This document shows positions 1 through 54,939 of a stretch of DNA of 54,939 bases, one piece after another. Origin of the DNA: Candidatus Woesearchaeota archaeon. Its GTDB lineage: Archaea; Nanobdellota; Nanobdellia; SCGC-AAA011-G17; GW2011-AR20. The position numbers and the translations under genes were made by a program. The stretch lies in the NCBI GenBank assembly GCA_016203115.1, contig JACQNJ010000013.1, positions 1 through 54,939 on the forward strand, given 5' to 3'. The number at the start of each line of letters is the position of its first letter. Within the stretch, counting starts at the first letter, position 1. Under the pieces are notes generated by a model, which saw nothing but the letters and a program-made list of their open reading frames with translations, ran no database searches and was not told the origin of the DNA.

Positions 1-2
1 GC

Positions 3-137
3 AGTGTTAAGAGAAGGTACGGAGATTATGTGAGATGCCATAAAATCTTCGGTCAAAGAGCAGAAGTATATTCAAGATTGATTCTCTACAATCTTGAATC
101 TTTACCTCTCTTTGAGATTTTCACACATGCCGAGTAA
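3..137 (+). CDS. Transposase, C-terminal fragment (cut by window edge)
   Basis: Frame 3 is open from the window edge to a TAA at 135-137 and gives 44 residues. It contains RRYGDYVR and, further on, AEVYSRLILYN. A YG-x-x-V followed by an A-E-x-Y-x-R-x-x-x-x-N helix is typical of the C-terminal end of IS4/IS5-like DDE transposases. The rest of the gene lies outside the window. It could be the end of an intact element or a remnant. The DNA just after it, read inward, contains GTGTGAAAAT, resembling GTGTGAAAT beside the transposase start at the other edge of the window. Confidence 0.55.
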   Translation, partial: SVKRRYGDYVRCHKIFGQRAEVYSRLILYNLESLPLFEIFTHAE

Positions 138-146
138 TACAAAAAG

Positions 147-156
147 TTTAAATATA
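147..156 (+). promoter_or_regulatory. TATA box of the 180..1559 gene
   Basis: TTTAAATATA is centred about 28 nt before the ATG at 180, which puts transcription initiation at or next to the start codon. This fits a leaderless archaeal mRNA; there is no Shine-Dalgarno sequence. Confidence 0.6.
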
Positions 157-179
157 GCAAGTGCAAAGAAAGGAATAAT

Positions 180-1559
180 ATGAAAAAAAAGATTTTGGTG
201 ATGTTTTTTATCTTAATTTTAGTTCCTTTTGTTACTGCACAAATTGCTGTTGAAGACGAAGTTATTAAAAATGTTCTGGCACCTGAAGAAACTGCCTCTT
301 TTACCATCTCTGTGACAAATGAAGGGACAAGTTCTGACGTGTTTGGCATTTCTATCGGAGATAGCAATTGGAGAGATAAGATAGAAGATGATTTTCTGGA
401 AGTTGGAACTGAGAAAACTGCCAAAACGAAAGTTGAACTAACACCAAGCAGAGGACTAAAACCTGGAAGGTATTCTGTTAATTTAAGAGTTTATTCCAGA
501 ACAACCCCTGAGATTTTTGCTGATCATTTGGTGCTTGTGGATGTTATTGCTTATGAAGATTTGGTGAGTGCGAACCTTGAATTCAATCCTGATGGGTTAG
601 ACCCAAGAAGAGAAAATTTGATACGATTGGGCTTAAAGAATAAATACAGCATTGAGCTTAAAGATGTAAAGATTTCTTTGACAAGCCCCTTGTTTGAAGA
701 CTCAAGAACTGTTGAGTTCTTGCCTGCTGAATTAAGAAATGAAGAATTTGAAGTTAATCTGGACAAGAATATAGAGAATGGAGAATATGATTTAAGAATC
801 CTTGTTGAATTAAATGGAAATACATTAGTGGATAAAACTGAAAAAGTCCAGGTGGGTTTTTATAAAGATGTGACCGATGATGAATCTGTTAATGAAGGAT
901 TTTTACTGACTGAAAGGAAGTTTGTGAAACATAATGGGGGGAATGTAGAGACTACTGAAACTTATAAGGCAAGAGTCACATTTTTTGAAAGCTATTTCAC
1001 AAGTGTCTATCCTGCTCCTACAAAAGCTTTTAAGGAAAATGGCATGTATACCTATCAGTGGAATTTTGTATTGGGGCCTGGAGATTCCTACAAGATAAAT
1101 GTCACTACAAGTTATAGAACTCCTATTTCAATCCTTGTTGTTGCTGTACTTGCCTTATGGCTGCTGTATTATACTTTTGGAAGCAAGATTACAGTGAAGA
1201 AAAGAATTTTAACAGTTAGATCAGGGAAAACTGTTAATATGAAAGTTTTACTAATTGTTAAAAATGAAAGCAGAAAAGCAATTAAATACCTAACATTGAT
1301 TGATTATTTGCCTAAAGGAACAAATATTCCTGCAGAATTTGGGATTCCTAAACCTAGCAAAGTAAGCAGAGAATCCGGCACTGAAATGCTTCTTTGGAGA
1401 TTGGATAATATGGTAAAAGGAGAGGAGAGGGTTGTTTCTTACAGAGTCAAGGACAATTATGATGCACCTAGAATTCATGTGCCTAGGGCAATAGTAAAAT
1501 ACAGAATTGGGGAGAGAGACATAGTAGCCAAATCGAATAAGAACTTTGTCAATCTCTAG
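180..1559 (+). CDS. Secreted, membrane-anchored Ig-like (NEW3/CARDB-type) protein
   Basis: 459 aa. A Sec signal peptide covers residues 1-20 (MKKKILVMFFILILVPFVTA). A long beta-rich extracellular part of repeated Ig-like/NEW3-type sandwiches follows, with phrases such as FTISVTNEGTSSDVF and GLKPGRYSVNLRVYS. One transmembrane helix lies at about residues 313-331 (SILVVAVLALWLLYYTF). The C-terminal ~125 residues resemble a DUF11-like domain (IKYLTLIDYLPKGTNIPAEF) and would lie on the far side of the membrane, which is unusual for a DUF11-like fold. The exact role is unknown; cell-envelope scaffolding is the likeliest. The start is fixed by the TATA box at 147-156. It is monocistronic. Confidence 0.7.
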   Translation: MKKKILVMFFILILVPFVTAQIAVEDEVIKNVLAPEETASFTISVTNEGTSSDVFGISIGDSNWRDKIEDDFLEVGTEKTAKTKVELTPSRGLKPGRYSVNLRVYSRTTPEIFADHLVLVDVIAYEDLVSANLEFNPDGLDPRRENLIRLGLKNKYSIELKDVKISLTSPLFEDSRTVEFLPAELRNEEFEVNLDKNIENGEYDLRILVELNGNTLVDKTEKVQVGFYKDVTDDESVNEGFLLTERKFVKHNGGNVETTETYKARVTFFESYFTSVYPAPTKAFKENGMYTYQWNFVLGPGDSYKINVTTSYRTPISILVVAVLALWLLYYTFGSKITVKKRILTVRSGKTVNMKVLLIVKNESRKAIKYLTLIDYLPKGTNIPAEFGIPKPSKVSRESGTEMLLWRLDNMVKGEERVVSYRVKDNYDAPRIHVPRAIVKYRIGERDIVAKSNKNFVNL

Positions 1560-1649
1560 TGGGTTGTAAAGTAAACTTTATCTCCTTACCTCAGTCAAAA
1601 GTGAGAGGATTTTTAGAAATGTTTTTAATATACTTTTTTCAAAAAATCT

Positions 1650-2036
1650 ATGAACATCAAAAAGATGGAAATAAGTAAGAGTTGTGATAATGAAGATTAT
1701 GTAGAATATGAAGTGACCCATGATGATGGAAGTAGAGGTAGTGCAGACTTGAGAATCATGGAGCTAGACAGAAACCATCACATGCGTCTACTTTTAGATG
1801 GGGGTTTGCCATCCGGTTCAAAAATTGCAGAAATATTTTTTTATCCACACAGTAGCACTACCCAACATCGCCAAGGTATAGGTTCACAGGTCTTGGATAC
1901 AATTCTCAACGATGTACAGAAAAGAAGAATACGAGCAGTGTACTGTGAAGTTACAAACACAATAGCTGAAGGATTCTTTCGTAAGATGGGATTTGATAGA
2001 GGTTACGATAGTCATTATTATAAGATCATCTCTTAA
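1650..2036 (+). CDS. GNAT-family N-acetyltransferase
   Basis: 128 aa. It transfers an acyl group from acyl-CoA to an amine; the substrate cannot be told. The acetyl-CoA pyrophosphate loop (motif A) is HRQGIGSQVL at about residues 74-83, and the beta-bulge/C-terminal FFRKMGFDRGYDSHYY is the usual GNAT ending. The N-terminal ~35 residues are acidic and shorter than in typical 150-170 aa enzymes. A TATA-like TTTAATATA about 25 nt before the ATG suggests an independent leaderless transcript. Codon use is somewhat less AT-biased than in its neighbours, so recent acquisition is possible. Confidence 0.8.
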   Translation: MNIKKMEISKSCDNEDYVEYEVTHDDGSRGSADLRIMELDRNHHMRLLLDGGLPSGSKIAEIFFYPHSSTTQHRQGIGSQVLDTILNDVQKRRIRAVYCEVTNTIAEGFFRKMGFDRGYDSHYYKIIS

Positions 2037-2091
2037 GATTCATTTATTGTTTAAACAAAATGTTTTTAACTAAGGATTTCTTTTTACTTGC

Positions 2092-2760
2092 ATGAAAAGA
2101 GGCCAGTTCTGGTACGGTGATTTTATGGTTGCTATGCTTGTAATGATTATTCTCGGGATTATTTTTGCCAACAGCATTGTTGATATACCTCAAAGAGAAA
2201 GTGATTTTGAGGAAATATCAGATGATGGATTTACCATTGCCAATTCTTTATTGAGTAAAGGACATGACATGCTTAACTGGAAAAATAGCAATGGAAGGAT
2301 AGGGATTATGACTAATGGAAGGGTTGATGTGGATAAATTAAATGAATTTGATTCCTTAGTTGGAACTTCCAGAGGGTATTTAGTTTCTCAATTTTTACTC
2401 GGGACTAGTTATCAATATGCTTTTTATTTTGAAGATAATAAAGGAAATGTGACTAATCAAAGAGCTTATGGTGGCGTAGCTAAAAAAGAGGAGCTTGATG
2501 CTATTGATGCTGAAAATATTTTTAGGATTATAAGAGTTGTTTACTTAGACAATAATAAAGATGGAAAGGGAGAATTAGTGAAAATGCACTTAATTGTATG
2601 GGATATGGGAAAAGAGTATAGGACAAGCAAGGTGGTATGCCAGAATGCGCAAGGTTTTAATTTCTGCGGATTTTTGAATAGCCTAGTGCCTGATTACAGG
2701 TATGGATGCTGTGATGAATGGAGTCTATGCGGAGTACAACCTGCTTGTACATGGCCATGA
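2092..2760 (+). CDS. Pilin-like membrane protein with one N-terminal helix
   Basis: 222 aa. A short basic N-terminus (MKRGQFWYGDF) precedes one hydrophobic helix (residues ~12-28, MVAMLVMIILGIIFANS), followed by an extracytoplasmic domain ending in a cysteine cluster (YGCCDEWSLCGVQPAC). This layout matches archaeal pseudopilins of DPANN genomes and the gene at 6999. No specific peptidase cleavage motif is clear. The stop codon overlaps the start of the next gene (ATGA), so the two are translationally coupled and probably work together on the cell surface. Confidence 0.55.
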   Translation: MKRGQFWYGDFMVAMLVMIILGIIFANSIVDIPQRESDFEEISDDGFTIANSLLSKGHDMLNWKNSNGRIGIMTNGRVDVDKLNEFDSLVGTSRGYLVSQFLLGTSYQYAFYFEDNKGNVTNQRAYGGVAKKEELDAIDAENIFRIIRVVYLDNNKDGKGELVKMHLIVWDMGKEYRTSKVVCQNAQGFNFCGFLNSLVPDYRYGCCDEWSLCGVQPACTWP

Positions 2761-3146
2761 GACTAATATATATTTTAATGATACTTGTATTTCTTTCTAG
2801 CACCCAGGCCAGCTTAAACTGCAAAGAAGATTATGACACTAAAGAGGAATTCCAAGAGTTAAGCGGGAATATCCTAATCAAATATTTGGAAAAACCCAAA
2901 GAATCTAAACTTAATGGGCTAGAAGTAAGCCAACTCAGCACTTTTTATGAAACTTACCAGAATAACTGGGAAAATGCAAACTGCGATGAAAAAGGAGTCA
3001 GCGGGAAAACAATTAACAGGATAATGCTCAAGTATAAAGGAGGAGTAGGAAGCTTAAGCTTTTATCCTTTTATTGGCTTAGTTTTTTTAATTTTATTAGT
3101 TGGATTTTTACTCTATAAAAAATTTAATAAAAACGAAAGTTTTTAA
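2757..3146 (+). CDS. Small secreted membrane protein, paralogue of the big adhesin's N-terminal domain
   Basis: 129 aa from the ATG at 2757, which overlaps the previous stop as ATGA; an in-frame ATG at 2751 is an alternative. A signal peptide (residues 1-~18, ending TQA) is followed by a ~75-residue domain and a C-terminal helix (~103-120) with the basic tail KKFNKNESF. The domain contains NC near its start, LSTFYETYQNNW and ANCDEKGVSGKTI. The same pattern (LSAFYETYKNNW, ANCNEVGV) occurs in the N-terminal domain of the 3674..6859 protein, so the two are paralogues. I do not recognise the domain. It may be a membrane-bound partner of the adhesin. Confidence 0.6.
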   Translation: MRLIYILMILVFLSSTQASLNCKEDYDTKEEFQELSGNILIKYLEKPKESKLNGLEVSQLSTFYETYQNNWENANCDEKGVSGKTINRIMLKYKGGVGSLSFYPFIGLVFLILLVGFLLYKKFNKNESF

Positions 3147-3188
3147 ACTAAAGAAAGAATCCAGATTTATTAAAAGGAGGTGTGTTTT

Positions 3189-3665
3189 ATGTACTTTAAG
3201 CTTGTTTCTGTGATTGCAATTTTTTTCTTGTTATTAGGGGCTACTAGTGCTAAAATAAGTGATAAGGATAAAGCTTCTATTGAAAGAGGATTACAGCAAT
3301 TTGCCAATGATCCTCAAAAAATGGCTATAATCTTGTCTGTTTTGGATGATAGATATGATTTTAGCGATGAGTCAGAGTTTAGAAAAAAAGTTATTTCTGC
3401 TGCCCAAAATGCTGGTGTTGACATTAACAATTATCCTAACCTAAAAGAAGGAAAAGCTCCGGTATTGGATGATCTTGTTGTTGTGGAAGATTTAGCTGTT
3501 CAAGAAACAAGCGCTCCTGAAGCTATTGAATCTACTGTAAATGAGCCTGTAATTGAAGCAGAAACAGAAAATGAGAATACTGCACCTGTATTTTTAATTG
3601 CGGCTATTGTAATTATTATAATAATAAGTGCAATAATTTTCGTTTTTAGAAAAAAGATAATTTGA
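3189..3665 (+). CDS. Small secreted membrane-anchored protein of unknown function
   Basis: 158 aa from the ATG at 3189, preceded at a 6-nt gap by a strong ribosome-binding site (AAAGGAGGTG, 3173-3182). The upstream in-frame GTG at 3180 lies inside that site and was rejected. There is a signal peptide (to about residue 21, TSA), a helical acidic domain of ~80 residues (repeated K/D/E, FANDPQKMAIILSVLDDRYDF), a low-complexity acidic linker rich in E/T/P, and a C-terminal helix (VFLIAAIVIIIIISAIIFVF) ending in RKKII. The adhesin gene starts directly at its stop, so they are one operon. Confidence 0.6.
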   Translation: MYFKLVSVIAIFFLLLGATSAKISDKDKASIERGLQQFANDPQKMAIILSVLDDRYDFSDESEFRKKVISAAQNAGVDINNYPNLKEGKAPVLDDLVVVEDLAVQETSAPEAIESTVNEPVIEAETENENTAPVFLIAAIVIIIIISAIIFVFRKKII

Positions 3666-3673
3666 GGTCAACT

Positions 3674-6600
3674 GTGTCTAAGAAAGCTCTCTTTATTTTA
3701 ATTTTTGTAAGTTTTGCTATTGTAACGGTTGATGCTTCTACTAACTGCCCCTCAAATTCTGATAGCTTTGAAGAGTACAAATCTATTTCGAGAGCTGCTC
3801 TTTTGGAATTTTTAGGTGATCCTGATAATTCAAAAATTATTAGCGCTGAAGTCGGGGATCTTTCTGCTTTTTATGAAACTTACAAGAATAACTGGGCTGC
3901 TGCTAACTGCAATGAGGTGGGGGTTCAATCTGGTGAAACTATCAAATATATTCTTGAAAAGTATACTGGATTTGTTGATTCTTCTGTAAACTGCGCTTTA
4001 ACCAATGCTATATGGAGTGTTGGACAAACTGTTGAAAATACTAGAGTAAGCTTAACTGTTGATGCTCCTAGGTGCGATGACAAGATTAATGTTACCTTTG
4101 CTGTGAAAGAAAAAGATTTTACAACATTACATGATGATGCTATAGAGAATCCTAATAGCGCCAAAATAATTGGTGGAATAGCAACCACTACTTGGAAAGC
4201 TGAGTGGCAAGAAGATATTGAAGATACTCCTAGTGGCCCTAGAGATGATAGTCCCCCTGAATATTATTTTACAGCTTCTTTAGGTAGTTTATCTTCTAAG
4301 AGCGAGTTATTATTGGTTAGCGAATGTCCAGATATAGATGGTGATGGCTATAAAGATCTTTCTTGCGGTGGTAATGATTGTGACGAAACTAATGTAGATA
4401 TTAATCCTGCAGCTGCTGAAATCTGCGGAAATCTTGTAGATGAAAATTGTAATTTAGAATATGATGATGGTGCTGTTTGCGGGTATGACTTTGCTAAGAG
4501 GACTATTTTCACAGAACCTGAAAATAACATCCTATTAGAAGATGGATGTGTTGGTGATCCTGAACTTGATTTGTTTAGCGACCATTTATTTCCTGAACCC
4601 TTAGAACCTTTAGGGAATACAAGTGATAATTGGGATAAATCTTATGGTTTGTTTGATTTTAATGCTGATGGAAGGATAGATTTTGATGACTCCATTTTGT
4701 TGGCTATTAATTCTGAAGGTGTTGATATTGACAATGATAATTATGATACTACTATATGCCGTTTAGATTGCAATGATGTTTTAAATCAAGGAGAAGCTAT
4801 AAATCCTGGAGCTACTGAGATTTGTGATGATGATATTGATAATAATTGTAATGGAGCTAAAGATGAAGGCGGGGTTTGTGGATATGATTTAGCTAAGAGA
4901 ATCGACTTCAATGATCATGACTCTTATGTTGTTGGAACTGATGGTTGTGTAGGAGATTCTGACTTAGATATTATTTCTTTTAAGGTTTTGCAAGATCTAA
5001 ATCCTAATTTAACTGGAAATGGTTTTTATGATTTAAATGGAGATGGGTTGATTGATGCTGGTGATCAAGTTATTATGATTGGAGAGATGCAGGGGGGTGA
5101 TGTTGATAATGATGCCTATGATACGGCTATATGCCGTAAGGATTGTAATGATGATGACGCGGATATCAATCCTGGAGTTACTGAGATTTGTGATGATGAT
5201 ATTGATAATAATTGTAATGGGGCTAAAGATGAAGGCGGGGTTTGTGGATATGATTTAGCTAAGAGGACTGATTTTACAAGGTTTAATTCTTATGATGTTG
5301 GAATTGATAGTTGCATAGGGGATCCTGATTTGGACATTACTATTGATAAAGCTGGACTAAATCCTAATTTAACTGGAAATGGTTTTTATGATTTAAATGG
5401 AGATGGGTTGATTGATGCTGGTGATCAAGTTATTATGATTGGAGAGATGGAAGGAGGTGATAGTGATGGAGGCGATAATGATAATGATGCCTATGATACC
5501 ACTACCTGCTATTTAGATTGCAATGATGTTTTGAATCAAGGAGGAAACGCTATACATCCTGGGGCTACTGAAATTTGTGATAATATTGACCAAAATTGTA
5601 ATCTGATTAAAAATGAAAATGGAGCTTGTGGGTATGACTTTGCTAAGAGGACTATTTTCACAGAACCTGAAAATAACATCCTATTAGAAGATGGATGTGT
5701 TGGTGATCCTGATTCTGATGTGCTACTTAGTAAATTTGGTCAAAGTAGTCTGAACAACAATAATGGCAAGTATGACTTTAATGGGGATGGGTTGATTAAT
5801 GAAGAAGACCAGAATACTATGAGTGGACAGATGCAGGGGAGGGATAATGATAATGATAATTATGATACTACTACATGCCATAATGACTGCAATGATGGAA
5901 GCGACGCTATCAAACCTGGAGCAACTGAGACGTGCAATAATGTGGATGATGATTGTGATGGATTAGTAGATGAGGAATTAACTAAGACTATAGGTTGCAT
6001 ACAAACAGGATATTGCTCTGGAGCTGTAAAAACCTGCACTAATGGTGTGTGGGGTGCATGCAGCAAAGTACCACAAACAGAGACCTGCAATAATGTGGAT
6101 GATGATTGCGATAGCTATACGGATAATGAGTTTGAAATTTTCTCATCCAATACATTAACCAGCAATACCAATTGCATACAAACGGGATATTGCTCTGGAG
6201 CTAGAAAAACATGCACTAGTGGAGTGTGGGGTGCATGCAGCAAAGTACCACAAACAGAGACCTGCAATAATGTTGATGATGATTGTGATGGGACTGTAGA
6301 TGAGGATTTAACTACTACTTCAGACTGCTCACAAATAGGGTATTGCTCTGGGGCTGTAAAAACTTGTAGTGCTGGAGTATGGGGTGTATGCAGCAAAGTA
6401 CCAGGAACAGAGACATGCAATGGGATAGATGATAATTGTGATGGAGGTATTGATGTTGATGCTGATGGGGATGTTATAAGCTGTAGTGATGGATTATACT
6501 GTACTACCGGAGATTATTGCAGTGAAGGGTCCTGTCAAAGTACAGGTACAAGAAACTGTGAAGAATCTCCTGCTAATTTGTGCACAACTGATACATGTAA

Positions 6601-6859
6601 TGAAGATACAAATTCATGTGTTCATACTACTGTAATAATTACCTGCTCACCTACAATAAGAAGCTGCAGCGCATACTGTAACGCTGCTGGTAAGAGGTGT
6701 ACTTATCCATCATCATCAACTAGTTGCGCTAATTCATGTACTCCTTCAACCGGATTATGTTCAAGTTGCACGGCTCCTTCCTGCGGAGCTGCAACTTGTG
6801 TATCCTGTGGTGTTGGTCTTGAATGTATCACAGGTTCATGCTTCCCTTTAGGATCTTAA
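3674..6859 (+). CDS. Giant cysteine-rich surface protein with MopE-like and dockerin-like calcium-binding repeats
   Basis: 1061 aa from GTG 3674, chosen because GAGGT at 3664-3668 lies 5 nt upstream; TTG 3662, overlapping the previous stop, is the alternative. A signal peptide ends near residue 21. A ~80-residue domain paralogous to the 2757 protein follows. From about residue 218 there are four modules. Each has a MopE-type metal-binding motif (for example DIDGDGY, NDCDE, INPAAAEICG, DENCN), and most carry a dockerin-like Ca loop (LNGDGLIDAGDQ). Three tighter units follow (TETCNNVDDDCDG plus GYCSGAVKTC and GVWGACSKVP), then a Cys-rich tail of ~130 residues. No membrane anchor is in frame. 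It is probably an extracellular adhesin or matrix protein stabilised by calcium and disulfides. Near-identical internal DNA repeats show recent module duplication. Confidence 0.75.
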   Translation: MSKKALFILIFVSFAIVTVDASTNCPSNSDSFEEYKSISRAALLEFLGDPDNSKIISAEVGDLSAFYETYKNNWAAANCNEVGVQSGETIKYILEKYTGFVDSSVNCALTNAIWSVGQTVENTRVSLTVDAPRCDDKINVTFAVKEKDFTTLHDDAIENPNSAKIIGGIATTTWKAEWQEDIEDTPSGPRDDSPPEYYFTASLGSLSSKSELLLVSECPDIDGDGYKDLSCGGNDCDETNVDINPAAAEICGNLVDENCNLEYDDGAVCGYDFAKRTIFTEPENNILLEDGCVGDPELDLFSDHLFPEPLEPLGNTSDNWDKSYGLFDFNADGRIDFDDSILLAINSEGVDIDNDNYDTTICRLDCNDVLNQGEAINPGATEICDDDIDNNCNGAKDEGGVCGYDLAKRIDFNDHDSYVVGTDGCVGDSDLDIISFKVLQDLNPNLTGNGFYDLNGDGLIDAGDQVIMIGEMQGGDVDNDAYDTAICRKDCNDDDADINPGVTEICDDDIDNNCNGAKDEGGVCGYDLAKRTDFTRFNSYDVGIDSCIGDPDLDITIDKAGLNPNLTGNGFYDLNGDGLIDAGDQVIMIGEMEGGDSDGGDNDNDAYDTTTCYLDCNDVLNQGGNAIHPGATEICDNIDQNCNLIKNENGACGYDFAKRTIFTEPENNILLEDGCVGDPDSDVLLSKFGQSSLNNNNGKYDFNGDGLINEEDQNTMSGQMQGRDNDNDNYDTTTCHNDCNDGSDAIKPGATETCNNVDDDCDGLVDEELTKTIGCIQTGYCSGAVKTCTNGVWGACSKVPQTETCNNVDDDCDSYTDNEFEIFSSNTLTSNTNCIQTGYCSGARKTCTSGVWGACSKVPQTETCNNVDDDCDGTVDEDLTTTSDCSQIGYCSGAVKTCSAGVWGVCSKVPGTETCNGIDDNCDGGIDVDADGDVISCSDGLYCTTGDYCSEGSCQSTGTRNCEESPANLCTTDTCNEDTNSCVHTTVIITCSPTIRSCSAYCNAAGKRCTYPSSSTSCANSCTPSTGLCSSCTAPSCGAATCVSCGVGLECITGSCFPLGS
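4813..5265 (+). repeat. Intragenic direct repeat, 87 nt with one mismatch
   Basis: Positions 4813-4899 and 5179-5265 differ at a single base. They encode the metal-binding segment EICDDDIDNNCNGAKDEGG. Confidence 0.9.
4997..5449 (+). repeat. Intragenic direct repeat, 93 nt identical copies
   Basis: Positions 4997-5089 and 5357-5449 are identical over 93 nt and encode the dockerin-like loop GFYDLNGDGLIDAGDQV. With the 87-nt pair they mark a duplication of a whole module about 360-366 nt long. Confidence 0.9.
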
Positions 6860-6873
6860 TAAAAAAGTATTAG

Positions 6874-7002
6874 AACATTATTTATGAAGAGGAAAGCAGC
6901 AATGAAGGCAATAATGATGTTGTTTTTGGTATTGCGATAATGGCTGCAATATTGGTAGTGTATTTTATTAAAAAGAAAAAAAGAGATGAAAAAAAGAGAT
7001 GA
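6874..7002 (+). pseudogene. Orphan membrane-anchor reading frame after the adhesin
   Basis: This frame is open from a TAG at 6871 to the TGA at 7000-7002 and encodes an acidic linker, one hydrophobic helix (VVFGIAIMAAILVVYFI) and a basic tail (KKKKRDEKKR). It looks like the acidic-linker-plus-anchor end of the 3189 protein. Its stop overlaps the next gene's ATG as ATGA, as a real coupled gene would. It has no good start; ATG 6940 would begin inside the helix. A second frame, ATG 6884 to TAA 6940, gives a signal-like peptide that runs into it. It is either a broken anchor gene or the lost anchor of the adhesin. Confidence 0.4.
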
Positions 7003-7733
7003 AAAAAGGATTTTTCTTTTCAATTGACAGCATTTTTGCTTTAATCTTATTTGGATTTGTTTTGGCTAATATTTATTCTTTTTTTCTTGTTTCTCATAAT
7101 ACAGACCAACAATTTTATTTTTCTGAAGACATGCTAAACATTTTTTCAAAAATTAAAATAAATGAGCTGGACCTGACAAAATATAATGAAATTCAAACAA
7201 TGATTGGAGATGGAAGAATTAAGAACCAGAAAAATACATTATTAGAGCAGGTAGTTATTTTCAGGGAAAAAGAGGGGGATACCAGCCCTAATGCCCAGTT
7301 GTTTGTTCAAGATGTTACAAAAGGATTAATTCCTGAACAATATGGCTTTTCTATTGATATTAATGGAGAGGTTTTTAAGAAAAGCAAAGAAGTAACAACA
7401 TTGATTTCCAGAGAAAGGTTAACTTTTGGAGAAAGTTCTACCTGTGCTGCTGAAACTGAAACTTGCAATGGTGTGGATGATGATTGTGATGGGACTATAG
7501 ATAATGGAGTAAAAAATGCCTGCGGCGGCTGTGGTGTTATAACTGGAGGCACACCTTCTAATACCTGTGATGGTGCAGATACTGACTCATGTGAGGAAGG
7601 TACATGGAACTGTAATGCTGTAAAAACAAATACCTTTTGTAGTGATAACACAGGAAACATAGCTGAGATTTGTGATGATGGTATTGATAATAATTGTGAT
7701 GGAAGTACTGATGAAGGTTGTGGAGGAGTTTAA
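6999..7733 (+). CDS. Pilin-like membrane protein with MopE-type metal-binding tail
   Basis: 244 aa. The N-terminus MKKGFFFSIDSIFALIL leads into one hydrophobic helix (~8-30), as in archaeal pseudopilins. A ~115-residue soluble domain ends at FGESSTC. The last ~95 residues are MopE-type motifs (ETCNGVDDDCDGTIDNG, a CGGCG loop, and EICDDGIDNNCDGSTDEG), as in the adhesin. This fuses a pilus-like anchor to the adhesin's repeat type. The following remnant at 7734-7862 shows that a relative without this tail once ended right after FGE(N). It is probably a surface or pilus-tip component working with the adhesin. Confidence 0.6.
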   Translation: MKKGFFFSIDSIFALILFGFVLANIYSFFLVSHNTDQQFYFSEDMLNIFSKIKINELDLTKYNEIQTMIGDGRIKNQKNTLLEQVVIFREKEGDTSPNAQLFVQDVTKGLIPEQYGFSIDINGEVFKKSKEVTTLISRERLTFGESSTCAAETETCNGVDDDCDGTIDNGVKNACGGCGVITGGTPSNTCDGADTDSCEEGTWNCNAVKTNTFCSDNTGNIAEICDDGIDNNCDGSTDEGCGGV

Positions 7734-7862
7734 TTAATTTTTGCACATAAACACAATTGTTTTATATGCAAAGATGTAGATATCAATGAAGAATTTTTTA
7801 AGAAAAGCAAAGAGGTTACCACTTTAATTTCTCGTGAAAAACTAGTTTTTGGAGAAAATTAA
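7734..7862 (+). pseudogene. Remnant 3' end of a second copy of the 6999..7733 pilin-like gene
   Basis: In the same frame, beyond the TAA at 7731-7733, codons from 7773 read DVDINEEFFKKSKEVTTL then ISREKLVFGEN and stop at 7860-7862. The functional gene reads SIDINGEVFKKSKEVTTL then ISRERLTFGES at the matching place. The DNA is similar but diverged, so it is an old duplicate. This copy stops directly after FGEN and lacks the MopE tail. No start or upstream body remains. Confidence 0.75.
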
Positions 7863-8836
7863 AATCCTTCATCAAGGGGACATACATCTCCAGTATAGTA
7901 CAGCTTGTGTTGCTGATCTAATTTAATTGGCGCTGGAACTCCGTATACACTACAACTAGAAGGCGTATATCTTGTTCCCCAATACAAAAAGTCTACGTAT
8001 GAGTCGCTGTTTGGATTGGGTGTATTTGGCGGGGTGATATGGCCACTATTTAGTATTGTTTCATATCCATTATTTGAAACGCTATTAAACTCTCCAGATA
8101 ATCTCTGTATGAAATCTGGAGCATCAGTATGGTTTATAAACTGAAAGTTGTCTATAAAGTAATTTAGATTATCAGAACTTTCAAAATCAGGTACATTTGT
8201 TTTTGTTATTGTTATATTAATGTCGTCATTTATAAGATAAAAAGGATCTCTGTACTTTGTAATGTCTAAGATTGTGTATACATCGACATCTCCAAGGTTC
8301 CAGCTTATTTCTTGTTCTCTATCTGTTACTCTTACATTTTTTAATTGAAGGTTTACCCTTAATTCCCACGGAGAAACCATTAAAAATGTTACAAAGTTTG
8401 GGCTTGGAGAATTATAAGTTAGGATAATATTACTTCTTGCTGCTACTTTTTTAAATTCGTTTAATGTTGAGCTTAATGTCATGTCTGTAATTGTGCCATC
8501 TGCTTGTCTAGGCCTCATCATTCTCAAATTTTGGCCTTGGTATGATCCAAATAACATTACCCATTTAATTTTTTGATCTGTAGGGGGGGTTAAATAGACA
8601 TCACTAACATCCATTCTATCTTCTAAAGCTAAGATAGCCTGATTTGCCGACGCTTTTAAAGCTGAACCTACATTTACATTAAATGATTCTACAAAGGCAT
8701 TTGTTGCTGTTGCTTTTGCCAGTATTTTATCTGTTTGCGACTTTGTTGAGGTTTGCACTGTTATTAAAAAAGACACAAGAATTACAAGAAGCATTGTTAC
8801 TGCAATAAAGGTAAACATGATTGATTTTTTGTTCAT
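7859..8836 (-). CDS. Membrane-anchored secreted protein of unknown function (pilin-like N-terminus)
   Basis: 325 aa. A short basic N-terminus (MNKKS) and one hydrophobic helix (residues ~6-27, IMFTFIAVTMLLVILVSFLI) are followed by an extracytoplasmic region. That region starts helical (KSQTDKILAKATATNAFVES), as in pilins, then becomes beta-rich with many Asn/Thr. I do not recognise the family. It is convergent with the pilin-like cluster; its stop overlaps the remnant at 7860-7862 by a few bases. Gene order suggests another surface structure component. Confidence 0.5.
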   Translation of the reverse strand: MNKKSIMFTFIAVTMLLVILVSFLITVQTSTKSQTDKILAKATATNAFVESFNVNVGSALKASANQAILALEDRMDVSDVYLTPPTDQKIKWVMLFGSYQGQNLRMMRPRQADGTITDMTLSSTLNEFKKVAARSNIILTYNSPSPNFVTFLMVSPWELRVNLQLKNVRVTDREQEISWNLGDVDVYTILDITKYRDPFYLINDDINITITKTNVPDFESSDNLNYFIDNFQFINHTDAPDFIQRLSGEFNSVSNNGYETILNSGHITPPNTPNPNSDSYVDFLYWGTRYTPSSCSVYGVPAPIKLDQQHKLYYTGDVCPLDEGF

Positions 8837-8885
8837 TTTATAAAAAATTTTCCTCTTTTTTAAATAGATCCTTTTGTTTAAAAAA

Positions 8886-8966
8886 CTATTTCTCTACAAT
8901 ATTTACTGCTTTAACCTCCTTGAATCCTTTGCTCTTCAATCCTTTTTTATGGTAATATTCATAAAT
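8886..8966 (-). other. Possible 26-codon small ORF or gene remnant
   Basis: On the minus strand a 26-codon frame ends in KKGLKSKGFKEVKAVNIVEK and a TAG. It has only an ATT as start, but a TATTTAAATA box lies just upstream. An out-of-frame ATG at the expected leaderless position gives only eight codons. It could be a frame-shifted small gene. I cannot assign it. Confidence 0.2.
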
Positions 8967-9031
8967 GGATATTAGTATTTAAATATTGGTTGTAAAAATA
9001 GTTTTATAAAACCAGATTAGTTAATAATTTT

Positions 9032-9520
9032 ATGGATTTTTATGATGTAACAGCAAGAGGATATGAAGAACTCCATAAAGAGGAGCAGCTAAAGAAAATA
9101 AAATTAATTAAAAAGTGTATTAAAGTAAAATTAAAAGATAAGCTTCTTGATGTTGGATGCGGGACTGGTTTAACTACAGGGCCATGGAGGTGCAAAAGAT
9201 ATGGCATTGATCCTTCTAAAAAATTATTAGAAAGAGTCAGACAAAAAGATAAAATAGAGTATAATTTGGCTTCTGCAGAAAAGATACCCTATAAAAACAA
9301 TTTTTTTGATATTGTGGTTTCAATAACTGCAATTCAAAACTTTGATAATATAGAAAAAGGGCTTAAAGAGATTAAAAGAGTTGGTAAAGATAAATTTGTT
9401 TTAACTTTTTTAAAGAAAACTAGAAAAAAAGAGAAAATTGAGAGATTAATAAAAAAACATTTTAAAATTGAAAAAGAAATTGAAGAAGAAAAAGATATTA
9501 TTTTTATTGCTAGAAAATAG
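9032..9520 (+). CDS. Class I SAM-dependent methyltransferase
   Basis: 162 aa, shorter than the usual ~200-250. Motif I is LLDVGCGTGL (about residues 38-47), with the acidic ribose-binding residue in YGIDPSKKLL and motif IV near YKNNFFDIVVSITAIQNF. The C-terminal part is shortened and very lysine-rich. The substrate is unknown. A TATA-like TTTTATAAAA lies about 25-30 nt upstream. Its 3' end overlaps the convergent gene at 9510 by 11 nt. Confidence 0.8.
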   Translation: MDFYDVTARGYEELHKEEQLKKIKLIKKCIKVKLKDKLLDVGCGTGLTTGPWRCKRYGIDPSKKLLERVRQKDKIEYNLASAEKIPYKNNFFDIVVSITAIQNFDNIEKGLKEIKRVGKDKFVLTFLKKTRKKEKIERLIKKHFKIEKEIEEEKDIIFIARK

Positions 9521-11309
9521 ATCTCGGCCTGTTTCTTTGCTGATCAGGATTTGTATTTTTCATAATCTGCTCTCTAAACTGTTTTGCCTCCTCAGGATGG
9601 ATTTCCCGGCCAAAAGACCTTTTTCCTGTTGACTGCATTTTTTGCTGCTGTAATCTCTCCTTGAATCTTTTTGCCTCTCTCCTTTCCCTTTCCCTCATTA
9701 ATTCCAAGCGATCCCTGCCCTTAATTTTTGTGAAGTAAAATCCAGCTACAAAGACTACTAGAATCAAGATCACAATAAGGTAGCCTAAAAGAACTCCCCC
9801 TTTGTCTCCAGCACCAACTACATTACCTGTTAATGGGCTTGCTAATTTGCTGAATATGTTTCTTTCATCTATTATAGTTACTTCGCCTAGGGAGATTTCT
9901 TTCTCTCCTACAAGCACTTTTAAGTCATAGGTCCCTGCCCTGTCTTGAAGATTAATAGATTTCACTTCATTGATTCCTATTCTTACCTTTTCAAATGAGC
10001 TTTCTGCTCCTGCTATTATTTCTGCTTCCCCATCAAATTTAACATTGCCTATGTTTTTAATGTACAAATTTGTGTTGTCAACTGTGGCTTCAAACTCTCT
10101 TTTCTCCCCTATCGAGAATTCATCTTCTTTGATTAAGTTTTTACTAGATGCCTTAACTCTAACTATTCCTGGGACTGTAAGTTCTGGAACAGTATAATCT
10201 AAGATGGCTGTACCTGTGGTCAATACCTCTCCTTTTGAACTGTAAACCTCTATTAAAGCTCCTCCAGCCATTTTGTCTCCTGCTTGGTCAGAGATTGAAC
10301 CTGTAATTGTTAATGTCTCTCCTGGAAGAACCTCTTCTTTGGGAATGTATAGCTCTATATTGGTTGGAACAGGAGTTATTCTATATGTAAATGACTTTTC
10401 TCCATAATTCCCAGATTTATCCTGAGCTATTACATTTAAAGTGTATTCTGCGCTCTTTACTGCTTTGCCTGTAAAGTAAGTATATGCAAAAGAGCCATCA
10501 GGAGCAACTGCTGCTGTATCTTCCCCTACTTTCACTTCTATATTTGAAGAATCAGATGCTTTCTTGTATTTTATTGTTCCTGTTAATTTTACTTCTTCTC
10601 CAGGCAACACTTCTGCTTTATCAAGATTTAAATCTATAGTTATTTCACCACTCACTTCAAAATCTGCTATACTTTTGAAGTACATCTCATTGCCATAAAT
10701 ATCAAGAACATTAAGATCTATTGTGTAATCTCCCTGAGGTATGCTTTCTGCCTTGTATGTGTAACTTATCTCACCACCGCTTAACTGGAGGTCATCTGTG
10801 TCTATTGTTTCGCCATTCTCTTTTTTGATATATACTACTGCACTGCCCTCTGCATTTACCTGGTTTAATCTTAAGACCTTTCCTGTCAATTTAACTGACT
10901 GGCCTAACTGGAGTACATTAGAATCTATTTTAAAATCGCCTTGCAGCTCATTTGTTACGTTAATCGTGCTAGTTGTTTTTTCTTCTATGCCTTTAATGCC
11001 AATTGTGAAATGACAGTCTCCTAAGCTTCCTTTACGGATTGTTAATTTTTCTGAAAAAAACTGCTCTTCATTGGCTTTTAAATCAACTATTTTTGCGATA
11101 AAAGGCGAGGAAGTAGATCCACATGTTAATTCTATAGTGAATATACCACTTGTATCTATTGTTGATACTAGCTTGCCATCAATGCTTACTGTATCCCCTA
11201 GATTGTATTTCTCCTTTAAAGATATGTCTCCCAACTCTACTATAGCACTAGCAACAGGTATTAACGATAATCCCAGCAACAAGAAAATGATGTACATCCT
11301 CTTTTTCAT
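9510..11309 (-). CDS. Secreted multi-Ig membrane protein with cytoplasmic basic tail
   Basis: 599 aa. A signal peptide (residues 1-22, ending VASA) is followed by five or more beta-sandwich domains of ~90 residues. They repeat phrases such as LPGEEVKLTGTIKYK, LPGETLTITGSI and LGQSVKLTGKVLRL. One helix at about residues 508-527 (GVLLGYLIVILILVVFVAGF) precedes a ~70-residue charged cytoplasmic tail rich in R/E/K/Q (DRLELMRERERREAKRFKER). It resembles invasin/macroglobulin MG2-like surface proteins. The tail could link the envelope to a cytoplasmic partner, which is inference. Confidence 0.65.
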   Translation of the reverse strand: MKKRMYIIFLLLGLSLIPVASAIVELGDISLKEKYNLGDTVSIDGKLVSTIDTSGIFTIELTCGSTSSPFIAKIVDLKANEEQFFSEKLTIRKGSLGDCHFTIGIKGIEEKTTSTINVTNELQGDFKIDSNVLQLGQSVKLTGKVLRLNQVNAEGSAVVYIKKENGETIDTDDLQLSGGEISYTYKAESIPQGDYTIDLNVLDIYGNEMYFKSIADFEVSGEITIDLNLDKAEVLPGEEVKLTGTIKYKKASDSSNIEVKVGEDTAAVAPDGSFAYTYFTGKAVKSAEYTLNVIAQDKSGNYGEKSFTYRITPVPTNIELYIPKEEVLPGETLTITGSISDQAGDKMAGGALIEVYSSKGEVLTTGTAILDYTVPELTVPGIVRVKASSKNLIKEDEFSIGEKREFEATVDNTNLYIKNIGNVKFDGEAEIIAGAESSFEKVRIGINEVKSINLQDRAGTYDLKVLVGEKEISLGEVTIIDERNIFSKLASPLTGNVVGAGDKGGVLLGYLIVILILVVFVAGFYFTKIKGRDRLELMRERERREAKRFKERLQQQKMQSTGKRSFGREIHPEEAKQFREQIMKNTNPDQQRNRPRSIF

Positions 11310-11369
11310 GTTCTTTTTAAATAGGAATTTATTTATATACTTATTGGTGGTTGAAGCCTATAAGAAAAG

Positions 11370-11576
11370 TTAAATCGCCTGAGCTTCTAATATTATTTTT
11401 TTATTTATAACTCTGCTTGCTTCTAATATCTCCACTCCTATTAGCTTTCCCTTATCATCAAAATCAAGTATTATATTCTCATTTAGCTCAATGGTCTTTT
11501 TAGCTTCTCCTTCTTTTATAGGATATTGCAAGTAAATATATGCAGCATCCACTTCTTTATCATATTCAAATTTCAT
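11370..11576 (-). CDS. DUF2283 family protein (probable antitoxin-like partner)
   Basis: 68 aa, the full length of the family. It has the DUF2283 pattern: MKFEYDKEVDAAYIYL at the start, then NIILDFDDKGKLIGVEIL and a short C-terminal helix. It begins 3 nt after the DUF4258 gene, so the two are co-transcribed. DUF4258/DUF2283 pairs are widespread in archaea and bacteria and are thought to act as toxin-antitoxin-like modules; the assignment is by family pairing, not by a shown activity. Confidence 0.8.
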   Translation of the reverse strand: MKFEYDKEVDAAYIYLQYPIKEGEAKKTIELNENIILDFDDKGKLIGVEILEASRVINKKIILEAQAI

Positions 11577-11579
11577 GTT

Positions 11580-11789
11580 TTACATAACCGTTATTACTTT
11601 TATATAACTTTCTATTTCAATAAATTCTATTTTTATAACTCTATTTTTAACCTCTCCTACTGCTTCTTTTCTTCCTTCAAAGGATTTCTTTATATAATGC
11701 GGATGGTTTAGGATATGCTCTACTTCTAGTTCAGTTATTCCTCTTTGTTTCATTCTTTTTTCGGCATGCTCTGAATAAAAAAGTTTCAT
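11580..11789 (-). CDS. DUF4258 family protein (probable RelE-like toxin partner)
   Basis: 69 aa from the ATG at 11789; a TTG nine nucleotides earlier was rejected. Family signs are the opening LFYSEHAEKRMKQRGI, then HILNHPHYIKKSFEGRKEAVG and a beta-strand end (NRVIKIEFIEIESYIKVITV). DUF4258 is a BECR/RelE-like fold often found beside DUF2283. It is the first gene of a two-gene operon, divergent from thrS. Confidence 0.8.
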   Translation of the reverse strand: MKLFYSEHAEKRMKQRGITELEVEHILNHPHYIKKSFEGRKEAVGEVKNRVIKIEFIEIESYIKVITVM

Positions 11790-11877
11790 TATGAACAATA
11801 TTCTTATCTTATTTATAAATAATATTCTTTTAAAAAAAGTCGTTAATTTTATATAATCTCTTGATTATTTTACTGCA

Positions 11878-13608
11878 ATGGGCAGTTCGATTGAATCACT
11901 AAGGCATTCCACATCTCACATTTTAGCTGCTGCTGTAAAAAAATTATACCCTAAAGTGCAGTTGGCTATAGGGCCTGCTGTTGAAAATGGATTTTATTAT
12001 GATTTTGGTAATTTAAAAATTAGTGAAGAAGATTTGATTAAAATAGAAGAAGAAATGAGAAATATTTTGAAGAAAGATTTAAGCTTTAAAAAAGAAAAAG
12101 TGAGTAAAGCTGATGCCAGAAAAAGGCTAAAAGATCAACCGTATAAAATTGAATTATTGAATGATATTAAAGGAGATATTAATTTTTGCAAGACTGGAGA
12201 TGTTTTTGAAGATTTGTGCTCTGGACCGCATGTTAACTCCACTTCTGAGATTAAGCATTTTAAATTATTAAGAATAGCGGGAGCTTACTGGAAAGGAGAT
12301 TCCAATAATGTGATGTTAACCAGGATTTATGGAACTGCTTTTCCTTCCAAAAAAGAACTGGATGAATATTTGAAACAGCTAGAAGAAGCTGAAAAAAGAA
12401 ACCATATCAAATTGGGAAAAGAACTTGGAATTTTTATGATTTCTGATCTTGTAGGGAAAGGGTTACCTATTTGGCTGCCTAAAGGAAACATCATTAAAGA
12501 AGAGGTTGAAAAACTAGCTAAGGAGAAAGAGGAAAAAGCTGGTTATGTTAGAGTGACAACCCCACATTTAGCTAAAAAAGAATTATACTTGAAATCAGGA
12601 CACTTGCCTTATTATCAAGAAAATATGTATCCTGCAATGAAAATGGATGATGGAGAGTATTATTTGAAAGCAATGAATTGCCCCCATCATCATTTGATAT
12701 TTAAACATTCTTTAAGAAGTTATAGAGACTTGCCTTTAAGAATTGCAGAATATGGAACTTGCTACAGAAATGAATTGTCTGGGACTTTAGCTGGACTTTT
12801 AAGAGTGAGAATGCTTGAAATGAATGATGCTCATATTTACTGCACTAAAGAGCAGATAGAGGAAGAGTTTACTAATGTGATAAGATTAGTCCAAGAATAT
12901 TACAAAATATTTAATTTAGAAAATTATTGGTTTAGATTATCTAAATGGAATCCTAAGAACAAAGAGAAATACATTAATGAGCCTAAAAACTGGGAATATT
13001 GTGAAGATGTTTTGAGAAGAGTTTTGAAAAAATTAAAAGTTAAATTTATTGAAGCTGATGATGAAGCTACATTTTATGGACCTAAGATTGATATTCAATT
13101 TAAAGCAGTTACTGGAAGAGAAGAGACTATGTCTACAATTCAATTAGATTTTGCTGCTAAAGAAAGATTTGAACTGTTTTATCAGGACAAAGATGGAAAA
13201 ATGAATAATGATGTGTTTGTTATACACAGAGCTCCTTTGTCAACCCATGAAAGATTTATGGCATTCTTGATTGAACACTATTCTGGGAATTTCCCATTGT
13301 GGCTAAATCCTGTACAAGTAAAAATTGTTACTGTTAATGATTCAAACTTGAAATATGCTAATGAATTTGTTAAATTGCTTAGAGACAATAATATTAGAGT
13401 TGAACTAGATGACAGAACTGAGTCTATTTCTAAAAAGATCAGGGATGCTGAGGTTGAAAAAGCTTCTTTGATTGTTACTATAGGGAATAAAGAAGTTGAA
13501 AATAAAACTTTGGCTATCAGAGACAAAGATGGCAAGGTTAAATTTGGATTGAAAGTTGAAGATTTTTTGAAAACTTTAGTTGAGGATATCAAACTTAGAA
13601 GATGCTAG
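11878..13608 (+). CDS. thrS: Threonyl-tRNA synthetase, bacterial type without TGS domain
   Basis: 576 aa against ~640 in E. coli; the N-terminal TGS domain is missing. It charges tRNA-Thr with threonine. The bacterial-type N2 editing domain starts at once: H10 and H14 (HSTSH), C114 and H118 (CSGPH) match the zinc-like editing site that removes Ser. The class II catalytic core has motif 2-like CYRNE and zinc Cys268 (MNCPHHH), motif 3 near FVIHRAPLSTHERF and a C-terminal anticodon-binding domain (ELDDRTESISKKIRDAE). Most euryarchaea instead carry a D-aminoacyl-deacylase-like editing domain, so this gene suggests bacterial ancestry. Its 3' end overlaps the next ATG by 7 nt. Confidence 0.95.
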   Translation: MGSSIESLRHSTSHILAAAVKKLYPKVQLAIGPAVENGFYYDFGNLKISEEDLIKIEEEMRNILKKDLSFKKEKVSKADARKRLKDQPYKIELLNDIKGDINFCKTGDVFEDLCSGPHVNSTSEIKHFKLLRIAGAYWKGDSNNVMLTRIYGTAFPSKKELDEYLKQLEEAEKRNHIKLGKELGIFMISDLVGKGLPIWLPKGNIIKEEVEKLAKEKEEKAGYVRVTTPHLAKKELYLKSGHLPYYQENMYPAMKMDDGEYYLKAMNCPHHHLIFKHSLRSYRDLPLRIAEYGTCYRNELSGTLAGLLRVRMLEMNDAHIYCTKEQIEEEFTNVIRLVQEYYKIFNLENYWFRLSKWNPKNKEKYINEPKNWEYCEDVLRRVLKKLKVKFIEADDEATFYGPKIDIQFKAVTGREETMSTIQLDFAAKERFELFYQDKDGKMNNDVFVIHRAPLSTHERFMAFLIEHYSGNFPLWLNPVQVKIVTVNDSNLKYANEFVKLLRDNNIRVELDDRTESISKKIRDAEVEKASLIVTIGNKEVENKTLAIRDKDGKVKFGLKVEDFLKTLVEDIKLRRC

Positions 13609-14078
13609 AATTTTTTAAGAAACTTGAAAATTCCCAGATTTTTAAAGACTGGAAAAAAGAAAATAAAAATTATTTTTTATGCAGCTGCTTTAGCATAATT
13701 GATGGTAAAGAAGAATTTTGGCAATTTGACTATTACAACAAAAAATCGCATAAAATAACCTCTTTTAAAGTTGATTCCTTTATTGAAGTTTCTCCTGATG
13801 ACGATGTTTTTAGCGATGAAAAAAATCTTATTAAAGAAATTGAATTAAAAGACTTGAAAATTGAAATTCCCGAGCTTCTTGATAAACTCAGCAGGAAGTA
13901 TAAAGAAGAAGGTATAATGAAAAAAATTGTTATTTTGCAGAATTCTGATGAATTAATTTGGAATATTTCTTTACTATCCAGCACTATGAATCTGATTAAT
14001 GCCAGAGTTTCTGCTTCTACTGGAAAAATCCTTGAAGAAAAAAGCGAGAGTGTTTTGAAGTTTGGAAAGGGATATTAG
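13602..14078 (+). CDS. Conserved hypothetical, PepSY-like C-terminus
   Basis: 158 aa, starting inside the last codons of thrS, so co-translated. Residues 1-75 are mixed alpha/beta (EEFWQFDYYNKKSHKITSF). The end (LIWNISLLSSTMNLINARVS followed by ASTGKILEEK) has the strand-turn pattern of PepSY-like domains, where a strand is followed by D/S-x-x-T-G-K/E-I. No signal peptide or membrane segment is present, so it is cytoplasmic. The function is unknown; the link to thrS is only positional. Confidence 0.5.
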   Translation: MLEFFKKLENSQIFKDWKKENKNYFLCSCFSIIDGKEEFWQFDYYNKKSHKITSFKVDSFIEVSPDDDVFSDEKNLIKEIELKDLKIEIPELLDKLSRKYKEEGIMKKIVILQNSDELIWNISLLSSTMNLINARVSASTGKILEEKSESVLKFGKGY

Positions 14079-14572
14079 TTAGATTCCACAGTTCCTGAAT
14101 AAGCCCCTATGGTTATGTGGCTTACCCCGAATTGTTTAACCCAATTGATATTAAAATTACCTGAAACTTTTGAGCCGTATGGAGCAACTGTAGGTTGTAA
14201 TTGACATCGAACATATGTTGGCTTATTTTTAGATTGGGATATATCCGAGCTTGCCAGCATACCAGACAAATCTGCATTATACCCTACATAGATGCTTCCA
14301 CAAGCAATGCCATTTAATGTTATAGTATTTATTGTAGCACTATCAATATTTGTTGATGCGAATCTAAAAATTATAAAATTAGCAGCTCCTCCGGTATCGA
14401 TTATTCTTACATCCTGGCATATAAAAGGAGAAGCTATATTACATGTTGAAGGAGTTGAAGGGTTAAAAACACCTAGAAAAAACAAAGCGCCAATGCCTAT
14501 GAGAACAATCATGATAGCCCAGCCATAGGTCATCAAGAATTCCATTGCCGCCTGGGACTTTTTATTGAACAT
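14075..14572 (-). CDS. Type IV pilin with class III signal peptide
   Basis: 165 aa. The N-terminus MFNKKSQAAMEFLMTYGWAI is a class III (EppA-type) prepilin signal: a short basic leader, cleavage expected before Q7, and E11 as the +5 glutamate, followed by the assembly helix (residues ~14-33). The C-terminal head is beta-rich and has cysteines at ~43, 52, 91 and 123 that may form disulfides. AGAGGTG lies just upstream. It belongs with the pilins at 16434 and 16968 but is separated from the operon by RNase J and DUF192. Confidence 0.85.
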   Translation of the reverse strand: MFNKKSQAAMEFLMTYGWAIMIVLIGIGALFFLGVFNPSTPSTCNIASPFICQDVRIIDTGGAANFIIFRFASTNIDSATINTITLNGIACGSIYVGYNADLSGMLASSDISQSKNKPTYVRCQLQPTVAPYGSKVSGNFNINWVKQFGVSHITIGAYSGTVESN

Positions 14573-14613
14573 GAAAACACCTCTTTTTTGACATTCTTTT
14601 TTGCTATATAAAT

Positions 14614-15942
14614 TTAACTAAACTTTAAAATATCTCCATTCTTCATGTAGTGAAGATTAATTCCTTCTTTGTAACCTATTTCTTTCCCTAATTCAGTAAT
14701 ACCTCGAACTTTTTCATATTCTCCATGACTTGGAACTATATTTTTTGGCTTGATCATTTCAATCATATCGCGATGATCCTCTAAAGATGCATGGCCTGAA
14801 ACGTGAATGCTAGTAAAAACCCTGACTCCTGCTTTTCTCAAATTGTTTTCTAATTCTTCTCTGTTAGCAATAGTTTCTACTGTTGGAATTGTCCTGCAGG
14901 AAAATATGACTATGTCTCCTGGATCGAATTTCCAAGGTAAATCTCTCCTAGCCATCCTAGCCAAAACAGAATCTGGCTCTCCTTGATTGCCTGTACACAC
15001 TACTAGATAACGATCCTTGTGCCTTGAAAGCTCACTTAACCTTTTTTTGACCAGGCTTCTAAAACCAACGATTTCAACTTCCTTCTTGAACTTTATCAAG
15101 CCTACATCTTCAGCAACCCCTACATACTTGCTCAAGCTTCTTCCCAAGAAAACTGTTTTCCTATTCAAAGTTTTTCCAAAATCAATTATGCTCCTCAATC
15201 TTGCTATATGGCTTGAAAAAGTTGTAACTACAATTGCCTTACCTTCTGTGTTAACACCTAAAACCACGTCTTTTAACATTTCCCTGGCTACTTTTTCAGA
15301 AGGAGTTTTCATCTGGAAAGTTGAGTTTAAAGAATCAAGAATCAGCGCCTTTACTGTTCCATCACCCAACTCTCTTATTCTCTCATAATCCGGCTTTTTT
15401 CCTACAACCGGATGATTATCCAGCTTAAAATCGTTTGTGTAAATTACTTTTCCTTCTGGAGTGTGAAGAACTACCATTGTTGTTTGAGGGGTTGAATGTG
15501 TTATGTTAATAAACTCAACTTCAAGCTTATTGGATATTGGATAAATTGTATTCGTATTTGCTACTTTCAACCTATTGTCAATATTCACTTTTTTATCTTT
15601 CAGCAGGATTCTTAAAATTCCTAAAGTGTAGGATGTTCCTATTACTGGACAGCTATAGTTTAACACCATGTAAGGAGCTGCTCCAATGTGATCAAGATGG
15701 CCATGACCAAAAACAATTGCTTTTACTTTTGAGGATTGCTTTTCCAGCTCTGCATCATCAGGAATAGCTCCTATTTTTATCAAATCTTTTTTTGATAAAT
15801 CCTGAGGGTCGCCTTCTTCCTGCGACTTTAGAATGCTTGGCAAATACAAACCCATATCAAAGATAACTATTTCGTCTTGAACTTTTACTGCAGTCATATT
15901 TTTTCCAACTTCACTGTAGCCGCCTATACCCATTATTTCCAT
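14614..15942 (-). CDS. rnj: Archaeal ribonuclease J (beta-CASP metallo-beta-lactamase)
   Basis: 442 aa, the normal length for archaeal RNase J. It is a 5'-3' exoribonuclease acting on 5'-monophosphate RNA. The metal-binding HGHLDH (about residues 79-84) is motif II; the N-terminal GGYSEVGKNMTAV and HSTPQTTMVVLHTPEGKVIY carry further motifs. The beta-CASP part includes FLGRSLSKYV, and the ends HVSGHASLEDH and VPSHGEYEKV carry the last conserved histidines. The start at ATG 15942 is preferred; ATG 15933 is possible. It is monocistronic, between pilus genes. Confidence 0.95.
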   Translation of the reverse strand: MEIMGIGGYSEVGKNMTAVKVQDEIVIFDMGLYLPSILKSQEEGDPQDLSKKDLIKIGAIPDDAELEKQSSKVKAIVFGHGHLDHIGAAPYMVLNYSCPVIGTSYTLGILRILLKDKKVNIDNRLKVANTNTIYPISNKLEVEFINITHSTPQTTMVVLHTPEGKVIYTNDFKLDNHPVVGKKPDYERIRELGDGTVKALILDSLNSTFQMKTPSEKVAREMLKDVVLGVNTEGKAIVVTTFSSHIARLRSIIDFGKTLNRKTVFLGRSLSKYVGVAEDVGLIKFKKEVEIVGFRSLVKKRLSELSRHKDRYLVVCTGNQGEPDSVLARMARRDLPWKFDPGDIVIFSCRTIPTVETIANREELENNLRKAGVRVFTSIHVSGHASLEDHRDMIEMIKPKNIVPSHGEYEKVRGITELGKEIGYKEGINLHYMKNGDILKFS

Positions 15943-16028
15943 TATTTATAACTGGCTTTGTGTTACTATATAAAATTTTCTTTTATGTTTCAAAACTCTT
16001 ATATAGAACTTTATTGACTTCTTTTTTA

Positions 16029-16388
16029 ATGATAGAAATCATAAATAAAGGAATCATTTTAGCTGATAAAGTCAAAATTAACAAGGACATACTATCAAAA
16101 ATGCGAGGTCTGATGTTTTCCAAGCCTTTGAAAAAAGGGGAGGCTTTAGTCCTTGTTTCTGATGAGGAGGGAGTTTTTGAAACTACCCTGCATATGTTTT
16201 TTGTGTTTTTTTCTATTGATATATTATGGCTTGATAAAGAATATAGTGTTGTTGATAAAAGAGAAGGTGTCAGGTCTTTTACTCCTTTGATCATTCCTAA
16301 GAAAGCTGCTAAATATGTTATTGAGCTTCCTAAAAAAACAGCACAATATGTTGGGATTGGAGATGTTGTAGAATTTAGGAAGGTATAA
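16029..16388 (+). CDS. DUF192 family protein
   Basis: 119 aa from the ATG at 16029, which lies about 27 nt after a CTTATATAG box; an upstream in-frame extension is AT-rich leader and was rejected. Family motifs are RGLMFSKPLKKGEALVLV, FETTLHMFFVFFSIDILWLD and the C-terminal AKYVIELPKKTAQYVGIGDV. DUF192 proteins are small beta-barrels of unknown function, common in archaea, often secreted in bacteria but here without a signal peptide. The third residue of the usual M-x-x-R motif is kept (KMRGLMF). Confidence 0.85.
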   Translation: MIEIINKGIILADKVKINKDILSKMRGLMFSKPLKKGEALVLVSDEEGVFETTLHMFFVFFSIDILWLDKEYSVVDKREGVRSFTPLIIPKKAAKYVIELPKKTAQYVGIGDVVEFRKV

Positions 16389-16405
16389 CAAAACTATGCC
16401 TTAAC

Positions 16406-16473
16406 CTGACCAGAGATTGTTCCTTTTGCAGCTTTACTGGATCTGACCAGAGATTGTTCCTTTTGCAGCTTTA
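16406..16473 (+). repeat. 37-nt tandem duplication at the 3' end of a pilin gene
   Basis: Positions 16406-16436 and 16443-16473 are identical over 31 nt with a 37-nt period. The copy inside the gene encodes its last residues; the other lies beyond the stop in another frame. Since 37 is not a multiple of three, the duplication changed the protein's C-terminus. Confidence 0.85.
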
Positions 16474-16916
16474 CCGCTTAAGCCAACTTTATTACCATAA
16501 GTAATGGATATTTCCCCATTAAACTTTTCATCTTTTGCTAAACCATGACTGCAAGTAATGTCTGTTCTCCCGCCAGAACGCAATGTTACTGTACTAAATG
16601 TTGTAGATGTGCATGCTACTCCGTTTACCGTTATTGTTACGTCCCCAGGTGCAACGTCTTTTACGCTGTTTAAAGATCCTACCTGAAGTACAATGCTTGT
16701 TCCTATTGATTTTGAGTCTATACAATTAAAAGGCGGCTCTAAAGTACATGAATTTGCAGTTTTGCCACTAAAAACACCTAGGAAGTATAAAGCTGCGATA
16801 GCAACAAGAACTATCAATATGGCCCAACCATATGTCATCAAGAATTCCATTGCTGCCTGAGACTTCTTGTTTTTTAAAGAATTGGATAATTTCAAAAACA
16901 TCACCTTTTTTTGCAT
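16434..16916 (-). CDS. Type IV pilin with class III signal peptide; altered C-terminus
   Basis: 160 aa. The leader is longer than in its paralogues (about 18 residues before Q); ATG at codon 6 is a possible alternative start. KKSQAAMEFLMTYGWAILIV is the class III signal plus helix. The head has cysteines near 57, 65, 102 and 119. The present end is AAKGTISGQIQ. Downstream of the stop, the duplicated DNA would give AAKGTISGQVKA, probably the older ending. It is the last gene of the pilus operon and likely a major or minor pilus subunit. Confidence 0.85.
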   Translation of the reverse strand: MQKKVMFLKLSNSLKNKKSQAAMEFLMTYGWAILIVLVAIAALYFLGVFSGKTANSCTLEPPFNCIDSKSIGTSIVLQVGSLNSVKDVAPGDVTITVNGVACTSTTFSTVTLRSGGRTDITCSHGLAKDEKFNGEISITYGNKVGLSGKAAKGTISGQIQ

Positions 16917-16967
16917 AGTATTATTATTTTCATCTTATATTTAAACTTAACGTTTTATGACAGGGTT

Positions 16968-17435
16968 TTATTCAGTCTTACCCGAGAATGAACCTGTTAC
17001 CTCTCGAACACTTCCTCCAAGTTTTTGATAACCTAATTTAATTGTTCCTTCAAATCTTGAGTTTTTTGAAAAATCCAGCCTCCAGTTTGGATTTGTAAAA
17101 TCACATGTAGATGTCACTGGTGTTTCGGATGCAGTTCTTAAGTCAGTTCCTGCTGTGGGAACAGTACATGTAACTCCATTAACTGTAATATTTTTTATCT
17201 TATTTTCGACACTTGCAGTGTCTATATTAACTGCCTCAAGTTTTATTGTAAATATATCGGTTGCAGAATCTACTTTTAAGTCCCTGCAGATGTAAGGATT
17301 TGGAATGTCGCAGGTTGTTGGGACTGGAAGATCAAAAATTCCTAGATAAGTCAAAGATCCTATCACTATAAAGATTATCATGATAGCCCAGCCATATGTC
17401 ATCAAGAATTCCATTGCTGCCTGGGATTTTTTCAT
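16968..17435 (-). CDS. Type IV pilin with class III signal peptide
   Basis: 155 aa. MKKSQAAMEFLMTYGWAI has the shortest leader of the three pilins: cleavage expected before Q5, glutamate E9. A hydrophobic helix to ~residue 29 is followed by a beta-rich head with cysteines near 38, 47, 91 and 111. The start overlaps the stop of the upstream TadC-like gene by 4 nt, which ties the pilin to the assembly machinery. Confidence 0.87.
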   Translation of the reverse strand: MKKSQAAMEFLMTYGWAIMIIFIVIGSLTYLGIFDLPVPTTCDIPNPYICRDLKVDSATDIFTIKLEAVNIDTASVENKIKNITVNGVTCTVPTAGTDLRTASETPVTSTCDFTNPNWRLDFSKNSRFEGTIKLGYQKLGGSVREVTGSFSGKTE

Positions 17436-18463
17436 AGCCCTATTCCTGCAAATAATGCACTCATTAATGCTGAGGATGATAAGAATAATAATATTGCTAC
17501 TGCTACAAATACAGGTATGTATTTCATTCCTGCTTTTATGCTGCCTTCTCTTACTACTGAGATAATCATTGCAGATATTAATGCAGTTAATCCTAAAGAA
17601 ATAAATGCAAAGTTCTTGAAATCTGATGGAGATAAACCACCTTCACCAATATTAGACAAAGAGATTCCTCCTGCAAGAGAAGCTCCTCCTGAACTTGCTC
17701 CTTTTAGATCTATCTTACCAAGAATTTCACCCATAATGATATTTATTCTAAAGCTCAAAGCAAATAGCACAGGAGCTGCAAGCAATGAAGCAAATCCTAT
17801 GAAAATTGAATAAGTAACAACATCAGAACTGATTTCTTTTTTTAGAAGCTGAGTTTCCCTAACATTCCATGCAATACTGTTCACCAAATCAGAGATTTCT
17901 CCTCCTGCTTCAAGACCCTCAATCAAAAGTATTACGCTTCTTTTTAATAATTCAGAATCATAGTGCTCTGCAAATTCAGCCAATGCAGTATCTAGGTCTT
18001 CTCCTGCCATTGTTTTTTTGGCAACCAACTCCATCTCTTCTGAAATGATTTCAAAACGGTCTCTGATAGCATACCATAAAGCCTGATCAATTGGCATTCC
18101 TGCTCCAAGATTTGCAGAAACTAACTGCAAATAATCTGAGAGGATTGCTTCTAATTTCTTTGTTCTCTGGTATCTTTTAAAGTTTAAAACAAGAAATGTT
18201 AACAATGCTATGATAAGTAAAGAAACAAAAAAGGATATTACCCATGTGCTTAATAATATTAAAGGAATTCTTATTGCACTTTGACCCTTTATAGCTCCTG
18301 AACCAAAAAGCACTAATCCCAGTATACTTAAAATAAATACCATGATAACTGCTCTTTTGAAGAGAGACTCAAAAGGAATTTTTATTCCGGATTTTAGTAG
18401 AGCATACTTTATTTTTTCTGTTAAAGATTTTGATAAAAACAATTTTCCTAGAGCATCAATCAT
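17432..18463 (-). CDS. Pilus assembly platform protein, TadC/FlaJ-like (T2SSF domain)
   Basis: 343 aa integral membrane protein. Two helices at about 33-85 and several at the C-terminus (~210-340) flank a cytoplasmic four-helix T2SSF domain with LVSANLGAGMPIDQALWY and ALAEFAEHYDSELLKRSV, which contain the typical G-x-P and E-x-x family features. It anchors the ATPase at the membrane and passes pilins into the fibre. It overlaps TadB by ATGA and the pilin by 4 nt. Archaeal FlaJ usually has both T2SSF halves in one chain; here they are two genes, as in bacterial TadB/TadC. Confidence 0.85.
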   Translation of the reverse strand: MIDALGKLFLSKSLTEKIKYALLKSGIKIPFESLFKRAVIMVFILSILGLVLFGSGAIKGQSAIRIPLILLSTWVISFFVSLLIIALLTFLVLNFKRYQRTKKLEAILSDYLQLVSANLGAGMPIDQALWYAIRDRFEIISEEMELVAKKTMAGEDLDTALAEFAEHYDSELLKRSVILLIEGLEAGGEISDLVNSIAWNVRETQLLKKEISSDVVTYSIFIGFASLLAAPVLFALSFRINIIMGEILGKIDLKGASSGGASLAGGISLSNIGEGGLSPSDFKNFAFISLGLTALISAMIISVVREGSIKAGMKYIPVFVAVAILLFLSSSALMSALFAGIGL

Positions 18464-19269
18464 ACTGAAACACCCGGCCTGCTTTGCTTAATTGTAACGA
18501 GGAAAAATAGCTGAATTAGAGAAGTACCTATTGCAATACCTAATAAAGTTCCGAAGCTTATGTTTAAACCTATGAAGGAACTTAAAAGGCTTAACATTGT
18601 AACGCCTAAAGAAGGAACAATTACTGCAATCATTAGATAGAACATGACTATAGGATTTAGCTTTTTACCATATTCTTTCATTTGAATTAATTGTTCATGA
18701 GCAATCTGGCTTAAAATCGAGTTAATGGCTGTGCTTACATCTGCACCTGTTCTTAGGGAATTCGTGATTTGCCATAATAACTTTCTGAAATTATCACTAG
18801 GGGTTAATTCCATGACTTCTGCTATAGCTTCATCAATAGGCTTTCCTACTTCAGCCCTATTGATTATACCTCTGAAGTACTTACCGATAAAGGGATAGCT
18901 TTTTGAGACATTATTCATTGCATTAAATAAAGGAACTCCTGCACTTAATTCAACTAATAAAAATCTGCCGGCAAAAACTATTTCTCTGTCAATTTCTTTC
19001 ACTGCCTGCTTTGCTTTTGCGGTTGGAATATTCATAAGATACATGAAAGAGATGAAGTATGCAATGGGAAATGCTATGAACAAGATGAATGCTAATTCTG
19101 GCTTTATCTTATATAAAAATAAAAATCCAGTAAAGACTAATGCAAAAGATAAGTAAAAAGATAATTTTAAATTTTGTCCGACAAAGTTCTCTGGAGTTGT
19201 TTTTATTTCTGCTTGCGCTAAGTGCAGCTTCAAATGAGGAAAAGATTTGGCTATTTTGTCAGATAACAT
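18460..19269 (-). CDS. Pilus assembly platform protein, TadB/FlaJ-like (T2SSF domain)
   Basis: 269 aa. Helices at ~34-75, a cytoplasmic T2SSF domain (LLVELSAGVPLFNAMNNVSK, then SLRTGADVSTAINSIL), and C-terminal helices at ~195-262. It is the N-terminal counterpart of the following TadC-like protein; together they have the length of one FlaJ/PilC. It begins 1 nt after the ATPase stop, in the same operon. Confidence 0.85.
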   Translation of the reverse strand: MLSDKIAKSFPHLKLHLAQAEIKTTPENFVGQNLKLSFYLSFALVFTGFLFLYKIKPELAFILFIAFPIAYFISFMYLMNIPTAKAKQAVKEIDREIVFAGRFLLVELSAGVPLFNAMNNVSKSYPFIGKYFRGIINRAEVGKPIDEAIAEVMELTPSDNFRKLLWQITNSLRTGADVSTAINSILSQIAHEQLIQMKEYGKKLNPIVMFYLMIAVIVPSLGVTMLSLLSSFIGLNISFGTLLGIAIGTSLIQLFFLVTIKQSRPGVSV

Positions 19270-19270
19270 T

Positions 19271-20737
19271 TTAGTGTTTGGTAATGAAGCCCATTAAACC
19301 TTCTTTATTGGTGTAATAAGTAGCAACTACCTTTCCTATTTCATTGACTCCAATTACATTATTTTTTACTAACCATTTGAGAACCTCAATTTTATCCCTT
19401 AAGTCATTATTAATTTCGTTTCTCGTTAAGCCTGTCTGCATCTCTAAATCAGGCATGAATTTTGCCGATTCATTTGCAGACAAAATGTTGTCTTTTGCGA
19501 AATTATACTGCATCAAAACATTAGCTTCTGATGTACTTGTTATTTCTGCTAATTGGAAAATCCTTCTAATTCCTGTTCTCCTGTTCCTGTACATTACAAT
19601 AATCATGCCTATAGCAGGCAGTAAGGCTTTAGGAACTTCAATTGGAGGATTTGTCATTCTGTTAACTGTTTCTTCTGCACTGTTTGCGTGAACAGTAGCA
19701 TATACTGAATGACCTGTGTGCATTGCTTCAAAAAGAGTTTCAGCTTCTTGCTTTCTTCTTATTTCTCCAACTAAAATTCTATCAGGCCTCATTCTTAATG
19801 AATTGACTATCAAATCAAGCATTGTAATTCCACCTTTTCCTTCAAGGTTAGGAGCCCTAGTTACCATGGGAACCCAGTGCATATATTTTGCGAGTTGAAT
19901 CTCCCTAGTGTCTTCAACTGAAATAATCCTTTGATTTGGGGGGAAAAAGCCTCCTACTGCGTTAAGCATACTCGTTTTTCCAGTGGCTGTCCCGCCGCTT
20001 ATAATTGTAGAGAACTCATATTCAACTCCAAGCCATATTAACGATGCTGCTGGAAAACTTAGCGCCTTATTTTGCAAAAATTTTGTGATTGTGATTGGGT
20101 CTTTAGCAAACTTTCTAATAGTAATGGTGTTTCCCTTTGTTGAAACGGGGAATAAAGTTGCATTTACCCTATCTCCTGATTCTAAACTTGCATCCAATAA
20201 AGGAGTTAAAAGAGTAACGCTTCTTCCTACTTTTCTTCCTATCAAGCTTGAATAATGCTTGATAACCTCTTCATCTTTTAATAGTATGTTTGTCTTTAAC
20301 CAGCCATGTTTGTGATGATAAACCCAGATGGGTTCTTCTGCGTTGTTGACAACTATCTCTTCAAGATTTAAGTCGTTCATGAGAATTTCTATTTTTCCCA
20401 AGCCAAAACTTTTGTGCATTAAATAAGTGGTAAAGAATTCTAATGTTTCATCTGTAATATCTGGAAAGTATTTCCTGATTAAGCTTACAATTGTTTTTTT
20501 AAATTTATCTCTTACATAATCAAGCTTTTTTGGATCTGTTATGTCACCAATACCCAGCTTTACCTTTTCAACTAATTCCCCCCTAATCTTGTCTAGTATA
20601 ATCTCTGTATTTAAACCAATTTGAGAAATACTTACTTTGTATATCAGGATAAACTCGTTTGGATCGCTTTCTATAGCTATCCTTACTGGAATAGTACCTG
20701 CGTAAAAGCCGTACGTGTCTACAACCGCCATGTTCAC
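19271..20737 (-). CDS. Type II/IV secretion ATPase (TadA/VirB11/FlaI family)
   Basis: 488 aa hexameric ATPase that drives pilus assembly. Walker A is GGTATGKTS (about residues 246-254). The Asp box and Walker B are MRPDRILVGEIR (~316-327), and a His box follows in HTGHSVYATVHANS. The N-terminal ~200 residues are the family's regulatory part. The start at 20737 overlaps the upstream stop as ATGA; ATG 20731 is an alternative. The gene order ATPase-TadB-TadC-pilins is complete except for a prepilin peptidase, which is not in the window. Confidence 0.93.
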   Translation of the reverse strand: MNMAVVDTYGFYAGTIPVRIAIESDPNEFILIYKVSISQIGLNTEIILDKIRGELVEKVKLGIGDITDPKKLDYVRDKFKKTIVSLIRKYFPDITDETLEFFTTYLMHKSFGLGKIEILMNDLNLEEIVVNNAEEPIWVYHHKHGWLKTNILLKDEEVIKHYSSLIGRKVGRSVTLLTPLLDASLESGDRVNATLFPVSTKGNTITIRKFAKDPITITKFLQNKALSFPAASLIWLGVEYEFSTIISGGTATGKTSMLNAVGGFFPPNQRIISVEDTREIQLAKYMHWVPMVTRAPNLEGKGGITMLDLIVNSLRMRPDRILVGEIRRKQEAETLFEAMHTGHSVYATVHANSAEETVNRMTNPPIEVPKALLPAIGMIIVMYRNRRTGIRRIFQLAEITSTSEANVLMQYNFAKDNILSANESAKFMPDLEMQTGLTRNEINNDLRDKIEVLKWLVKNNVIGVNEIGKVVATYYTNKEGLMGFITKH

Positions 20738-21300
20738 CTCTCTTTTTTACAATTATTTTCGAATATTTTTTTTTTTATTTCTAATATCATCAATTTTTCA
20801 TTAATCTTAAAAATATCTGCGGATTTTTGATTTTTTAATAATCCTAATAGCTCATTTAATCTAAGTTTAAGATAAAATTTTTGTGCATATAAACGATCTT
20901 CCCTGCTAAGATTTTTGTTTATAATTGCATTTTTCAGGTCTTCTTCATTTTTCAGATTAAGAGCTGAATTAACTGGAATCTTGTCTATTGCTGATATCAT
21001 TACTGAAACTTTTCTTGAGATAAGATCCTTTTCTATTACAATGTTAAGTTTTTCTTCTACAACTCTTTTTGTATCTTCTGTTTCTACAAGAAAAGGGGTT
21101 GTTAATTGGTATTCTATCTTGATAATGTTTTCTTCTTCTAAAAAAGTAGCCCACTCGTTGACTATGCTGTCTGGAAGACCCAAAGTTTTAGAAGCCTCTT
21201 CCATGGAGATTCTTTTTTTTGCATTTACCAATAAAACTAAAGAGTCTACTGCTGTTGTTATGTTTATTCCACTCTCTTTACTTATCTCCCCTTTACTCAT
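20734..21300 (-). CDS. Winged-helix-like / helical protein at the head of the pilus operon
   Basis: 188 aa, the first gene of the operon, overlapping the ATPase by 4 nt. Residues ~1-65 look like a winged helix (ITTAVDSLVLLVNAKKRISM, EEASKTLGLPDSIVNEWATF), and the rest is charged helices. No signal peptide or membrane segment. It could be a regulator or a cytoplasmic adaptor of the ATPase; position favours a pilus-related role. I cannot name a family. Confidence 0.55.
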   Translation of the reverse strand: MSKGEISKESGINITTAVDSLVLLVNAKKRISMEEASKTLGLPDSIVNEWATFLEEENIIKIEYQLTTPFLVETEDTKRVVEEKLNIVIEKDLISRKVSVMISAIDKIPVNSALNLKNEEDLKNAIINKNLSREDRLYAQKFYLKLRLNELLGLLKNQKSADIFKINEKLMILEIKKKIFENNCKKER

Positions 21301-21408
21301 ACTATCATTCTTATAATCTTTTTATATAAAACTTTGGTTTCAAATTATTTTGTTATTTTTTCGTAGTGAGTAACTTTTATATGCCCATTAATGCAATAAT
21401 TTTGTGTT

Positions 21409-21834
21409 ATGGATAAGAAATACATACTCTCAATTTTGATAATCCTTGTTTTTCTTGTATTTTTGGCAATCACTTTGATACTTTCTCCTTCTGAAGAGAT
21501 TGTTGAACTGGAAAATTTGCCAAAAACCTGCGAGGGGCAGTGTAATGGCGTTGCTTCATGCTTAGAGCAATGCTCTAATGTAAAAAGCAATCTTGCTACT
21601 CTAAACAGCGATCCTTCTGCATGCGATGATATTCAAGATGAAATTAAAAGAGAAGACTGCAAGGGAAATGTTGCTTTGAAGCAGGCTCTTGCTACGGAAG
21701 ATTCTAACCAATGCCTAGATGAGAACTGCAAAAATGCTGTTTTATTGTCTAAAGCCCTTTCAACTAAAGATAGAAGCTTATGCGAGCAGATAACTATAGA
21801 AGCCATGAAAGCTGATTGTTTAAAGTTGATTTAG
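21409..21834 (+). CDS. Small membrane-anchored protein with extracytoplasmic cysteine-rich domain
   Basis: 141 aa. One N-terminal helix (residues ~5-26, YILSILIILVFLVFLAITLI) precedes a domain with ten cysteines in pairs (CEGQCNGVASCLEQC, then single cysteines in CDD, DCKG, CLDENCK, CEQ and DCL). The cysteine spacing suggests helical disulfide-linked repeats. A TTTTATATG box lies ~32 nt before the start. It is convergent with ncsA (15-nt 3' overlap). Function unknown. Confidence 0.6.
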   Translation: MDKKYILSILIILVFLVFLAITLILSPSEEIVELENLPKTCEGQCNGVASCLEQCSNVKSNLATLNSDPSACDDIQDEIKREDCKGNVALKQALATEDSNQCLDENCKNAVLLSKALSTKDRSLCEQITIEAMKADCLKLI

Positions 21835-22734
21835 TTGTTCTTTATAATTGCAGGCTTGACAAAGATCTTTTGAAGTTGGTTCTTGACAAACTTTACAGGA
21901 ATTTAACGGCTTTGCTTCCTTAAAATTTTCTTTTAACATTGGCATTATTTGTATGAAAGAGTCTACAATAGAGTGCTTTGTTCCTGGATATTTAGCTTCA
22001 AAGTCATTTAATAAATTTCTTACTGAGTCTCTGTAACCTTGGTTAGCATATGGACATTCTGAAAACTTTACCGGGAATTTTTTCAAAAAAGCATATGTTG
22101 TTGTTTCTTTTTCCGTGACCAAATACAATGGCTTAATCCTTTTTATGAATTTTTTATCCAGGATAATGCCTGTTAAAGGCCCCAATCTTGCTGATAATTC
22201 TGGATTGTTTCTAAATTGATTCATCAATATAGTCTGAGCTTCGTCATCTAAGTTGTGACCTGTTGCCAGTTTTGTAAAATTAAATTTTTTTGCCCCTAGG
22301 TTTAATAGATATCTCCTAAAAACACCGCAATAAGAGCATGAGGTTTTATTTTTGAACTTTTTTACCATTTCATCTAAGGTATTATTGAAAAAATCCTTAT
22401 AATTTAGAATATGAAGAGTTATCTTATTTTCTTTACAGAACTCCTTTACATATTTTAAATCCCTGTAATTCTTTATTCCCTCATCTATTGCCAAGGCTTC
22501 TAAAATTATTATTTTTTTATCATGAAAACTTTTTAGAATATTCAGAACTGTAAAGGAGTCTTTACCTCCGCTCAAAGCTATGCCTATCTTATCACCCTTT
22601 TCAATCAAGTTAAATTTTCTTATTGTGTGCAATACTTTTTTTTCAAAGTATCTTATAAAATGATTTTTACATAAAGAGATGTTACTATTTGTTAGCTTTA
22701 TTACAGGTTTTTTTACACAGTTATTGCATTTCAT
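21820..22734 (-). CDS. ncsA: tRNA 2-thiolation protein NcsA/TtuA (PP-loop ATPase)
   Basis: 304 aa. It activates U34/U54 of tRNA by adenylation and inserts sulfur carried by a ubiquitin-like protein. The N-terminal zinc finger begins with CNNCVKK, the PP-loop is LSGGKDSFTVL (about residues 53-63), the central CSYCGVFRR region provides Fe-S/catalytic cysteines, and a C-terminal zinc finger has CKVCQEPTSKDLCQAC. Length and both fingers fit the TtuA/NcsA/Ctu1 family. It overlaps the ubiquitin-like gene by one base (TGATG), matching its sulfur donor partner. Confidence 0.92.
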   Translation of the reverse strand: MKCNNCVKKPVIKLTNSNISLCKNHFIRYFEKKVLHTIRKFNLIEKGDKIGIALSGGKDSFTVLNILKSFHDKKIIILEALAIDEGIKNYRDLKYVKEFCKENKITLHILNYKDFFNNTLDEMVKKFKNKTSCSYCGVFRRYLLNLGAKKFNFTKLATGHNLDDEAQTILMNQFRNNPELSARLGPLTGIILDKKFIKRIKPLYLVTEKETTTYAFLKKFPVKFSECPYANQGYRDSVRNLLNDFEAKYPGTKHSIVDSFIQIMPMLKENFKEAKPLNSCKVCQEPTSKDLCQACNYKEQLNQL

Positions 22735-22928
22735 CAGCCACCTGAAATAACGCTTAAGAGCTTTATTTTATCATTTTTTGAGACTCTTGAATCTTCAGTT
22801 ACTAATTCGCTATTTTTTGATATGATAATCGTTTCAGGGTTGATTTTTAGTTTTTTTATTATTTCTTTAACCGTTTTTGCTTCTACAGCTACTGTTTTAT
22901 TCTCTTTTTCTATGAAGACTTCAGGCAT
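22734..22928 (-). CDS. Ubiquitin-like sulfur carrier / SAMP (ThiS/MoaD fold)
   Basis: 64 aa beta-grasp protein ending in the diglycine SVISGG, needed for C-terminal adenylation and thiocarboxylation. The body pattern (strand, helix EIIKKLKINPETIIISKN, strands) fits ThiS/MoaD/TtuB. It lies between the E1 gene (19-nt overlap) and ncsA (1-nt overlap). In archaea such proteins act as sulfur donors for tRNA thiolation and some are also conjugated to proteins (sampylation). Confidence 0.9.
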   Translation of the reverse strand: MPEVFIEKENKTVAVEAKTVKEIIKKLKINPETIIISKNSELVTEDSRVSKNDKIKLLSVISGG

Positions 22929-23605
22929 TTTTCACAAGATTTTTTTATTTTTATTTTTTCTATTTCATTATCCCAGATGTTGAACCTTAATAAAGATTCT
23001 TCTGGGTCTTTTTTCAATAAGATTTTTATCGCCTGAGTTGCCGCTATTGAAGAGATTAATGATACTATTGTATTTAACACTCCAAATTCTTCGCATCTTT
23101 CTAAGTCTAAGTTTTTTTTGTAAATGCATTTCAAACATGGCTTTTTTGGCAAAATATTAAATATTACTCCTGTATGCTTTATAGCTGCTGTATGAATCCA
23201 AGGGATTTTATTATAGCAATAATCATTTATTAAAAACCTTGTAGTTAAGTTATCTGTACAGTCTATAACTAAGTCTGATTTTAATAAATTTAAGTTGGCA
23301 TCATTTAACCTTTCATTGAAAATTTCTATTTTTATTTCTGAGTTTATTTTTTTTAATTTATTTAACGAAGTGGTTACTTTTTGTTTATTTATGTCTGATT
23401 CTTCATATAAAGATTGCCTTTGCAAATTCGTTATATCTATCTTATCAAAATCTATTAATTTTAAGTTGATTCCAGATCGGGCTAATAAAGAAGAAGTATT
23501 AGTTCCTAGAGCCCCTAATCCTACAATAGTTACTATTTTTTTAGATAAAATATTTTGGCCTTTTTTGCCTATTTCTTTTAAAACTTTATGTCTTGAATAT
23601 CTCAT
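22910..23605 (-). CDS. ubaA: E1-like ubiquitin-like protein activating enzyme (UbaA/ThiF/MoeB)
   Basis: 231 aa. It adenylates the C-terminus of the neighbouring ubiquitin-like protein. The nucleotide-binding GLGALGTNTSSLLARSG (about residues 31-47) and the D-x-D-K-I-D-x-x-N-L-x-R-Q motif (LIDFDKIDITNLQRQSLYEE) are clear. Zinc ligands are CLKC in the middle and CEKC at the end. It is slightly shorter than the usual ~245-270 aa and has no rhodanese domain. First gene of the three-gene operon. Confidence 0.92.
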   Translation of the reverse strand: MRYSRHKVLKEIGKKGQNILSKKIVTIVGLGALGTNTSSLLARSGINLKLIDFDKIDITNLQRQSLYEESDINKQKVTTSLNKLKKINSEIKIEIFNERLNDANLNLLKSDLVIDCTDNLTTRFLINDYCYNKIPWIHTAAIKHTGVIFNILPKKPCLKCIYKKNLDLERCEEFGVLNTIVSLISSIAATQAIKILLKKDPEESLLRFNIWDNEIEKIKIKKSCEKCLKSS

Positions 23606-23715
23606 AGTTAAATTGAGAAAAAACTGTTTTTAAAGGTTTTTAGTCAGTAAAATGTTTTTTTCAGTAAGACTTTTTGCCTTTAGAAATATCTTGAACAGTA
23701 TAACCTTGTGGCGGT

Positions 23716-24330
23716 TTAGTCACCTTGACGTATCCCGCGAACATAATAATTACAGCTCAAGCATCCGTAGTCACGAAGGCTAGACTTGCTGCCAACGATA
23801 AGCCTGAGAAACCGCATTTGCTTTGCGAATAGCCTGCCTTCTATAGTTACTAATAACGAAACAGGCATTTCTTTTATTCCTGCATTTTCTAAAAATTGAC
23901 CGTATTGCTCTGCAATATCGCCAAAAGCATAAACTGTTATTGGATCTTCTGCAAATCTGTTTGTTTGGATTGGCTTATCTGATAATTCAACAGAATCTAC
24001 TAAGGACTCTTCTATTTGGTGATTAGTTAAGTAAAATTCTTGCTCATTTCTATGGCAATCTGTTGCTTCTTGTGCATTTGCCATTATTGGAGAATTTCTG
24101 GTTAAGAAAACACCTCTTTTAGGGACATAAATAACTCCCTCTCTTACCCAGTTTCCTTTTCTTGAGACAAAAGCATCTTTTCCTTCCTGCATTCTCAATT
24201 GAGCATTCTCTCTTAAAGAAATAATTCTATAATCTTCTTGTTCTAAAACTTCTTTTCCTTTATCGAAATTAGCTTTTACATAAGCTGAATATGCTATACT
24301 TGATTTTATATCAACTGTAATATTTGACAT
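23716..24330 (-). CDS. Candidate hypervariable protein (DGR-type target), VRGIR ending
   Basis: 204 aa, no signal peptide. Residues 1-165 are conserved-looking and lead into VTIEGRLFAKQM. The last ~35 residues are L-x-x-x-S-x-L-rich and end YYVRGIRQGD, the shape of the C-type-lectin variable domains of diversity-generating retroelement (DGR) targets in DPANN archaea. Between residues 173 and 197, 20 of 25 codons end in C or T and the DNA is clearly more GC-rich than the body, as expected when AAC/AAT codons of a template are mutated at A. The organism would use it for binding variable ligands. No reverse transcriptase is nearby, so diversification would act in trans. Confidence 0.6.
   Translation of the reverse strand: MSNITVDIKSSIAYSAYVKANFDKGKEVLEQEDYRIISLRENAQLRMQEGKDAFVSRKGNWVREGVIYVPKRGVFLTRNSPIMANAQEATDCHRNEQEFYLTNHQIEESLVDSVELSDKPIQTNRFAEDPITVYAFGDIAEQYGQFLENAGIKEMPVSLLVTIEGRLFAKQMRFLRLIVGSKSSLRDYGCLSCNYYVRGIRQGD
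23740..23814 (-). other. Putative DGR variable region A
   Basis: Codons for residues 173-197 of the 23716 gene. Most are NNC/NNT (CTC, ATC, GGC, AGC, GAC, TAC, TGC and similar), while the gene body prefers A/T-ending codons of all kinds. The GC-rich stretch continues to the stop and about 20 nt beyond, which would be the conserved homing end. Confidence 0.5.
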
Positions 24331-24445
24331 AATTTATTAGAGAAGATTTATCTTTTTAAACTTTTAGTTTTATTATTATTCTCTAGGGATAACATACTTC
24401 TATAATTTTGGTAAGGTTTAAAAGACACTATTTTATTAAATTTAT

Positions 24446-24727
24446 ATGGAAGAGATTAGTAAAGAGAAAATAGAAAGATATTTTGATATTACTGAAAAAG
24501 CGTTCAAAGAAGCCAAGAAAGCTGAGAATAGAACTTCTTTAAAACATGAGAGAGAAGATTTCTTGGATATGATTGAGAGGTATATTAAAGATGCCCACCA
24601 TTTCTATGATAAAGGAAGAATTGTTGATGCTTTTGCTGCCTTGAATTATGCTCATGGATGGTTAGATGCCGGAGCTAGACTGGGATTGTGGGATGTGCAT
24701 GATTCAAAATTATTTACAGTAGATTAG
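24446..24727 (+). CDS. DUF357 family protein
   Basis: 93 aa, all-helical. The archaeal DUF357 pattern is present: KIERYFDITEKAFKEAKK, a central DMIERYIKDAHHFYDKG, and DAFAALNYAHGWLDAGARLG near the end. The fold is helical and repeat-like; function unknown. It has a TATA-like TTTAAAAG upstream and a monocistronic layout. Confidence 0.88.
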   Translation: MEEISKEKIERYFDITEKAFKEAKKAENRTSLKHEREDFLDMIERYIKDAHHFYDKGRIVDAFAALNYAHGWLDAGARLGLWDVHDSKLFTVD

Positions 24728-24762
24728 AAAAATTTATATACCATAGCGTTCTATAAGTTACT

Positions 24763-24981
24763 ATGGCAACAACAATACAAGTTAGTAAGGATTTGAGAGA
24801 GGAGCTTTCTAAGAGAAAATTGTTTGACAGGGAAAGCTATGAAGAAGTAATCTGGGACTTATTAGAAGATTCTATGGAATTAAGTGAAGAAACTAAAAAA
24901 GATCTTGAAGAAGCAAGAAAAGAAATTAAAGAAGGTAAATTTATAACTCATGAAGAGATTAAAAAGAAGTTTGGTCTATAA
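24763..24981 (+). CDS. RelB-type antitoxin (ribbon-helix-helix-like)
   Basis: 72 aa. The start TTIQVSKDLREELSKRK is a ribbon-helix-helix-like DNA-binding opening, followed by the acidic toxin-wrapping helix (LSEETKKDLEEARKEIKEGK) and FITHEEIKKKFGL, a typical RelB/antitoxin tail. Its stop shares one base with the toxin start (TAATG). TTTATATA lies about 30 nt upstream. Confidence 0.8.
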   Translation: MATTIQVSKDLREELSKRKLFDRESYEEVIWDLLEDSMELSEETKKDLEEARKEIKEGKFITHEEIKKKFGL

Positions 24982-25232
24982 TGTATTCAATAATTTATTC
25001 TAAGAAAGCAGAAGAACAATTAGACAAGCTAGACAAAGAAATAAGAAGCAGGATAATCAAATCATTAGAAAAACTAAGAATAAGGCCTGAAGCCTATATC
25101 GAAAGATTGGTTGGAGACCCCGGTTATAAATTCAGAATTGGAGACTATAGGGTTATTGTTGATATTGATAAAGGAAAGTTGATAGTATTGATAATAAAAA
25201 TAGGACATAGAAAAAATGTTTATAAAAGATGA
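24981..25232 (+). CDS. RelE/ParE-family toxin
   Basis: 83 aa. It has the RelE fold: YSIIYSKKAEEQLDKLDKE, LRIRPEAYIERLVGDPGYKF, RIGDYRVIVDID, and the ending LIIKIGHRKNVYKR with the basic residues that bind mRNA in the ribosomal A site. It is coupled to the antitoxin upstream and overlaps the kinase-like gene downstream by 4 nt. Confidence 0.87.
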   Translation: MYSIIYSKKAEEQLDKLDKEIRSRIIKSLEKLRIRPEAYIERLVGDPGYKFRIGDYRVIVDIDKGKLIVLIIKIGHRKNVYKR

Positions 25233-25693
25233 AAAAAGCAATTATTGTTTCTGGATGTGTTGGAACCGGCAAAAGTAAAACTGCCAAGAAGATTTCTAAA
25301 GAAAAAAACTGCAAGTATGTAGATATAACCAAGATAATTAAAAAATATAAGTTATCTGATGGGTATGATAAAAAAAGGAAATCTTTGATTGTAGATACAA
25401 AAAAATTAAACAAAGTTTTAATTAATTTAATAAATAATTCTAAAGAACCTTTGGTTATAGACGGTCACTTAAGCCATTATTTAGACAAGAAGTATGTTAA
25501 ATTATGCATAATCACTAAATGCAATCTAAAAGAATTAAAGATAAGATTAGAGAAAAGAAAATACAGTAAAAGTAAAATAAGAGAGAATTTAGATGCTGAA
25601 ATATTTGACACTTGCATGATAGAAGCTTTAGAAAAAAAACATAAAGTTAAAGTTATTGACACATCAGCTGGAATTAAGTCTTTTTCTTTTTAA
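25229..25693 (+). CDS. Adenylate kinase 6 / Fap7-like P-loop NTPase
   Basis: 154 aa. Walker A is GCVGTGKSK (about residues 9-17). RLEKRKYSKSKIRENLDAE is the lid and Asn-rich motif of the AK6/Fap7/hCINAP family, which acts in the last step of small ribosomal subunit maturation. Length is a little below the usual ~170-180. It overlaps relE by ATGA, which is probably chance packing rather than shared function. Confidence 0.8.
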   Translation: MKKAIIVSGCVGTGKSKTAKKISKEKNCKYVDITKIIKKYKLSDGYDKKRKSLIVDTKKLNKVLINLINNSKEPLVIDGHLSHYLDKKYVKLCIITKCNLKELKIRLEKRKYSKSKIRENLDAEIFDTCMIEALEKKHKVKVIDTSAGIKSFSF

Positions 25694-26297
25694 CATGCTT
25701 CATTTGCTTATCTTGAATTTTTGAGAAAAACAATAAACCAATAAATCCCCCTATAAAAGCCATAGTCATATCTTTTTGAGCATCCCATAAATCACCTTGG
25801 CTACCTAGAAAATCTATTCCCTGCTCTGGAGGCAGATTCCATGTAGAAGCCCATTCAAGAAGCTCATAGAAAGAAGTGATAAATGCTATAATACACACTA
25901 GCAAAAAGAAAAGCATTTTCCCTTTATTTAGCCTTGTTTTTTTTAATAATATTTCCCGAGCTATTAATACTGGAACAAACCCCTGGAAGAAGTGACCTAC
26001 CCTGTCATAATAGTTCCTATCTAGATTCAATAAATCCCTAATCCAGTTGAATAGGGGATTATCCGCATAAGTGTAATGACCTCCAACTATTAGTATAATT
26101 GCATGTAAAGCGATTAATGTGTAAGTAATATTTGTGAATTTGAATTTTTTATATGTAAAAAAGAGTATTGGAAACCCAAATAATACTGGGAAAGTTTCTA
26201 GAAACCAGACACCATAATCCTTAGGATTTATCAAAGACCATATTAAAACCAGACCAACGGTTATTGAAAGAAAAGCCAGTAATCTCTTTTGATTCAT
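25674..26297 (-). CDS. DUF2238 (YjdF-like) membrane protein
   Basis: 207 aa, six hydrophobic helices. Family motifs are GGHYTY, the loop NYYDRVGHFFQGFVPVLIAR, FITSFYELLEWASTW and GSQGDLWDAQKDM. Function unknown; it is an inner-membrane protein in bacteria too. It is convergent with the Fap7-like gene (20-nt 3' overlap). Confidence 0.87.
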   Translation of the reverse strand: MNQKRLLAFLSITVGLVLIWSLINPKDYGVWFLETFPVLFGFPILFFTYKKFKFTNITYTLIALHAIILIVGGHYTYADNPLFNWIRDLLNLDRNYYDRVGHFFQGFVPVLIAREILLKKTRLNKGKMLFFLLVCIIAFITSFYELLEWASTWNLPPEQGIDFLGSQGDLWDAQKDMTMAFIGGFIGLLFFSKIQDKQMKHVKKKKT

Positions 26298-26380
26298 ACA
26301 GACTTTATGCTTTTGTTTTTTATATAGTTTTTCTTCTCTTAATTTTTACCCTTTACATACTTAAATTATAAAATAAAGGG

Positions 26381-26479
26381 GATAATGTTAACCTTACTAG
26401 TGTTAATGAAGATTATAAAGAGCTAATAAGCTTCGTGACAGATCAAATGACAAAATCTTATTGGGATATATTTTTATAG
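26381..26479 (+). pseudogene. Short remnant, possibly the N-terminus of a GNAT protein
   Basis: After a TTAAATTATAAAATA promoter-like stretch, 32 codons read without an initiator and include VNEDYKELISFVTDQM then TKSYWDIF before a TAG. The look is that of the N-terminal part of a small enzyme, such as an acetyltransferase, but only this piece remains. It overlaps the 3' end of the PHP gene. Confidence 0.3.
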
Positions 26480-27163
26480 CGGTTTTCTTCTTTTGAATAT
26501 TTTTATTGGCGATAAAAATATCATGTAAAATAATGTTCTGAAGAAAACTGAAAATGGAAGAGGCTCTGTTACTAACTTAAGTTTATTCGCTTTTATAGCT
26601 TTTATTATTGAGTGGATGTCTTTTTTAGAATCTATTAAAGAGTATGTATATCCTATCTGCCTTAACTCATGGGCATCAGTATTCCCTATGATTGGGAGAT
26701 TATATTCTTCTGCTGTTTTTCTCCCTTTTTTGTTCCTATTGTAAAATTTTTGGTAAAAAGAGGAATGTTCTATCGCATCAAAAAATTTGATGTATTTTCT
26801 TAACTTGCTATCTCCTATAGAACAGATGTAGAAGTAAGGATGGGGAGCTATTATTAATGTATTCTTAGACTTTAATTTTTCCAAGTCTTCAAATGATTTT
26901 ACTGCTTCTGCTTTTTCCGGGGCTACATTATAAATTAATACATGAGCTCCTTCAATTGTTCTTTCTATACCTGGAATTACGGTAATATTTTTTGAAGCTG
27001 CATATTTGCTCATTTCTTCTGAATGATAATTTTGATCATGAAAAGTCAATGCTATTACCTGAAATCCTTGAGAAGCCATATGATCAATTAATTCTTTTAC
27101 TGTGTATTTAACTGCATCACGAAGGTCTTCTTTTGCATGCAAATGGAGATCTGCTTTTAACAT
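26474..27163 (-). CDS. PHP-domain metal-dependent phosphoesterase
   Basis: 229 aa. The PHP motif I is DLHLHAKEDLRDA (residues ~5-17), followed by ALTFHDQNYHSEEM, the central PGIERTIEGAHVLIYN and HPYFYICS, and the last metal ligands GNTDAHELRQIGYTYSL. PHP enzymes hydrolyse phosphoesters; several act on nucleotides or phosphosugars. A hydrophobic C-terminal stretch (FSVFFRTLFYMIFLSPIKIF) may attach it to the membrane. It is the distal gene of the glycosylation island. Confidence 0.85.
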   Translation of the reverse strand: MLKADLHLHAKEDLRDAVKYTVKELIDHMASQGFQVIALTFHDQNYHSEEMSKYAASKNITVIPGIERTIEGAHVLIYNVAPEKAEAVKSFEDLEKLKSKNTLIIAPHPYFYICSIGDSKLRKYIKFFDAIEHSSFYQKFYNRNKKGRKTAEEYNLPIIGNTDAHELRQIGYTYSLIDSKKDIHSIIKAIKANKLKLVTEPLPFSVFFRTLFYMIFLSPIKIFKRRKPL

Positions 27164-27195
27164 ATGCTAAGAATTGCTGAACCATTAATAAAGAT

Positions 27196-27918
27196 TTACT
27201 TTTTTCTCTTAAACAAATATTCCAATCTTAGAACTGCTATTGATTTCAGGTAGTTTGTTACTGTGCTTACAATTTTAACCCTGCTATCTTCATCTTCTAT
27301 CCATTTAACAGGGATTTCTTTTATTTTATATCCTTTTTTATGCGCCCTAAACAGTAATTCAGAATCAAAAAACCAGTTATTGTCCCTTACTTCTGGAACT
27401 ACATCATTTACTATTTCTCTCTTAACTGCCTTAAATCCACATTGGCTGTCTTTGTATTTAACTCCTAAAATTAATCTTACTAAAACATTATAGCCTCTGG
27501 ATAATAATTCTCTTTTGAATGATCTTTTTATTTCTGCTCCTTCCATTAACCTTGAACCTGTTGCTACATCATAGCCCTGGATTAATGAATCAATCATTAT
27601 TGGGAAGAAGCTTAAATCTGTGGATAAATCTACATCCATATAACTTACGATATCTGCATCTGATTTTGTCCAGGCAATTCTTAAAGCTCTGCCTCTTCCT
27701 TTCTGGTTTAAATGCAGGACTTTTACTTTTTTATATTTTTTAGACAAAGAATTTGCTACATCTAAGGTATTGTCTTTTGAGGCATTGTCTGCTATTATAA
27801 TATTCCAAGTATATTTGAAATTTTTTTCTAAGAAATTATATAATGTAGAAATGCTTTTCTCCAGTATTTTTTCTTCATTATAAACTGGAACTACTATATC
27901 TACTGAGATTTTTTTCAT
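27196..27918 (-). CDS. Glycosyltransferase family 2, dolichyl-phosphate sugar transferase-like
   Basis: 240 aa. The GT-A fold opens with VDIVVPVYNEEKILEKSIS, followed by IIADNASKDNT, the acceptor/metal region YMDVDLSTDLSF, and the later DSQCGFKAVKREI and NNWFFDSELLFRAHKKGY of the DPM1/Alg5-like subgroup. It probably makes dolichyl-phosphate-linked sugar for the AglB pathway on the cytoplasmic face. No transmembrane helices. Confidence 0.88.
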   Translation of the reverse strand: MKKISVDIVVPVYNEEKILEKSISTLYNFLEKNFKYTWNIIIADNASKDNTLDVANSLSKKYKKVKVLHLNQKGRGRALRIAWTKSDADIVSYMDVDLSTDLSFFPIMIDSLIQGYDVATGSRLMEGAEIKRSFKRELLSRGYNVLVRLILGVKYKDSQCGFKAVKREIVNDVVPEVRDNNWFFDSELLFRAHKKGYKIKEIPVKWIEDEDSRVKIVSTVTNYLKSIAVLRLEYLFKRKK

Positions 27919-27971
27919 TAAAAAATTATTAGAACATTCTTCTTTTAAATGTTTTTATATTTTTTAAGCCT

Positions 27972-28622
27972 TCAATTTTTTTCGGTGGCTTCACCACCTA
28001 CGACAACTACCCGACCACTACTGTAGGAGTTACCAAGATCCCAATTGTCGCAGCCCCAGCCGCGGCCCCTGTAAAGGAAAGCCCTAGCCATGCCTTCTTT
28101 TCTTGTGTAATCCCATCTAAAATCAGATAAGTCTCTTACTGAGCTATTTTTAAACTGATCTGATAAATTTAATACCATTCTATAATCTGAATCTTGACTT
28201 CCTACATTTCTTAATACATTATAAGGGATTAACTTTCCTGAACCAAGTGAAATTCCCCTGCTTTTCAATTCTTCTGCCAATACTCTTGCTGGAATGTCAT
28301 TTGGTGCGTAAGAATCTCCTGCAGTTTTTAATGCAATTCCAAATTCAACCCATTTTCCTTCTACAAATTTAGGGTCTTCAGCTATTGCTATTTCTAAATC
28401 AAGTCTCTCTGCTAGTCTTGTTCCTGCTGGAAGCAATCCTGAGTTTAACAGATGAACTAACCTGAATGGAGTTGAAAATGATAAATATCCATTATCTCCT
28501 TCAAGACCTCTTAATCTTTGTGCTACCTCTTCATCAAGACTTTGAAGTGATTCTTGGTAAGCCTGTAATTGAGAATCATCCAGAACTTCGATTTTTCTGT
28601 ATATAACAACCTGATTTGCCAT
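27972..28622 (-). CDS. Candidate hypervariable protein (DGR-type target), GRVVVV ending
   Basis: 216 aa, no signal peptide. The body resembles a family with STPFRLVHLLNSGLLPAGTR and IPARVLAEELKSRGISLGSG. The end (MARAFLYRGRGWGCDNWDLG then NSYSSGRVVVVGGEA) has the R-G-x-G-W ... S-x-S-x-G-R-V-V-V pattern of C-type-lectin DGR variable domains. Between residues 182 and 202, 18 of 21 codons end in C or T and the DNA is GC-rich. An inverted repeat (GGTGG/CCACC) lies just after it, where DGR targets often have a hairpin. It sits inside the N-glycosylation island but is not an enzyme of it. Confidence 0.6.
   Translation of the reverse strand: MANQVVIYRKIEVLDDSQLQAYQESLQSLDEEVAQRLRGLEGDNGYLSFSTPFRLVHLLNSGLLPAGTRLAERLDLEIAIAEDPKFVEGKWVEFGIALKTAGDSYAPNDIPARVLAEELKSRGISLGSGKLIPYNVLRNVGSQDSDYRMVLNLSDQFKNSSVRDLSDFRWDYTRKEGMARAFLYRGRGWGCDNWDLGNSYSSGRVVVVGGEATEKN
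27984..27998 (-). other. Inverted repeat just downstream of variable region B
   Basis: A 5-bp GGTGG/CCACC stem with a 5-nt loop lies inside the last codons of the 27972 gene. A hairpin immediately after the conserved end of the variable region is a known cis element for DGR retrohoming. The stem is shorter than the 8-10 bp usually described. Confidence 0.35.
28017..28079 (-). other. Putative DGR variable region B
   Basis: Codons for residues 182-202 of the 27972 gene: TTC, TAC, GGC, CGC, TGC, GAC, AAC, TCC and others, nearly all NNC/NNT. A template with AAC/AAT at these places, mutated at adenines, would give exactly such codons. Confidence 0.5.
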
Positions 28623-28681
28623 GTATTTTTGAAAATTTAAATGTTTATAAACTTTTTTGTTTTTTAGTTATTAAAAAGTGA

Positions 28682-29278
28682 TTACTTTTTGGAGCATTTG
28701 ATAATTGAAAGGGTGTATAAACCTGTTTTAAATTCTTTATAATTTTCTATGTTTAAATACTTGCTTAGAATCCTTAACTGCTCTTCTTTCTTTCTTATAA
28801 AATCTCCTCTGTCTAAAGCATAAAACAATCTGCTTAAAGGGTTATACTTCCTGGGTAGTGGATCTAGAATTACAATTCTTTTTCCTACTCTGTTTACTTC
28901 TTTTAGTATTTTATCCAGCAAGTCTTCTGGAAAATGATGCATAAAGCTCAACAATAGAACTATGTCAAATTCATTTTTTTTAAAGCTCATTTTAGTTGCA
29001 TCCATTAATATAAATTTTTTATTTTTGTAAACCGAGGAAGCGTAGTCCAGAAAATCTTTGTTCATATCTATTCCAGTATAATCAATAGAATTATTGAATA
29101 AGAAAGCAAACTCACCTGTTCCGCAGCCTATATCTAGTATTTTATCCCCTGATTGTGCATTGACTGCATTTCTTATTTCATTGTACATTCTTTTTTTTCC
29201 GCCAACTAATATGCTTCTCACTAGATTAAATAATAAGGGTGTGTTCAATAAATTGTTTTTGAATTCTTTTAGGCTCAT
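28682..29278 (-). CDS. Class I SAM-dependent methyltransferase
   Basis: 198 aa. Motif I ILDIGCGTGEFAFLF (about residues 45-59), the ribose-binding acidic residue in YTGIDMNKDF, motif IV FDIVLLLSFMHHF and post-I ILDPLPRKYNPL. It overlaps the next methyltransferase by ATGA and lies in the glycosylation island, so the substrate may be a glycan or lipid carrier. That is inference from context. Confidence 0.85.
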   Translation of the reverse strand: MSLKEFKNNLLNTPLLFNLVRSILVGGKKRMYNEIRNAVNAQSGDKILDIGCGTGEFAFLFNNSIDYTGIDMNKDFLDYASSVYKNKKFILMDATKMSFKKNEFDIVLLLSFMHHFPEDLLDKILKEVNRVGKRIVILDPLPRKYNPLSRLFYALDRGDFIRKKEEQLRILSKYLNIENYKEFKTGLYTLSIIKCSKK

Positions 29279-30123
29279 TTTTTCCTTGCTATTATTATAA
29301 TTTCATGCTGCTGGTTAAGTAAATTTGAAAATAAATATAAGATAAACGCCATGGCTTTCACAATTGGCCCCTGCAGTATATTTTCCAAAGGCATTTCACT
29401 TTTTTTAGTGTATATAACTTTAAAACCATTCTTATTTAACATATCAATTAAAACCTTTTTTGTAAAGTGATAGTTATGGTGTTTTGGATGGACTAATTCA
29501 GCGAATTTTTTTATTTTTAGCTTATAGAATAAATGCGCTAAATACTCCATTAAACTGGCATCATTTATGGTCAATAAGAATAATACCCCGTTTTTCTTTG
29601 TTATTTTATTTATTTTCGATAAGATATTAGAAGGGCTTTCCACATGCTCAAAGAAATCCCACATGGTTACTAAATCAAAGAAGTTGTCTTTAAACTTTAC
29701 ATTCATTAAATCCCCGGTTTTTATGTCCAGATTAAAGTTTTTCCTTCCATATTCTGAAGCAAATTTTGAGATTTCCACACCATAAGAATGCCAGCCATTT
29801 TTCTGAGCCATATCTAAGAATACACCTGTGGCGCACCCTAAGTCCAGGATATTTCCTTTATCTGCATAGTTTTCAAGTTTTTTTAATGCATTTTTGAATC
29901 TTTTTAATTTTTTACTTTTAGAAATATGAGTTTCATAATCTGCCCATGAATCTTTAAAGAATTCTTTATTTGTATTTTTGAAGTAATCTTCTGTGTAAAC
30001 TATTTTTGGAACTGTAGATTTATCTGTGAACCTTAAACCGCAATTCTTACACTCATTTATATTCATGTAACTAAGTTTGTAAAGTTCTTTTATATTTTTT
30101 GAGCTACAATTGTCGCATTTCAT
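29275..30123 (-). CDS. Class I SAM-dependent methyltransferase with N-terminal zinc ribbon
   Basis: 282 aa from the ATG at 30123, which overlaps the upstream stop (ATGA); an ATG at 30138 was rejected. An N-terminal zinc ribbon has CDNCSS and CKNCGLRF. The methyltransferase motifs are ILDLGCATGVFLDMA, YGVEISKFASEYG and FDLVTMWDFFEHVESP. The combination of zinc ribbon, methyltransferase and H/F-E-H-x-x-x-P is typical of enzymes acting on nucleotide- or lipid-linked sugars. It fits a glycan-methylation role in this island. Confidence 0.85.
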   Translation of the reverse strand: MKCDNCSSKNIKELYKLSYMNINECKNCGLRFTDKSTVPKIVYTEDYFKNTNKEFFKDSWADYETHISKSKKLKRFKNALKKLENYADKGNILDLGCATGVFLDMAQKNGWHSYGVEISKFASEYGRKNFNLDIKTGDLMNVKFKDNFFDLVTMWDFFEHVESPSNILSKINKITKKNGVLFLLTINDASLMEYLAHLFYKLKIKKFAELVHPKHHNYHFTKKVLIDMLNKNGFKVIYTKKSEMPLENILQGPIVKAMAFILYLFSNLLNQQHEIIIIARKK

Positions 30124-31664
30124 ATTTGGAATAAGCATACATGTTCAGTTTCTTTAGCTGGATTTAATAAAACTTTCATTTGTCCACAATCTTCATCATA
30201 CATTATTATTGAGCCAACATTCAAAGCTTTTGCTTTTTCTATTATCTGCTGTGGAGTTAGAGGAGAATTTTTACATTGAACAACGTTTTTTTTATAACAA
30301 CCTAAAAATTCATTTATCTCTTTTGCATCTTCTCCAGTTAGAATCTGATCTTCCCATCCAGAGATTGTTGTGGCATCATAATATATAGGTGCATATGAGT
30401 AATAGCCTCGAGAGTATGAAGAGTTGTATTTTTCTTTATTATTCTCCAAAACTATAAAGTTTCCTTTTATGTGTGGAAGTAAACTTATTGTTTCTTTGTC
30501 AATGCTTTTTAATCTTGGATAAAAAGATGTCATTGTAAATGATAGGATTATTGATATTATTATTAGAACGGGTAAAACATATTTTATGATTTTAATTTGT
30601 TTTGGGCTGTATTCTATCTTTAAGAAAAAGTAAATTGCTATTAACAAAAACCCTATAGTAAATGTATCTACTGGAGGTCTGTTTATTATTGGAATAAATG
30701 TTATTGCTGATGTAAATGGGGTTATAAAAATTAATAACGCGGTTATTGCCATTGGCAAAAATAAGATTAACTCATTTCTTGACTCATTCTTACTTTTCCA
30801 GTATAAATAAAATAATATTATTAATGTTAAAGAAGATAATACTGCTGCTACTTTATCCGTTGTGAATGTGAAAAAAGAGTTCGGCGCATTTTCTGTTAAC
30901 CATCTAGTATAAACGGCTTCGCTGCTTAAACTTTTATTCAATGAATTCAGATAAAAAGGAATCCACCAAAATGAGGATATAATTAAAGCTGCTGCTACAG
31001 AGAGTATCGTGTAAATCTGCTCTTTATTTTTTTTAATTAAAATGAAGCCCAAAATTAAAGGGGACATTACGATGAAAGAAGAAACATTGGAGAGAAGCAA
31101 AGCCGAATAAGACGGTATAAAGAATAAGAATTTTTTATCTAAGACCTTGTCTTTGTAATACAAGATTATGCCAAAGATTATTATATTTAATAGCCAGCCA
31201 GTTAATTCCGGAAGTTTTCCCAACCTTAATAAATATCCTATGCTTACAGGATTGACAAAGAAGAACAAGTAAAAGGCCATCCTTTTAATACTGCTTTGCA
31301 TATCTTTTTTAAAGATAAAGAATACTGCTAGAAAACCTAAGAGGTAAATTAGTATTAATGAGATATAAGCTGTTAGCTGCACATTATCTAGTAATTTATA
31401 TAATGGCAAAGCTGCAAAGTAATAACCTGGAGGATAAGTCTGAAATAAGATGTATTCAAATCCATTATACCAATTTGGAACTAGATTGTGATAACCATAC
31501 TCGCTTAAAAAGTGCAGTCTTGCTAAATGCGCACTTAAATCATTTGAATAATCTAATGGAAAGTTAGTAATTAATGCGGATGTATCCACTAATCTAAAAA
31601 CTAGATAAATTGACAAGAGTATTACAGGAATATATAATATCTTATCTCTTAATTCTTCTTTCAT
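30120..31664 (-). CDS. Membrane GT-C-like glycosyltransferase / DUF6541-like
   Basis: 514 aa with about 11 hydrophobic helices and a C-terminal ~130-residue extracytoplasmic domain. The first loop has the acidic N-terminus of GT-C enzymes (NFPLDYSNDLSAHLARLHFL), where D/E residues bind the lipid-linked donor, and a FQTYPPGYYFAAL loop. Distal part: YYSYAPIYYDATTISGWED. It would transfer a sugar outside the membrane. It overlaps the zinc-ribbon methyltransferase by 4 nt and follows aglB by 16 nt. Confidence 0.7.
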   Translation of the reverse strand: MKEELRDKILYIPVILLSIYLVFRLVDTSALITNFPLDYSNDLSAHLARLHFLSEYGYHNLVPNWYNGFEYILFQTYPPGYYFAALPLYKLLDNVQLTAYISLILIYLLGFLAVFFIFKKDMQSSIKRMAFYLFFFVNPVSIGYLLRLGKLPELTGWLLNIIIFGIILYYKDKVLDKKFLFFIPSYSALLLSNVSSFIVMSPLILGFILIKKNKEQIYTILSVAAALIISSFWWIPFYLNSLNKSLSSEAVYTRWLTENAPNSFFTFTTDKVAAVLSSLTLIILFYLYWKSKNESRNELILFLPMAITALLIFITPFTSAITFIPIINRPPVDTFTIGFLLIAIYFFLKIEYSPKQIKIIKYVLPVLIIISIILSFTMTSFYPRLKSIDKETISLLPHIKGNFIVLENNKEKYNSSYSRGYYSYAPIYYDATTISGWEDQILTGEDAKEINEFLGCYKKNVVQCKNSPLTPQQIIEKAKALNVGSIIMYDEDCGQMKVLLNPAKETEHVCLFQI

Positions 31665-31680
31665 AAAGAACCCCTTAAAA

Positions 31681-34539
31681 TTATTTTCTTACTATGTTGA
31701 CACTTGGGTCCGGAAGCTCTGGCCTTAAATATTCTGGGACTGTTTTTATCTTCTCATCATATTTTGATTCCCAGATTTTTAATGGACCTATCAACCTGCC
31801 GTTGTAAAATGCCAAAGGTACACTACTTTCATCAGAATAAGCTAATTTAAATCCTTCCATTTGCTCATTTAACAGGTATAACCTGGCGAATAACCCCTGC
31901 GCTACTCTTGGAGACAAGTACAGGGCATTGCCGATTCCATTTTCCAATTGACCATCTTTAAATGTAGGCATCACTCTTAAACAGGACTTCAATGGGGCAT
32001 TTTCAAAATTATATATCTTGTCAATGTAAATGCAAGATATTGGAACTTCCACCTGCTTTCCTTGGTAAACAAGTATTGCTAATGGCTGGCTTATTGATTG
32101 ATAGCCTTCAACACCTGCACTGGTTACTGGAACTAAGACTGCACCAATTCCTGATGCCCCTGCAGGATATATTTCCCCATTGAAGTTAAGATCGTCTTCT
32201 AAAGGAGCACCGCCTTTGTACACTAAGACTGTTGCGTTTCTTGTTTCCCTTGTTGACTGCTGATCTAATCCAAAGGTTGTAATCTGTGAAAAGCGATCAT
32301 AGTTAGCATCTGAACCTATTGAGGAGTAAGCAGGATATTTCCCTATTTCATCCACAACAAACAACACATGTGTTGCTCCGTAAGTTTTCATGTATTCTAA
32401 GGCTTCAGTTTCATTTTGAGCAGTCATCAGATGTCTTCCAGAGAAAAAATTTCTTGACCCTATGGCATTACCCCCATCAGTCAAAGTAGCCCTTTCAAAT
32501 CCAGTTTGAACTAAATAGCCATAGTCCCACCAATGTGCAAAAACTGCATCTTTTGGAAGATTATCTCTCACCCATTTGCCAGCCAACTGCCATTGCTGAT
32601 CATATACCGAGCCTGTTCCTCTCGCTACACTTAATGAAGCAGAGGCAAATTGAAAGATTAACCCATCATGATTTATTATAGGAATACTTTTAGCTACTGG
32701 AACTGCTGAGACTAATGAGCCAAATGGCCAGAATAAAGACATGGTTATTAGGATTAATACTGCAATTAAAGATATCTTGTAAAGCTTATCCTTTTGAGAT
32801 TTTGCCAGTTCAAGAATATACTCAGAAATGTTTACTATAAAATAAGCGATTAAGAAAGAAACTACTGGTGCGAAGACTATGAACAATCTTATAGCACTTC
32901 TTGCGCCTACCGCCATTATAACAAACCATATTATTATGAAGAAATATTCCTTTTTTATATTTTTCAGCTTTTCAAACATATCCCTGTCTTTTTTAAACCA
33001 AAAATAAGAGGATATACCAAGCATAATAAATAAACCTGCTATAGAACCAAAGTAGGTTATTTGAGATATCAAAGATTCCCCATTGAATTTTGAATCAGGA
33101 GAATACCTGCTTAATACTACTCCAAATATAAAAATAGTGAATAGAGCTGTACCCAGTATCTTGTTTTTACCTAAGTCTTTTGCTAGTTTATAGAAAACTG
33201 AAATTATTCCTATAAAGAATAAAAAGATAACATATCTATTGTTGTTAAATTCCGCAAACCACGATAAACTGCCTCCTTTAAAGAAAGGCTGGTGAGACTC
33301 TGCCACTGTTATGGCCCATCTGCTTTGTGCAAATGGCTTTAAAAGAGAATTTGTCAGTTCTGTTACTCTACTAATCAAAAAAGCAGGACCGTATAATAAG
33401 GAGAAAAATATAACTGAAAAAATTACTGTAATAATTCCACTGATGACCCAATCCGGAGATTTGTCCTTGAACCTTTCATAAATGCCGAATAATTTTAAAT
33501 GAATTACAATAAAGTGGATTAATGAGAAGAAGAAAGCTGCCAACATTATCATTGTTGTTATTGATGTCAAGTAAGCATTTAGTGTAAACCTTTCCGGGTA
33601 AAACGAGCTTAATGTGATCATAGAGGCAAACATCCATATAGAATAAGTGTAGAAATCCTTTTTTGTAAAGCTATCAGCTATTATATTTACTGCAGAAAAA
33701 ATACCAAATATCAGGAAGATGAAACTAACACCCCCCCAGATTAAACCAAGTATTCCTGTGGATAATCCTGCTAAGACTGCAAATACTGCTGATTTTTTTA
33801 TAGAATTTGACTGGAATGCGACGGTATATAAATAAAATGCGCCAAACATAAATGCCAAACCCAGAGCTTCCTTATCAGAAACTCCTGTCAAAGTCCTGAA
33901 CAAGAAAGTAGGAATTACTGAGAGAATAGCTGTTGCAATAACTGCTACTTTTGTATTTGAAATCCTTCTTGCAAACAAAAAGAAAAATATCATTGCTATA
34001 ATAAATGAGAATGCGGGGTAAGTTGTATGGATTAATTCTGGCGTTGTTGAGGGAATGAAAATATGAACTAACTTGTACCATGCTGCTATAATGTGAGATA
34101 AAAAACTGAACTCTGCCAGATTGCTGTAACCTTGAGGATAATACCTCAAAGAGTCTACTGCTGATAATGCCCCATTTTCAACAATTTCTTTTACATACCT
34201 TAGAAAGGCTAGAGCATCCGGGTCTGCAGTTATGTATTTTCCAGTTGTGACATCTATTAGGTTAGGCAAAGGCTGCAGCCTCAATATTGAAGCGAAACCT
34301 ATTATGCTTGTTAAAATTGCGGCTATATGTTTTCCTAGAAATATAAGCATCAATGAGGCTAGGGGAATTAAAACAAACAAGTAAAACTTTCCCACTACGA
34401 ATTTGTTCTGAAATAACAATAAAATTGTTAGGTAAGCAACCACATACAACCCTATAAATTTTATTTTGTTATCGCTTAAGCTGAAATTACCTAAAAGAGA
34501 CTTTATTTTTTCTACTCTTTTTTCGACTATATTTTCCAT
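31681..34539 (-). CDS. aglB: Dolichyl-(phospho)sugar-protein oligosaccharyltransferase AglB (STT3)
   Basis: 952 aa. It transfers the lipid-linked glycan to Asn in N-x-S/T of surface proteins. About 13 helices; the first loop has the metal-binding TADPDALAFLRYVKEIV, a second acidic motif lies in a later loop, and the catalytic-site WWDYG is at about residues 669-673 (HWWDYGYLVQTGF). The C-terminal ~300 residues are the extracellular domain (DANYDRFSQITTFGL, SCIYIDKIYNFENAPLKSC). Length is normal for archaea. First gene of the island on the minus strand, divergent from 34623. Confidence 0.96.
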   Translation of the reverse strand: MENIVEKRVEKIKSLLGNFSLSDNKIKFIGLYVVAYLTILLLFQNKFVVGKFYLFVLIPLASLMLIFLGKHIAAILTSIIGFASILRLQPLPNLIDVTTGKYITADPDALAFLRYVKEIVENGALSAVDSLRYYPQGYSNLAEFSFLSHIIAAWYKLVHIFIPSTTPELIHTTYPAFSFIIAMIFFFLFARRISNTKVAVIATAILSVIPTFLFRTLTGVSDKEALGLAFMFGAFYLYTVAFQSNSIKKSAVFAVLAGLSTGILGLIWGGVSFIFLIFGIFSAVNIIADSFTKKDFYTYSIWMFASMITLSSFYPERFTLNAYLTSITTMIMLAAFFFSLIHFIVIHLKLFGIYERFKDKSPDWVISGIITVIFSVIFFSLLYGPAFLISRVTELTNSLLKPFAQSRWAITVAESHQPFFKGGSLSWFAEFNNNRYVIFLFFIGIISVFYKLAKDLGKNKILGTALFTIFIFGVVLSRYSPDSKFNGESLISQITYFGSIAGLFIMLGISSYFWFKKDRDMFEKLKNIKKEYFFIIIWFVIMAVGARSAIRLFIVFAPVVSFLIAYFIVNISEYILELAKSQKDKLYKISLIAVLILITMSLFWPFGSLVSAVPVAKSIPIINHDGLIFQFASASLSVARGTGSVYDQQWQLAGKWVRDNLPKDAVFAHWWDYGYLVQTGFERATLTDGGNAIGSRNFFSGRHLMTAQNETEALEYMKTYGATHVLFVVDEIGKYPAYSSIGSDANYDRFSQITTFGLDQQSTRETRNATVLVYKGGAPLEDDLNFNGEIYPAGASGIGAVLVPVTSAGVEGYQSISQPLAILVYQGKQVEVPISCIYIDKIYNFENAPLKSCLRVMPTFKDGQLENGIGNALYLSPRVAQGLFARLYLLNEQMEGFKLAYSDESSVPLAFYNGRLIGPLKIWESKYDEKIKTVPEYLRPELPDPSVNIVRK

Positions 34540-34622
34540 GAGAATCTATGAGGCTTCTTTTTGAGAAATTTAAAAACCTTTCTAATAAACAATTTTAAAT
34601 AGTAAGAGCAGATAAACATTTT

Positions 34623-35069
34623 ATGCCTAAAACAATAGCAACTGATGTTCCTTTAGCTGAGATTACATTAAGAAAGTATGAAAATCCTTCTATTGGGGAT
34701 AAGAGAGAGCTTGTAAAGAAGTTGTGCCTGTCTATTGGATTATTGCAGCCAGGTGATTCTAGAGATGTTGTTGTTGATGTTTTCCAAGTTATTTTAGAAT
34801 CTCAGGACCCTCTAGACTCTAAGAAAATAGAAGATATGGTAATTAAGAATAGAACTGAGAAAAAACTGCCTATAAAGGGTGTTGCTTCTTCGAACATTAG
34901 GAGGCAATTAAAAAGATTGAAAGATCTATTCCTTATTGAATCTATCCAAAATAAATATAGAATTAATGAGAATGAATCTCTGGAAAAAATCTTTGAGGAT
35001 AAAATTGAAAAGTATTATATCAAATCTATTCTTGAAAGGGTAAAAGAGTATTTTAGAGCATTAAAATGA
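34623..35069 (+). CDS. Winged-helix-like conserved hypothetical
   Basis: 148 aa. The N-terminus is a conserved-looking ATDVPLAEITLRKYENPS, followed by a winged-helix-like part (DVFQVILESQDPLDSKKIED, SNIRRQLKRLKDLFLIESIQ, NKYRINE). It is probably a DNA-binding regulator. It overlaps the following glutamine methyltransferase by 4 nt. A TTTAAATAG box lies ~25 nt upstream of the ATG. Confidence 0.6.
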   Translation: MPKTIATDVPLAEITLRKYENPSIGDKRELVKKLCLSIGLLQPGDSRDVVVDVFQVILESQDPLDSKKIEDMVIKNRTEKKLPIKGVASSNIRRQLKRLKDLFLIESIQNKYRINENESLEKIFEDKIEKYYIKSILERVKEYFRALK

Positions 35070-35593
35070 TTTATGAGCCTGATGAAGATTCTTTCCTTTT
35101 AGTTAAACAAGTTAAGAAGTTAGCTAAAGGTAAAAAGATTTTAGATATGGGAACTGGATTTGGCATATTGGCAGAGACGGCTTTGAAATTTGGAGCTAAA
35201 GATGTTTTAGCTGTTGATATTGACAAAGAAGTGATCGGATTTGTAAAGTCGAAAGGAATTAAGGCTAAAGTTTCTGATTTGTTTTCTAAAATTGATGAAA
35301 AATTTGATTTGATTATTTTTAATCCTCCTTACCTGCCTGAAGATGAGCAAGAAGATAAAGAGATTAGAAACATTACAACCGGAGGAAAACATGGATATGA
35401 GATTCTTGAGAAATTCTTAGTCAAAGCTAAAAATTATTTGAATGAAAATGGAAGTATATTGGTTGTGTTTAGCTCTTTAACACACAAGGAAAAAGTTGAT
35501 TCTATCTTGAAAGAAAAAAATTACAAGTTTAAATGCTTAGAAACTAAAAAATTATTTTTTGAAGAACTATATGTTTATTTAATAAGAAGTTAA
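35066..35593 (+). CDS. Glutamine methyltransferase, HemK2/Mtq2 family (release factor aRF1)
   Basis: 175 aa. It methylates the Gln of GGQ in the archaeal release factor. The start IYEPDEDSFLLVKQV, motif I ILDMGTGFGILAETA and the catalytic NPPYLPEDEQ match Mtq2/HemK2. The enzyme ends soon after the Rossmann core, the normal length (~180-200) for archaea. Usually it acts with a Trm112 partner, which is not in the window. Confidence 0.88.
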   Translation: MIYEPDEDSFLLVKQVKKLAKGKKILDMGTGFGILAETALKFGAKDVLAVDIDKEVIGFVKSKGIKAKVSDLFSKIDEKFDLIIFNPPYLPEDEQEDKEIRNITTGGKHGYEILEKFLVKAKNYLNENGSILVVFSSLTHKEKVDSILKEKNYKFKCLETKKLFFEELYVYLIRS

Positions 35594-35642
35594 TTTATTC
35601 TTCTAAGACCAGTATAATCATGGATTTAGTTAGGGTTATAAA

Positions 35643-36413
35643 TTATTTTTTAATCCTTACCATCATAGCATAATTATAAGTATCTAAAGGGATAAAAGAA
35701 ATCTTATTTTTAGGTATAAAATTCAAAGAATCATGAACTCTTTTCTTGGTAAATCTTAGAGACCACCATCCATCTTTGGTTGCAGTAAAACAATCTCTTT
35801 TATCGGTAATTATTTTCCATCCAAAGCTTTTATATGAATCTTCTTGTTTTTTTCTTGTTTCTTCATTATCAATGTACATAGAACCAATAACTATTTCTCC
35901 GCCAGAATTTAGCATATCATATGCCTGTTTGAATATAGTTTCAATTTTATCATTTTTTGACATATCTTGCCCATGTTTTAAATTCTTGAAATCAAAATCA
36001 AAAGGATAGAAATTACCAACCGTAAACCAAGTAGAGATTATTAAGTCATATTTTTTATTTAACCTCTTAAGATTTACGGCATCTAATAATTTAACGCTTG
36101 TTTTCTTACTAATCTTTAGGTCTTTAATGATTTTATTAGAAATATCAATACAATTTTGAGCAACATCTATGCCTTCGTAATGTTTAATCATCTTCCAGAT
36201 TTCTTCAATTCCAACAAGGTGTTTTAAAATTCTTGCGTCACCTACTCCAATATCCAAAATAGTTAAATGGGATTTATTTTTCTCATATAATTCGGTTATT
36301 GCTTTTTTAAGCTCTACAAATTCAGCCCATTGTGCTTGTATTAAATATTCAGAAAGATTATTTTCAGTAAATGTATCTTCTATATGCTTAAGGTCGTCAT
36401 ACATTTCTGGCAT
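35643..36413 (-). CDS. Class I SAM-dependent methyltransferase
   Basis: 256 aa. Motif I LTILDIGVGDARILKHL (about residues 48-64), YEGIDVAQNCIDISNKI, and motif IV KYDLIISTWFTVGNFYPF. The gap before motif I and the extra N-terminal helices are as in small-molecule methyltransferases. Substrate unknown. Neighbour of the aMTQ2 gene but in opposite orientation, 50 nt apart at the 3' ends. Confidence 0.85.
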   Translation of the reverse strand: MPEMYDDLKHIEDTFTENNLSEYLIQAQWAEFVELKKAITELYEKNKSHLTILDIGVGDARILKHLVGIEEIWKMIKHYEGIDVAQNCIDISNKIIKDLKISKKTSVKLLDAVNLKRLNKKYDLIISTWFTVGNFYPFDFDFKNLKHGQDMSKNDKIETIFKQAYDMLNSGGEIVIGSMYIDNEETRKKQEDSYKSFGWKIITDKRDCFTATKDGWWSLRFTKKRVHDSLNFIPKNKISFIPLDTYNYAMMVRIKK

Positions 36414-36512
36414 ATTATAAATGAATGTATTAACCTTTTAAAACTTTTTAATGAAAAGCTCTTCACAAAACCAAATCTTCTAAGTCCCGAAAGCGACAGG
36501 AGAAGTGAACCT

Positions 36513-36532
36513 CCCCACAGCAAGCTGTGGGG
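36513..36532 (-). other. Perfect hairpin, IS200/IS605-like element end
   Basis: CCCCACAG and CTGTGGGG form an 8-bp stem with a 4-nt loop. It lies 2 nt after the stop of the minus-strand remnant at 36535-36705. A GC-rich hairpin right beyond a transposase end is characteristic of IS200/IS605 elements. It is in the otherwise featureless 394-nt gap between 36413 and 36807, which is explained by this hairpin, the remnant and the ribosomal promoter. Confidence 0.5.
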
Positions 36533-36534
36533 CA

Positions 36535-36705
36535 TCAAGAACTAAAATCAACTAAGCGTAGCTGATCTGATTTTCTTCTTTGTTTCTTGATATAGTTTCT
36601 TATAACATCTGCGTTCTTATCCAGGAAATCTTTGAGTCTAATATCTGGCTTGATTACGAAAAAAATGAGAAGCTTGTCATAAGGAATTAATGTGAGGATT
36701 CTTAT
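36535..36705 (-). pseudogene. Remnant coding region, possibly a Y1 transposase (TnpA) C-terminus
   Basis: 56 codons without an initiator, bounded by stops. They read LTLIPYDKLLIFFVIK early, then DFLDKNADVIRNYIKKQRRK and a short tail. The helix with x-V-I-x-x-Y-I-x-x-Q near the end resembles the last helix of IS200/IS605 TnpA proteins. With the hairpin it is probably the leftover right end of such an element. The identification is tentative. Confidence 0.3.
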
Positions 36706-36735
36706 TTAATGTGCAAAGCCACCGCTATAACAAAC

Positions 36736-36800
36736 TTTATAAAGGCTATTCAATCAAAGGTTTTTACCCATTATTACTACATACTAATTAATGTAGGAGG
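36736..36800 (+). promoter_or_regulatory. Promoter and leader of the L1-L10-L12 operon
   Basis: TTTATAAA at 36736-36743 gives a start near 36768. The ~39-nt leader has an inverted repeat CTACAT/ATGTAG (36777-36782 and 36791-36796) and, directly after it, the ribosome-binding site TAGGAGGG. The stem could hide or present the site. Autoregulation by L1 binding to its mRNA is known in archaea and would fit, but the stem is short (6 bp). Confidence 0.5.
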
Positions 36801-36806
36801 GAATAG

Positions 36807-37523
36807 ATGGAAAAGAAAGATATTATTCAAGCAGTACAGCATTTAAGGGAATTTTCTCAAAAGCGTAATTTTAATCAAAGTGTAGATTTGATCATTAATC
36901 TTAAAGGATTAGATGTTAAAAAACAAGGAAACAGCATTGATTTATTTGCTGTTTTGCCTAATACAAGAAAGAAGAAATTTAAGATCTGTGCTTTAGTGGG
37001 GCATGAATTGGCACAATCTGCTAAAATATTTGACAAAGTTGTTGTGCAAGATGAGTTTAGTAAATATCAGGCTAATCCCAAACTTGTAACTGAATTAACA
37101 AGGGATTATGACATGTTTGTGGCTCAAGCAAATTTGATGGGACCTATTGCTACTACTTTTGGTAGAATTCTAGGACCAAAGGGATTAATGCCCAATCCAA
37201 GATCTGGGTGTATTGCTCCTCCGGAAGCTAACTTAGAATCTTTATCTCAAAAACTGCATAAAACTGTGAGATTACAAACAAAAAAGGAAGCTAATGTTAA
37301 GGCTCCTGTTGGATCTGAAGACATGAAAGATGAAGAGATAGCAGACAACGTTCTTTCAGCATATAACACTTTAATTCATTCATTACCTCAGGAAGAAGCA
37401 AATGTCAAATCAGTTCTATTAAAAACAACTATGGGGCCTGCGATTAAGGTTGGAGAAGCCAAAGAACACATTCAAGAGAGATTAAAACAAAAAGAAAAAA
37501 ATGTGAAGAATAAAAATGAATAA
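36807..37523 (+). CDS. rpl1: Ribosomal protein L1 (uL1)
   Basis: 238 aa, longer than the usual ~215 because of a basic C-terminal extension (EERLKQKEK-type). The signature GPIATTFGRILGPKGLMPNP and RSGCIAPPEANLESL is clear. It forms the L1 stalk near the E site and is the translational regulator of this operon in other archaea. GGAGGG is 6 nt before the ATG. It overlaps the next start by 8 nt. Confidence 0.97.
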   Translation: MEKKDIIQAVQHLREFSQKRNFNQSVDLIINLKGLDVKKQGNSIDLFAVLPNTRKKKFKICALVGHELAQSAKIFDKVVVQDEFSKYQANPKLVTELTRDYDMFVAQANLMGPIATTFGRILGPKGLMPNPRSGCIAPPEANLESLSQKLHKTVRLQTKKEANVKAPVGSEDMKDEEIADNVLSAYNTLIHSLPQEEANVKSVLLKTTMGPAIKVGEAKEHIQERLKQKEKNVKNKNE

Positions 37524-38466
37524 ACCAAAAGCACATGTGTCAGAGAAGAAGAAGAGAGAAGTTTCTTATCTTAAAGAATTAATTCAGCATAATAAATCCA
37601 TACTGATAGCTGACTTAACGAACCTGCCTGCTGCACAAATACAGTCTATTAAAACAAAATTAAAGAAAGACTTGAAGATCAGAGTAACTAAAAAGAGATT
37701 ATTAAAAATTGCTGTAGAAGAGCTAAGACAGGAGAAAAACATCACTTCTTTGATTCCTTATATTGACAAGACAATGCCTGCATTATTAGTAACAAATAAT
37801 GATCCTTTCAGCATCTATACTGCAATTAAGAAATCAAAGTTTTTTGTCGCTGCAAAGCCCGGACAAATAGCACCTAGTGAATTGGCTGTTGAGCCAGGAC
37901 CAACAAGTTTCCCACCGGGACCAATCATAGGAGAGCTGGGGCAAGCAGGGATTATTGCTGCTGTTGAAGCAGGAAAGGTTGTTGTTAAAAAAAGGAGCGT
38001 TTTAGCCAAGGCAGGTGAGCCTATATCTACGAAAGCTGCAGGCATACTGACCAAGCTTGGTGTGCAGCCTATTGAGATAGGATTAAATGTTGTTGCAGCC
38101 TTGGAGGAAGGTATTGTTTATGATAAGAGCGTCTTGGATGTTGATCCTGAAACATATGTTAAGATGTTGCTGCAAGCGCATTATGAAGCAGTTTTTTTAG
38201 CAGTCGATGTTTCATATATAACGGGAGATTCTGTGAAATTATTATTAAGCAAGGCTTATAGGGAGTTATTAAGCTTATCAAAGAATCTTGAATTTGAGGT
38301 TGATACCAAACCAGAAGGCATAAAAAGCGAATCTCAAAGAGTAATAGGTGAAAAACCTAAAAAGGATGTTCAAACAGCATACTCTGAAGAGGATGCTAAA
38401 AAAGCTCAAGAAGTATTAAATAGGTTAAAGGAGCAAGATATTAGGAAAAAGGAAGGGAAAATATAA
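37516..38466 (+). CDS. rpl10: Ribosomal protein L10 (uL10/P0)
   Basis: 316 aa, about the usual archaeal length (~335). It is the base of the stalk that carries L12 dimers. The N-terminal rRNA-binding domain ([35 protein letters not shown]) is followed by the insert with [18 protein letters not shown]. The C-terminal charged helices bind L12. The typical acidic C-terminal end of P0 (LFG) is missing; it ends in [17 protein letters not shown]-type basic-acidic helix. Confidence 0.96.
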
Positions 38467-38489
38467 CATTCACTGGAGGTCTATGGAAA

Positions 38490-38789
38490 ATGGAATATGT
38501 CTATGCAGCCCTCATATTGCATAAGTTAGGGAAAGAAATTAATGAAGTGAGCTTAAAGAAAGTACTTGAAGCAGCAGGTGCAAATGTCGATGAAGGAAAA
38601 ATCAAGGCACTAGTCTCTGCTTTAAAGGGTATTGATATTGAAAAGGAACTCAAGGAAGCAGCTGTGGCTCCTGTGGCTGCAGTAAGCACTGGAGATCCAA
38701 AAGAAGTTAAAAAGGAAGAGAAGAAAGAAGAAGAAGATAAAAAGGGTGAAGAACAGGCAGCAGCAGGTCTAGGCGCTTTATTTGGATAA
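38490..38789 (+). CDS. rpl12: Ribosomal protein L12 (P1)
   Basis: 99 aa. The N-terminal dimerisation helices begin [16 protein letters not shown], the middle is an Ala/Lys/Glu-rich hinge ([18 protein letters not shown]), and the end is LGALFG, the short factor-binding tail, as in archaeal P1. It recruits translation GTPases. GGAGGTC is ~11 nt upstream. Third gene of the operon; L11, often the first gene in archaea, is absent here. Confidence 0.96.
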
Positions 38790-38828
38790 TTCACTTTTAT
38801 CTTCTTTTTCTCTTTCTTTTCTTTTAAC
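38790..38828 (+). terminator. T-rich termination region after rpl12
   Basis: Several oligo-T runs (ctttttctctttcttttctttt) follow the rpl12 stop, as is usual for archaeal transcription ends. Confidence 0.5.
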
Positions 38829-38836
38829 TACTTAAA

Positions 38837-39676
38837 ATGCAAAATGACTTAAAAAAAGAAATATTTGAACTTAGAAAACAATTGAATCTCCTAAATGGAG
38901 AAAAAGAAAGGTTGTATAAAGAGCAGCATAAATTAAGCATAATCTTACAAGAAGAGATCAAGAAAATTAAGATAATCAAAAATACTGCTGATAAATCTGC
39001 TTTAAAGCTTAAAGACACTAGAAAAGCTAGAGATGCTGAAAATCAAGATGTTAAGAAGCTTGTACTGCATATTAAAGAGCTGAGAGAACGAAAAACCTTA
39101 ATTCTCAAAAAGTATAATGTTAAGGAGCCTGAAAAAGTTCATGCCCAAATAGAGCAACTGGAGAAAAAAGTAGAGACTGAGGCTCTTTCTCCTGACCAAG
39201 AAAAAAAAATAATGAAGCAAATTAATAATTTGAAGAAAATCTTTGGGAAAGACAGTGAGCTTGAAAATGTTATCCAAGAAATCAAGAAGATTTCAACTGC
39301 ATTAGACAACTCAAGAAAGAGAGCTGATGAATTGCATAAAAAACTTCAAGGAGCCAGAAAAGAAGGAGGATATCATGGATTTAAAGAGGCTTCAAACCAT
39401 ATTACTGAGATAAAAGAAAAACAGCAGGAGGCTTATAAAAAATTTTTTGAGACCAGGAAGAAGTTTTTAGATATTGATAAATCTATTAAAACCAAATTGA
39501 AACTATTAAATACTGAAAAGAAACATGAAGAAATGAAAAAAGAGGTGGAAAAGAAAAAAGTTGAAATTATGAACATTGCCAAGATTCATCAGATGGCTCA
39601 AAAAGTAGAAGAAAAGATTAAGAAAAAGCAAAAAATAACAACAGAGGACTTACTGGCATTTCAAGCTCAAAAGTAA
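38837..39676 (+). CDS. Archaeal coiled-coil protein (COG1340-like)
   Basis: 279 aa, nearly all coiled coil with heptads of K/E/L. The conserved hairpin part is LHKKLQGARKEGGYHGFKEA and FFETRKKFLDIDKSIK; COG1340 proteins share this plan and are common in archaea. It has the unusual Glu-x-Lys content and no membrane segment. Role unknown; a structural or ribosome-associated function is possible. It ends 28 nt before the TnpB element. Confidence 0.8.
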   Translation: MQNDLKKEIFELRKQLNLLNGEKERLYKEQHKLSIILQEEIKKIKIIKNTADKSALKLKDTRKARDAENQDVKKLVLHIKELRERKTLILKKYNVKEPEKVHAQIEQLEKKVETEALSPDQEKKIMKQINNLKKIFGKDSELENVIQEIKKISTALDNSRKRADELHKKLQGARKEGGYHGFKEASNHITEIKEKQQEAYKKFFETRKKFLDIDKSIKTKLKLLNTEKKHEEMKKEVEKKKVEIMNIAKIHQMAQKVEEKIKKKQKITTEDLLAFQAQK

Positions 39677-39701
39677 CATTCAACAATAGACGAAAGATAT
39701 C

Positions 39702-39721
39702 CCTCACACTGAAGTATGGGG
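39702..39721 (-). other. Imperfect hairpin at the TnpB 3' end (element right end / omega RNA)
   Basis: CCTCACAC and GTATGGGG pair with one mismatch and one T-G pair around a TGAA loop. It spans the tnpB stop (39704-39706). In IS605-type elements the 3' end of tnpB overlaps the omega RNA, whose last hairpin borders the right end and whose guide is the flanking DNA. If so, the guide would be the sequence just below 39700. Confidence 0.4.
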
Positions 39722-40864
39722 CTTTACGCTTTTGTGTTGATTATCCCTGAACTCAGTCGCAATTCCAAAAATGGCTTTGACATCATCACTCGGAATGTAC
39801 GGCTCTGTTACAGAAGCCGAAATACCCTTGCATATAGCAGGATATTTAGCAAGATTAAAACTTGCGTTTAAATCAGAGTTGAGGTTATAATTACAATGAA
39901 GGCAAGTAAACAAGTGTCTAATGCGAGAGCCAATATTTCCGCATCTGGAGCAGATTTGAGAGGTACGAAAAGGATTAACTTTAATCACATAAATTCCTTT
40001 TCTGTTAGCCTTGTAGGTAATGAATCTTTGCAGTTGATAGAAACTCCAGTTGTTAATCCAGTAGTTGAATCTTTTTCCTCTCTTACTTCTCCTGATTCCC
40101 TTCAGGTTTTCCATTACAATAGTTCCTTCTGCAATACTATCAACAATCTGTTTACTGACATTGTGGTTTATCCAAGCCTTGAAACGTCTCTCTCTTCCAG
40201 ACCATTTCATGAGAAGCTTTCTGGAAGACCGAGTGCCTTTGGCTTGAAGCTTTTTCCTCAATCTCTTGAACTTGAGCATTTTAGTTTTGATAGTACTGCC
40301 CCTGAAGAATTTTTTATCAGAGGTAACAGCCATATGATTCATTCCGACATCAACACCAACTTTCCTGTTGCTACAAGTGTTGATGTTGACGTCTTTGGAA
40401 AATGCGATATGAATAAACATTCTTTGCTTTTTATCAAGAAGAACCTGAGCAGTCTGCCAAGACCAGTCAAGGTATTTAACGTAATATTCAGGGATCTTGA
40501 TAGGGATATCTACTCTTCCGTTTACTGTAGTTACTCTAACTTTATCAGGAGTGAATGCAAAAGTTCTCTTGTCAAAGTCAAGAGGCATGTATCTTCTATA
40601 TTCGGGCTTAGATCCTCTCGTAGTATTTATACTCTTGAGGTTCTGGGAAGCTACTCTAATGGCATTTATAATATATTGAGATGGCAATTTAAATTTCTTT
40701 CTGGTTTTATGATAACCAAGATGGTGAAGGTCATATCTTTTATGAGTATTGGTTTTAAAACCCATGTCAGAGATGTAAGAAATAGCTTTGGAATATTCCT
40801 TCATGGACTTAACAAGAAGTTCATTATAGGGGATTTTCAGTTTTATTGTAGCAACAGATTTCAC
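39704..40864 (-). CDS. tnpB: TnpB, RNA-guided endonuclease of an IS605-type element
   Basis: 386 aa, full length. The RuvC catalytic triad is intact: D172 in VGVDVGMNHMAV, E252 in IVMENLKGI, and the last Asp in NLNSDLNAS. The zinc finger is CSRCGN and CLHCNYN. The start is GTG 40864. No TnpA (Y1 transposase) accompanies it, so it is a solo element. TnpB cuts DNA next to a TAM under guidance of an RNA from the element end. It lies between the coiled-coil gene and dedA without disrupting either; an AAATTATTTAAAAT promoter lies upstream. Confidence 0.93.
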   Translation of the reverse strand: MKSVATIKLKIPYNELLVKSMKEYSKAISYISDMGFKTNTHKRYDLHHLGYHKTRKKFKLPSQYIINAIRVASQNLKSINTTRGSKPEYRRYMPLDFDKRTFAFTPDKVRVTTVNGRVDIPIKIPEYYVKYLDWSWQTAQVLLDKKQRMFIHIAFSKDVNINTCSNRKVGVDVGMNHMAVTSDKKFFRGSTIKTKMLKFKRLRKKLQAKGTRSSRKLLMKWSGRERRFKAWINHNVSKQIVDSIAEGTIVMENLKGIRRSKRGKRFNYWINNWSFYQLQRFITYKANRKGIYVIKVNPFRTSQICSRCGNIGSRIRHLFTCLHCNYNLNSDLNASFNLAKYPAICKGISASVTEPYIPSDDVKAIFGIATEFRDNQHKSVKPHTSV

Positions 40865-40959
40865 AGTATTTATAAGGATTTAAATTATTTAAAATTACGG
40901 AGGTGAAGTTACAGGTTTCCTTCCATAGCTAAAGAGGGGTATTCGCTCTAACAGACTTT

Positions 40960-41547
40960 ATGAAATTGTTTAATGAACTGGTGTTATGGACACAAAGCAC
41001 ATTTGCCCCTTTAGGGTTATGGGGGTTATTCATCCTTTCTGTTATTGAATCTGTATTTTTCCCTGTACCTCCTGATATTCTCATTGTTTTACTGACCTTG
41101 CAGAATCCTGATGCATTTTTGATGATTGCACTGGTTGCCACTCTTGGAAGCCTTATTGGAGGCCTTATTGGTTACTGCATTGGGTACTTAGGAGAAAAAA
41201 CCATTCTTGAGAAAATGGTTTCAAAGAAGAAGATTAGTAAGCTACATAGGTTATTTGACAGATATGGTGCTGGATCTGTACTTATCGCTGCTTTTACTCC
41301 CCTGCCATATAAGATTTTTACTATTGGAGCTGGAGTATTTTATATCAACATAAAGAAGTTTATTCTTGCTTCACTTATTGGAAGAGGTGGGAGATTTCTT
41401 TTAGTAGCCTGGTCTGTTTATGCTTATGGTGATTCAATTGTAAGTACTTTAGACAAATATGTTTTTAATCCCTTTGCCCTCACTGCTGTTGCGGGGTTTA
41501 TAGCTCTGTTTTTTTACCTTAAATACAGAAGAAGACTTACATTTTAA
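40960..41547 (+). CDS. DedA/VTT-domain (SNARE-associated-like) membrane protein
   Basis: 195 aa, about four to five helices. The VTT pattern is clear: SVIESVFFPVPPDILIVLL, GGLIGYCIGYLGEK, FTPLPYKIFTIGAGVFYINI and SLIGRGGRFLLVAWSVYAYG. YqaA-like subgroup. DedA proteins are lipid scramblase/transport-like proteins needed for envelope homeostasis, including recycling of lipid carriers. It is followed after 2 nt by a PAP2 phosphatase, a sensible pair for lipid-carrier handling. Confidence 0.9.
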   Translation: MKLFNELVLWTQSTFAPLGLWGLFILSVIESVFFPVPPDILIVLLTLQNPDAFLMIALVATLGSLIGGLIGYCIGYLGEKTILEKMVSKKKISKLHRLFDRYGAGSVLIAAFTPLPYKIFTIGAGVFYINIKKFILASLIGRGGRFLLVAWSVYAYGDSIVSTLDKYVFNPFALTAVAGFIALFFYLKYRRRLTF

Positions 41548-41549
41548 GC

Positions 41550-42092
41550 ATGAAAACTAAAAATATTTTGCTGATATTCATTTGGATCATTCTTATTGCT
41601 ATTAGCTTTTTTTACGACAGAGAAATTTTACAATTTATTCAACTTTTGAAAAACCCAGTTTTTGATTTTGTCTTCTTAGGATTGCATTACTTGACAGACT
41701 GGATTAGCATTCTCGTTTTATTCTCTTTATATTTTTTAATAAAAGACAAGAAGAGATTGAAATCCTTTTTAATCTGCTATTTGATAACCATGTCTATCGT
41801 ATTTTTACTGAAAAATTCTTTGGGAAGAGAAAGACCTTCGGGATATGAAGGAGAAGAGCTTTATAATTCATTTCCAAGCGGACATAGTGCTGCTGTTTTT
41901 TCTGCCCTTAATTTTGTTTCTGAAAAATACATCAGGTACTGGGCGCTTATTTCAATTTTAGTCATAATTTCAAGAGTTTATTTAGGATTTCACTATATGA
42001 GCGATGCTTTGGCAGGGGCTTTTATTGGCTATTCCTTCAGTAGGATATTTTTAAGATTGGAGTTTATAATCCATGAAAATTCTCGAAAATAA
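41550..42092 (+). CDS. PAP2-family membrane phosphatase
   Basis: 180 aa, six helices. The three PAP2 motifs are KNSLGRERP, the central FPSGHSAAVFSALNFV and SRVYLGFHYMSDALAGA with the catalytic His residues. Likely substrate is a polyprenyl (dolichyl) pyrophosphate or a lipid phosphate; the DedA neighbour and the nearby AglB pathway favour a dolichol-type carrier. Two-gene operon with dedA. Confidence 0.9.
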   Translation: MKTKNILLIFIWIILIAISFFYDREILQFIQLLKNPVFDFVFLGLHYLTDWISILVLFSLYFLIKDKKRLKSFLICYLITMSIVFLLKNSLGRERPSGYEGEELYNSFPSGHSAAVFSALNFVSEKYIRYWALISILVIISRVYLGFHYMSDALAGAFIGYSFSRIFLRLEFIIHENSRK

Positions 42093-42191
42093 TATTCTTA
42101 GTTTTTGATTTAACATAAGGATTTAGTGCAAAACCAATTTCATAACAACCTTTAAATAATTTACTAGTATGACCACTCTTTAGGGGTTTTA

Positions 42192-45100
42192 ATGGGGAAA
42201 AAGTTACTGTTACTATTTTTACTTGTATTCTTTGTTAATAGTGTTTATGCTGCCACTGATATAGAAATAAGTGAGATTATGTATGATCCTACCAATGTGG
42301 TGAGCGGGGCGGCTAAGGACTCATTTAGATGTGACAATGATTCAAGCTGCCAGTGGATAGAGATCCATAATAAAGAAAGCTCTAGTGAGGATTTATCCTC
42401 TTGGAAGCTGAAGGTTAATACAAGAACCAATGGAAATGAGATTTATGATTTTGAAGATATTGTTATTCTACCTGGGGAGTATATTGTTGTTGCTACCCAA
42501 TTAGGAGATGAAGATGGAGATGGGTTTAGTTTTTCAAAATTGTACGGAAACCAAGATGGAGCATGGGATGCGAATGTAGATGGGTTTAGGGCGGTTAATT
42601 CTGATGTGCCTTTTATTAGAACGCCAGATGTTGGACCTGATAGCAACCCAGATGTTGATATCGAGTTATTAGATGGAAGCAATGCTGTAGTGGATCAAAC
42701 AGTATTCTCAGCGCATTTTAACGGCCCTGTTTATTTTGTACAGAAAAGCAATGGCTATACAATGGAGAAAGATAGCCAAGGTAATTTCGTGCAGAGCTTA
42801 AATTTAGGCGGATCTCCTGGGAAAAATAGAAATGCTCCTCCTGTATTTTCGAACATCCCTAATTTAAGTTTAAATGAAGATCAGATTTTAGATTCTAGAC
42901 TAATTGATTTCAGAAATTTTGTTTCTGATCCTGATGATAGTGATGATAATTTAGTATTTTCTATTACATCTTTTAATTCTAATCCATCTAATTTACTAAA
43001 CTGCGGGGTAATAGGAAGTGAAAGCAATGCAAGCAGAACATACTTCCTTAACTGCTCGGATTTAGGAAAAGACCTTAATGGCAGTATATATATAACTGTA
43101 AGTGCAAGTGATGGTGAGCTTAGTGCAAGTAAAAACTTTAAGATAATTGTGAATCCTGTTAATGATGCTGCAACATTTACTAGTATTGCACCAGACAAAA
43201 CCACTGTTACTTTGCCTTATACATATGATGCTGATGCTCAAGATATTGAAGGTAATCCTTTCATCTTTAGCTTGAGAAGAGCCCCAACTGGAATGAGAAT
43301 TAATTCTTCTACTGGAGTGATTAACTGGACTCCTACTGAATCCCAATTAGGAAACCACAGCATTGAAGTTGTTATTACTGACATTTTAACCCAGGCTGAA
43401 AGAAATTCAGGGTTAGTTGCTGCAAATTCTACTCAAGAATTTGATGTCTTTGTCGAACCTGTCTTTGGCTTTTCAAATGTAGATATAGCGTATGGTGAAG
43501 GAAACCTTAATGGGGTAATCTCTAGCCAAATTATACCAAGAGTATTTACAGCATCTAATTTTACTGTCACTTCTGCCTTCATAAATAGGCATCCTGTTGA
43601 ACAAGGAGTAAATGTCCTCATGGAAGGTGTGAGAGTTACTGCAAAGCTTTCTAGGGGGTCTCAAGTTTTCTTTGATAAAGATATTTCTGCTGAATTTAAC
43701 ATGAACAGTCTTGAGATCAAGCAAGTTCCTTTTACTTTCATAATTCCAAGAAATTTAAGCAATGGGGTTTACAACTTAACTTTGAATGCTGAGGGGAACC
43801 TTTTTGATCTTGATGAAGAATTAAGAGATAAAATTGTTCCTCAATCACAAACTTTTGTTTTATACTTAGATGTGCAACAGGCAAGGCATGATGTCTATAT
43901 TTCTTCAATGAATGTTTATAATGGAGAGGTATGCGGGAGGCAATCTGAGCTAAACATAGAAGTCAAAAATTCTGGAAGCCTGACTGAGAGAGATGTGCAA
44001 TTAAGCAGTTTATATCCATTTTTAAATATTAATTTTAACACTATTATAGACAGAATATTCCCTGGAGAGACAAGAACAGCCTCTGTTAACTTGACTAATG
44101 CAGCGGGTAAACATAACATTACTGCTCAAGCTGCTTATAGTGGCGGAACAAGCGAAGAGGTAATTACTAATTTTGAATCCTGTGTAAGGAAAGGAGACTT
44201 AAATAAAGATTTTTGCATTAATGCAGGAGATGTTACTTTATTATCTAGCAAATTCGGCTTGAAAAATTCTAGCAATGGGTTTGATAACTCATTTGATCTA
44301 AATCAGGATAATGCTATAAATTTTGATGATTTCTATGTTTTAGCAGACCTTATTGGCCCTGGTGAGTGCACTACTATCGTTTCAGAAACTGAAGAGCCAA
44401 AGGCATCTGTTGTTGGTGGAGAGGAATTTAGTGTTGGGGTTTCGCAACTTAAGGTTATAATACAGCAAGGAAGCTCGTCTATATCCCAATTTTTCGTGAC
44501 TAATAAGGGGAATACCTCCTTTGCTGTTTCTAACACACTAGATGGAATTTTCTCTATTGATGACAAGGCTATTAGCTTTGATTTCCCTGGATTCTTCAGC
44601 TTATTAGCTGGAAGCTTTTCTAGCATTAACTTAAAAACAAGTGTTCCTGAGCAGTTCAAAGTAGGAAGTTATAATGGCGCTTTTACTCTTAAAACAACTA
44701 AACAAATCACTTCACTTCCAATTGAGGTTGAAGTTATTCCTGATCTTTGTGAAGAAGGGATTAAAGGAAGTGACATTTCTATAGATATAGATGATCCTGA
44801 TAGCAATGAAGATTTTAAGCCGGGAGATACAATAGATGTTGATCTTTCTGTGAGAAACAGCGGAGAAACTAGAGATATAAGTATAGAAGGAATTCTTTGG
44901 AATGCTGACAAAGATGAAGAGGTTGAATCTTTTGATGCTGATTCTGTTGAAATAGACAAAGGAGATACTGAAAAGGATGATTTTGATTTTGAGATTACGA
45001 TTCCAGAAGATGTTAAAGATGACAAAATTGTGCTGTATATTAAATCATTTGAAGATGGAAATGAAGAGCAAACATGTACTGTTCAAAGCTTAGAATTAGA

Positions 45101-45659
45101 TGTGGACAGGGAGAAGAATGATGTCAGGATTGCTGAAGTTACGGCTCAAAAAGAATTGCAGTGCGAAAGTAATGCTGTCTTTAGAGTTAGCGCAAGAAAC
45201 TTTGGAAAGAATGATGAAGAAAATGTGTTATTTAGAATTGCCAATGATGAGCTTGGCTTACTTGAAGAATCTAAAACTTTTACCTTAAAAGAGTTTGACA
45301 AAAATGGAGATTTTGTTTCTGAGACCTTATCCTTTAATGTTCCTTTAACTAGATCTGAAAGATCTCTTTTTTTAGTTTCTGTTGTTTATGATGATGGGGC
45401 CCAAATGCAGAGTGTTGACAAAGAGATTAGGATTGCCTGCAGTGAAGATAAACTTGCTGAAGATCAGGTTAGTACCAGGACTCAGCCTAATTTGAAAGAA
45501 GAGACTGCTATTCAGGGAAAGGGGGTTAAAGTTGTTCAATCAGCCACTAAAAAAGTTGAAACTGATGTTTTAATACAAACTGCAGTTTTCCTTTCTTTTG
45601 TATTAGGATTAAGCATTGTTACTTATGCCTTAAAAGGAGCTATTTTGATAAGAAAATGA
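42192..45659 (+). CDS. Large S-layer-type surface protein: lamin-tail, cadherin-like, dockerin-like, membrane anchor
   Basis: 1155 aa. Signal peptide to about residue 21 (VYA). A lamin-tail-like domain spans ~22-190 (DIEISEIMYDPTN, CQWIEIHNKES, VILPGEYIVVATQ). Cadherin/Ig-like domains follow (LNEDQILDSRLIDFRNFVSD, ASDGELSASKNFKIIVNPVN, MRINSSTGVINWTP). A dockerin-like Ca pair is at ~667-720 (KGDLNKDFCINAGDVTLL, DLNQDNAINFDDFYVL). Residues ~850-1090 are a module shared with the S-layer protein downstream (NEDFKPGDTIDVDLSV). A C-terminal helix (~1128-1150) anchors it. Probably a surface-layer component and N-glycosylation target. A TTTAAATAAT box at 42151 drives it. Confidence 0.75.
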   Translation: MGKKLLLLFLLVFFVNSVYAATDIEISEIMYDPTNVVSGAAKDSFRCDNDSSCQWIEIHNKESSSEDLSSWKLKVNTRTNGNEIYDFEDIVILPGEYIVVATQLGDEDGDGFSFSKLYGNQDGAWDANVDGFRAVNSDVPFIRTPDVGPDSNPDVDIELLDGSNAVVDQTVFSAHFNGPVYFVQKSNGYTMEKDSQGNFVQSLNLGGSPGKNRNAPPVFSNIPNLSLNEDQILDSRLIDFRNFVSDPDDSDDNLVFSITSFNSNPSNLLNCGVIGSESNASRTYFLNCSDLGKDLNGSIYITVSASDGELSASKNFKIIVNPVNDAATFTSIAPDKTTVTLPYTYDADAQDIEGNPFIFSLRRAPTGMRINSSTGVINWTPTESQLGNHSIEVVITDILTQAERNSGLVAANSTQEFDVFVEPVFGFSNVDIAYGEGNLNGVISSQIIPRVFTASNFTVTSAFINRHPVEQGVNVLMEGVRVTAKLSRGSQVFFDKDISAEFNMNSLEIKQVPFTFIIPRNLSNGVYNLTLNAEGNLFDLDEELRDKIVPQSQTFVLYLDVQQARHDVYISSMNVYNGEVCGRQSELNIEVKNSGSLTERDVQLSSLYPFLNINFNTIIDRIFPGETRTASVNLTNAAGKHNITAQAAYSGGTSEEVITNFESCVRKGDLNKDFCINAGDVTLLSSKFGLKNSSNGFDNSFDLNQDNAINFDDFYVLADLIGPGECTTIVSETEEPKASVVGGEEFSVGVSQLKVIIQQGSSSISQFFVTNKGNTSFAVSNTLDGIFSIDDKAISFDFPGFFSLLAGSFSSINLKTSVPEQFKVGSYNGAFTLKTTKQITSLPIEVEVIPDLCEEGIKGSDISIDIDDPDSNEDFKPGDTIDVDLSVRNSGETRDISIEGILWNADKDEEVESFDADSVEIDKGDTEKDDFDFEITIPEDVKDDKIVLYIKSFEDGNEEQTCTVQSLELDVDREKNDVRIAEVTAQKELQCESNAVFRVSARNFGKNDEENVLFRIANDELGLLEESKTFTLKEFDKNGDFVSETLSFNVPLTRSERSLFLVSVVYDDGAQMQSVDKEIRIACSEDKLAEDQVSTRTQPNLKEETAIQGKGVKVVQSATKKVETDVLIQTAVFLSFVLGLSIVTYALKGAILIRK

Positions 45660-45664
45660 ATCAC

Positions 45665-45680
45665 CGAAAGGTTTATATAC
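45665..45680 (+). promoter_or_regulatory. Strong promoter of the S-layer gene
   Basis: CGAAAG (BRE-like) directly followed by GTTTATATAC is a near-ideal archaeal promoter. Transcription should begin near 45703, leaving a ~40-nt leader with GGAGAT before ATG 45743. This contrasts with the leaderless promoters of most neighbours and fits a highly expressed gene. Confidence 0.65.
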
Positions 45681-45742
45681 GTTTTTATTACTATAAAATG
45701 ATTATAAAAATCCATGATTAGTTAATGGGGGTTGGAGATAAA

Positions 45743-47761
45743 ATGAAAAAATTATTATTGAGTATATTTTTAATATTTTTAGTTGGGTTAAGTTTAGCTA
45801 GTGCTGCTTTAACAGCAACGGTTTCAAATCCGACTTATCCTGGAACACAAACATCAGCAAAACCAGGGGATTCTGTAACTTATGAAGTTACTGTGTCAAA
45901 TAATGTTGCATCTCAAGTAACTGCAACATTAACAAGCTCTGATTTAGTATTGGGAGCAAATAAGATTTCTGTTCCAAGCACAACATCAGCAACTGTTGCT
46001 GCTGCTGTTGGCAGTAGTTCTGGAACTGGAAAAGGGACAATAAGCGTTGTTACTCCTACAGTTTTGAAAGGAACTTATACTGGAACAATAACTGCTACTG
46101 ATGCTTCAAACTCTGCAATTAAGGGAACTGTAAGCTATTCAATGGAAGTTAGTGAAGTAAGATCCCTAGATGTTGAGCAGAGTGCAGTAAAGATAAATAC
46201 TTTTGAAGGTCAAACAAAAACAACCGAGATTACATTAAAGAACAAGGGAACTGTTATTTTGAGCAATTTTGAAGTATCTCATACCTTGTCAACTGATGGA
46301 AGTTCAGTTATTTTTGATGCTGGTAATGAGGATAAGATTGTTTTAGAATTTAAAGTTGATGATAAGGAATTATCAGCTTTGACTTTGAATCCAGGGGAAT
46401 CTAAAATCTTGAAGATCAAGACCATAGCAGATGAAGGATTTGATTTAGGGACTAGAACTGGAGCTCTTACTATTAAGTCAAAAGTTCAAGGAACTACTAC
46501 TGAGGTTTTAGACTCAGCTACTTTTGATTTGGAGATAACTCCTGAACTTTGTGAAGTTGGACCTGTAGGCAGCAAATTAGTACTAGATATTAAAGAGCCT
46601 GACAGAGGAGAAGACTTCAAGCCGGGAGATACTATCAATGTTGAGGTTAATGTTGAAAACAAGGACAGTGAAGACAGGGATGTTGAGATGGAAATTTCAA
46701 TCTGGAATTTAGATGAAAATGATGAATTGCTAAGCAAAGATGTTGATGTAAATGTTGACAGCAATAGCGATGAAGATATTGAAGTTGATTTTGTTCTTCC
46801 TTATGGGGAAGAGATAGGATCAAGCGATAAGATTGTCATCTTTGCAATGGCTACATTTGATGATACTGATTTTGAAGAAACAACACAGTGCGCTGAAGCA
46901 TCAAACCCTATTGATGTAGATAGAGAAAATCATGAAGTTCTAATCAGAGAATTTGTCGCAAATCCTACAACTTTAACTTGTGGTGATAATGTAAACTTCA
47001 GAGTTTCTGTATTGAACATAGGAAAAAAGGAAGAAGATAATGTTCAGATTCAAGTTAGAAGCCCAGACTTGTTTGGCGTGAATGACTTGCAGTCTAATGA
47101 ATTCACATTGAAGAAGTTTGACAAGAGCGACAATGCTGCTGTAAAAACTTTTAGCTTTAGAGTGCCAGACAGCATTAAAGAAGGCACTTATAATACAGAG
47201 GCTATTGTCTTGTTCGACAGTAAGTCAAAGTCTGATGTTGAAACACAAACATTGACAATTGGGGCTTGTGGAACAGATGTTACACCAACAGGAGCCAAGG
47301 CTGCTGTGAGCTTGTTGCAGAAAACTTTTGCAGCAACTGAAGGAAAAGTATTTGCAGTTCCAGTTACTCTACAGAATTCAGGAAGTGAGTCAGTAGAATA
47401 TACTGTTGAAGCAAATGCAATTGGCGGATGGGGAACAACTGAATCAGAAGATGTTTCTGTTGCACCTGGACAAGCTTCTACTGTATTTGTCTATGTGACA
47501 CCTAAAACAGACTTGGAAGATGGAAAATATGCTGGAAATGTTGTTTTGAGGCAGAACGGAAATGTAGTTGCTACTGAAACATTTAGTGTTGACGTAGGAG
47601 CAACAACTCCAACTGGAAGCGCAGTTTTCCAACAAAGCACAACCTCAGGATCTTTCTTCAGAAACTGGGTTGAGTCTGGAAGAATCTTCTGGGTATTAGG
47701 CATAGTGATTTTGTTAGTGTTGATCATCTTCTTTGCAAGATTAATCTTTGCAAAGGAGTAA
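45743..47761 (+). CDS. Probable main S-layer protein
   Basis: 672 aa from ATG 45743, chosen because GGAGAT lies 4 nt upstream; ATG 45725 is in frame. Signal peptide to about residue 20 (ASA). N-terminal Thr/Ser/Val-rich Ig-like domains (SNPTYPGTQTSAKPGDSVTY), residues ~267-511 homologous to the 42192 protein (GEDFKPGDTINVEVNVENK; VDRENHEVLIREF; CGDNVNFRVSVLNIGKKEED), another NEW3-like domain (FAVPVTLQNSGSESVEYTV) and a C-terminal helix (IFWVLGIVILLVLIIFFARL). The strong leadered promoter and T-rich terminator indicate an abundant envelope protein. Confidence 0.8.
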   Translation: MKKLLLSIFLIFLVGLSLASAALTATVSNPTYPGTQTSAKPGDSVTYEVTVSNNVASQVTATLTSSDLVLGANKISVPSTTSATVAAAVGSSSGTGKGTISVVTPTVLKGTYTGTITATDASNSAIKGTVSYSMEVSEVRSLDVEQSAVKINTFEGQTKTTEITLKNKGTVILSNFEVSHTLSTDGSSVIFDAGNEDKIVLEFKVDDKELSALTLNPGESKILKIKTIADEGFDLGTRTGALTIKSKVQGTTTEVLDSATFDLEITPELCEVGPVGSKLVLDIKEPDRGEDFKPGDTINVEVNVENKDSEDRDVEMEISIWNLDENDELLSKDVDVNVDSNSDEDIEVDFVLPYGEEIGSSDKIVIFAMATFDDTDFEETTQCAEASNPIDVDRENHEVLIREFVANPTTLTCGDNVNFRVSVLNIGKKEEDNVQIQVRSPDLFGVNDLQSNEFTLKKFDKSDNAAVKTFSFRVPDSIKEGTYNTEAIVLFDSKSKSDVETQTLTIGACGTDVTPTGAKAAVSLLQKTFAATEGKVFAVPVTLQNSGSESVEYTVEANAIGGWGTTESEDVSVAPGQASTVFVYVTPKTDLEDGKYAGNVVLRQNGNVVATETFSVDVGATTPTGSAVFQQSTTSGSFFRNWVESGRIFWVLGIVILLVLIIFFARLIFAKE

Positions 47762-47795
47762 ACACTTTTTTTTCTTTTTTTGTTTATTTTTAATT
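47762..47795 (+). terminator. Terminator after the S-layer gene
   Basis: Runs of T (ctttttttctttttttg and tttattttt) begin directly after the stop codon. This is the strongest T-rich terminator in the window, in line with strong transcription. Confidence 0.6.
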
Positions 47796-47929
47796 CTTTT
47801 ACAGAGTTAATAAAGAATTATAATTTTAAGCAAAACCACCCTACTAACCATTTATGTCCACCAAATAAATGCATTTCAGCAGTTAAATGAATTTAATTTT
47901 AGAGAGAAACTACTTGTATTTCGTTTATT

Positions 47930-48442
47930 TTAATCTACAAGAAGACCTAGATGTTTGGAAAATTTGATATATGCCTCACCATTGAGTCTATGAACCTCAC
48001 AATAAAACTGAACCTCATGATGGGCACTCAATTTAACATCTGCAGGGCTAACCTTTCGTTGTTGTGCCCAGAATCTTCTTAACTCTCCTTCTAACTGATT
48101 TTTACCATCTCTATCTGACACAACTCCTCCTTCTCCTAATTGACTTACAAAATCAGTTCCTAAAAGATAACCTTCTATCATTAATTGCCTAAACGCATCA
48201 TAATTTTCCGGCCTAACTCTTTGCGGAAACATGCATCTTGCTCCATCTGAAATAACACCATGCCTGTCCCTTTTCGGATACAGCATTAATCTTACCGTTT
48301 CAGGTACGCCAACATCACGTCTTTCCCTCTGGCTTAATAAATATTTATAGTCCTGCACCCAACCATGATGCAAAGCCCAAGATAATGCTTGCCATCCCGT
48401 GTATCCAATTGAATCTTCAATTATTTCTGGAACCAAACTCAT
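47930..48442 (-). CDS. Hypothetical protein, atypical composition
   Basis: 170 aa, unrecognised. It is rich in Arg and Trp (HHGWVQDYKYLLSQRERRDV, RRFWAQQRKVSPADVKL) and poorer in Lys and Ile than neighbours, with GC-richer codons. The N-terminal IGYTGWQALSWALHHGWVQD resembles an ankyrin/TPR-like helical start. No signal peptide or membrane segment. The composition suggests recent transfer. A TTTAAATA box precedes its start. Confidence 0.5.
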   Translation of the reverse strand: MSLVPEIIEDSIGYTGWQALSWALHHGWVQDYKYLLSQRERRDVGVPETVRLMLYPKRDRHGVISDGARCMFPQRVRPENYDAFRQLMIEGYLLGTDFVSQLGEGGVVSDRDGKNQLEGELRRFWAQQRKVSPADVKLSAHHEVQFYCEVHRLNGEAYIKFSKHLGLLVD

Positions 48443-48545
48443 TTAATCACATCCTAATGTAAAAACAAGAATATAGATTTGTATTTAAATATTTATATCC
48501 TTAAATCTGTCTGTTCCGCCAGCATTGAAAATTATAAGAATAAAT

Positions 48546-48875
48546 TTAAGAAGTGATTAATCTGAAAGATATTATTTTTAATTCTGTTTCTCCATTTATT
48601 GGTTTTTTATAGTATTCTGTGTACTTTTTGTACATCGTTTTATTAGAATTATATTTTTCATGACCATTCCAATCATCCTCTGTTAACTCCTTGAATTTTT
48701 TTATTTTTATGTTTGTTAGTTCTGCTTTTGCAAATTTTCCTAAGGTTTTAGTGTTGATAAAATTCACAATATCCCCTTCCTTCAAGTTCTTATCATCAAA
48801 TAATCTCCAAGTTACTGTTTTCCTTTTCGATAAAATTAGTGGGATTAAAATAGGGTAAAACTTTAGACTTTTCAT
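48546..48875 (-). CDS. ASCH-domain protein
   Basis: 109 aa from ATG 48875; a GTG at 48890 lies inside the tRNA-Cys gene and was rejected. ASCH motifs are KSLKFYPILIPLILSKRKTV, TWRLFDDKNLKEGDIVNF and the later FKELTEDDWNGHEKY. ASCH proteins resemble PUA domains and bind RNA, and some are ribonucleases or N4-acetylcytidine amidohydrolases. Its start lies only 9 nt after the tRNA-Cys 3' end, so it is probably co-transcribed with that tRNA. Confidence 0.85.
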   Translation of the reverse strand: MKSLKFYPILIPLILSKRKTVTWRLFDDKNLKEGDIVNFINTKTLGKFAKAELTNIKIKKFKELTEDDWNGHEKYNSNKTMYKKYTEYYKKPINGETELKIISFRLITS

Positions 48876-48884
48876 TTTAAGTAA

Positions 48885-48967
48885 GGGCACAGCAGGATTT
48901 TCGTTGAATTTCGAACCTGCGATAGTCGCTCTGCAGGCGACTGCCTTAACCGCTTGGCGATGTGCCC
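48885..48967 (-). tRNA. tRNA-Cys(GCA) with a 12-nt T-loop intron
   Basis: 83 nt on the minus strand. Acceptor GGGCACA/TGTGCCC, D stem GCC/GGC, anticodon stem GTCGC/GCGAC with loop CTGCAGA (anticodon GCA), T stem GCAGG/CCTGC. The next base is T, the U73 discriminator expected for tRNA-Cys. The T loop is 19 nt instead of 7. Removing the 12 nt at 48898-48909 leaves TTCGAAT, the normal T loop, and a 71-nt tRNA. CCA is not encoded. Confidence 0.9.
48898..48909 (-). other. tRNA-Cys intron, 12 nt at position 59/60
   Basis: The exon TTCG pairs with intron CGAA to form a 4-bp helix flanked by two 3-nt bulges (AAA and AAT), a bulge-helix-bulge motif. Cutting each bulge after its second base, the archaeal rule, removes ATTCAACGAAAA. 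Confidence 0.75.
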
Positions 48968-49049
48968 TTTTAAAGAAAATAACTAAATAGATTTTAAAAG
49001 GGTTTCTTTTATCTTAGATTTATTAAGATCCTATAACCTATCTAATATT

Positions 49050-49388
49050 CTACCAATACTTACCGTCATAAAGTCTCCTTGAAGATCTGGACCTTCGATG
49101 TTTTGGCTTAATTTTGCCGTCTATCCCAACTCTATCTTCTATTGTGAGATTGTCCTTAACTCTTATACTTCTGAATCTTAAATGACCCATAACTTTCTTC
49201 CTTGATTTACTTGTACCATGACCATTTAAACCATATACAGTAATTTTTCCTTTAGAATCCACTCCCCTATCTGTGTAGATTATAGGAACGACAGCATAAA
49301 AATAGCCCATGGTACGTTTATGATCATAAAATAACATGACTGGGCCAGCTACTGTACCTTTCTCAGCGTTATCATAGTATTGTTTCAT
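49050..49388 (-). CDS. Small basic hypothetical protein between two tRNA genes
   Basis: 112 aa from ATG 49388; a longer upstream reading would start within the tRNA-Arg gene and was rejected. Unrecognised. A beta-rich first half (GTVAGPVMLFYDHKRTMGYF, YAVVPIIYTDRG) is followed by a strongly basic end (GKIKPKHRRSRSSRRLYDGK) that could bind RNA. It starts 48 nt after tRNA-Arg and ends ~80 nt before tRNA-Cys on the same strand. Confidence 0.5.
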   Translation of the reverse strand: MKQYYDNAEKGTVAGPVMLFYDHKRTMGYFYAVVPIIYTDRGVDSKGKITVYGLNGHGTSKSRKKVMGHLRFRSIRVKDNLTIEDRVGIDGKIKPKHRRSRSSRRLYDGKYW

Positions 49389-49449
49389 TATAATATTCGT
49401 TAAAATATAAAAAAGATTAAAAATATATTGAAATGCGGGCCCGATGGGA

Positions 49450-49461
49450 TTTTCATTGAAT
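49450..49461 (-). other. tRNA-Arg intron 3, 12 nt at position 59/60
   Basis: Same place, length and layout as the tRNA-Cys intron. Here the exon TTCA pairs with intron TGAA: compared with tRNA-Cys, G57 became A and its intron partner C became T, so the helix is kept by a compensatory change. Confidence 0.75.
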
Positions 49462-49492
49462 TTTGAACCCACGACCTACAGCTTAGAAGGCT

Positions 49493-49513
49493 CTAGCGAG
49501 ACAATACTCTCTT
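49493..49513 (-). other. tRNA-Arg intron 2, 21 nt at position 28/29
   Basis: Exon GGCG pairs with intron CGCT (one G-U). Bulges ACA and AGA flank the helix, and cutting after their second base joins AC to AGC, giving the 5' anticodon strand ACAGC that pairs with GCTGT. AGA/TCT forms a short inner stem. Confidence 0.65.
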
Positions 49514-49534
49514 GTCGCCCTATCCAGGCTAGGC

Positions 49535-49550
49535 TTCCCGATATAACGTA
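49535..49550 (-). other. tRNA-Arg intron 1, 16 nt at position 9/10
   Basis: The exon CCCG at the end of the 5' acceptor strand pairs with intron CGGG. Bulges TAT and AAG flank the helix; cutting after their second base joins U8-A9 to the D stem GCCT. Confidence 0.65.
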
Positions 49551-49651
49551 TACGGGCCCAGTTAGAAAGCTGGTCTTTAGCCCACATTCATAAAATAAAC
49601 AATATATCAGCTTTAAAAAACTTTTTAAATGGAGCTAAAAATTAAAAGAAG

Positions 49652-50545
49652 ATGAAAGCTATCTCAATAAAAAACCTGTATAAATCTTATCCTGGAGTAG
49701 ATGCTATTAAAGGCATAAGCTTTGACATTGAAGAAGGAGATTTTTTCGGTTTTTTGGGTCCAAATGGGGCTGGAAAAACTACTACAATTAACTGCATTAT
49801 AGGATTAGCTCAATTTTCTCAGGGAAACATAGAAGTTTTTGGAAAAGATGTAAAGAAGGACTACATGGAAGCTAGAAAGTTTATTGGAACATCACCACAA
49901 GAATATAATTTTGACCCTTACCTGAGCATTGCAGATGTGCTTATCTACCAAGCTGGATATTATGGGATTAAGAAAAAAGATGTAATGCCTAAGGTTGAGG
50001 AATTATTGAAACAATTTAAGTTAGATGGCAAAAGCGAAGTTGACTTCAGAAAATTAAGTGGGGGAATGAAAAGAAGATTGACTCTAGCAAGGTCTTTAGT
50101 TCATGATCCAAAAGTATTGATTTTAGATGAGCCAACTGCGGGTGTTGATGTTGAGCTAAGAATAGAACTACATAATTATCTGAAAAAAATTAATAAAGAT
50201 GGAAAAACTATTTTATTAACTTCGCATTACATTGATGAAGTTGAAAAATTATGTGATACAATATGCATAATCAATGAAGGAAAGATTATTGCAAATGAAA
50301 AAACAAAAAACCTTTTAGACAGGTTAGATGATGGGCATACTGAAATCATTACTGATAAAGTTTCCAAGAAGATAGACCTGGACTGTGTTGAGTTTAATAA
50401 AAATAAGATTCTTGTATGGAATAGAGGGAAACATCATCTAAAAGAAGTATTTGCTCATTTACAAAAACAGAATATCAAGGTTATAGACATCAAAACAGTT
50501 AAAGATTCTTTGCAGAATATATTTTTGAGGCTGACTAAAAAATGA
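49652..50545 (+). CDS. ABC-2 type exporter, ATP-binding protein
   Basis: 297 aa. Walker A GPNGAGKTTT (about residues 37-46), Q-loop SPQEYNFDPY, signature LSGGMKRRL, Walker B VLILDEPTAGVDVE and H-loop LTSHYIDE. The C-terminal ~80 residues are the accessory domain of DrrA/NatA-type exporters. It pairs with the permease at 51074. It overlaps the S51-like gene by 4 nt. A TTTTTAAAT box lies ~25 nt upstream; divergent from the tRNA genes. Confidence 0.92.
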   Translation: MKAISIKNLYKSYPGVDAIKGISFDIEEGDFFGFLGPNGAGKTTTINCIIGLAQFSQGNIEVFGKDVKKDYMEARKFIGTSPQEYNFDPYLSIADVLIYQAGYYGIKKKDVMPKVEELLKQFKLDGKSEVDFRKLSGGMKRRLTLARSLVHDPKVLILDEPTAGVDVELRIELHNYLKKINKDGKTILLTSHYIDEVEKLCDTICIINEGKIIANEKTKNLLDRLDDGHTEIITDKVSKKIDLDCVEFNKNKILVWNRGKHHLKEVFAHLQKQNIKVIDIKTVKDSLQNIFLRLTKK

Positions 50546-51072
50546 CCAAGTTTATTTTACATGGAGGGTATACAAGATATAATAATGAAGATAATAAGAA
50601 TTTCTTTAAAGAAATAACTAAACATGCTAAAAAGGTTTTATGTGTTTATTTTGCAAAAGAGAAAGATAGATGGGAAGAATCTTTTGAAGATGATAAAAAG
50701 AAAACCAATTTTAAAAACATGATATTGGCAAATGAAGAAGATATAGAAAACCAGATAAAAGAAGCTGACACTATTTGGATAAGAGGAGGAGATACTAATA
50801 TTTTAAAAGAAAAATTAAGTAAAATTAATTTTAAGAAATTGATAGAAGGAAAAACTGTGGCTGGTAGCTCTGCTGGAGTTTATGTTTTAGTAAAGTATTA
50901 TTTTTCAAATAATAGAAGACGCCTCGAGGAAGGGTTTGGAATATTAAATGTTAAGGCTTTTTGCCATTATACTGATGAAGAAAGAGAAAATTTAGAAAAA
51001 TTAAAACAATATAAAGAAAAACTGGAAGTTATTCTTCTTCCAGATTGTAAGTATGTTGTTCTGGAGATATAA
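50542..51072 (+). CDS. Peptidase S51 (dipeptidase E-like) / glutamine-amidotransferase fold
   Basis: 176 aa. FILHGGYTRYN opens the fold, AKKVLCVYFAKEK follows, then IWIRGGDTNILKEKL and the nucleophile elbow GSSAGVYVL (Ser). The late residues LPDCKYVVLE are the end strand. Shorter than PepE (~230). No His was securely placed, so the activity could be lost. The gene sits between the ATPase and permease of an exporter, coupled to both (4-nt overlap, then 1 nt), which suggests shared expression, perhaps processing of the exported substrate. Confidence 0.75.
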   Translation: MTKFILHGGYTRYNNEDNKNFFKEITKHAKKVLCVYFAKEKDRWEESFEDDKKKTNFKNMILANEEDIENQIKEADTIWIRGGDTNILKEKLSKINFKKLIEGKTVAGSSAGVYVLVKYYFSNNRRRLEEGFGILNVKAFCHYTDEERENLEKLKQYKEKLEVILLPDCKYVVLEI

Positions 51073-51073
51073 A

Positions 51074-51832
51074 ATGAACTGGGTGGGATTATGGACAATT
51101 ATTAAGAGGGAGAATTTGAGGACCATTAAGGTTATCAATCAAGTTATTTGGCCTCCCATAATATCTTCTTTATTGTATATTTTAATATTTGGCTTTTCTT
51201 TAGGAAAAAACTTTCAAGTAGGAGATGTTTCATACTTGGCATTTTTAGTTCCAGGACTTATAATGATGAACATAATAATGAGCTCTTACGAGGAAAGCTC
51301 CAGCTCTCTTTTTTTGGGAAAATTCATTAATTATATCCAGGAATTATTAGTTGCCCCGTTATCTTATTTAGAACTAGTTATTGGATTTTTATTTGGGAGC
51401 ATTATAAGGTCTTTTGTTATTGCCAATTTGATATTAATCGTTTTCATGTTTTTTGTGGATATAAATATTCATTCTATATGGCTTTACTTGTTTTTTATGA
51501 TATTTGTCTCAATATTCTTTGCATGCGTTGGATTGATTGTTGCCCTTTGGGCTGACAAATTTGATAATTTAGCCATATTGAATACTTTTTTCATTACTCC
51601 TTTACTGTTTTTTGGAGGGGTGTTTCATTCTATAATCTTATTGCCTGAATTTTTTCAAAAACTAAGCCTGTTTAACCCTTTATTTTACATGATTGACGGG
51701 TTTAGATACAGCATTTTAGGAACTAGTGATTTATCAATAATCTACAGCATTATTGTGGTTGTTGCTCTTGCTGTTGTTTCATTTATGTTTACTGCTTATT
51801 TATTTAAGAAGGGATATAAGCTGAAGACATGA
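51074..51832 (+). CDS. ABC-2 type exporter, permease
   Basis: 252 aa from ATG 51074, with GGAGAT 5 nt upstream; a longer upstream reading overlapping the S51 gene was rejected. Six helices, with the ABC-2 motif in the last third (FFITPLLFFGGVFHSIILLP, and FNPLFYMIDGFRYSILG). It forms the membrane channel for the ATPase at 49652. Substrate unknown: drug, lipid or polysaccharide. Confidence 0.9.
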   Translation: MNWVGLWTIIKRENLRTIKVINQVIWPPIISSLLYILIFGFSLGKNFQVGDVSYLAFLVPGLIMMNIIMSSYEESSSSLFLGKFINYIQELLVAPLSYLELVIGFLFGSIIRSFVIANLILIVFMFFVDINIHSIWLYLFFMIFVSIFFACVGLIVALWADKFDNLAILNTFFITPLLFFGGVFHSIILLPEFFQKLSLFNPLFYMIDGFRYSILGTSDLSIIYSIIVVVALAVVSFMFTAYLFKKGYKLKT

Positions 51833-51870
51833 ATAGAAAGGTTTTTTGAATTTATTGTACAATCATTTTC

Positions 51871-52677
51871 ATGCTTAAAAGATTTTTTCCCTATTTACTG
51901 GCTGCTTTTATGTCTTTACCTCAAGGTGTAAAGGCTGATGGGCTGGATGACCTTGTTGATTTGATTTCCATAGATGAGCAGAAAGGAGAGTGGAGAGATC
52001 ATTTTGGATTGTCCTTTTTTCAAACTGTCTCTGATAGTTATTTTTTAAGCCAGTTTAAGGGAAATAATGGAAGAAGTTCTAGCCAAAAAACAAGATTTCT
52101 TGAAGTTGTTGTTCACCAAGGATTATACAGCCCTATTGCTGAAAGAAAAATTACTCCAACTTATGCTTTAAGTGACATTTTAGGAATTGAAACCGCTGAT
52201 TTGCTTTATGATAGGATAGAACCGCATCTTGAATGGTTTGATTCCTTGGATAAAAGACCAGATAGAGAAGAGCTTATTGATTTAGGAATACTTTTTTCAC
52301 TAAGCTATATTGTTGGGGGGAGGGAGCCTATTAGTTTAGATTTACATGCTGAAGAAAGGATAGACCGTACTCTCTTGTTTCATTCGGTATATTTTGGGTA
52401 TACTACATTTAGAACCTCCTTGCAAGTGAATGAATTAAGCAAAGGAGAACATCCTTTAGAAAAGGTCGCATGGAGAGCTTTTAAAATTGGATTGTTAAAA
52501 GAATTAGTTTTTGATGCTGCCCTGGGGACCGGACCAAGTGTTTTAGATGCACTTGCTGATGGAATTGGAGTTTATGTAGGATATGGATTAGCTGATCTTT
52601 GCTTAAAGCACAATAACCGGGTCAAGTTAAGGTTTAATGGCAAGGGGATAGCTGTTGATTACTTAATTGACAAATAA
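51871..52677 (+). CDS. Secreted protein, YfiM/DUF2279-like end
   Basis: 268 aa with a signal peptide (residues 1-~22, VKA). The C-terminal half has LLFHSVYFGYTTFRTSLQVN, AFKIGLLKELVFDAALGTG and VLDALADGIGVYVGYGLADL, an H ... K-E-x-x-F-D ... S-x-x-D-x-x-A-D-x-x-G pattern similar to YfiM-like envelope lipoproteins. No lipobox is seen. Function unknown. Its TATA-like box is weak. Confidence 0.5.
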   Translation: MLKRFFPYLLAAFMSLPQGVKADGLDDLVDLISIDEQKGEWRDHFGLSFFQTVSDSYFLSQFKGNNGRSSSQKTRFLEVVVHQGLYSPIAERKITPTYALSDILGIETADLLYDRIEPHLEWFDSLDKRPDREELIDLGILFSLSYIVGGREPISLDLHAEERIDRTLLFHSVYFGYTTFRTSLQVNELSKGEHPLEKVAWRAFKIGLLKELVFDAALGTGPSVLDALADGIGVYVGYGLADLCLKHNNRVKLRFNGKGIAVDYLIDK

Positions 52678-52708
52678 CTATTTAAATGACTTATTTAATA
52701 GGTTGTTT

Positions 52709-53116
52709 ATGGATCTTACAAAAAGTTTTCCAAGAAGCCCTTATGATATGAGCGCAGGAATTGTAATGTTGCCTAGAACTACTGATAAGGCTAAGGCACA
52801 CATTGCAGAGACTTTGGGGGAGTATCATTATAATTGTCCTTTAGACCAGGCATTGTTTAGATTTTTAAATGTTGATGAAAAGACTTTTGCTCAGAAAGTT
52901 AAGGAATTGAAAACTGATGGGAAAATAGGTATATGGGTTGAAAAAGAGTTTCCTAAAAACCAAAAAGAAAAAGACGATTTTAACAACATGATGAGGCATA
53001 ATAAACCTAATGATAGGGACAGCAAAAAGTGGATGGATGGCGAAAAAAAGAAATTAGGAAGAGATGACTATTTTACTTATTTTGACAACATAGATGCAGA
53101 TGAAAAAAGATTTTAA
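52709..53116 (+). CDS. DUF5069 family protein
   Basis: 135 aa from ATG 52709; the frame is open 42 nt upstream (TTG 52667) but the family begins MDLTKSFPRSPYDMSAGIV, as here. Further motifs are MLPRTTDKAKAHIAETLGEY and NCPLDQALFRFLNVDEKTF. The last ~40 residues are charged and variable. It is cytosolic with no known activity. Spread mainly in bacteria, so transfer is possible. Confidence 0.85.
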   Translation: MDLTKSFPRSPYDMSAGIVMLPRTTDKAKAHIAETLGEYHYNCPLDQALFRFLNVDEKTFAQKVKELKTDGKIGIWVEKEFPKNQKEKDDFNNMMRHNKPNDRDSKKWMDGEKKKLGRDDYFTYFDNIDADEKRF

Positions 53117-53122
53117 AAAGAG

Positions 53123-53356
53123 GTGGTAAATATAGCAAAAAAAAGAGTGAATAAAGCATCAAAAAAAGAAAATAATATCTGTGAAAGATGCGGTAAAGAT
53201 GGATGCAAGTGCAGTATGGCTTTTGAGGCTGGAACTGGAATCTTGTTAGTAATTCTAGGAGGATTATTATGGTTTGGAGTTTTCAGTTTGCCTATTGTGT
53301 TTGGTGCAGTTTTAGTTTTATGGGGGATTAAGAAATTGCTTGGTTGCAGGAAGTAA
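53123..53356 (+). CDS. Small zinc-ribbon membrane protein, start uncertain
   Basis: A lysine-rich start, a CERCGKDGCKC zinc ribbon and two hydrophobic stretches (TGILLVILGGLLWFGVF, LPIVFGAVLVLWGIKKLLG). The GTG at 53123 overlaps its own ribosome-binding site (AGAGGTGG). With normal 6-8 nt spacing the start would be the ATA at 53132, giving AKKRVNKAS. No ATG is available upstream of the zinc ribbon. Membrane-bound; function unknown. Confidence 0.6.
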   Translation: MVNIAKKRVNKASKKENNICERCGKDGCKCSMAFEAGTGILLVILGGLLWFGVFSLPIVFGAVLVLWGIKKLLGCRK

Positions 53357-53410
53357 TTCCTCTTTTTTTCTTTTCAAAACTCTTAAAAACTATACTTTTT
53401 CTTTACTTTT

Positions 53411-54112
53411 ATGCAAAAATTTATTGTTACTATTAGTGAAATAATTCAGGAAACTACCGATGTAAAAACTTTTAGATTGAAGTTTAATAACGGGGAGTTT
53501 GTTGGATTTTTACCTGGACAATTTGTCATGGTGGCTTTAGAAAATGACCCAAAAAATGCAAAGGCATATTCTTTGGCATCTTCATCTTGCATTAAGGATT
53601 ATATTGAAATCACTGTAAAAATTTATCCTGATGGGAAATTTTCTCCCCTTTTAGACAAAGCAAAAGTTGGTGATAAACTTACAATTAGCGGGCCTTTTGG
53701 GCATTTTAACTACAAGGAAGAATTAGCTAATGAGTTAGTTCTGATATTTGGCGGAACTGGAATTGTACCTTTCAGGAGTATGATTAACACTATTTTTGAT
53801 AATAACGGGGATATTAAAGTAACTTTGATAGGATGTTATAAAAAACCTGAAGATATTATTTACAAGAAAGAATTAGAGAGGTGGTCTAAGAAAATTAAGA
53901 TCATAACTACTATTACAAGGCCTGGAACCTCCAAAATTAAATGGAACGGGCCTACTGGAAGGATAGACAAGAAAATTATAGAGCCTTATTTTAACGGCAA
54001 TAATTCTCTTTTTTATTTATGCGGACCTAATAAAATGGTCGATGGTTTAAGGGAAGTTTTGAACTCTATTGGAGTTAATAAAGAAAATATAAAATTTGAG
54101 AGATGGGGCTAA
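53411..54112 (+). CDS. FAD/NAD(P)-dependent oxidoreductase (ferredoxin reductase family)
   Basis: 233 aa. FAD-binding is shown by GQFVMVALENDPKNAKAYSL and AYSLASS (R replaced by A/K in the R-x-Y-S motif), the NAD(P) site by FGGTGIVPFRSM, and the last motif by LFYLCGPNKMVDGLREVL. It probably moves electrons from NAD(P)H to an acceptor protein or the reverse. No 2Fe-2S domain is attached. Leaderless promoter likely. Convergent with the wHTH gene (4-nt overlap). Confidence 0.88.
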   Translation: MQKFIVTISEIIQETTDVKTFRLKFNNGEFVGFLPGQFVMVALENDPKNAKAYSLASSSCIKDYIEITVKIYPDGKFSPLLDKAKVGDKLTISGPFGHFNYKEELANELVLIFGGTGIVPFRSMINTIFDNNGDIKVTLIGCYKKPEDIIYKKELERWSKKIKIITTITRPGTSKIKWNGPTGRIDKKIIEPYFNGNNSLFYLCGPNKMVDGLREVLNSIGVNKENIKFERWG

Positions 54113-54693
54113 TCTTTCTGTCTTATTATTTTGATTAAGAAATATATTGTTATTATGAATAATGCCCCTAAGAAAAAATATAAACCATATGCGGGTGCTT
54201 GCTGAATTACAGTTGGAGCTGCCCGTGATGCTTCAAAAGCGAGACTTGACTCTGCTAATGTTGATTCTGTTACTGATTTTGTTCCTTGAAATAAAGTTTG
54301 CGGTCTTGTTAAATACTGTATTATTACTGATATTACTGCTGTTATTCCGACTAATGGAATTATATTTTTTAATTCTTTTTTAATATCTGAGAATTTAGGA
54401 GCTATGATAATTAATTTTTTGGCTATTTTGTATAAAATAACTCTTTTACCCTTTTGACTCCAAACAAATTGTTTTGCTTCTATTAATCCTGATTTTTTTA
54501 AATTTTTTAAGTTATAATCTACTGTGGGTAAGGGAATTTTCAAAGCTTTTGATATTTCCTCTGCTCCCGCATCTTCTTTTGAACTTAGATAATCTAGAAT
54601 TTTTCTTGCTGTTTTGTTTGATATAGATTCTGCTATTTTCTTAGACTTTTCATCCTCCAAAGAAACTAGGATGTATTTTTCTTCTTTTGACAT
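54109..54693 (-). CDS. Membrane-bound winged-helix transcription regulator
   Basis: 194 aa from ATG 54693, which lies ~25 nt after TTTAAATA (54714-54722); TTG 54702 was rejected. ArsR-like winged helix at ~15-95 (ISNKTARKILDYLSSKEDAG, IPLPTVDYNLKNLKKSGLIE), then a linker and two C-terminal helices (~111-128 and ~170-190). DNA-binding tethered to the membrane suggests sensing of an envelope or membrane signal. Candidate regulator of nearby genes; the target is unknown. Confidence 0.78.
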   Translation of the reverse strand: MSKEEKYILVSLEDEKSKKIAESISNKTARKILDYLSSKEDAGAEEISKALKIPLPTVDYNLKNLKKSGLIEAKQFVWSQKGKRVILYKIAKKLIIIAPKFSDIKKELKNIIPLVGITAVISVIIQYLTRPQTLFQGTKSVTESTLAESSLAFEASRAAPTVIQQAPAYGLYFFLGALFIITIYFLIKIIRQKD

Positions 54694-54792
54694 ATTAATC
54701 AATTGTTTTTTCTGTATTTAAAGAATTTTATTTGTTCAAACTGAGTTGAAGTTAAGAAATGGGTTAAATAGTAATTATATTTATTACTTTGC

Positions 54793-54840
54793 ATGAATGA
54801 ATCTGTAAACTTAATTAATGATGAAGTATATTCTTATTAG
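54793..54840 (+). other. 15-codon ORF with a promoter, possibly cut off by the IS element
   Basis: MNESVNLINDEVYSY follows a TTATATTTA box at the expected leaderless distance, then stops just before the hairpin that begins the putative IS end at 54847. It may be the first part of a gene interrupted by insertion. Confidence 0.25.
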
Positions 54841-54846
54841 CTAAAA

Positions 54847-54869
54847 GAGTGTGAAATAGGGGCACACTC
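54847..54869 (+). other. Inverted repeat before the transposase (putative IS end)
   Basis: GAGTGTG and CACACTC form a 7-bp stem around AAATAGGGG. GTGTGAAAT occurs also, inverted and almost identical, after the transposase fragment at the left window edge. It may be the terminal inverted repeat. Confidence 0.4.
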
Positions 54870-54886
54870 GCAAAGGAGGTGCCACC

Positions 54887-54939
54887 ATGGAATGTTTTGA
54901 GTGCCATTCCACAAATGTAGTAAGAAATGGTAAATATAA
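54887..54939 (+). CDS. Transposase, N-terminal fragment with zinc ribbon (cut by window edge)
   Basis: MECFECHSTNVVRNGKY: a C-x-x-C zinc ribbon followed by N-V-V-R/K-N-G-K, the usual opening of archaeal and bacterial transposases with an InsA-like N-terminal zinc finger. AAAGGAGGTG lies 6 nt upstream, a strong ribosome-binding site. The gene continues outside the window. It may be the same family as the fragment at 3..137, whose start is outside the other edge. Confidence 0.7.
   Translation, partial: MECFECHSTNVVRNGKY

Follow-up and report, generated by a model that had tools for sequence, protein, structure and literature searches.

A woesearchaeal tRNA-Arg(UCU) gene with three short introns at 9/10, 28/29 and 59/60 within an intron-rich tRNA set

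The tRNA-Arg(UCU) locus and its host genome

The window, a stretch of 54,939 nucleotides, carries on its minus strand a tRNA-Arg(UCU) gene whose four exons are separated by three short introns (Table 1). The segments follow one another at 49436-49559 in the order exon 1, intron 1, exon 2, intron 2, exon 3, intron 3 and exon 4. The joined exons make a 75-nt tRNA in which 21 of 21 stem pairs form, two of them as G.U (13-22 and 49-65), and which keeps the invariant T8, A14, G18, G19, A21, T33, T54, T55, C56 and A58. A first-pass annotation had described a perfect tRNA of 74 nt; the cloverleaf stands, and the length is corrected to 75 nt including G73, which adds position 49436. The spliced form is called tRNA-Arg(tct) by ARAGORN, while the unspliced DNA gives zero matches with either ARAGORN or Rfam, so that ordinary finders do miss this gene, as had been anticipated. 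A split or permuted tRNA is ruled out by the four exons being collinear within 124 nt, and group I introns are ruled out by intron lengths of 12-21 nt. An ORF at 49050-49472 (minus strand), with no Pfam match, has a GTG start inside the tRNA-Arg gene; an ATG near 49388 is its likelier true start.

Table 1. Positions of the two tRNA genes and of their exons and introns in the window
Feature	Coordinates	Strand	Description	Sequence	Basis
tRNA-Arg(UCU) precursor	49436..49559	minus	124 nt, G1 to discriminator G73		Best parse of the solver; ARAGORN on the spliced form
Arg(UCU) exon 1	49551..49559	minus	Positions 1-9	GGGCCCGTA	ARAGORN, solver
Arg(UCU) intron 1	49535..49550	minus	16 nt, site 9/10	TACGTTATATCGGGAA	Solver, relatives
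Arg(UCU) exon 2	49514..49534	minus	Positions 10-28	GCCTAGCCTGGATAGGGCGAC	ARAGORN, solver
Arg(UCU) intron 2	49493..49513	minus	21 nt, site 28/29	AAGAGAGTATTGTCTCGCTAG	Solver, relatives
Arg(UCU) exon 3	49462..49492	minus	Positions 29-59; anticodon UCU at 49485-49487	AGCCTTCTAAGCTGTAGGTCGTGGGTTCAAA	
Arg(UCU) intron 3	49450..49461	minus	12 nt, site 59/60 in the T-loop	ATTCAATGAAAA	Solver, relatives
Arg(UCU) exon 4	49436..49449	minus	Positions 60-73; CCA not encoded	TCCCATCGGGCCCG	
tRNA-Cys(GCA)	48884..48967	minus	One 12-nt intron at 59/60 (48898-48909)	ATTCAACGAAAA (intron)	

The tRNA-Cys gene lies ~470 bp beyond the tRNA-Arg gene. Its intron differs from the Arg 59/60 intron by one base, and the changed intron base pairs with a changed T-loop base (TTCG/CGAA in Cys versus TTCA/TGAA in Arg). 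Elsewhere in the window, an IS605-type TnpB-like protein with a Cas12f1-like TNB domain is encoded at 39704-40864 (minus strand).

The host genome (G000) is represented by 763 kb in 33 contigs and is 89% complete. Its threonyl-tRNA synthetase (11878-13608) has as best named relative the enzyme of Candidatus Woesearchaeota archaeon RIFCSPHIGHO2_02_FULL_32_10 (76% identity), in agreement with the DPANN-like host first proposed; the synthetase is of bacterial type, nearly all of its top relatives outside the Woesearchaeota are bacterial, and only the top match of this comparison informs taxonomy. On the basis of this match and of gene content, rather than of a tree, the genome belongs with the Woesearchaeota.

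Intron motifs and tests of the parse

The parse was tested with a solver that may excise as many as three segments, at any place in the gene, provided that they fit a bulge-helix-bulge (BHB), and that then scores what is left as a tRNA. The three-intron parse is its best solution (57.25 versus 51.75 for the next best), so that an unbiased search recovers the same introns as the first-pass annotation, of 16, 21 and 12 nt at 9/10, 28/29 and 59/60, with none at 37/38. The proposed 4-bp helix between two 3-nt bulges is likewise borne out, with 4/4 pairs at all three junctions. In intron 1 the central helix CCCG/CGGG is accompanied by an outer helix of 5 bp, including two bases of the 5' leader, and an inner helix of 1 bp (hBH); in intron 2 the central helix GGCG/CGCT, with one G.U, has an inner helix of 3 bp and no outer helix (HBh'); and in intron 3 the central helix TTCA/TGAA has the T-stem as its outer helix and an inner helix of 1 bp (hBH). 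None of the three introns has the strict hBHBh' motif with inner and outer helices. All three motifs are of the relaxed type, a known subclass of archaeal tRNA intron motifs (PMC6379350).

A search space of three introns is permissive, and nothing more than this speaks for a chance alignment, in which a functionless string would merely resemble a tRNA. Such an alignment is extremely improbable, as none of 400 shuffles with fixed acceptor strands and a dinucleotide-shuffled interior comes near the score of the Arg(UCU) gene (maximum tRNA score 47 versus 57). A 4/4 central helix occurs with a frequency of 0.026 at random window positions and is found in 3/3 of the Arg(UCU) introns; at fixed boundaries, three such helices would be expected by chance at ~2e-5 (from 0.026 each). 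Also arguing against chance, a related genome (G009) has both the Arg and the Cys gene at the orthologous locus, with an identical 12-nt intron.

The tRNA gene set of the host

The Arg(UCU) gene is not an isolated oddity, since most tRNA genes of the host genome carry introns. The RF00005 model yields 25 candidates, and the window Arg gene is the 26th; this number is a lower bound, with Ser-like matches on contigs C29 and C3 left outside the tally. By solver and hand parsing, 4 of the 26 genes are intronless, 13 have one intron, 6 have two (Ser CGA, Leu UAG, Pro UGG, Lys UUU, initiator Met and Tyr) and 3 have three (Arg UCU, Phe GAA and Leu UAA), giving ~34 introns, 18 of them away from 37/38, in a count that includes a hand-read tRNA-His and some uncertain junctions in D-loops and variable loops. 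Published means are 0.84 introns per gene for Thermoproteales and 0.21 for archaea overall, and the record holder, P. calidifontis, has 71 introns in 46 genes (PMC8450103). The set described here is among the most intron-rich known.

Several of these genes are unusual in their own right. The tRNA-Phe(GAA) gene (L025; contig C3, near 7310-7460) has introns of 32 nt at 25/26, 17 nt at 37/38 and 29 nt in the variable loop. The tRNA-Leu(UAA) gene (L024; contig C7, near 60-245) has introns in the D-loop, at 30/31 and at 37/38 (47 nt), along with an A4-C69 mismatch in the acceptor stem. In the tRNA-Pro(UGG) gene (L016; contig C8, near 10290-10403) introns are found at 3/4 and 37/38, and the central helix of the former (TATG/CATA) extends into the 5' leader. 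ARAGORN calls the His gene L006 as Thr, the Gly(CCC) gene L009 as Trp and the Ser(CGA) gene L249 as Arg(tcg).

Arg(UCU) genes in related genomes

About 45 tRNA-Arg(UCU) genes were gathered from 103 genomes of the order, and the majority are intronless. Each of the three introns recurs alone in Arg(UCU) genes elsewhere in the order. The 9/10 intron is also present in G024 (L209), where the central helix shows a two-sided change (CTCG/CGAG versus CCCG/CGGG in the window), and the site is empty in G072 and G009. The 28/29 intron is shared, with a 4/4 central helix, by G058 (L208, AGCG/CGCT) and by G072 (L219, GGCG/CGCT), whose mature Arg(UCU) is nearly identical to that of the window and which carries this intron only. 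The 59/60 intron is the only one in the G009 gene (L213), where it is identical at 12 nt, and longer introns occupy this site in G004 (L271, 136 nt) and G090 (42 nt). All three introns together were found in none of the parsed relatives, which were collected with a pattern that does not detect genes interrupted between anticodon and T-arm. This distribution suggests that the introns have been gained and lost quickly within the family.

The comparison also bears on the exact position of the junctions. A one-base slide at 28/29 leaves the mature sequence unchanged, slides are possible at 59/60 as well, the 28/29 motif is without an outer helix, and the gene L211 parses as 29/30; one insertion, most likely that at 28/29, might therefore be removed at slightly shifted junctions such as 29/30, with no change in the mature RNA. 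This is rather unlikely, however, in that the 28/29 junction gives a 4/4 central helix in three genomes and the alternatives pair less well.

Four introns in orthologous tRNA-Cys genes

The pattern of the 12-nt intron at 59/60 is present in 3 of 102 genomes, twice in the window genome, twice in G009 and once in G001. In G009 the Arg and Cys genes stand in the same order ~940 bp apart, followed by an ASCH-domain ORF that reads as the same as the window ORF (Pfam on the window ORF). The G009 Cys gene (L297, 1396-1533) has four introns, at 15/16 (18 nt), 30/31 (22 nt), 37/38 (14 nt) and 59/60 (12 nt); once they are removed, the 72-nt mature sequence matches that of the window Cys exactly. The G001 Cys gene (L293, 1394-1533) likewise has four introns at 15/16, 30/31, 37/38 and 59/60; its mature form shows three base differences, two of which compensate each other in the acceptor stem. 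Counted over Arg and Cys, this locus holds 3+1 introns in the window genome versus 1+4 in G009, and introns therefore came and went within one family.

The published archaeal maximum is three introns per tRNA gene (PMC8450103, PMC4033280), and no case of an archaeal gene with four was found in the limited set of literature searched. As parsed from their sequences, the G009 and G001 Cys genes are one intron above this maximum.

Probable function and predicted splicing of the Arg(UCU) precursor

In 20 window ORFs, AGA (191) and AGG (100) together account for 291 of 303 arginine codons (96%). The other gene for this codon box, Arg(CCU) on L004, would under standard wobble rules decode AGG alone, and AGA decoding therefore rests on the Arg(UCU) gene. 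An intact second Arg(UCU) gene, which the first-pass annotation had named as the mark of a pseudogene, was looked for by pattern and BLAST in the 89%-complete assembly and was not found. One candidate for such a copy, L014, was ruled out, its orthologues (L249 and L256-L260) showing a tRNA-Ser(CGA) with introns at 30/31 and 37/38. As the sole Arg(UCU) gene found, serving a box that makes up 96% of arginine codons, the gene is thus very probably functional.

The main evidence against easy splicing of this precursor is its predicted folding, in an energy model that is without tertiary contacts, modifications or protein. In computed ensembles of the full precursor the 59/60 helix pairs at 0.84-0.93. 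In 5' prefixes of 32-70 nt, three of the four pairs in the central helix at 9/10 exceed 0.9, and the helix falls to ~0.003 or less once the 3' acceptor strand has been made. At no stage tested does the 28/29 helix of the window Arg gene rise above 0.02, and in the full precursor it is at ~0.003 or less; in G058 the corresponding helix reaches 0.45.

The absence of the 9/10 and 28/29 helices from the equilibrium fold, together with the 89% completeness of the genome, could be taken to indicate a decaying, unspliced pseudogene whose function is supplied by a different Arg(UCU) gene, located in the ~10% of the genome that is unassembled. Such a pseudogene is very unlikely when set against the intactness of all 21 stem pairs and invariant bases, the 4/4 central helices at three introns that are conserved or co-vary in relatives, and the occurrence of introns, including multiple ones, beside intact exons in most tRNA genes of the same genome, for example those for Phe(GAA), Tyr and initiator Met. 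One gene per anticodon, moreover, is usual for an archaeon of this size. The gene, its cloverleaf, its intron boundaries and central helices, and its uniqueness in the assembly are apparent at the level of the sequence, and it can be stated with high confidence that this is a functional and essential tRNA-Arg(UCU) gene of a woesearchaeal DPANN archaeon, with BHB introns at 9/10, 28/29 and 59/60.

In the functional gene, the splicing endonuclease EndA would cleave every bulge behind its second base, and the exons would be joined by RtcB. Intron 3 could be excised once the precursor has folded. Introns 1 and 2 occupy acceptor- and D-stem strands that the cloverleaf needs, and their removal therefore probably takes place while the transcript is still nascent, or depends on assisted refolding; the calculations suggest the former in the case of intron 1 and refolding assisted by the enzyme in that of intron 2.

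The splicing enzymes

A full-length gene for the RtcB exon ligase is present in the host genome (contig C13, 3949-5262; 554 bits). EndA was found neither with PF01974 nor with the EndA profile A1 in the 89%-complete assembly, and the organism's own EndA is presumably encoded in the unassembled part. A match to the EndA profile on contig C19 (E 0.001) lies outside any EndA reading frame and was set aside as chance; the ORF on C19 looks MazF/PemK-like by eye. Of 41 genomes searched, 37 have a single EndA, and the one other genome of the same genus in the set is among them.

The first-pass annotation had hinted at an epsilon2 or alpha-beta endonuclease, a suggestion that the relatives do not support, as they have one short, alpha4-like EndA. 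Their enzymes are 170-240 aa long, each has a single N and a single C domain, and the invariant Tyr122, His132 and Lys163 are present. The same-genus EndA matches the alpha4 enzyme of M. jannaschii (1a79) in length with no loop insertion (158 versus 158 residues), is ~10 residues shorter than the A. pernix alpha over an N-terminal stretch (81 versus 91), and was found to have no CSL/ASL-type loop insertion with a lysine. A second EndA copy or subunit was found in none of 11 relatives at E<=10, in a search that a short diverged beta would escape; the 96-aa beta of P. aerophilum is an example of such a subunit. Judged from its sequence, the relatives' EndA looks alpha4-like and of narrow specificity.

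Reviews reserve efficient cutting of relaxed motifs for the (alpha-beta)2 and epsilon2 enzymes (PMC6379350) and describe the nanoarchaeote Nst1 as having an alpha4 enzyme confined to canonical introns (PMC4033280). With relaxed introns and an alpha4-like EndA that lacks the loop, the lineage is therefore in tension with the rule that enzyme and introns co-evolve. The proposal that a lone woesearchaeal EndA of alpha4 type, with neither beta subunit nor CSL/ASL loop, splices many relaxed non-canonical introns, up to four per gene, is given an even chance and no better, because of the kind of beta that these searches would pass over. The absence of EndA from the assembly and the narrow type that the relatives' enzyme resembles also count against the functional reading of the Arg(UCU) gene preferred above.

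Comparison with known systems and implications

Multi-intron BHB tRNAs are already known from Crenarchaeota, N. equitans and ARMAN, and the published list of intron sites includes 59/60, 30/31 and even 3/4 (PMC4090602). A close parallel in pattern is with the Thermoproteales (Crenarchaeota), with up to three introns, which likewise have several short non-canonical BHB introns per gene, similar introns across different tRNAs and a high intron density, and which share introns at 3/4 with the Pro(UGG) gene of the present genome. The differences are that the host here is a woesearchaeal DPANN archaeon, that its relatives have a single short EndA rather than an (alpha-beta)2 enzyme with the Crenarchaea-specific loop, and that the related woesearchaeal Cys genes go beyond the stated maximum of three introns.

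Among DPANN archaea, ARMAN-1/2 (Micrarchaeota) likewise have non-canonical introns at several tRNA positions (PMC4033280), but the 170-240 aa EndA of the woesearchaeal relatives is unlike the ~390-aa three-unit epsilon protein of the epsilon2 enzyme. Nanoarchaeum equitans, also of the DPANN, provides in its alpha subunit the best PDB match of the woesearchaeal EndA (3iey_A); in contrast to its (alpha-beta)2 enzyme, no N. equitans-like beta subunit was found in the genomes searched. Nst1 apparently has the same alpha4 type of enzyme as the woesearchaeal relatives, yet its enzyme is described as canonical-only, whereas the woesearchaeal lineage is full of relaxed, non-canonical introns. No published account of such tRNA introns in the woesearchaeal lineage was found in the literature searched, and what appears to be new is the lineage, the intron density and the apparent mismatch with the enzyme. 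The four-intron Cys genes and the apparent alpha4-type enzyme would surprise a specialist.

ARAGORN missed or mis-called many of the genes described here, and thus tRNA inventories made with ordinary finders, and claims on codon use derived from them, are unreliable for such genomes. Intron-rich tRNA sets have been linked to a change of splicing enzyme. Here an uncultured order of DPANN archaea reaches a Thermoproteales-like intron density, with genes of three and four introns and quick gain and loss at orthologous sites, and yet has a narrow-looking enzyme; this points either to an error in the co-evolution rule or to a subunit or chaperone that is new to science.
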